Source: Planctomycetota bacterium
GTDB taxonomy: Bacteria; Planctomycetota; MHYJ01; JACQXL01; JACQZI01
Assembly: GCA_016207825.1 (NCBI GenBank)
Contig: JACQZI010000040.1
Coordinates: 1-25,890, forward strand
Direction of reading: 5' to 3'
Length of the DNA stretch: 25,890 nucleotides
Made by a program: the position numbers and the translations under genes. Position 1 is the first letter of the stretch; the number at the start of each line of letters is the position of its first letter. Shown in pieces: positions 1-25,890 of this stretch. Under the pieces are notes generated by a model that searched no databases, was not told the origin of the DNA, and was given only the letters and a program-made list of their open reading frames with translations.

Positions 1-25
1 CTATATACTCCCTTTTCGTTCTCGG

Positions 26-58
26 TATACCCCGGAGAGGGATACCCCTGGGGGTATA
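26..58. repeat. Nested inverted repeat
   Basis: The arms TATACCCC (26-33) and GGGGTATA (51-58) are perfect complements. An internal ATACCCC (42-48) competes for the same right arm with only a TG loop. Two alternative hairpins are therefore possible. The right arm overlaps the G-quadruplex motif. Confidence 0.6.
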
Positions 59-79
59 GGGGGGATGGGTAGAGGGGGG
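50..79 (+). other. Putative G-quadruplex motif
   Basis: Four G-tracts are seen at 50-54, 59-64, 67-69 and 74-79, with loops TATA, AT and TAGA. This satisfies the usual G3+N1-7 pattern with margin. Whether it folds in vivo cannot be told from sequence. Confidence 0.65.
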
Positions 80-493
80 TGTTTTTATCTGTCTGGTAGG
101 GTGCGAGATTTATAAGCTTCCCAAATCTGCCCTGTTGCCGGGATTAGTCTAATACGTTCCGGTATCATTAGAATTCTTAATCTTGAACTTATATGGAAGA
201 ATAAGGGATGAGATGAGAATCTATCCAGCTATAAGAGATGGAAATATTGATACCAGATAGCGCAGTTTCAGCGCTTTTTCGGCACCTCCGGACGATTCGG
301 CGTGCCCCTGGACGACTCGTTGAGCCCAACGGATGAGCTGGAAAGCCCTTATCATGCCTGAGGCAGACCCGCCTCTGGCGGGAAATGAGTTAAACGGGTT
401 TAAAACCGCCTAAAAGGCACTTAAAACCGGTTAAATAGGGAGAGAGGGGCTTAGCACTAATGGGAGTGGATTCTTAGTAATTTAATTCCCGTT

Positions 494-1549
494 TTATTTG
501 TTTTCTTCAGGATAGAACTCGTATTCGTAGATGGTTTGTTCTGTTGGAACCAGCTGAATTTTCCTTGAAATTTCCTCTTCCTTATACTCAGTTTCTATAG
601 TTTTATTGCCCTTATTATCATATTCAATAATATATTTCCTTTCCAATTTATTTTCAGCGTTGTAGCCAGCCTGCTCAATATTGTTCCCATTAGTATCATA
701 CTTTGAAAGTACTTGCTCCAAGACCTTGTCGCCATTACCATAGTGAACGACTTTTATTCGATTACCTTTATCATCATAATCAGTAAGCCATTTATCTTTT
801 AATTGTCCCTCGCCATCGTATTTAGCATATTCAGTCTCTTTGCCATTCTCATTATATTTGTAGATAAGTTTGCTCACCATCCCACCATCTTCGCTATAAC
901 GGATTCTTTCAATCAGTCTGTCATGATTATCATACTTTGAAAAAGACTTCCCTTTTAGCTCACAGATGTACATGTTAATATTATATGTAATACTCTCAAT
1001 CTCATTCCCCCTGTCGTCATAATTATAAAGCGTCCGGAATTTCAATTCGCCATTCCTGTATTCTTCGCATTCAATCGCATTATTTTTGACATCATACTTA
1101 TAAACACTTTTGCATTCTTTTTTGCTCTTTAGATCATAATCAATACTTTCGATTCTATTTCCATTGTCATCATAGCTATTCGTATATCGATCCGTTAATA
1201 CATTGTCATAATGTTTTTCTTCTTCAATCAGATTGTCCATATCGTCATATGTATACCGAAAGCAATACTGCACCTTATTTTCATATCCACTAGTATATTC
1301 AAGTTCATTTCCATTTTTATCATACCGTCGAATCTCTTTAGTCGGAAAGACACTTTTCTCAAGCACACCTCCTTCACATAGCAAAAATGTATGTGTTAGT
1401 TTCGTTATTGTTTTGATTCCCTTTAGTATTAAATATTCTATTTTCTTTTTTTTATATGTTTTATGTGAAGACTGTGGGTTTATCTTTGTTATCCAAACAT
1501 AGGCAATAAGCATACTTAATAGAAGAGCTAAGACTATTAGTTTTTTCAT
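494..1549 (-). CDS. Exported YD-repeat-like protein
   Basis: This 351-aa protein starts with a lysine-lysine N-terminus and a hydrophobic stretch (about residues 4-20), which looks like a signal peptide or membrane anchor. From about residue 70 it is built almost wholly of roughly 18-25-residue repeats around the phrase YDDxGNxIE followed by a spaced Tyr. This resembles the YD/RHS class of beta repeats known from RHS and teneurin proteins, but without an RHS core or toxin domain. The start follows a GGAGG that lies inside the end of the EF-G gene, and the two genes are separated by only 3 bases, so they are probably co-transcribed. The gene is visibly AT-richer than its upstream neighbours, which hints at a different origin. 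The function is unknown. An extracytoplasmic binding or structural role is inferred. Confidence 0.8.
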   Translation of the reverse strand: MKKLIVLALLLSMLIAYVWITKINPQSSHKTYKKKKIEYLILKGIKTITKLTHTFLLCEGGVLEKSVFPTKEIRRYDKNGNELEYTSGYENKVQYCFRYTYDDMDNLIEEEKHYDNVLTDRYTNSYDDNGNRIESIDYDLKSKKECKSVYKYDVKNNAIECEEYRNGELKFRTLYNYDDRGNEIESITYNINMYICELKGKSFSKYDNHDRLIERIRYSEDGGMVSKLIYKYNENGKETEYAKYDGEGQLKDKWLTDYDDKGNRIKVVHYGNGDKVLEQVLSKYDTNGNNIEQAGYNAENKLERKYIIEYDNKGNKTIETEYKEEEISRKIQLVPTEQTIYEYEFYPEENK

Positions 1550-1552
1550 TCG

Positions 1553-3640
1553 TTAACCTCCCGGTTTTTTGGTGACCACTCTGTAGTCGTGGGGTTCAAG
1601 AGAATAAGAGCCTCTGCCCTGGGTCAAGGAACGCAGGGTTGTCGCATAACCGAATGTCTGGGCTATCGGAATTGTTCCTTTGATGGTCTTGGTATTGTGC
1701 ACCAGTTCCACGCTTTCTATCTCGCCTCCGCGGCGGTTGAGTTCGTTTATCACGTCCCCCAGATATTCTTCCGGCGTGACAATCTCAAACTTCATAATCG
1801 GTTCAAGTATCACGCAAGGTGTCTTTTCCAGGGCGTTCCTGAATGCAATATTCGCCGCGGCATTATAGGCGGTCTCGGTTGATTCGTTCGGGCGGAATGA
1901 GCCGTTGACCAATATAATCTTCAGGTATATCATCGGATAACCGGCGCAACTGCCGGAAAGGGTGTTGCTTAGTAATGTATCCTGTATCGGCTGGATATAT
2001 TGCTTGGGGATGGTGTTAGGGAATAAACGGTTTTCCACGAATGGGTGCAGTTTCGCGTCTTTGGCGGTGCGTTCATTATAGAGCGGCTCAAGGCGGATAA
2101 CGACGTGTCCGAAGTGTGGCTTTTCCCCGATTTTCCTTTCGAAAACGCCTTCTGCTTCGACCGGTTCCATAATGGCTTCCTTGTAGGCAACCCTCGGCTC
2201 GCCCACGTTCGCGGGCAGGTTGAATTCGCTCATCATCCGGTTCTTGATAATTTCCAGGTGCAGTTCGCCCATGCCGGAGACGATGAGCTGTCCGGTTTCG
2301 TCATCCGCTTTATACTGGAAGGTCGGGTCGTCCTTGGCTATCTTGGTGATGACTTCCATAAGCTTATCGCGGTCCGCGGAGAGCTTGGGCTCGATTGCCA
2401 TGGAGACGACCGTTTCCGGGAACTCCATCTTTTCGTAGACTATCGGGTATTTCTTGATGCAGATGGTATCGCCGGTGAAGGTGTTTCTCAACCCGATGAC
2501 CGCGACGATATCGCCTGCCTGTGCTTCCTTGACCTGGTTGCGCAGGTTGGAATGCATGATGAATATTTTATTGATGCGTTCCTGTTTATCCGTCCTGGGA
2601 TTATAGACCGCGGTGCCTTCGGCGAGTTTGCCGGAATAGATACGAATATATGTAAGTTCGCCGTGGCGGTCAGTGGCGGTTTTAAATGCCAGCGCGGAGA
2701 ACTGGTCTTCCGGGTCGGGCTTCCTTGTCACGGTCTTATTTTTCTCCGGGTCGTGCCCTTCTGCCGGCGGGATATCCAGCGGAGAGGGCAGGTACAGGCA
2801 GACCGCGTCCAGGACCGGCTGGATGCCGACGTGCTTGACCGCCGAGCCGCAGAATACCGGGACGAGCTTATAGGCAAGGGTGGCTTCGCGCACGGCCTGA
2901 TAAAGTTTTTCTTCCGGGATTTCCTCACCCTTGAGGAAAGAATCCACCAGCCACTCCACTTTATCCGCCAGCCGTTCGATGAGCTTGGCGCGCTGCTGTT
3001 TAGCTTCTTGAAGCATTTCCGGAGGGATATCGGTTATTTCGTAATTATCCGCGCTGTCGGATTCCTTGTCAAAGATGAAAGCCTTCTGTTTGATTAAATC
3101 AACCACGCCCTGCAATGTGTCTTCTTTACCGATGGGCAGTTGCATAAGAAGGGGCGCGGCTTTAAGCCTTGTTTCTATCTGCTTAATCACAGAGAAGAGG
3201 TCGGAGCCGACGCGGTCGAGCTTATTGATAAACGCCAGGCGCGGGACGCGGTATAAATCCGCCTGGTGCCAGACGGTTTCCGACTGCGCCTCCACCCCGC
3301 CCACCCCGCAGAAGACGACGACTGCGCCGTCAAGGACACGGAGCGAGCGCTGGACCTCCACGGTGAAATCCACGTGGCCGGGGGTATCTATGATATTGAT
3401 TCGGTGTTTTTGTTTGGTTCCGCTTGTATCATTGGCTTCCCAGTAGCAGGTGGTGGCGGCGCTGGTGATGGTGATGCCGCGTTTCTGCTCTTCCTCCATC
3501 CAGTCCATGGTGGCGGTGCCTTCGTCAACCGTGCCCATTTGGTGCTCCTTGCCGGTATAGAAAAGCACGTTTTCCGTAAAGGTGGTTTTGCCCGCGTCGA
3601 TATGGGCGATGATTCCGATATTGCGTATCAGGTTAAGCAT
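1553..3640 (-). CDS. Elongation factor G paralogue (translational GTPase)
   Basis: This 695-aa protein has full EF-G length and domain order. The GTPase motifs are AHIDAGKT (12-19), RGITITSA (54-61), DTPGH (85-89) and NKLD (139-142). Domain II, domain III ([11 protein letters not shown]), domain IV (VAYKEAI, AGYP) and domain V ([28 protein letters not shown]) all follow. Canonical EF-G drives tRNA-mRNA translocation and, with RRF, ribosome recycling. Two features are atypical. The usual SGGRGQYGHV-like region of domain IV reads [10 protein letters not shown], and the tip histidine equivalent to E. coli His583 is Arg583 here. The gene lies downstream of feoB and a DtxR gene rather than in a rpsL-rpsG-tuf operon, so I call it a paralogue and do not assign fusA. 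No strong Shine-Dalgarno is visible before the ATG. Confidence 0.93.
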
Positions 3641-3648
3641 AGTAATTT

Positions 3649-4311
3649 TCAGGAACAGGTTTTTTGATTCGTCGCCCTGACATAGATATCTTCAATTACC
3701 TCCGTGTCCAGGGCGATATCCGTTTCGCCTATTTTAACGACGTAAGCCGGTTTGGTCTGGTGGACGCGGATAACGGCTCCGGGGATAAGTCCGAGCGCGG
3801 TAAGCTGGTCCAGGCGCTGGTGGTGTTTGGTCGCGATATAAGCCACTTTGGCTTCAGAGCCGCTTTTTATTTCCGATAACGGGATGACGATGGATTTTAC
3901 TTCATGACGGGCTTTCGCGCAACAGGGTCCCGGAGGAATCTGGCGTCCATGCGGGCATTCCTTGGGATGCCCCAATAGCGTGCAGATGGAATCCACGACA
4001 TCCGGGTTAAGGAAGTGCTCGAACGCGCAGGCATTGGGTTCGATTGAAGGCAGAGGCAAATCCAGGACGTCCGTAAAGAGCCGTTCGCTCAGGCGGTGGG
4101 CGCGGATAATCCGGCGCGCTTCGCGCTCACCCGCGGGCGTCAGCTTGATTTCATCCTTAGTTTCGGCGAGATAGTTTTCCCTGATGAGTTCTTCCAGGGC
4201 GTCGGCGGAAATGCGTTCATCCGTGCATTTTTCTATGTCCGCCCGGGTGAACCTGCCTTTTTCAATGTTTGTCCATGCCATTTCCAGTATTTCTTCTTTT
4301 CGTTTCTTCAT
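3649..4311 (-). CDS. DtxR-family metal-dependent repressor with C-terminal FeoA domain
   Basis: This 220-aa protein has a winged-helix N-terminus (about 5-65), a DtxR dimerisation and metal-binding domain (about 66-132) and a FeoA/SH3-like domain (about 138-212). The metal-site pattern is clear: HRLSE (H72, E76) and ACAFEH (C95, E98, H99) match DtxR His79/Glu83 and Cys102/Glu105/His106. A GHP..CPHG motif follows at 114-122. Cysteine at the Cys102 position is typical of iron-responsive members; MntR-type proteins carry Glu there. The start lies 2 bases from the feoB stop, with AGGGGTG in the feoB tail as ribosome site. No separate feoA gene is present, so the fused FeoA-like domain could also act on FeoB. 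Iron-dependent repression of this operon is inferred. Confidence 0.9.
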
Positions 4312-4313
4312 TA

Positions 4314-6290
4314 TTACACCCCTAATATATTAAGAATCAGGTTAACCAGGCTTCCCGTCAGGATTGCCAGCGGGAAAACGAACGCGACGATAGCCAGCGC
4401 CGTTTTCCAGCCGTGTTCCTTCAGCATCATCAAAAACTGGGCGAAGCAGGGGATAAACAGCGTAATCGTAATCGCGGCGACGATAATCTGGTGCGGGGTC
4501 AATAATCCTTGTCTATGCAAATCAAATAACCCCGCCGCGCCGTAATCCCTGCGGAAAAACCCGATAAGGAATGAACGGGTTGCTTCAACCGGCAGCCCCA
4601 GCATTCCTTTTATCACCGGGCTGGTAAAATCCTCAATTACCGTAAGCAGCCCGATTTTATCTAGGCACCATAAAGCCGCGGTGCCCAATATAAAAATCGG
4701 GACAACCTCTTTAAGATACCATTTTACACGCGCAAATGTTTTGGTCAAGATATTCATTACTGCCGGCCGCCGGATGGGGGGGATTTCCATGATAAAATCA
4801 GAGCCGGTCCCTTTTAATACTCGTCCGGCAAGGTAGCCGACAATTCCCATAACGATGATGACAACGGCGAACCACCAGAGCATTGCCTGCCAGGAGATGC
4901 CGCCCAGTAAAGCCATGATGACGCCTAATTGCGCCGAGCAGGGAACGCCGACGGCCAGGAGAATGGTCGCGATAAGACGCTCCTTTTTAGTGGGCAGGAT
5001 TCTGGTTGTCATGGTTGCCATGGTGCCGCATCCCAAGCCGAGGACCATGGGCAGGATGGCTTTGCCGTTTAATCCGACAAGATGGAACAGCCGGTTGACC
5101 ATTATTGCCAGGCGTGGGAGATAGCCGGAATCTTCCAGCAGGCTGAAGACCAGGAAGAACGTCCCGACAATCGGCAGGATGATGGCAAAGCTGTAAGAAA
5201 TCGCCATGGTAATCAGACCGAAGTTGCCGGTGAAGAAATCACGGATGAGCGCGGCAGGTATTATCTTTTCAAACAGCCAAATCACCGCCGGATTAACATA
5301 TTCACCGAATACGTTTTTCTCCAGGAAGTTTACCATGGTGCCGGCGCCGAACACGCCGACTATTTCGTAAATAAGCCACAGGACAAACAATAGCATGAAA
5401 ATGCCCCAGAAGGGGTGCATCATCAGTTTTCCGAGGGAGGTTGCGAAAGTCAGCTTTTGTTTTATCTCATGCTTTTCAACCTCAGTTACAATTTCTTCTA
5501 TCCGTTTAAGCCGTGCCTGATTAATAATGTAACTTAACGGCTGGCCGAAATGGCGGGCGGTTTCATCCCGTATATTTTCCATCTCACGGATTTGTTCAGG
5601 GCTGAATGCGCTGCACAGGTGTTCGATAATACTGTCATCGCCGGAGAGGAACATTAATGCTAAAAACCGGCGGCTGATATTGGAATCCGGGAATAAGCTG
5701 ATGAGCCGGTTGATGGCGGCTTCTATTAACGGGTCATAAACGAAGGCGTAACGCGATGCGCTTTCGTTCAGGGCTTGTCTTTGCTGGATAATTTTAAAGA
5801 GGCTGGAAATCCCCTGCCGTTCGATTGCCACGGTCGGAATTACCGGAGCCGAAATGATTTTACTGAGCGATTGGATATCGATTTCAATTCCCAGGCTTTT
5901 GGCTTCGTCCATCATATTTAAAACGAGGCAATAAGGCAGTCCCATCTCCGCAATCTGAAGGGTGATGAAAAGAGTCCGGCGCAGGTTTTTGGCGTCGCCC
6001 ACCTGGACGGTATAATTGACGCCTTCCAGTAGAATATCGCGGGTAACGCGTTCGTCTTCCGATTGGGGGATAAGGTTATTAATGCCCGGGGTATCTATTA
6101 AAACGGCGTTTGTTTTATCATGTCGGATAATTCCATTGGTTACTTCAACCGTAGTGCCGGGATAATTGGAGACGGTGACGTATTGACCGGTGAGCAAGCC
6201 GAAGATGACGCTTTTGCCCACATTCGGGTTACCGACCAGGGCGATTTTATCTTTGCCTTTGAGGTCCGTTTCGGTTCCAGAATGCATCAT
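4314..6290 (-). CDS. feoB: FeoB ferrous iron transporter
   Basis: This 658-aa protein has the N-terminal G domain with GNPNVGKS (20-27), NYPGTT (42-47), DTPG (66-69) and NMMD (125-128). A helical GDI-like segment follows to about 290, then a multi-spanning membrane domain with two Gate-like blocks. FeoB imports Fe(II) across the inner membrane with GTP binding and hydrolysis by the G domain. It is shorter than E. coli FeoB (773 aa), but both membrane halves appear present. It is the first gene of a minus-strand run followed by the DtxR-FeoA gene 2 bases downstream. Two adjacent ATG codons (6290 and 6287) are possible starts, and no good Shine-Dalgarno precedes either. A palindrome at 6327-6343 lies just upstream. 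Confidence 0.95.
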   Translation of the reverse strand: MMHSGTETDLKGKDKIALVGNPNVGKSVIFGLLTGQYVTVSNYPGTTVEVTNGIIRHDKTNAVLIDTPGINNLIPQSEDERVTRDILLEGVNYTVQVGDAKNLRRTLFITLQIAEMGLPYCLVLNMMDEAKSLGIEIDIQSLSKIISAPVIPTVAIERQGISSLFKIIQQRQALNESASRYAFVYDPLIEAAINRLISLFPDSNISRRFLALMFLSGDDSIIEHLCSAFSPEQIREMENIRDETARHFGQPLSYIINQARLKRIEEIVTEVEKHEIKQKLTFATSLGKLMMHPFWGIFMLLFVLWLIYEIVGVFGAGTMVNFLEKNVFGEYVNPAVIWLFEKIIPAALIRDFFTGNFGLITMAISYSFAIILPIVGTFFLVFSLLEDSGYLPRLAIMVNRLFHLVGLNGKAILPMVLGLGCGTMATMTTRILPTKKERLIATILLAVGVPCSAQLGVIMALLGGISWQAMLWWFAVVIIVMGIVGYLAGRVLKGTGSDFIMEIPPIRRPAVMNILTKTFARVKWYLKEVVPIFILGTAALWCLDKIGLLTVIEDFTSPVIKGMLGLPVEATRSFLIGFFRRDYGAAGLFDLHRQGLLTPHQIIVAAITITLFIPCFAQFLMMLKEHGWKTALAIVAFVFPLAILTGSLVNLILNILGV

Positions 6291-6326
6291 AATAATAGTA
6301 TAATAGTTCAGTTAAGCATGCTTTTA

Positions 6327-6343
6327 TTTGACTTTTAGTCAAA
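6327..6343. promoter_or_regulatory. 17-bp palindrome, candidate DtxR-type operator
   Basis: TTTGACT and AGTCAAA arms are perfect over 7 bp with a TTT spacer. The site lies in the divergent gap between feoB (minus) and the 6389 gene (plus) and covers a TTGACT that resembles a -35 box. DtxR-family regulators bind short interrupted palindromes of about this length. The assignment to the neighbouring regulator is an inference. Confidence 0.5.
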
Positions 6344-6388
6344 ACTGTATAATATAGCCATATTCTTGAAAAATACAAGATAAAGATT

Positions 6389-6820
6389 ATGAATTTTAAT
6401 CTAAAGGTTATTTTGGCTGCAATCGCCTGCTGGCTGGCTCCCGGAAGCGGTTATTTTATACTGGGGAAAAAATGCAAGGCGTTGTTTTTGCTTTGTTCAG
6501 TTATTTTTCTGGCAGTTGCCGGCATAATACTCGCTGATTTCCGGGACGTGAGATTCCTGGATAACCCCTATTATTACCTGGGAAGGTTCGGAAGCGGTTT
6601 TATGTGGCTTGCCTCCGTATCATTCCTGGGAGAGTCGCCGCGTGGAATTATTCCGGACCAGTATTTTGATTTCGGACATCTTTATTTATGCGTGGCAGGC
6701 GTACTTAATACGGTAATCGCTTTAAGTGTTTTTATACAGTCTCCGCAACAGGCTGTTCTTCCTGAAGCATGCAAGCCTGAATTGGCTAAAGACGCAGAGC
6801 GAGAATTACTTGAAATATGA
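6389..6820 (+). CDS. Small multi-spanning membrane protein
   Basis: This 143-aa protein has an N-terminal hydrophobic segment with a WLAPGSGYFILGK turn (about 16-28), a second hydrophobic segment (about 29-50), a Tyr/Gly/Phe-rich middle and a third hydrophobic stretch (about 98-115), ending in an acidic tail. The proline-glycine hairpin followed by a short loop and a second helix resembles TM2-like and planctomycetal DUF6677-type proteins, but the family assignment is tentative. It overlaps the next gene by ATGA, indicating translational coupling. A TATAAT lies at 6348-6353, only 14 bases from the TTGACT inside the palindrome, so the promoter spacing is uncertain. The function is unknown. Confidence 0.75.
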   Translation: MNFNLKVILAAIACWLAPGSGYFILGKKCKALFLLCSVIFLAVAGIILADFRDVRFLDNPYYYLGRFGSGFMWLASVSFLGESPRGIIPDQYFDFGHLYLCVAGVLNTVIALSVFIQSPQQAVLPEACKPELAKDAERELLEI

Positions 6821-7014
6821 TGTTAGCCAGATTATTTACCCATATTTTTCTCTTTTTATTCCTAGTGTTCCATATCTCGTTTATTTTAAGCATGATAACT
6901 ACAGAAGAAAATCCGAGAATACTTGCCAAAAGCGTATTGAAGAATATATTCCTTATTTGCCTGACCGTAATAGTGTTGGGCGGTTTTTCCATGTTGATTA
7001 TTACGATATTTTAA
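6817..7014 (+). CDS. Small two-helix membrane protein
   Basis: This 65-aa protein has two hydrophobic helices (about 5-26 and 42-64) joined by a polar loop containing EENP. Its ATG overlaps the upstream stop in an ATGATG context, so it is probably translated by coupling with the preceding membrane protein, and an alternative start lies one codon later. I recognise no family. Small hydrophobic proteins coupled to a larger membrane partner often form a complex with it; here that is only an inference. Confidence 0.65.
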   Translation: MMLARLFTHIFLFLFLVFHISFILSMITTEENPRILAKSVLKNIFLICLTVIVLGGFSMLIITIF

Positions 7015-7034
7015 CGAGGCTATGGAGGTGGTAG

Positions 7035-7616
7035 ATGCATGAATTAACCCATCCGGTTTTACGGGAGGAATTAAAACAAATTTGTTCTCATATCGAAGAG
7101 GTTTTGCGTCATGTTGTTGAAGCATTGAACACCGGTAAAGCGCCGATTGCCGAACTGGCCAATAATCAATTGGGTAACCTGGAAAGTTACCTTGAAAAAT
7201 GGGCGGGCGACTCCGAAAATAAGGAATCTGCGGCCATTATACAGACCCAGATTAAAGAAATTTATGAAGGCATCAAATGCCTGATTGAACAGGTGTTTAA
7301 TAAAATTGATAAAAAGATTGCGTTCAGCGAGAAAGCCATGCAGGAAATAGAATATCTTATTGGGAACGTCAAATACCTATTGCGGTGCTTGGGCGATGTT
7401 GCCATAACAGGGAACCCTACCCTGGTTAAATATATCATCGAAACCGGCGCTTCTTTAGCGGATTCCATAGATAAATTTTCGCGTGAACATAACGAACGCA
7501 TAAGCAATGGGGTATGTACATCCGAAGCAAGGTTGATTTACCAGGAAATTATGGGCCTTTTAAAAGGGATTGTCCAGAGAATCAGCACGGTTGTCCACTG
7601 GCTTAACCGCATCTGA
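7035..7616 (+). CDS. Helical protein of unknown function
   Basis: This 193-aa protein is almost entirely alpha-helical in appearance, with heptad-like spacing of Leu/Ile, many Glu/Lys pairs and no signal peptide or long hydrophobic span. A good GGAGG lies about 6 bases before the ATG. It sits 20 bases downstream of the two small membrane proteins and probably belongs to the same transcript. The helical-bundle look recalls PhoU-like or chemoreceptor-like bundles, but no diagnostic motif of either is visible, so the function is left open. It ends before an independent promoter for the kinase gene. Confidence 0.75.
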   Translation: MHELTHPVLREELKQICSHIEEVLRHVVEALNTGKAPIAELANNQLGNLESYLEKWAGDSENKESAAIIQTQIKEIYEGIKCLIEQVFNKIDKKIAFSEKAMQEIEYLIGNVKYLLRCLGDVAITGNPTLVKYIIETGASLADSIDKFSREHNERISNGVCTSEARLIYQEIMGLLKGIVQRISTVVHWLNRI

Positions 7617-7624
7617 TTTTAAAC

Positions 7625-7653
7625 TTGACTAAAAAATAGGTCAATGGTATAGT
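7625..7653 (+). promoter_or_regulatory. Sigma-70-type promoter of the kinase gene
   Basis: TTGACT (7625-7630) and TATAGT (7648-7653) are separated by 17 bases. The expected start is near 7660, giving a leader of about 26 bases without a visible Shine-Dalgarno. A TTGAC...GTCAA pair around the -35 box echoes the half-sites of the 6327 palindrome. Confidence 0.65.
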
Positions 7654-7685
7654 GAATTTTATTAACGACAATCTTAAATCAATAT

Positions 7686-10658
7686 ATGCCGACCATCGGT
7701 GATTTCTGTTTTGAACAAGAAAACTTGCTTGGAAAAGGCGCCTGGGGTGAGGTGTATCTGGGCAAACAGGTTTCGCTGGAGCGGCCTGTTGCCATAAAAA
7801 TCCTCAAGAAAGAAATGACCCAGGATGCCGATTTCGTCAAGCGTTTCAAGCGCGAGGCGATGTCTCTGGCAAAAATGGTTGATGAGCACATCATCCAGGT
7901 ATACGGCGCAGGCGAATACGAGGGGTCCCATTTCTTTGCCATGGAATATGTCCAGGGCATGCCTCTACAGAAATTCATCGACCGTGGCAAGCAATTTCCG
8001 GCTGATGACGTAATTTATATCGGGATGTCCGTAGCCAAAGCACTAAAATCCGCCTGGGAAAGCCCGGCTAAAATAATACACCGCGATATCAAGCCGTCCA
8101 ATATTATGATTTCTTTTTCCAGCTCTGTTATTTGCCAGACCAAGGTTTCACGGGAAGCGGAAAGCTCTGCACTTCTTGATTACGATATAAAGGAATCCCA
8201 TGTTAAAGTAATGGATTTCGGGCTGGCTAAATCTCAGGGAGGGGAGGATAAGGATGCAACTTTAGCCGGTACGGTTATCGGCACCCCGAAATATATTTCT
8301 CCGGAGCAGGGTCTTGGCAAAGCCGCGGATATCAGGTCTGATATTTATTCATTGGGAATTGTCCTTTATGAAATGGCAACCGGCCGGATTCCTTTTGAAA
8401 GCGAAACTGCCATGAGTCTTATCCGGCATCATATTTACGATACGGCCGTAATGCCGAGCCAGTTTAACCAGAATATTCCGCCTGATTTGGAAGCGGTTAT
8501 CCTTAAGTGCATCCAGAAAGACCCGGGGAACCGTTATCAAAGCCCGAATGAACTGCTGGAAGATTTAGAAGCAGTGCGCCAGTCACGTAAGCCTACGCAT
8601 GCCAGTTCATTCATGTCAGCAACCGGAGCGACTATGATTTCCCGTCCTGCCGGTAAGAGAAATATTGGCCGGTTAGTGGCGCTTGCCATGGTTTTAATCG
8701 CGGCCGCAGGAATTTATTTTTATACGCAGAATAACAGGAAAGTAATACCGCCTGCGCCTAATCCGGCCGTAGGTCCCCAGAGCAACGTGAATAATAATTC
8801 AAACGTAGCGCAGCCGCTGCCTGTTGAGCAGGTGGATATCGCCGGGCTTGCAAACCAGGTCAGGACCGCCCTTAAACTTAAACAATTCAGCGCGGCAAGC
8901 GATTTGATATTGAAGCTTTCCGGAATAAAAGACGTTAATAAAGATGAGCTTGACCAGTTAATTACCGAATACAGTGCGGCGTTTAACGCGGCTAATGTAT
9001 CCCAGAATACGGATGCCGCCAAGGTTGAAAATGAAAGGCAGATTAAGATAAACTTGGATGCGGCAAGAAAAGAATTGGATGCGAATAATTTTACGAAAGC
9101 CAGAGAATATGTCGTAAAAGCCAGGCTTATAGATGACGCTTATCCTGAAATAAAAAGGGTGGAACAGGAGATTTCCGATAAATTTACCCTGCAAACAATA
9201 AATCCGACGCAACCGGTACAGCCGCCGGACGACCAAACTGCTTCCGGCGATTCTAATATTGTAAAAATCCAAAGGTTGATGCAGGAAGTAAGCGCTTTAA
9301 TGGCGCAAAAGACTTCGGAGAACTTGAAAAAAGCATCCAGTAAAATAGCCGAAGCTTACAGCATAGTAGCGCAGGATAAAACCATCCCGCCTGAACTGGT
9401 TAAAGAGATTAATATCATTATCCAACAGGTATCAAGTGAAAAGGAAAAAATAGAAGCGGATGAAACGAAAAAGGAAAGAAAGAAAAATTATGAGAGTTTT
9501 ATCGCTTCCGGTAAAAAATTACTGCTTGAATATGATTGGGATAATGCAATCATGGCTTTTGAGGAAGCAAAAGGATATGCAGATGCGGGTAATGATAAGG
9601 TTGAGGCGGAAAAGCAGTTAGAAAGAGCTAACGGGGAGAAACAGAAATTAGACCGTTTTAAATCGCTTATTGCCGAAGCCGATAAGTTTATGGGAGGCAG
9701 TTCCTGGGAAGAGTTCGAGCAGGCGTTAAAAATATATAATGAAGCCAGTAAGGTTTTGGATTATAAAGATGATGCCAAAAACGGCGTTAAAGATACGAAA
9801 AAGAAATTAAGTGATTATTGTTATAACCAGGGGCGTGACTATGAGGAAAAACAAATATATTTGAAATCTCTGGAGTGGTATGAAAAGGCTTTGAATGATT
9901 ATGCGAGAGTCGGAGGCGATGATGAAACTATCCGCCGCCGTAGGGAAGAAATTTCAATGGTTATAAAAGCTCCCGATAATATGCAATTCGTAGATGGCGG
10001 TGAGTTTTTAATGGGAGAGGAAAAGAAAAAAGTATTCCAACCGCCTTTCTTTATAGATAGATACGAAGTGACCAATGAGGATTACAAGAGGTTTTTAGAT
10101 GCGATTAAGCAAAATAATCCCCACATTAAATGCCATCCGGATGAGCCTAAGCAGGTTAATAGCAGTCCCAAAGACCATACTCCCCAAGGATGGGCAGACG
10201 GGAAATTCCCTCCTAATGAAAGTAAATATCCGGTGGTGGGTATTGATTGGTACGATGCTTATGCTTACGCACAGTGGGCGAATAAACGGCTTCCCACCGA
10301 AGCAGAATGGGAAAAGGCCGCCCGCGGTATGGACGGTCGTATATATCCGTGGGGAGACGATAAAAAGAAAAATAACGTGAATATTGCCCGTTCTTCAAAA
10401 CAGGAAGATAGAGGAGTGATTGCGGAAGTCGGAATGTTTAAGGAAGATAAAAGCTATTGCGGTTGTTTTGACATGGAGGGTAATGTTTCCGAATGGATAG
10501 CGGATACCGATCCCAAAAACAATCTTAAGAAACTGCTTAAAGGCTTTAGCTTTATAGAATTACTGACTCCGCTTTATAAAAAGACTTCCATGATGATACA
10601 TGACCGTTTTGGCCATATCGGGTTCCGGTGTGTAAAACCGCTTGAAACAATCAAATAA
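7686..10658 (+). CDS. Transmembrane Ser/Thr protein kinase with C-terminal FGE-sulfatase-type domain
   Basis: This 990-aa protein opens with a Hanks-type kinase domain (about 8-297): GKGAWGEV (16-23), Lys38 in AIK, HRDIKPSN (132-139), DFG (177-179), GTPKYISPEQ (199-208) and DIRSDIYSLG (215-224). One transmembrane helix follows (about 329-346). An extracytoplasmic part has long Lys/Glu-rich helices (about 380-760) and a FGE-sulfatase/SUMF1-type domain (about 764-985) with LPTEAEWEKAARG, YPWGDD, GNVSEW and GFRCV. Such domains often act as binding modules, and I cannot identify a formylglycine-generating active site. A stretch of about 28 residues (143-171) is inserted between HRDIKPSN and DFG, where most family members have only a short loop. 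Kinase-FGE fusions are frequent in Planctomycetota. The role is probably to sense an envelope signal and phosphorylate cytoplasmic targets (inference). Confidence 0.93.
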   Translation: MPTIGDFCFEQENLLGKGAWGEVYLGKQVSLERPVAIKILKKEMTQDADFVKRFKREAMSLAKMVDEHIIQVYGAGEYEGSHFFAMEYVQGMPLQKFIDRGKQFPADDVIYIGMSVAKALKSAWESPAKIIHRDIKPSNIMISFSSSVICQTKVSREAESSALLDYDIKESHVKVMDFGLAKSQGGEDKDATLAGTVIGTPKYISPEQGLGKAADIRSDIYSLGIVLYEMATGRIPFESETAMSLIRHHIYDTAVMPSQFNQNIPPDLEAVILKCIQKDPGNRYQSPNELLEDLEAVRQSRKPTHASSFMSATGATMISRPAGKRNIGRLVALAMVLIAAAGIYFYTQNNRKVIPPAPNPAVGPQSNVNNNSNVAQPLPVEQVDIAGLANQVRTALKLKQFSAASDLILKLSGIKDVNKDELDQLITEYSAAFNAANVSQNTDAAKVENERQIKINLDAARKELDANNFTKAREYVVKARLIDDAYPEIKRVEQEISDKFTLQTINPTQPVQPPDDQTASGDSNIVKIQRLMQEVSALMAQKTSENLKKASSKIAEAYSIVAQDKTIPPELVKEINIIIQQVSSEKEKIEADETKKERKKNYESFIASGKKLLLEYDWDNAIMAFEEAKGYADAGNDKVEAEKQLERANGEKQKLDRFKSLIAEADKFMGGSSWEEFEQALKIYNEASKVLDYKDDAKNGVKDTKKKLSDYCYNQGRDYEEKQIYLKSLEWYEKALNDYARVGGDDETIRRRREEISMVIKAPDNMQFVDGGEFLMGEEKKKVFQPPFFIDRYEVTNEDYKRFLDAIKQNNPHIKCHPDEPKQVNSSPKDHTPQGWADGKFPPNESKYPVVGIDWYDAYAYAQWANKRLPTEAEWEKAARGMDGRIYPWGDDKKKNNVNIARSSKQEDRGVIAEVGMFKEDKSYCGCFDMEGNVSEWIADTDPKNNLKKLLKGFSFIELLTPLYKKTSMMIHDRFGHIGFRCVKPLETIK

Positions 10659-10661
10659 TTC

Positions 10662-10690
10662 TTGACGGCGTTTATATTGAAATATACTAT
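10662..10690 (+). promoter_or_regulatory. Probable promoter of the coiled-coil lipoprotein gene
   Basis: TTGACG (10662-10667) is followed after 17 bases by TACTAT (10685-10690) or after 15 bases by TATACT (10683-10688). It lies directly after the kinase stop and about 50 bases before the lipoprotein start. Confidence 0.5.
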
Positions 10691-10736
10691 AAGCCTAAAG
10701 TTTGATGATAAATTAATTGTTGATAAGGAGAGAAAT

Positions 10737-11261
10737 ATGAGAAAGGCATTGATGCTGTTGGTGATATTAGCGGCTGGTGTTATGATAAGCGGTTGCTGGG
10801 CGACCAACTCAAAACTGATGGATGAAATTTCAAAAGCAAAAAGCGAAATAGCAACCCAAACAGACGGAAAAATCGATGCCGCTAAAAAAACATCGAGTGA
10901 TGATGTTAAAAGGGTCGAAGGCAGGCTGGACAATGAAAGCCTTCAGAAACTGGCCGCTCTCCAGGAAGAGTTGTATAAACTTAAACAAGAACTGAATAAA
11001 AATATCGAAGATAAAACAGCTGAATTATCCAAATTATTTAATTCGATTAAAACCCAGTTGGATACCGCAAAGCTGGCAAACGAAGACCAGATTATCCAGC
11101 TTTCCAAGGATTTACGCACCGTCGGCAATGTCCTGGCGAATATGCTGGATGCACAGAAAGAAGGCCTTGACCGGGCGTTGATTGAATTGCAGAAATGGCT
11201 CCAGCCTAATCCGGGCGGCGGTTCGGAGAAACAGCCTCCGGTTCCTCCTGAAGAAGAATAA
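10737..11261 (+). CDS. Coiled-coil lipoprotein
   Basis: The start chosen is the ATG at 10737, six bases after AAGGAG, because only this start places the signal peptide at the N-terminus; a longer frame from 10662 would begin in the promoter. The 174-aa product has a lipoprotein signal ending in ISGC (Cys20), then a long Lys/Glu/Ala/Leu-rich helical region (about 25-155) with heptad character, and a Pro/Gly/Glu-rich tail. It is reminiscent of Lpp-like or TolB-neighbourhood coiled-coil lipoproteins, but no named family is clear. It lies between the kinase and an ExbD-like gene, which suggests an envelope-spanning role (inference). Confidence 0.85.
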   Translation: MRKALMLLVILAAGVMISGCWATNSKLMDEISKAKSEIATQTDGKIDAAKKTSSDDVKRVEGRLDNESLQKLAALQEELYKLKQELNKNIEDKTAELSKLFNSIKTQLDTAKLANEDQIIQLSKDLRTVGNVLANMLDAQKEGLDRALIELQKWLQPNPGGGSEKQPPVPPEEE

Positions 11262-11288
11262 AACTAAAAAGTCTTTTGTCAGGTTTTA

Positions 11289-11732
11289 ATGGCATATAAA
11301 TTAGCAACTTCCGACCTGCACAGTTGGCGTGAGGTAAGCGGCAAGAAATCACTTCCCGGTGAAATGCTTCTGGATTTGGCGCCTCTTGTTGATATTATTT
11401 TTACGCTGATTCTTTTCTTCATGCTCACTTCCCCTTTTGTCACCCAATGGGGGATTAAAGTTGATTTGCCCTCTTTAAAACAGGTCGCGCCGGTTAAATT
11501 TTCGGAGTTGGAAATTACCATAACCGCCGTTAACCAAATTTATATCCAAAGCAAACCTGTTAATATGGCGTCTCTGCGCTATGAGTTACGGAAAGCCGCG
11601 GTTCAGGATAAATCGGTCAGCATCGTTTGTGATTCTAAAGCGCAATTGGGTGTTGTTTTGGAAGTGCGCGATATCGTTTTAGAATCTGGTGTTAAAAAGC
11701 TTAACTTGAGAACACGCTTAAAATCAGAATAG
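11289..11732 (+). CDS. ExbD/TolR-family biopolymer transport protein
   Basis: This 147-aa protein has the family layout: a short cytoplasmic N-terminus, one transmembrane helix with the conserved PLVDIIFTLILFFM motif (about 32-45, with the ion-pathway Asp at about residue 35) and a periplasmic domain. ExbD/TolR normally works with ExbB/TolQ, using the proton-motive force to energise outer-membrane processes. No ExbB/TolQ or TonB/TolA gene is found within this window, so the partner must be elsewhere or absent. The periplasmic part ends with LNLRTR, as in many ExbD proteins. No Shine-Dalgarno is apparent. The gene is downstream of the coiled-coil lipoprotein and may be co-transcribed. Confidence 0.9.
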   Translation: MAYKLATSDLHSWREVSGKKSLPGEMLLDLAPLVDIIFTLILFFMLTSPFVTQWGIKVDLPSLKQVAPVKFSELEITITAVNQIYIQSKPVNMASLRYELRKAAVQDKSVSIVCDSKAQLGVVLEVRDIVLESGVKKLNLRTRLKSE

Positions 11733-11778
11733 CCTATCCTCATTTTCTTGCCATTTCTTTGGCGCTATTTAAAAACTC

Positions 11779-11807
11779 TTTACATTTAGGCGATGATTAG
11801 CTAAAAT
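11779..11807 (+). promoter_or_regulatory. Promoter placing the start at the cyclase ATG
   Basis: TTTACA (11779-11784) and TAAAAT (11802-11807) are 17 bases apart. The expected transcription start (about 11814) falls next to the ATG at 11815, so the mRNA may be leaderless. No Shine-Dalgarno is present before this ATG. Confidence 0.6.
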
Positions 11808-11814
11808 ACGCCTT

Positions 11815-14800
11815 ATGAAATGTCCCAAGTGCCAGACGGAAAATCCCGAACAGGCAAAGTTTTGTATTGAATGCGGTACTAAGGTGAATGTCCGTGAAAC
11901 GATGGTGGGCATGGAATTTGATAAGTCAATATCCGTTGCCGCAAGTGAATCTGAACGCCGTCTGGCGACAATTATTTTTGCCGATTTAGTCGGATATACT
12001 TCTTTGGCTGAAACCATGGATCCGGAAGAGGTCCACGCTTTGCTTGACCTTATTTTTTCCCAATTTGAAAAAGTCATAAAGGAAAAAGGTGGTTATGTTG
12101 ACAGGCTAATCGGCGATGCTTTAATCGGCGTATTTGGGATTCCTCATGCTTCGGAATCAGACCCTGACCAGGCGGTTCATGCGGCTATTCAAATGCGTAG
12201 CGAACTGAAGAAGGTATCATTAAGTTACGGCCACGATTTATCAATCAGGGTCGGCATTAACAGCGGTGAAATCTTATGGGGCAGTGTAGCTGGTGGCGAC
12301 TCGACCGTATGGGGAGATACCGTTAATGTGGCACAGCGCCTGCAAACCGCCGCTTCAATTAACTCGATTATCATTTCACAATCAACTAAACGGCGCCTTA
12401 AACAAGGGTATCGTCTGAATCAGATTGCTTCTCTTAAATTAAAGGGAAAGGAACAGTTTGTCCAGGCATATGAAGTCATCGACCTTGAGGAAGTTAAATT
12501 GCCTGCGGCTATTCCGTTTGTTGGGCGCAAGGAACAACTTGAGGCGTTGCAGCAGTCAATAGAAAAAACCATTGCGGATAAGAAGCCGTCTTTGGTTTTA
12601 TTGACCGGAGAAGCCGGCGTTGGTAAAAGCCGTCTTCTGGAGGAGTTCAACGGATTTATTAAAAATGCGCCATATGAATTTAAGATTTTTACGGAACGCT
12701 GTTTACCTCATGCGCAATTGCCTTATGACCCTTTATCTGGAATCATCCGCCATTATCTTGACCTGACAAATTTGTCTTTAGCGGATGCGCAGAAACGCTT
12801 GGTAAAAGAGGTTGCCCGACTGCTTCCGGATAGCCCGCTGGCGCATCATTTCCTGGGGTTTTTCCTGGGGATGAAATACCCGGAATCACCGCTTGAAGAA
12901 CTTACCCCGGATGCCGCCCGCACCTCGGCGTTTAATATCCTGAAAAGGCTTTTGGAACGCGTCTCTCAGGATGTCAGTTCGTTGATTATTACCATAGAAG
13001 ATTTACAGTGGGGCGATATCGGAACCAAGGATTTCCTTAAATACTTAAATGATGCCGCATCGAACTGTGCCGTGATGGTGATCGCTACGGTTCGCATGCA
13101 GGAAAATATAACTGATTATATAAATCATGTCAGGGAAAATATCAGGACCGTTTCCGAATCACGCTGGAAATTAGTGGAACTTACGCCTTTTTCCAAGGAC
13201 CTGACCAAGCAATTTATTGATTCCCTTATAAAAAACGCGAAGATTTCTACGCGCTTTGTAGATGAGTTATGGATAAAAACCGGTGGAAATCCACTGTTTC
13301 TTGAAGAGCTTTTGAGGGGGTTGATTGAGGAAGCTGCTTTTGATACGGGTGGTGAAAGCGGGGTGATGTCTTTACCGGAAAACGTCTGGCAAATCATCGA
13401 AAGCCGTGTTGACCGGCTTTCTGATGCGGAGAAAAAAACCATTAAAGTTGCTTCAGTTTTCGGGAGGATTTTCTGGGAAAAAGGATTAGAACAATGTCTT
13501 CAGCAGACTGTGCGCGAAACTCTGCATCAGCTGGAATCAAAAGGATTTATCGTCCGTGATACCGAAAGCTTGTACCGGAACGATTCCGAATATAGTTTCC
13601 GCCATGAACTTATCCGCGACGTCTGTTACCGTATGCTCCTGAAGCGCGACAGGATTAATTACCATCATATTGTCTTTGATTTCCTGCAGAATAAGCGTAA
13701 TAGCAATGAACTCAGCGAAGAACTTTATCTCAAGCTGGGTAGTTATCATGCGGAAGAATCAAACGAATTGAAAACCGCCATAGAGTTTTATGAAAAATAC
13801 GGAGACTATGAAAATAACCGTTATATGTTGGATGAATCTTTATGGGTTTACCGCAAGGCGCAGGAATTGGTTGATAAAGCGGAAATTAAGGATGATCCTG
13901 CGACTAAAGTAAGGCTGATAGAGAAAGAAGCGGAAATTTACTACTATCTTTCACGGTATAATGAAGCTGTTGAGCGTTATGAAAAACTCAGGGTTGAGCC
14001 TCCGCACTGGTCTTGGCGTGTCAAAGGACTTTTGGGTATCGCCGAAGTTCACGAAAAGCAATCTGATTACGAAGCGTCATTCCGTTATGCCGGCGAAGCC
14101 GCTGAGATTGCCTTTCACGGGCAAAATAATTATCTTTTGGGGAAATCGCTCAATCTCGTGGCGCTTTCGCTTATCGGCAAGGGGTTGTATGGGGGAGCTT
14201 CTAAATTAGCCGAAAGGGTTAAGGCGTCGTTTACCCAGGCGATGACCGAGCCATCCATCTCACCGCAGCAGTTAAGCCAGATTAAAAAAGAGCTGGCAAA
14301 CAGCTTGAATAATATCGGCTTGGTTTACTGGTATCAGGGGGAATATGATTCGGCCATGTCCGCTTATGAATCGGCTTTGGGCGTTATGGAGGAAATTAAT
14401 AACCGTTACGGTATCGCTGCTTCATACATAAATATTGGCAATATCCGCCGTGACCAGGGTAATTACCAATCGGCCCTTGATTATTACCAAAAATCGCTGA
14501 CCACTTCCCAGATGATTGGAAGCCGTCGCGGAATGGCTGTGGCGCTTCTTAATATCGGCGCGATTTATCACGATAAAGGAGATTACCAGAAGGCGCACGA
14601 ATATTTTAACCAGAGCCTTAATTTAAGCCGTGAAATCAATGCCAGGCGTGAGGAAACCGTTGCGCTTACTTCTATCGGTAATCTTTACCATGACCAGGGT
14701 GAATACGGACGTGCCCTTAAAACTCATTTGGAAAGCCTTCCCTTAAAAAGGCAGTTGTCTGAAAAAACCGAACTGGTGATTGCGCTTCTCAATATCGCCA

Positions 14801-15549
14801 CGCTTTTCTTTGAACGCGGCGATTACGGCGAAGCCGCTCCGTTGGTTGCCGAGGCGGAACAGATTGTCAGCCAGGTCAAAGCCAAGATGGAAATTATTAC
14901 CTCGCTTAATACCATGGGAAGGATGCTGGTGTATTTCGCCCTTATGGGCGGTTTACCCGGGACGTCAAAAGCAACACTTTTTAACAAGGCAAAAGAATAT
15001 GTCCAGACCGCCTTGAAAATGGCAAAGGCCTTAAACCTGAAGACGCAAACTTTGGAAGCTATCACCTCACTTGCTTTGCTCAATGTCCAGGAAGGCGTTT
15101 CTAATGTGGATTCTCATCCAAAGACAACGCTTAATAATCAGGATGGGGATATCTTTTTCCGGGACGCGTATAAATTATTGAAAGAGGCGGAAGCTTTACT
15201 GCCGTATATTTATAATAAAGAATCGCAGATACATTATTATTTTGCCTACGCCCGTTATTATTTGGAAATTATCAATTACCTTGGTAAAAAGAAAAAGGAC
15301 AATGCCGTGGCGCGTGAGCTTGAACAAGCCATCCAGGAAGTCACTAAAATTACTACCAAGGCTTTAAATATAACCCAGGAGCTCGGTCTTAAACGGCTCC
15401 AGCCGGAAGCCATGTTCCTTTACGTCCAGGCGCTTTCCGTTTCAGGGGAAAAAGACAAGGCGGCAAATTATTATGAAAACTGCCGCCAGCTGGCTGAAAT
15501 GATGGGGCTTAAACCTTTCCTGCGCATGACGGCCCGTATGCCGGTCTGA
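11815..15549 (+). CDS. Zinc-ribbon / class III cyclase / AAA ATPase / TPR signalling protein
   Basis: This 1244-aa protein starts with a CPKC...CIEC zinc ribbon (3-20). A class III nucleotide cyclase domain (about 48-200) follows, with metal aspartates Asp57 (FADLVGYT) and Asp101 (LIGDALIGVF) and transition-state residues Asn171 and Arg175 (GDTVNVAQRL). Next is an AAA/STAND-type ATPase with Walker A GEAGVGKS (about 264-271) and Walker B IITIEDLQW (about 392-400). The C-terminal half is helical repeats, with clear TPRs at about 825-1030 (GLVYWYQGEYDSAMSAYESA and repeats). The residue that normally selects adenine (Lys in DKFIGD-type motifs) is Arg97 here. The family is common in bacteria with complex signalling and links ligand or protein binding by TPRs to ATPase and cyclase activity. 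Cyclase activity and product are not proven by sequence. Confidence 0.92.
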   Translation: MKCPKCQTENPEQAKFCIECGTKVNVRETMVGMEFDKSISVAASESERRLATIIFADLVGYTSLAETMDPEEVHALLDLIFSQFEKVIKEKGGYVDRLIGDALIGVFGIPHASESDPDQAVHAAIQMRSELKKVSLSYGHDLSIRVGINSGEILWGSVAGGDSTVWGDTVNVAQRLQTAASINSIIISQSTKRRLKQGYRLNQIASLKLKGKEQFVQAYEVIDLEEVKLPAAIPFVGRKEQLEALQQSIEKTIADKKPSLVLLTGEAGVGKSRLLEEFNGFIKNAPYEFKIFTERCLPHAQLPYDPLSGIIRHYLDLTNLSLADAQKRLVKEVARLLPDSPLAHHFLGFFLGMKYPESPLEELTPDAARTSAFNILKRLLERVSQDVSSLIITIEDLQWGDIGTKDFLKYLNDAASNCAVMVIATVRMQENITDYINHVRENIRTVSESRWKLVELTPFSKDLTKQFIDSLIKNAKISTRFVDELWIKTGGNPLFLEELLRGLIEEAAFDTGGESGVMSLPENVWQIIESRVDRLSDAEKKTIKVASVFGRIFWEKGLEQCLQQTVRETLHQLESKGFIVRDTESLYRNDSEYSFRHELIRDVCYRMLLKRDRINYHHIVFDFLQNKRNSNELSEELYLKLGSYHAEESNELKTAIEFYEKYGDYENNRYMLDESLWVYRKAQELVDKAEIKDDPATKVRLIEKEAEIYYYLSRYNEAVERYEKLRVEPPHWSWRVKGLLGIAEVHEKQSDYEASFRYAGEAAEIAFHGQNNYLLGKSLNLVALSLIGKGLYGGASKLAERVKASFTQAMTEPSISPQQLSQIKKELANSLNNIGLVYWYQGEYDSAMSAYESALGVMEEINNRYGIAASYINIGNIRRDQGNYQSALDYYQKSLTTSQMIGSRRGMAVALLNIGAIYHDKGDYQKAHEYFNQSLNLSREINARREETVALTSIGNLYHDQGEYGRALKTHLESLPLKRQLSEKTELVIALLNIATLFFERGDYGEAAPLVAEAEQIVSQVKAKMEIITSLNTMGRMLVYFALMGGLPGTSKATLFNKAKEYVQTALKMAKALNLKTQTLEAITSLALLNVQEGVSNVDSHPKTTLNNQDGDIFFRDAYKLLKEAEALLPYIYNKESQIHYYFAYARYYLEIINYLGKKKKDNAVARELEQAIQEVTKITTKALNITQELGLKRLQPEAMFLYVQALSVSGEKDKAANYYENCRQLAEMMGLKPFLRMTARMPV

Positions 15550-15558
15550 TGATAATTT

Positions 15559-15578
15559 TGGACAAAGTCCACGATTTT
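15559..15578 (+). terminator. Weak hairpin after the cyclase gene
   Basis: TGGAC (15559-15563) and GTCCA (15567-15571) pair around an AAA loop, followed by ACGATTTT. The stem is short and the T-run is displaced, so termination would be inefficient. Confidence 0.3.
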
Positions 15579-15580
15579 AT

Positions 15581-15609
15581 TTGACAAATATCGACTAAAC
15601 GTTTATTTT
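15581..15609 (+). promoter_or_regulatory. Probable promoter of the BzdQ-like gene
   Basis: TTGACA (15581-15586) is a perfect -35 box. The hexamer at the 17-base spacing is TATTTT (15604-15609), a weaker -10. It lies 40-70 bases before the gene. Confidence 0.5.
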
Positions 15610-15649
15610 TGTTTTCTGATGCTTAAATAAAATATAGGAGATGAATCAT

Positions 15650-16549
15650 ATGGCACAACAGCAAACGGCTACGGCAACCAAAACCAAAGAATTCTGGAGA
15701 TGGAAAGAATATAACTGGCATGATGATGCCAAGGATTGGAAGAAAGCGAAAATCGTAACTGCCGGAGTCGATGTCGGTTCGGTTTCGTCCAAAACAGCCA
15801 TCATGATAGATGGTGAGCTTTATGCCTATAGCCTGATGCGCACCGGAGCGGATAGCCCACAATCAGCCCGCAAAACTATGGAATGGGCAATGGAAGGCAC
15901 AGGAATGACCCTCGATAATGTCCAGTATGTTGTCGGAACAGGTTATGGCCGTGTTAACGTTCCGTTTGCCAAGAAAGCCATTACGGAAATCGCCTGCCAT
16001 GCGCGCGGCGCTAATCATATCTGGGGTCCGACCGTTAAAACGGTTCTCGATATGGGCGGCCAGGATTGCAAAGCCATTAAATGCGATGAAAAAGGCAAGG
16101 TCACCGCATTCCTGATGAATGATAAATGCGCCGCCGGAACCGGGCGCGGAATGGAAGTCTTTGCGGATTTACTTTCTGTCCCAATCGAAGAAATGGGGGA
16201 ATGGTCGTTCAAAGTGGATAAAGAACCCGAACCTGTTTCTTCCACCTGCGTGGTGTTTGCCAAGTCAGAGGCAATCGGGCTTTTGCGCCAGGGTTGGCCC
16301 AAGGAAAAAGTGCTGGCGGCATATTCCTCTGCCATGGCTCACCGTGTATTTACGCTTCTGGAAAAGGTCGGAGTGGAAAAAGACTTCGTTATTACCGGAG
16401 GCATCGCCAAGAACGTCGGCGTAGTCCGGAGAATCGAAGGCGAGCTTAAAATAAAAGCCCTTGACAGGCCGTCACAGTATGACCCACAGCTGGCCGGCGC
16501 AATCGGTGGGGCTCTCTTTGCCAAAGCCCTGGTGGAGAAGAGCAAGTAA
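15650..16549 (+). CDS. BcrD/BzdQ-like ATPase subunit (BadF/BcrA/HgdC family)
   Basis: This 299-aa protein belongs to the ASKHA-fold activator family of benzoyl-CoA reductases and 2-hydroxyacyl-CoA dehydratases. Visible motifs are AGVDVGSVSSKTAIM (phosphate 1), DMGGQDCKAIKCD (phosphate 2), NDKCAAGTGRG with the first cluster cysteine, STCVVFAKSE with the second, and TGGIAKNVGVV (adenosine). Family members form a dimer bridged by one [4Fe-4S] cluster and couple ATP hydrolysis to low-potential electron transfer. The MNDKCAAGTGRGMEV wording is closest in my memory to BcrD/BzdQ. GGAG at 15637-15640 abuts an ATG at 15641 but is well spaced (9 bases) for the ATG at 15650, so I chose the latter. The ferredoxin gene that follows supports electron delivery. 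No other reductase subunits are in the window. Confidence 0.88.
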   Translation: MAQQQTATATKTKEFWRWKEYNWHDDAKDWKKAKIVTAGVDVGSVSSKTAIMIDGELYAYSLMRTGADSPQSARKTMEWAMEGTGMTLDNVQYVVGTGYGRVNVPFAKKAITEIACHARGANHIWGPTVKTVLDMGGQDCKAIKCDEKGKVTAFLMNDKCAAGTGRGMEVFADLLSVPIEEMGEWSFKVDKEPEPVSSTCVVFAKSEAIGLLRQGWPKEKVLAAYSSAMAHRVFTLLEKVGVEKDFVITGGIAKNVGVVRRIEGELKIKALDRPSQYDPQLAGAIGGALFAKALVEKSK

Positions 16550-16575
16550 GAATATATAAGGTGATACGTTAATAG

Positions 16576-16613
16576 AGTTGATAAGGGCATAAGAAAAGAG
16601 ATTCTTATCAACT
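16576..16613. repeat. 10-bp stem, 18-base loop between BzdQ-like and ferredoxin genes
   Basis: AGTTGATAAG (16576-16585) and CTTATCAACT (16604-16613) are perfect complements. There is no T-run after the stem, so it is more likely an RNA-stability or regulatory hairpin, or an operator, than a terminator. Confidence 0.55.
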
Positions 16614-16642
16614 TCCAAACTTATAAACATATTAACTGAAGT

Positions 16643-16930
16643 ATGCTGGCAAATTACGGTTACAAAGACGGTTCCGGTGAATTTTTCATCACCATAGATA
16701 CGGATAAATGCAACGGCTGCGGCGATTGCGTCAAGGCATGCCCGGCAAAGGTGTTTATTACCGGCACGGACGAAAGCGATCCCTTTAGGGATTTGCCCGT
16801 GGCTATGGTTACCGACGACCACAGAAAAAAGCTCAAATATTCATGCGCACCATGCAAACCCACCGCAGGCAGACCCCCTTTACCCTGCCAAGCAGCCTGC
16901 AAACCGCAGGCAATAGTTCACTCGTGGTAA
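16643..16930 (+). CDS. BzdM-like ferredoxin
   Basis: This 95-aa protein has one classic [4Fe-4S] motif, CNGCGDCVKACP (about residues 21-32), and a second cysteine set near the C-terminus, CAPCKP...PCQAACKP (about 70-89), ending in HSW. Such small two-cluster ferredoxins accompany benzoyl-CoA reductase ATPase subunits (bzdQ followed by bzdM in Azoarcus), and the same order is seen here. It probably donates electrons to the BzdQ-like ATPase. The linker inside the second cysteine set (TAGRPPL) is encoded by a GCAGGCAGACCC stretch similar to a repeat at 360-375, possibly a remnant of a palindromic element. No good Shine-Dalgarno precedes the ATG; coupling to the upstream gene is likely. Confidence 0.85.
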   Translation: MLANYGYKDGSGEFFITIDTDKCNGCGDCVKACPAKVFITGTDESDPFRDLPVAMVTDDHRKKLKYSCAPCKPTAGRPPLPCQAACKPQAIVHSW

Positions 16931-16949
16931 GATAGAACACCCCGCTCTG

Positions 16950-17070
16950 AGGGACCCCGATTAACCCCGCTCCGCTGCGCTTCGGGGACACCCCGAATAA
17001 TCGGGACCTTCGGCCGTATGGGGGTAGGGAGTCCCGTTCGGCTGAGCTCACGACGAAGCCCGAAGGGGGC
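16950..17070. repeat. REP-like palindromic mosaic
   Basis: The stretch is made of overlapping short GC palindromes with recurring words such as CCCCGCTCCGCTGCGCTTCG and TCGGGACCTTCGG. Related words recur inside reading frames at 21370-21405, 22253-22315 and 24456-24476, so this appears to be one local member of a dispersed family. Confidence 0.6.
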
Positions 17071-17076
17071 GAATAG

Positions 17077-17138
17077 CACGAATCATACCGAATGAGACGA
17101 ATTATTCGAGTGATTCGTTCTATTCGGTTTTATTCGTG
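17077..17138. repeat. 26-bp imperfect inverted repeat with CGAAT period
   Basis: The arms 17077-17102 and 17113-17138 match at 21 of 26 positions, with a 10-base loop. The sequence is also roughly periodic every 9-10 bases, each unit beginning CGAAT or a derivative. Confidence 0.65.
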
Positions 17139-17179
17139 TTTATCTTTAATCCGTGTAAATCTGTGGTTAGAAAAAAAGA

Positions 17180-17207
17180 TTGACAGATTCGTTTGATTGA
17201 GTATAAT
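17180..17207 (+). promoter_or_regulatory. Consensus promoter upstream of a structured non-coding segment
   Basis: TTGACA (17180-17185) and TATAAT (17202-17207) are both perfect, with a 16-base spacer. The expected start is about 17214. No ORF follows before the second promoter at 17353. Confidence 0.75.
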
Positions 17208-17213
17208 CAAACC

Positions 17214-17352
17214 TGCTTGTAATTTGGGGGCGGTAGGTGTCCCCTGGATTAGAAGGTTGTTCCTGTGAAGTTAGGAAGGATGCCGGTTTATTAAATACGG
17301 CGGCTCTGGTCTTCGCGGGGCAAAAATATTTTACTCAAATAAATATTTTTGC
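17214..17352 (+). ncRNA. Candidate structured small RNA or leader
   Basis: This is about 139 bases, starting at the predicted start site of a consensus promoter and containing no ORF. Visible pairings are GGGG/CCCC (17226-17229 with 17241-17244), TTCCT/AGGAA near 17260-17277, GCCG/CGGC near 17282-17301, and a perfect 12-bp stem at 17320-17331 and 17341-17352. I compared it by eye with SRP RNA, 6S, c-di-GMP, cobalamin, TPP and FMN classes and could not match any conserved core. It could be an independent small RNA or a long leader of the secreted protein gene. Confidence 0.4.
17320..17352. repeat. Perfect 12-bp inverted repeat abutting a promoter
   Basis: GCAAAAATATTT (17320-17331) and AAATATTTTTGC (17341-17352) are exact complements with a 9-base loop. 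The right arm ends exactly where the -35 box TTGACA begins. It may be an operator or the 3' end hairpin of the upstream transcript. Confidence 0.7.
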
Positions 17353-17381
17353 TTGACAATTAGATTAACTAATGCTATAAT
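17353..17381 (+). promoter_or_regulatory. Consensus promoter of the secreted FN3 gene
   Basis: TTGACA (17353-17358) and TATAAT (17376-17381) are both perfect with the ideal 17-base spacer. The start is expected near 17388, about 100 bases before the ATG at 17490. This should be one of the strongest promoters in the window. Confidence 0.85.
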
Positions 17382-17489
17382 CAAAACAATTAATTTATTC
17401 GCCCGGACACAAAATAGATTTAAGCATCTTTGAGTAATCACCTGATTTTAGCGGGCTATTTATCGCTATCAAATCGAAAAGGAGGGTGT

Positions 17490-19361
17490 ATGAACAATCT
17501 GTTGAGATTAAGCGCGATTGCCTTATTAGTTTTGGTGCTGCTGGGATTAGGCGGCAAAAACGGAATCTTTGCCGATGATGACACAATCAGCGGGTCTTCA
17601 ATAAACCTCAAAGAAAGGCTTACGGCTAAAGCGCAATCATCCTCCCGTTCTGATTTTATCCCTGCGGCGTTTGATATCGTCAATAGCGTTTTCGTTGACA
17701 AATCACCGGAAAATATCAAGGTAACCAAAGCATCGCCACTTAAAGCCAATCTGGACGGGGTGGAAGTGGAAATCATATTACCGGCAAATGCGCAGGCGAA
17801 AACAGTCTTTGATTTCAGCATAAAGTTGACGACGCTGACCTTTTCATATATCAGGCCGCTTTTAGCGGTAAATGATAATTTCACGCTAAACAATTACGAG
17901 ATAAACGGCGTTTCCCCGTTTTTCCCTTCCAGCGATTTTACATATACAAACACCCCGTTTACATATAATTACAATGCTCCGTTGCCGAATCCGGTATTCC
18001 GCTGGAATCAGGTGCCGCTTGCCTATCAAACCGGATACAAATTCGTGGATTTGGGAGCCAATGTTCCCTGGCAGCATGCCGGTTACATTAGCGAGTGGAG
18101 CGGAGACAATGTCACATGGACATTCAAGAATGTTTATCCGATGTCAAACGGGGACTTCAAATTCGCCGTATTTGTCGATGGCAGGTGGATAACTGCCGAT
18201 TGGAATGATATCATCATCGGGTTTGTGCCGGTTGACGACACGTTAACGGTCAGCGGTGGAGTTGTTGTTCCCGCCGCGCCGAGTAACCTAATCGCCACAG
18301 CGGTTTCCTCATCGCAGATTAACCTTGCTTGGCAGGATAATTCGGATAATGAGGATGGATTTATTATTGAACGCTACGCTGGTTGGGAAAGTGTTTATGA
18401 ACAAATCGCTACGGTTAACGCAAATATTACGACTTATCCTAATGCTTATTTGTCAGACTACACACTTTACACCTATCGTATTAAAGCATTTAATCAAGCA
18501 GGGAATAGTGAATTCTCTAATGTAGCAATTGCCTCAACCCTTGCTTATATTCCTACTATTGGCGAAATGAAAGGATTACTTAACCAGTATTATCAGGCAG
18601 GCCTAATTAAAAACAAAGGTATTTATACATCATTTCTTGCGAATTTTAACTGCGCGTATGATGCTTTGTTAAAAGGAGATATTCTTGCCGCAATTAACCA
18701 GCTTCAAGCCTTGCGTAATAAAATTGAGGAACAAATAGCCGCATTAATAGCTAAAGGGATTGAAGAAGGAGTCGAACAATTAAAATTATTGCGTACCTAT
18801 GTAGAGCGATTTCTTAACACCATTTTATCTCCTGCTCAATGGGAATGGACAACTCCACTACCACCTCCTGCACCGCCATGGATAATAAAACGAGATGCAA
18901 ATAATTTAACAATTCTAACTGGTAATGATAAAAGTAAAACATCTACAGATTTAAAACCCACCAATACTTTTAAATATAACTGTTGTTTGTCTATACAGTT
19001 TTTTGAAGAAAAACTAGACCCTGAAAACGAAATAGGAGTCATGAAATACAGTAAAGCTTTAGAGTTATGGGGTTATGGAAAACCTGTTGTGATACAAATT
19101 ATACCGCACGGTAACGAAGGATGTCATTGTGAATGTAAAGAATGGGGATTCGTCCAAATGCTTAAAATGACAACACATATTAAACAAACTAATAACAATA
19201 ATTGGGAAGAAGTCGAAACCATGATTGACGGAACAACTGTTCAAGCAACGCATGATTGGAAGATAGAATCAACACCAACGGAACAACTAAAAGAGGCGGC
19301 TAACGAATTAATAAAACAAGGTGCTTTGACTAATGAACAAGCTGAAGAAATTATAAAATAA
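17490..19361 (+). CDS. Secreted fibronectin type III protein, possibly truncated by an in-frame stop
   Basis: The ATG at 17490 follows GGAGGG at 17481-17486 and yields 623 aa with a clear signal peptide (about 1-28, ending GIFA). A beta-rich N-terminal region (about 60-260) is followed by a fibronectin type III domain (about 262-350; APSNLIATAVSS, LYTYRIKAFNQAGNSEFSN). A helical region (about 365-445) and a Cys-containing C-terminal part (HCECKEWGF near 547) come next. The protein is probably exported and binding or structural. Base composition changes to AT-rich from about 18330, within the FN3 domain. The TAA at 19359-19361 is followed by an open frame in the same phase up to 19823, so the original protein may have been about 777 aa. 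A strong promoter lies upstream. Confidence 0.85.
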   Translation: MNNLLRLSAIALLVLVLLGLGGKNGIFADDDTISGSSINLKERLTAKAQSSSRSDFIPAAFDIVNSVFVDKSPENIKVTKASPLKANLDGVEVEIILPANAQAKTVFDFSIKLTTLTFSYIRPLLAVNDNFTLNNYEINGVSPFFPSSDFTYTNTPFTYNYNAPLPNPVFRWNQVPLAYQTGYKFVDLGANVPWQHAGYISEWSGDNVTWTFKNVYPMSNGDFKFAVFVDGRWITADWNDIIIGFVPVDDTLTVSGGVVVPAAPSNLIATAVSSSQINLAWQDNSDNEDGFIIERYAGWESVYEQIATVNANITTYPNAYLSDYTLYTYRIKAFNQAGNSEFSNVAIASTLAYIPTIGEMKGLLNQYYQAGLIKNKGIYTSFLANFNCAYDALLKGDILAAINQLQALRNKIEEQIAALIAKGIEEGVEQLKLLRTYVERFLNTILSPAQWEWTTPLPPPAPPWIIKRDANNLTILTGNDKSKTSTDLKPTNTFKYNCCLSIQFFEEKLDPENEIGVMKYSKALELWGYGKPVVIQIIPHGNEGCHCECKEWGFVQMLKMTTHIKQTNNNNWEEVETMIDGTTVQATHDWKIESTPTEQLKEAANELIKQGALTNEQAEEIIK

Positions 19362-19823
19362 GCAGCTCCTTATCCTCAATTTAATCGGTCTGCTTTAGTG
19401 AACGGGAACTCTGTAATGGTAGATTGGCCTCAATTAATCAATCCATGGGATTTTAAAGTAACGCTAAAAGGCGAAAACGGTGAAACGAAAGAAATAACTG
19501 AAGGGACGAGCGTTAGGGCAAAATACGAATTTAAGACTTGGATTATCTGCAAAGACCCGCCTGGAGTAATTGGATATATTCATTGGGGTTTTACGGTAAC
19601 AGTTGACGTTAAGAAGAAAAATGGAAAATACGAAGATGGAACGACCTATACTATAACCGCTAACCCGGAACCAAAATTTATGCCGGCGCCGGAGGCTAAC
19701 GGGTGGGATGAGTTAACTCCAGAACAACAAGAAGAAGCGCAAGCAGAATATGACATTTATAAGAACCTTCTGGGAAATAGTTATAATCAATATGCGGATG
19801 TTCTGAAATGTTCTGAAGAATAA
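19362..19823 (+). pseudogene. In-frame continuation of the secreted FN3 protein after a TAA
   Basis: The reading frame of the upstream gene continues without interruption from 19362 to the TAA at 19821-19823, encoding about 153 more residues with secreted-protein character (NPWDFKVTLKG, GYIHWGFTVTVDVKKK). A GTG at 19398 could start a 141-aa product, but there is no Shine-Dalgarno before it and no signal peptide in it. The simplest reading is that one TAA split a single gene. Alternatives are stop-codon readthrough, a sequencing or assembly error, or a genuinely separate gene. The next gene starts 1 base after the stop, as expected if this frame was the real end of the upstream gene. Confidence 0.6.
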
Positions 19824-19824
19824 A

Positions 19825-20604
19825 ATGATGAGGATTGCATATAGAGGAACTGTGAAAACAGCTTGCTATAGGTTGTTTTCCATAATGGTTTTATTTTCTA
19901 TATCACTATCATCTTGCTCAAGCTTTTCTGTCGAAACGGATCATCAGATATTAGAAATAGACAAGAAAATAGAAGAAATCAGGAAAATAATTATTGAGAG
20001 AGAGAAATCTAATCAATATTGGTTTGGCGATTATACTCGAAAGGAAATAGAAAAGAAGTTGGCTATATTAGACATCATTGCTTCTGCAAAAGATTCGGTA
20101 GCAACGAATAAATTAATTGCCATTTTAAAAAATGATTCTCACCCTCACATAAAAGCTCTTGCTGGATTAATATTGGGTGATATAAAAGAAAACCCCATTG
20201 TTACTCCATCATTAATAGAAGCTCTAAAACAAGATAACGACCCTGTTGTTAAAATAAATCTTTTACACGCGCTAAAGATTTCTACGAATATTGACGCGGA
20301 CAAGCTAATTTATTCTAAATGGTATAGCCGTTTGGTTTCTATTGCCGAGGATGAAGGAGTAACTCTTCTTTATGATGCCCCCCCAATCTGGAGTCTTGGA
20401 AGAAATCCTTTCCTGCTAACATTTCATCGCTCTAAAGTCACAAATGATTATTACCAAAATCAAATTGATACGAGAATCCAGGATAATATACAACAGGTTT
20501 TAACTGATATACAGTTATCTGATGAGGATGTTATGGTTAGAAATGTTGCCGAGAAATTCCTTTTAAAATATTCATCTTCGGCAACATTACCGCCTGAAAA
20601 GTGA
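19825..20604 (+). CDS. HEAT-like lipoprotein
   Basis: This 259-aa protein has a lipoprotein signal ending in LSSC (Cys31), then a polar helical stretch and helical repeats with HEAT-like spacing (about 75-160; ATNKLIAILKNDSHPHIKAL, ALAGLILGDI and a second unit near DPVVKINLLHALK). A final repeat-like helix lies at about 225-248 (VMVRNVAEKFL). HEAT-like repeats are protein-protein interaction scaffolds. It begins 1 base after the preceding stop and so is probably translated by coupling with the split FN3 gene. It is AT-rich like that gene's 3' half. The specific function is unknown. Confidence 0.78.
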   Translation: MMRIAYRGTVKTACYRLFSIMVLFSISLSSCSSFSVETDHQILEIDKKIEEIRKIIIEREKSNQYWFGDYTRKEIEKKLAILDIIASAKDSVATNKLIAILKNDSHPHIKALAGLILGDIKENPIVTPSLIEALKQDNDPVVKINLLHALKISTNIDADKLIYSKWYSRLVSIAEDEGVTLLYDAPPIWSLGRNPFLLTFHRSKVTNDYYQNQIDTRIQDNIQQVLTDIQLSDEDVMVRNVAEKFLLKYSSSATLPPEK

Positions 20605-20728
20605 AATCCTGAGCGTAGCCGAAGGGTAAAAATTGGCACCCCAATACCTTTGCAATAAAGGAGTTATATCGGCACCTAAAGGTAGGCGAAGTGAAATCCC
20701 GCAATAGCGGGGCACTGGGATGTGTCCC
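20599..20728. repeat. Cluster of direct repeats and small hairpins
   Basis: AAGTGAAATCC occurs at 20599-20609 and again at 20689-20699. Between and after the copies lie three hairpins: CCTTT/AAAGG (20647-20661), CCCGC/GCGGG (20698-20711) and GGGA/TCCC (20717-20728). The area belongs to the REP-like repeat type of the window and separates the HEAT lipoprotein from the next gene. Confidence 0.6.
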
Positions 20729-20744
20729 GAAATTCCCGATTAAA

Positions 20745-21269
20745 ATGAAAACAATCGCTTTGGCGAAGAGGTTAGCGTCTGCTATAAGAGATAAAAAGAG
20801 GCGGTTCAGGGGTAACTATAAATATGAGTCTGATTTGGAGAAAGAAGTTTATAGTATTTTCAGGAGAATCATTAAAGCAGAACTTAATTTAAATGACAAC
20901 AAAAAGCTAAATGACATAATTATTACTCATGGGGAAACAAAACCAGAAAAAGATAGATGGACTGCTACTAAGCCTTGGCAAGACGTTATAATTAAAGGCT
21001 GTCATAATACTTCTGATATCGTAATAAGATTGCCAAAAAGTGAGCAAACCATAGCGATACAACTTAAATACGCTAAAGATAATATTACCGGGCATATTCA
21101 AACTGTAGTCGGGCAATGTCTTATTGCTTCTTTAGGAGGGCATTCTGCTGTCATAGGAATTGTAGTTTCAAGACGGAAGTTTGACGAGCATCATAAAAAA
21201 GGTAAACTAAAACGTCTTGTCGATTTACTAAGACAGCATAATATATTTCTTGTTGTTAGGAAGATATAG
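20745..21269 (+). CDS. Possible PD-(D/E)XK-fold protein, function unknown
   Basis: I chose the ATG at 20745. The longer frame from a GTG at 20691 would translate the repeat cluster and gives a low-complexity N-terminus. The 174-aa product has a helix with acidic residues (YESDLEKEVYSIFRRI, about 24-39), a DIVIRL strand (about 107-112) and then AIQLKYAK (about 119-126), followed by GQCLIA (about 138-143) and a C-terminal strand IFLVVRK. The order E, D, QxK, Q is the pattern of restriction-endonuclease-like folds, and the Q after the core recalls the Q motif of some nucleases. Nuclease activity is an inference; an inactive or DNA-binding relative is possible. It is basic, AT-rich and without a signal peptide. 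Confidence 0.7.
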   Translation: MKTIALAKRLASAIRDKKRRFRGNYKYESDLEKEVYSIFRRIIKAELNLNDNKKLNDIIITHGETKPEKDRWTATKPWQDVIIKGCHNTSDIVIRLPKSEQTIAIQLKYAKDNITGHIQTVVGQCLIASLGGHSAVIGIVVSRRKFDEHHKKGKLKRLVDLLRQHNIFLVVRKI

Positions 21270-21327
21270 ATTTGAAATGTAATACGGGGCGGCTGGAATT
21301 ACTGTAAGCAAAAGTATAAAATAATCA

Positions 21328-21356
21328 TTGACAAACATTTAATAATTTTGTAAGAT
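21328..21356 (+). promoter_or_regulatory. Promoter placing the start exactly at the DUF5618-like ATG
   Basis: TTGACA (21328-21333) and TAAGAT (21351-21356) are 17 bases apart. The expected first transcribed base is about 21363, the A of the ATG, so the mRNA appears leaderless. There is no Shine-Dalgarno. Confidence 0.65.
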
Positions 21357-21362
21357 ACCACT

Positions 21363-21773
21363 ATGAAAGCGCAGCGACAGCGGAGTCCCGCCCCAAGCGG
21401 GGAAGCAATTAGGTATCTTAATAATGCCAGGGGCATCCTGCGGAAAGCCCCGCGGGAAGGACGGGTCTATACCGATATCAAACCGGTCAGGGAAGCTTGC
21501 GGCACGGCGTATTTAGCCGTTCTTGAAGCCATCAATGCATATCTCTTGAAGCAGGGGCTGACAAAAAAAGAATTGCCCCGTTCCATGGAGGCTTATCAGA
21601 AAACACTCCGTAAATATGGTGGTATCCACAATGGTAAACTCTTCCGTGACTTTGATAAACTCTATGATGAATTGCATATTGCGGGCTACTACCGGGGACT
21701 TCTCTGGGGAACAGGTGCGGTTCAGGATGCTTTTAACCTTGCCCAGCAGTTTATTTCCAAATTATCTAAATAA
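21363..21773 (+). CDS. DUF5618-like (HEPN-like) helical protein
   Basis: This 136-aa protein has the wording I associate with the DUF5618 family: EAIRYLNNARGILRKAP, VREACGTAYLAVLEAINAYL, and DELHIAGYYRGLL near the C-terminus. The all-helical layout is HEPN-like, a fold shared by several RNases and toxin or substrate-binding proteins, but the usual RxxxxH catalytic pair is not evident. The first 14 residues (MKAQRQRSPAPSGE) are encoded by a palindromic, GC-rich stretch related to the REP-like elements, so this N-terminus may be derived from an inserted element. The expression signal is a leaderless-type promoter. A small promoter-terminator unit follows directly. Confidence 0.8.
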   Translation: MKAQRQRSPAPSGEAIRYLNNARGILRKAPREGRVYTDIKPVREACGTAYLAVLEAINAYLLKQGLTKKELPRSMEAYQKTLRKYGGIHNGKLFRDFDKLYDELHIAGYYRGLLWGTGAVQDAFNLAQQFISKLSK

Positions 21774-21777
21774 AATC

Positions 21778-21806
21778 TTGACAAATCCATAACTATCGTT
21801 TATAGT
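21778..21806 (+). promoter_or_regulatory. Consensus promoter just after the DUF5618-like gene
   Basis: TTGACA (21778-21783) and TATAGT (21801-21806) are separated by 17 bases. The -35 box overlaps the end of the upstream gene region. The predicted start is about 21813, only about 50 bases before a terminator. Confidence 0.75.
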
Positions 21807-21830
21807 CGGTTACAGGTATAACAGTTTTTA

Positions 21831-21868
21831 AGCCTGTCACCTTTCGGTAGAAAGGCGACAGGCTTTTT
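21831..21868 (+). terminator. Rho-independent terminator
   Basis: The stem has AGCCTGTC paired with GACAGGCT and CCTTTC paired with GAAAGG around a GGTA loop, with one A/C mismatch in between. Five Ts follow directly (21864-21868). This is the clearest terminator in the window. Confidence 0.85.
21835..21862 (+). repeat. Left copy of a perfect 28-bp inverted repeat
   Basis: The sequence here is the exact reverse complement of 22057-22084. Each copy is itself a near-palindromic hairpin sequence. The left copy is the core of the terminator. Confidence 0.85.
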
Positions 21869-21876
21869 ATTTGGTT

Positions 21877-21888
21877 ATCACCTCCTTT
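21877..21888 (+). other. Anti-Shine-Dalgarno-like 12-mer
   Basis: ATCACCTCCTTT equals the universal 3' tail of 16S rRNA, preceded by GGTT as in that tail. On the other strand it reads as a perfect ribosome-binding site, but no ORF follows it within reach. It sits 8 bases after the T-run of the terminator. Confidence 0.5.
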
Positions 21889-21925
21889 AACATACCTAAT
21901 TCATTATTATCTAATGGGTTACATT

Positions 21926-21999
21926 CACCACAAAGGCACAAAGAGCACGAAGGCGTAATCTCTTGTTTTCTTCTTTGTGACCTTTGTGTATTTGTGGTG
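21926..21999. repeat. Imperfect inverted repeat built of CACAAAG units
   Basis: The arms 21926-21952 and 21970-21999 share CACCACAAA and CACAAAG blocks at matching spacing. They consist of near-9-base units, like the CGAAT repeat at 17077. The repeat lies inside the larger 28-bp inverted pair. Confidence 0.65.
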
Positions 22000-22056
22000 C
22001 ATTTTTTCTAATTACCTATCATATAAGCTGTTAAATCTTATTGCCATATCCGATAC

Positions 22057-22084
22057 CCTGTCGCCTTTCTACCGAAAGGTGACA
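22057..22084 (-). repeat. Right copy of the perfect 28-bp inverted repeat
   Basis: Exact reverse complement of 21835-21862. Unlike the left copy it is not followed by a T-run on the plus strand. Confidence 0.85.
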
Positions 22085-22101
22085 TCCGTGCCTCAAGCCC
22101 C

Positions 22102-22130
22102 TTTTCATGACGTTGTAAACTTGCTATGAT
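22102..22130 (+). promoter_or_regulatory. Extended -10 promoter of the recombinase gene
   Basis: TATGAT (22125-22130) has an upstream TGC (extended -10), and a weak TTTTCA -35 lies 17 bases before it. An inverted pair CTCAAGCC (22092-22099) and GGCTTGAG (22145-22152) brackets the promoter and overlaps the ribosome-binding site. Confidence 0.5.
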
Positions 22131-22153
22131 GATGGGAAAAAGGAGGCTTGAGT

Positions 22154-22873
22154 ATGCACACTGAGGGCGTTCAGCACGAAGTGGGACAATGGGTGTTAAA
22201 CGGGCGAAAGTTCCTGACTGACGAAGAAATAAGGCGGTTAAAGAGAGTTTGCGCCCTGCCCGCCGGGCAGGGACTCCCTATCGTCCCGCAGAGCGAAGCG
22301 GAGCGGGGTAGAACAGAAAGGGAAAGAGTGATTATTAACCTGGGACTTCTGGCTGGTTTAAGGGTAAAGGAGGTTGCTGACCTGAAATGCGGGGATATTT
22401 CTATCGGGACACAAATGTCTTCCCTGACTGTCCGTAACGGCAAAGGCGGTAAGATGAGATTAGTCCGGTTTAATGGGGAACTGAAGGAATCTATTATGAA
22501 CTATTTAAAATATAAGGAGGCAAAAGGTGAGGAATCAGGGACAGACGACCCCCTGTTCAAGTCAGACCTGCCCCCCGACCCGCCTGCCGGCGAGGCAGGA
22601 AGCATCGGGGTTCAGGCGGGTAAGAACAATAAACAGATAAGCAGACGCACAATTCAGCGGGTATTTGAACGGATGGCGAAAACGGCTGGCATTATTGGAC
22701 ATTCTTTTCATCACTTGCGACACACCTATGCCAGCCATTTATACCGGGCGAGTGGATATAACCTGCGGCTTGTCCAGAAACAGTTGGGCCATGCAAGCAT
22801 CAAGACCACGCAGGTTTACGCGGATGTCTTCGATGAAGACTTAACGAAAGCAGTAGAGAAGTTGTATATATAA
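22154..22873 (+). CDS. Tyrosine recombinase (XerC/D-type catalytic domain)
   Basis: This 239-aa protein has the catalytic set Arg70 (LAGLRVKEV), a Lys in the NGKGGK beta hairpin (about 96-100), His186/Arg189 (HHLRH), His213 (LGHAS) and Tyr222 (QVYADV). It cuts and rejoins DNA through a 3'-phosphotyrosine. The start is the ATG at 22154, seven bases after AGGAGG; a TTG two codons earlier is possible. The usual N-terminal core-binding domain is nearly absent (about 30 residues before the catalytic part), so it is unusually short. Two segments look inserted in frame: about residues 34-52 and 139-156, each encoded by a GC-rich hairpin sequence. Inverted repeats lie just upstream. The targets are not known. 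Confidence 0.92.
   Translation: MHTEGVQHEVGQWVLNGRKFLTDEEIRRLKRVCALPAGQGLPIVPQSEAERGRTERERVIINLGLLAGLRVKEVADLKCGDISIGTQMSSLTVRNGKGGKMRLVRFNGELKESIMNYLKYKEAKGEESGTDDPLFKSDLPPDPPAGEAGSIGVQAGKNNKQISRRTIQRVFERMAKTAGIIGHSFHHLRHTYASHLYRASGYNLRLVQKQLGHASIKTTQVYADVFDEDLTKAVEKLYI
22253..22315. repeat. Palindromic element inside the recombinase frame (first)
   Basis: CCCTGCCC (22254-22261) and GGGCAGGG (22265-22272) form a perfect 8-bp hairpin. It is followed by a CGCAGAGCGAAGCGGAGCGG stretch, whose reverse complement resembles 16965-16987. It adds about 19 codons that have no counterpart in typical recombinases. Confidence 0.65.
22573..22620. repeat. Palindromic element inside the recombinase frame (second)
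   Basis: CCCCGA/TCGGGG (22573-22578 and 22605-22610), CCTGCC/GGCAGG (22583-22588 and 22594-22599) and CCCGCCTG/CAGGCGGG (22579-22586 and 22613-22620) give several alternative hairpins. It encodes the Pro/Gly/Ala-rich residues at about 140-156. Confidence 0.7.
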
Positions 22874-22902
22874 TGAATAAATAAAAAGGGAGGAATAAAA
22901 CG

Positions 22903-23292
22903 ATGAACCAGATAAAATGGATGATTGTCTTAACAATAGGATTAATCCCGCTTTTGGCAATGGGATGCGCTTCTATCATAACAGGAACCTCACAACAGGT
23001 TAATTTTAATTCTAACCCTGCTGGTGCAAAGGTCGTCATTGAGCCGGGTGGAACAACCGGTACCACCCCTTTTACCGCGAAATTGGCAAAGGGACGGTCC
23101 TACACATGCACGGCAACAAAAGACGGGTATGACCCGGATACCCAGCATATCGGAAAAGTTTTTAACGGCTGGTTTGTTGGAAATGCTCTTATTGGCGGTA
23201 TTCTTGGGGTGATAATTGATATTGCAGACGGAGCCTGGTTTAACTTAAGTATAGAATCTGTAAATTTTCAACTTCCACCCAAACAAAAATAA
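22903..23292 (+). CDS. PEGA-domain lipoprotein
   Basis: This 129-aa protein has a signal peptide ending in AMGC (Cys22), though Ala at -3 makes the lipobox weak, then a PEGA-type beta domain (about 30-75; QVNFNSNPAGAKVVIE, TTPFTAKL, YTCTATKDGY). A hydrophobic glycine-rich segment follows (about 88-112; WFVGNALIGGILGVIIDIADGA). PEGA domains are common in surface and envelope proteins and usually bind other proteins or sugars. A GGGAGG lies 9 bases before the ATG. It sits 29 bases after the recombinase and starts a run of small exported proteins. Confidence 0.85.
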   Translation: MNQIKWMIVLTIGLIPLLAMGCASIITGTSQQVNFNSNPAGAKVVIEPGGTTGTTPFTAKLAKGRSYTCTATKDGYDPDTQHIGKVFNGWFVGNALIGGILGVIIDIADGAWFNLSIESVNFQLPPKQK

Positions 23293-23309
23293 GCAGGAGG
23301 GGCTTTATC

Positions 23310-24431
23310 GTGAAAAGGCTATTATTTGTTTTGCTGTTAGCGATCACTTCGCTTGGTTACGGCGGGATGTGCAACAAATCGGGCGGTGGTGGAGATACCT
23401 CCAGCGGAAGCAGCGCACCTCCTCCTCCATCACAAGTAGGTTCATGGGCCTATACCACAGTAGTTTCTACCGATTGGACTCTTGGTAATACTTCCATTAC
23501 CATAGATTCCAATAATAAGGTTCATGTCTGTTGCTATGACGACACGAACGGTAACCTTATATATATCACCGATGCTTCCGGTCCCGTAGTTGTCACAACC
23601 ATAATTATCCCCGGTGTGGTTGGCCAATATAACTCTATTGCACTGGATTCCAATAACAAGATTCACATCAGTTGTTTTGACTATACTAACCGTGACTTAA
23701 TATATGTAACGAATGTCTCAGGTTCGTGGGTTTATAGCACATTGGATTCTAACGGTGCCGTTGGTATGCATACTTCCATTGCCGTTGACAAGAATAACAA
23801 AGTCCATATCAGTTATGTTGACCTTAGCGATAATTTGAAATACGCTACTAATGCCTCCGACTCATGGGCCATATCTACCTTGGATTCTGCCTATAACGAT
23901 TCAGATACTTCCATTGCGCTGGATTCCAATAATAAAGTTTACATCAGTTATGAATATTATGATGGACTGGATACCAGCCTTAAATATGCCACCAATGCCG
24001 GAGGGGGCAGTTGGATTTATACGACCTTGGATTCTTCGGTGGCTGATATCGGTTATTCTAACTCCATTAAATTGGATTCTAATAATAAGGTTCACATTAG
24101 TTATGAAGATTTAACTAACAAAGACCTGAAATATGCCACTAATGTTTCAGGGGCTTGGGTGCTTGCTACCCTGGATTCTACCGGCTGGGTTGGTTATAGC
24201 ACCTCCATTGCGGTTGATTCTAATAATAAGATACACATTGCTTATTATGATAATACTAATTATGACCTTAAATATGCGACTAATGCATCGGGTTCCTGGG
24301 TCTGCAAAACTTTGGATTCTGCCGTTGATGTCGGTTTTGCTTGCAGTATCGCCAGGGATTCTAACGACAAAATTCATATCAGTTACTATGATACCACGAA
24401 TGATGATTTGAAATATGCCACGAATAAATAA
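23310..24431 (+). CDS. Exported seven-repeat protein, probable beta-propeller
   Basis: This 373-aa protein starts at GTG 23310, nine bases after AGGAGG. A signal peptide (about 1-20) is followed by a Gly/Ser/Pro linker (about 22-41) and seven repeats of about 45-48 residues with the pattern SW..TLDS...VG..SIA.DSNNKVHISY.D.TN.DLKYATNASG. Seven blades suggest a beta-propeller, a platform for ligand or protein binding. The repeats are also similar at DNA level, with recurrent GATTC(C/T)AA(T/C)AA(T/C)AA motifs, so they arose by recent duplication or stay uniform by recombination. Cys21 could be a lipid anchor, but the GGMC lipobox is poor. Specific ligand unknown. Confidence 0.85.
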   Translation: MKRLLFVLLLAITSLGYGGMCNKSGGGGDTSSGSSAPPPPSQVGSWAYTTVVSTDWTLGNTSITIDSNNKVHVCCYDDTNGNLIYITDASGPVVVTTIIIPGVVGQYNSIALDSNNKIHISCFDYTNRDLIYVTNVSGSWVYSTLDSNGAVGMHTSIAVDKNNKVHISYVDLSDNLKYATNASDSWAISTLDSAYNDSDTSIALDSNNKVYISYEYYDGLDTSLKYATNAGGGSWIYTTLDSSVADIGYSNSIKLDSNNKVHISYEDLTNKDLKYATNVSGAWVLATLDSTGWVGYSTSIAVDSNNKIHIAYYDNTNYDLKYATNASGSWVCKTLDSAVDVGFACSIARDSNDKIHISYYDTTNDDLKYATNK

Positions 24432-24440
24432 GGAGATATG

Positions 24441-24992
24441 ATGAAAAATAAAACGTCCCGACCGAAGGTATCGGGATTGGCTTGTCTTATCTTACTCATG
24501 GGCATGGGGCTAATGGGTTGTAATTCGAAATACTTTACCGTTCTTGAAGCCCCTTCAAAACCGTTTAACAATTTTAGTCAAATCGAGATTAAGGAATTAC
24601 AGATTGATATTGCTGATTTCAACAACTTGTCGCCGGAAGAACAAGCAGGCACACAGAAATTTACTGCCGGGCTTTCCCACAGGCTCCAAGCCTGTTTCTT
24701 GGAGAAAGGTTTTTTCGTTTCTAAAACAGGCGAAAAGCTAATCCTTGAAGGGCGGGTGCTTGAATTTAATCCCGGAAGCAAAACTGCCAGATGTCTGCTG
24801 GGCGTTTATGGGGTAGGGAAAGGTAAAATTATTGTTGAAGTGACGTTTTCCAGCCAGGATGGGACGCTTATTGCCAAAGGCACTGCCGAAGGCGGCGTGT
24901 CTACAGGAACATTAGGCGGAGAGATGACGGAAGCCGTAGAACGCCTGGTCGATGCCATTGCCGATTTCGTGGAAAAGAATTATCAAAAGTAA
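24441..24992 (+). CDS. DUF4410-like lipoprotein
   Basis: I chose the ATG at 24441, since AGGAG at 24431-24435 leaves 5 bases to it but only 2 to the ATG at 24438. The 183-aa product has a lipoprotein signal ending in LMGC (Cys27), then a domain with alternating beta and helical parts (FNNFSQIEIKEL, LILEGRVLEFNPGSK, KIIVEVTFSSQDG, ERLVDAIADFV) that resembles DUF4410-type lipoproteins. The N-terminal codons (about 5-12, TSRPKVSG) lie over a TCCCGA...TCGGGA palindrome, another member of the repeat family inside a coding start. The function is unknown. Confidence 0.78.
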   Translation: MKNKTSRPKVSGLACLILLMGMGLMGCNSKYFTVLEAPSKPFNNFSQIEIKELQIDIADFNNLSPEEQAGTQKFTAGLSHRLQACFLEKGFFVSKTGEKLILEGRVLEFNPGSKTARCLLGVYGVGKGKIIVEVTFSSQDGTLIAKGTAEGGVSTGTLGGEMTEAVERLVDAIADFVEKNYQK

Positions 24993-25027
24993 ATGACAAT
25001 GTGCAAGATGATTCTTAGTATTTTAGT

Positions 25028-25042
25028 CCCGATATAATCGGG
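25028..25042. repeat. Perfect 6-bp palindrome before the 25059 gene
   Basis: CCCGAT (25028-25033), ATA and ATCGGG (25037-25042) form an exact interrupted palindrome, one base before the AAAGGAG ribosome-binding site. It may be an operator, an RNA hairpin or a small copy of the REP-like elements. Confidence 0.55.
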
Positions 25043-25058
25043 GAAAGGAGTTTGAGAT

Positions 25059-25862
25059 ATGACACCGGACATAATAAAGTTCCACATCAAACTGGGGTTT
25101 CCCCTGTTTGAGGCGCCTTTGAGGTCGTCCGACCAATGGGCGCAAGTGCTCGGGCTGGTCGCTCCCCAGGTAGATGCCAAGCGCAAACTTGCCGTCCCGA
25201 CCGAGCAGACCTTCGCGGATAAAATCGCCGACCCGTCTTCAGTCGGTTACCAGGAAATCATCTCCGGCATCACGACCACACGCAAAGGCAAGACCCAGGC
25301 CATGGTTTATAATGCCCAGCGCCAAAAACTCAGGGATGCATTTTTGAAATGGAGCCAGAAACTCGATTTCATGTTCGCGACCGTGGACGGAGTCGAGGCG
25401 AAACGGTTTAAAGAGGCCGTTGCCGCGGCAAAGAACCTCTGGGGTGCGGGCGCATCTAAAAGTCTCTTGCGGGCAACCGGCACCCGTTTGGAAGGCATCG
25501 GCGCTTCCATTATCGCCGCCTACTGGCTGACCAAACACAAGAAAGCGGTTGGCTCTATCCGGACCGGGACAGACCAGGTCGTCTCCGGCTCTCCCTTTAA
25601 TATCTGCCAGCCAGGCTTAGCCAATACGCTCGTCTCGGCGCTGACGCAAAACCTGACCTTCGCTTTAATTGTGGCACAGCAGTCAGAACTTGACCCGGCA
25701 ATCCTGGCTGTCCTTAATGCCAGGCTTAATATGGTTGCCCAGATGTTTATTGACCCCGGCTTGGGCTTGGTATCTTTTAGTCCGGGTGGTGGTTCACATT
25801 TGGATATCATCAACGACTCTGTATTAGGAGAAATGGTGTCTGTGAAAGTTAGTCAGGTTTAA
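25059..25862 (+). CDS. Unrecognised 267-aa protein
   Basis: The ATG lies 8 bases after AAAGGAG. The product has no signal peptide. It contains a polar helical middle (about 85-125; YNAQRQKLRDAFLKWSQKL), an Ala/Leu-rich amphipathic segment (about 140-165; ASIIAAYWLTKHKKAVG), and a C-terminal part with ALTQNLTFALIVAQQSEL and LNARLNMVAQMF, ending in a predicted beta segment. I recognise no family. Its GC content is visibly higher than that of the AT-rich genes around 19-21 kb and closer to the feoB/EF-G region. The reading frame is complete, with a stop at 25860-25862, near the window edge. Confidence 0.75.
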   Translation: MTPDIIKFHIKLGFPLFEAPLRSSDQWAQVLGLVAPQVDAKRKLAVPTEQTFADKIADPSSVGYQEIISGITTTRKGKTQAMVYNAQRQKLRDAFLKWSQKLDFMFATVDGVEAKRFKEAVAAAKNLWGAGASKSLLRATGTRLEGIGASIIAAYWLTKHKKAVGSIRTGTDQVVSGSPFNICQPGLANTLVSALTQNLTFALIVAQQSELDPAILAVLNARLNMVAQMFIDPGLGLVSFSPGGGSHLDIINDSVLGEMVSVKVSQV

Positions 25863-25890
25863 AAATGCGAACACGAACCTGCCCGAATGC

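Follow-up and report, generated by a model that had tools for sequence, protein, structure and literature searches.

A candidate self-controlled terminator inversion switch with dif-like sites upstream of an Xer-like recombinase gene in Planctomycetota

The analysed window, a stretch of 25,890 bp from a Planctomycetota bacterium (contig JACQZI010000040.1), contains a pair of 28-bp inverted repeats directly upstream of a tyrosine recombinase gene. This arrangement probably constitutes a self-controlled terminator inversion switch, in which the adjacent recombinase would invert the segment between two dif-like sites and gate its own gene as well as the lipoprotein genes behind it. According to this model, the short tyrosine recombinase would bind the four inverted arms of two Xer/dif-like core sites, cut on either side of the 6-bp centre and invert the segment of about 200 bp, the promoter at 21778 staying fixed outside. 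In the present orientation the transcript would meet the hairpin of site 1 and its T-run and stop, leaving the recombinase and lipoprotein genes largely off. After inversion GTATCGG would stand behind the hairpin, termination would be lost and the recombinase-lipoprotein unit would be read. Since the recombinase gene lies behind the switch, the switch would control its own recombinase. The model was built from features legible in the sequence, namely the two sites with their matched inverted centres, an arm consensus, a promoter, an orientation-dependent terminator, the catalytic residues and a layout conserved in related loci.

The two repeat copies (21835-21862 and 22057-22084) match at 28/28 positions and stand 194 bp apart. 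The preliminary description had reported perfect 28-bp inverted copies flanking about 194 bp upstream of the recombinase, each copy being nearly palindromic, and the analysis confirmed it in both respects. As a rough estimate (25.9 kb squared / 2 x 4^-28), a 28/28 inverted repeat would arise in the window by chance with a probability of about 1e-8. A genome-wide search of the 2.89-Mb genome returned only these two copies of the 28-mer, even when 3 mismatches were allowed; the numerous copies elsewhere that had been named beforehand as counter-evidence are thus absent. Each copy follows the plan of a dif-like core site, two inverted arms of ~11 bp around a 6-bp centre (CGGTAG / CTACCG). Site 1 (21834-21861, + strand) shows the 11-6-11 arrangement CTGTCACCTTT CGGTAG AAAGGCGACAG with its centre at 21845-21850, and site 2 (22058-22085, - strand) is its inverted copy with the centre CTACCG at 22069-22074. 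The near-palindromy of the copies is no argument against recombination sites, since the core sites of tyrosine recombinases are expected to have palindromic arms. Comparison with the same-genus genome G001 revealed the same base change in both copies (GGCGACA in both window copies, GGTGACA in both G001 copies), which indicates that the two sites change together. No known RNA family was detected at the gathering threshold within the window.

The gene next to the repeats encodes a short Xer-like tyrosine recombinase (22154-22873, + strand). Its ATG at 22154 lies 69 bp past the right repeat copy and is preceded by a good ribosome-binding site (AAGGAGG, 22140-22146); the longest open frame begins with TTG at 22148. 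The protein of ~240 aa matches PF00589 (9e-30) and has only a short region before the catalytic domain. It possesses the full catalytic R-K-H-R-H-Y set of tyrosine recombinases, and the corresponding residues R71, K98, H187, R190, H214 and Y223 (numbering of window:22151-22870) are invariant in an alignment of 11 members. The claim that inverted copies resembling recombination sites adjoin a tyrosine recombinase was supported, and this enzyme is catalytically complete. The predicted structure (mean pLDDT 77) is nearest to XerH bound to difH (5jjv), IntI4 (2a3v) and XerA (5hxy), and on this modelled basis the recombinase is assigned an Xer-type catalytic-domain fold. The protein is Xer-like but no member of a named group: it scored 115 bits against an NCBIfam cut-off of at least 220 for the XerA/XerC/XerD equivalogs, to which it is related without belonging to them, and 21-23 bits against a cut-off of at least 221 for FimB/FimE-type invertases. 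A palindromic element (22256-22312) with about a dozen genomic occurrences (E<1e-3) lies in frame inside the recombinase gene. It is absent from the G001 recombinase, where a 57-nt gap is found, and other inserts of G001 are likewise frame-keeping in length. Another genomic copy (C23:170981-171038) is also situated in an open frame. The in-frame palindromic elements of Rickettsia resemble this element.

In order to find related loci, the recombinase profile was run on 392 Planctomycetota genomes and the flanks of the matches were scanned for the arm-centre-arm plan. A two-site layout upstream of related short recombinases was found at 12 loci (10 independent): the window, G001, G007, G088, G254 (two copies), G152, G381, G323 and G191 and, more weakly, G144 and G125. 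The centres differ between loci (CGGTAG in the window and G001, CATAGG in G007, GATTCG in G088, GAAGCG in both G254 copies, GTGCCG in G152, CATCAG in G381, TTGGGA in G323, CTAGTG in G191 and, at the weaker loci, ATCGCG in G144 and CCTGAG in G125), and in each of the 12 loci the centre of the second site is the exact reverse complement of that of the first. The sites are 154-234 bp apart from start to start, and the profile match starts 40-134 bp downstream of site 2. From 40 half-arms of ten loci the half-arm consensus GTTCRC-NTWW was obtained, in which C4 reaches 1.7 bits. Strand exchange by tyrosine recombinases needs a matched centre, and the inverted orientation of two sites dictates inversion. 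Since the centres drift between loci and stay matched within each locus while the arms are common, the site pairs fit recombination sites set for inversion; judged from these sequences, the layout would fit such an arrangement and not dispersed repeats.

Because the first scan had demanded a matched centre, the scan was redone blind (SIGNIFICANCE), the best upstream pair being picked by its outer arms alone. For 10 of the 15 loci, eight of them independent, the pair picked in this way had centres with a 6/6 inverted match. Of 831 control windows drawn from these 15 loci, none gave a 6/6 match, the maximum being 5/6. The pairs of G144 and G125 were detected only when the centre was used. No site pair was found upstream of the recombinase relatives in G026, G185 and G377, and additional searches for closer relatives, within the class, within the family and again across the phylum, added no loci. 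The recombinase relatives of Acetothermia have one strong hairpin each and no partner site was found there. In two of these loci (L005, 4833-4864; L007, 1375-1406) a perfect hairpin TGTCGCAACAAAA-N6-TTTTGTTGCGACA precedes the recombinase, with conserved arms and a differing 6-bp centre (GGACTC vs GAGCCC).

The occurrence of the module is sporadic (4/23 genomes of the class, 3/16 of family f30 and 1/33 of family f50). This would agree with another explanation, which we consider unlikely, namely that mobile DNA, in the form of an integrative element or captured genes, uses the sites as attachment or attC-like sites, which would make the inverted pair a landing pad and not an expression switch. 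The differing cargo genes among the loci and the high similarity of the two G254 copies, which starts within 3 bp of site 1, point in the same direction. However, inverted sites yield inversion and not excision, a search of flanks up to ~10 kb for a further site sharing the centre and having comparable arms found none that was convincing, and the G254 copies are similar for ~28 kb without a site-like right end. The G254 duplication was considered as a mobile unit and rejected: its left edge is at site 1, and the similarity reaches the ends of the compared stretches with no right end. Integron attC/attI sites were also rejected, as the arms (GTTCRC/TGTCRC) differ from the GTTRRRY core boxes and the examined flanks contain no cassette array. 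Both G254 copies (L077, L078) adjoin Cas3-like helicase genes. A plasmid or phage origin was rejected: there was no DNA match to plasmids, and the protein matches were distant (at most ~34%).

Regarding the proposed terminator inversion switch, a sigma-70-like promoter TTGACA-17-TATAGT (21778-21806, + strand, consensus 11/12) is directed toward site 1 and the recombinase gene. It is the best one in the 60 bp upstream (p=0.005 vs random windows of the locus), and its predicted position outside the segment was borne out. The promoter is kept in G001, but there an insertion of ~115 bp separates it from site 1. A terminator hairpin of 32 nt (21832-21863, + strand, -22.2 kcal/mol) is built on site 1 and is followed by TTTTTATTT, its T-run (21864-21872) lying inside the segment. 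This hairpin was missed by a generic terminator scan and was found by a dedicated scan of both orientations. When the segment was inverted in silico about the centres, the site-1 hairpin was followed by GTATCGG and the strong intrinsic terminator of the present orientation was lost, as the preliminary description had anticipated for both the T-run and the sequence replacing it.

The segment predicted to invert comprises the 194 bp between the 28-bp repeats (21863-22056); its ends are conserved and its middle is replaced in G001. The middle (21926-21999) holds an imperfect hairpin that consists of a dispersed CACAAAGG-type repeat and has CATTTTTTCT behind it; fragments of the repeat are found elsewhere in the genome. 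The repeat is absent from G001, which has a different hairpin at this place. The length of the segment is kept despite the replaced middle (198 bp in the window vs 199 bp in G001 between the 26-mers). Also inside the segment and conserved in G001 is ATCACCTCCTTTAAC (21876-21894), which on the + strand equals the 3' end of 16S rRNA and on the - strand a perfect Shine-Dalgarno sequence; in the inverted form no start codon fits behind it.

The readout was compared across the loci. A sigma-70-like promoter was found just upstream of site 1 in the window, G007, G381 and G323 (p 0.002-0.012) and a weaker one in G125 and G144. In G007, as in the window, the strong intrinsic terminator of the present orientation disappeared on in silico inversion. 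In G001, too, the strong terminator is confined to the present orientation, with a weaker hairpin arising when the segment is turned round. G381 behaves the other way: it lacks a terminator as it stands and gains a weak one by inversion. No intrinsic terminator was detected in either orientation in the high-GC members G088, G152, G254, G191 and G323. A terminator as family-wide readout was thereby ruled out: of the originally proposed switch, the terminator present in one orientation only held for the window and did not carry over to the high-GC relatives. The terminator reading appears, from the sequences compared, to fit the window and its nearer relatives. It is improbable that the recombination sites are real but that inversion moves a promoter or RNA element inside the segment instead of the terminator; the high-GC members without intrinsic terminators and the weak promoter-like matches inside the segments of G254b, G191 and G144 would be consistent with this, but in the window and G007 the only strong promoter is located outside the segment, and a strong terminator depends on the orientation.

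Similarly improbable is that the pair acts in RNA and no DNA is inverted. In that case the leader transcript, or a short RNA that ends at the site-1 terminator, would use its arms and complementary hexamer loops to pair with site 2 of the recombinase leader and would in this way control expression of the recombinase. Kissing loops would also require matched complementary centres, a promoter immediately precedes site 1, and folding of the strand yields a long helix between site 1 and site 2 (z -7.5). Against this, the GTTCRC arms are conserved between loci of differing centres, although RNA pairing alone would permit compensating drift of the arms; moreover, the lengths of arms and centre match those of Xer sites and the neighbouring gene encodes a recombinase. 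The caveat raised at the outset was that the pair might be two dispersed repeats. This reading, in which they would be ordinary palindromic repeats unrelated to the recombinase, one of them serving as a terminator, finds some footing in a genus rich in dispersed palindromic repeats and in the near-palindromy of each copy, but it is very improbable, as a dispersed REP-like repeat would be expected in many copies and there are two, their position is conserved in G001, and the comparison of the family, with analogous pairs and locus-specific matched centres, effectively refutes it.

As for the orientation of the proposed switch, the preliminary description had suggested comparing strains for the inverted form. 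G001 showed the same orientation as the window, and the inverted form was likewise not found between G254a and G254b. The comparison covered these two pairs, the interiors of the other segments being too diverged to align. The left site is usually more palindromic than the right. Such a bias would not be expected with the two orientations at equal frequency and suggests one predominant state.

The closest precedent for the proposed terminator inversion switch is the cwpV/RecV switch of Clostridioides difficile. There, an invertible segment of ~195 bp is flanked by inverted repeats, a fixed upstream promoter lies outside the segment, and in the OFF form an intrinsic terminator is located at the left repeat, with a surface protein gene downstream (PMC2784873). 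The window shares with cwpV the small segment between inverted repeats, the consensus promoter outside it and the terminator in one orientation only. The flipping of a terminator rather than a promoter, originally put forward for the locus, is thus not new, being already known from C. difficile; if the segment flips, what would be new is that the recombinase's own gene lies behind the switch. RecV acts in trans from an unlinked gene, the cwpV repeats are imperfect (21 bp) and inversion has been proven (PMC2784873), whereas in the window the gene that comes first after the proposed switch is that of the recombinase, the repeats are two-arm and dif-like, and inversion is predicted. The fim switch of E. 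coli (FimB/FimE, fimS) also combines short tyrosine recombinases with a small adjacent segment bounded by inverted repeats, but fimS carries its promoter inside the segment. dif sites have an 11-6-11 plan of two ~11-bp arms and a 6-bp centre (PMC5357621), and XerH/difH as well as XerS/difSL resemble the window in catalytic fold and arm-centre plan and, for XerS, in the recombinase lying beside its site (PMC5357621). However, dif is a single site per chromosome serving dimer resolution, whereas the window has two inverted sites in one locus, and the N-terminal region of its protein, unlike that of the Xer single-recombinase types, is short. Gut invertons, too, are short stretches of DNA that invert and are associated with tyrosine recombinases and surface genes; they typically carry promoters, and their nearby invertases are generally placed beyond inverton control (PMC11892184), unlike the window recombinase, which its segment could control directly. 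A search of PubMed Central text found no paper combining invertible segments, recombinase and Planctomycetes.

If flipping occurs, the locus would provide a compact system with the recombinase gene behind its own switch and thus a directly testable feedback. One protein family would then read a naturally occurring set of recombination sites, kept separable by hexamers that are specific to each locus and matched within it. More tentatively, the loci might represent a Planctomycetota family of self-gating inversion modules, each with a stripped-down Xer recombinase behind its own dif-like segment, the switch setting the enzyme dose, a private crossover hexamer separating the copies, and varied secreted outputs; this wider proposal is possible, although we hold it with less confidence than the switch in the window.

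Downstream of the recombinase gene follow three closely spaced lipoprotein/secreted-protein genes (22903-24992, + strand), which form an operon-like run with it: a PEGA domain gene (22903-23292), a repeat protein gene (23310-24431) and a DUF4410 gene (24438-24992), all on the + strand. These three genes stand in the same order in G001. Among the related loci the downstream genes vary, encoding PEGA and DUF4410 lipoproteins, a Calx-beta/Ig protein, a kelch lipoprotein, a C39-like peptidase and an fn3 protein, and many of the products have signal-peptide-like or lipoprotein-like starts. A DUF5618 gene (21363-21773, + strand; PF18498, 1.4e-34) is located just upstream of the promoter in the window, is also present upstream in G001 and probably lies outside the switch. 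In the window, a secreted protein contains seven tandem copies of a 141-bp (47-aa) repeat (23481-24442), and the G001 protein at the place of the repeat protein (23310-24431) is much shorter.
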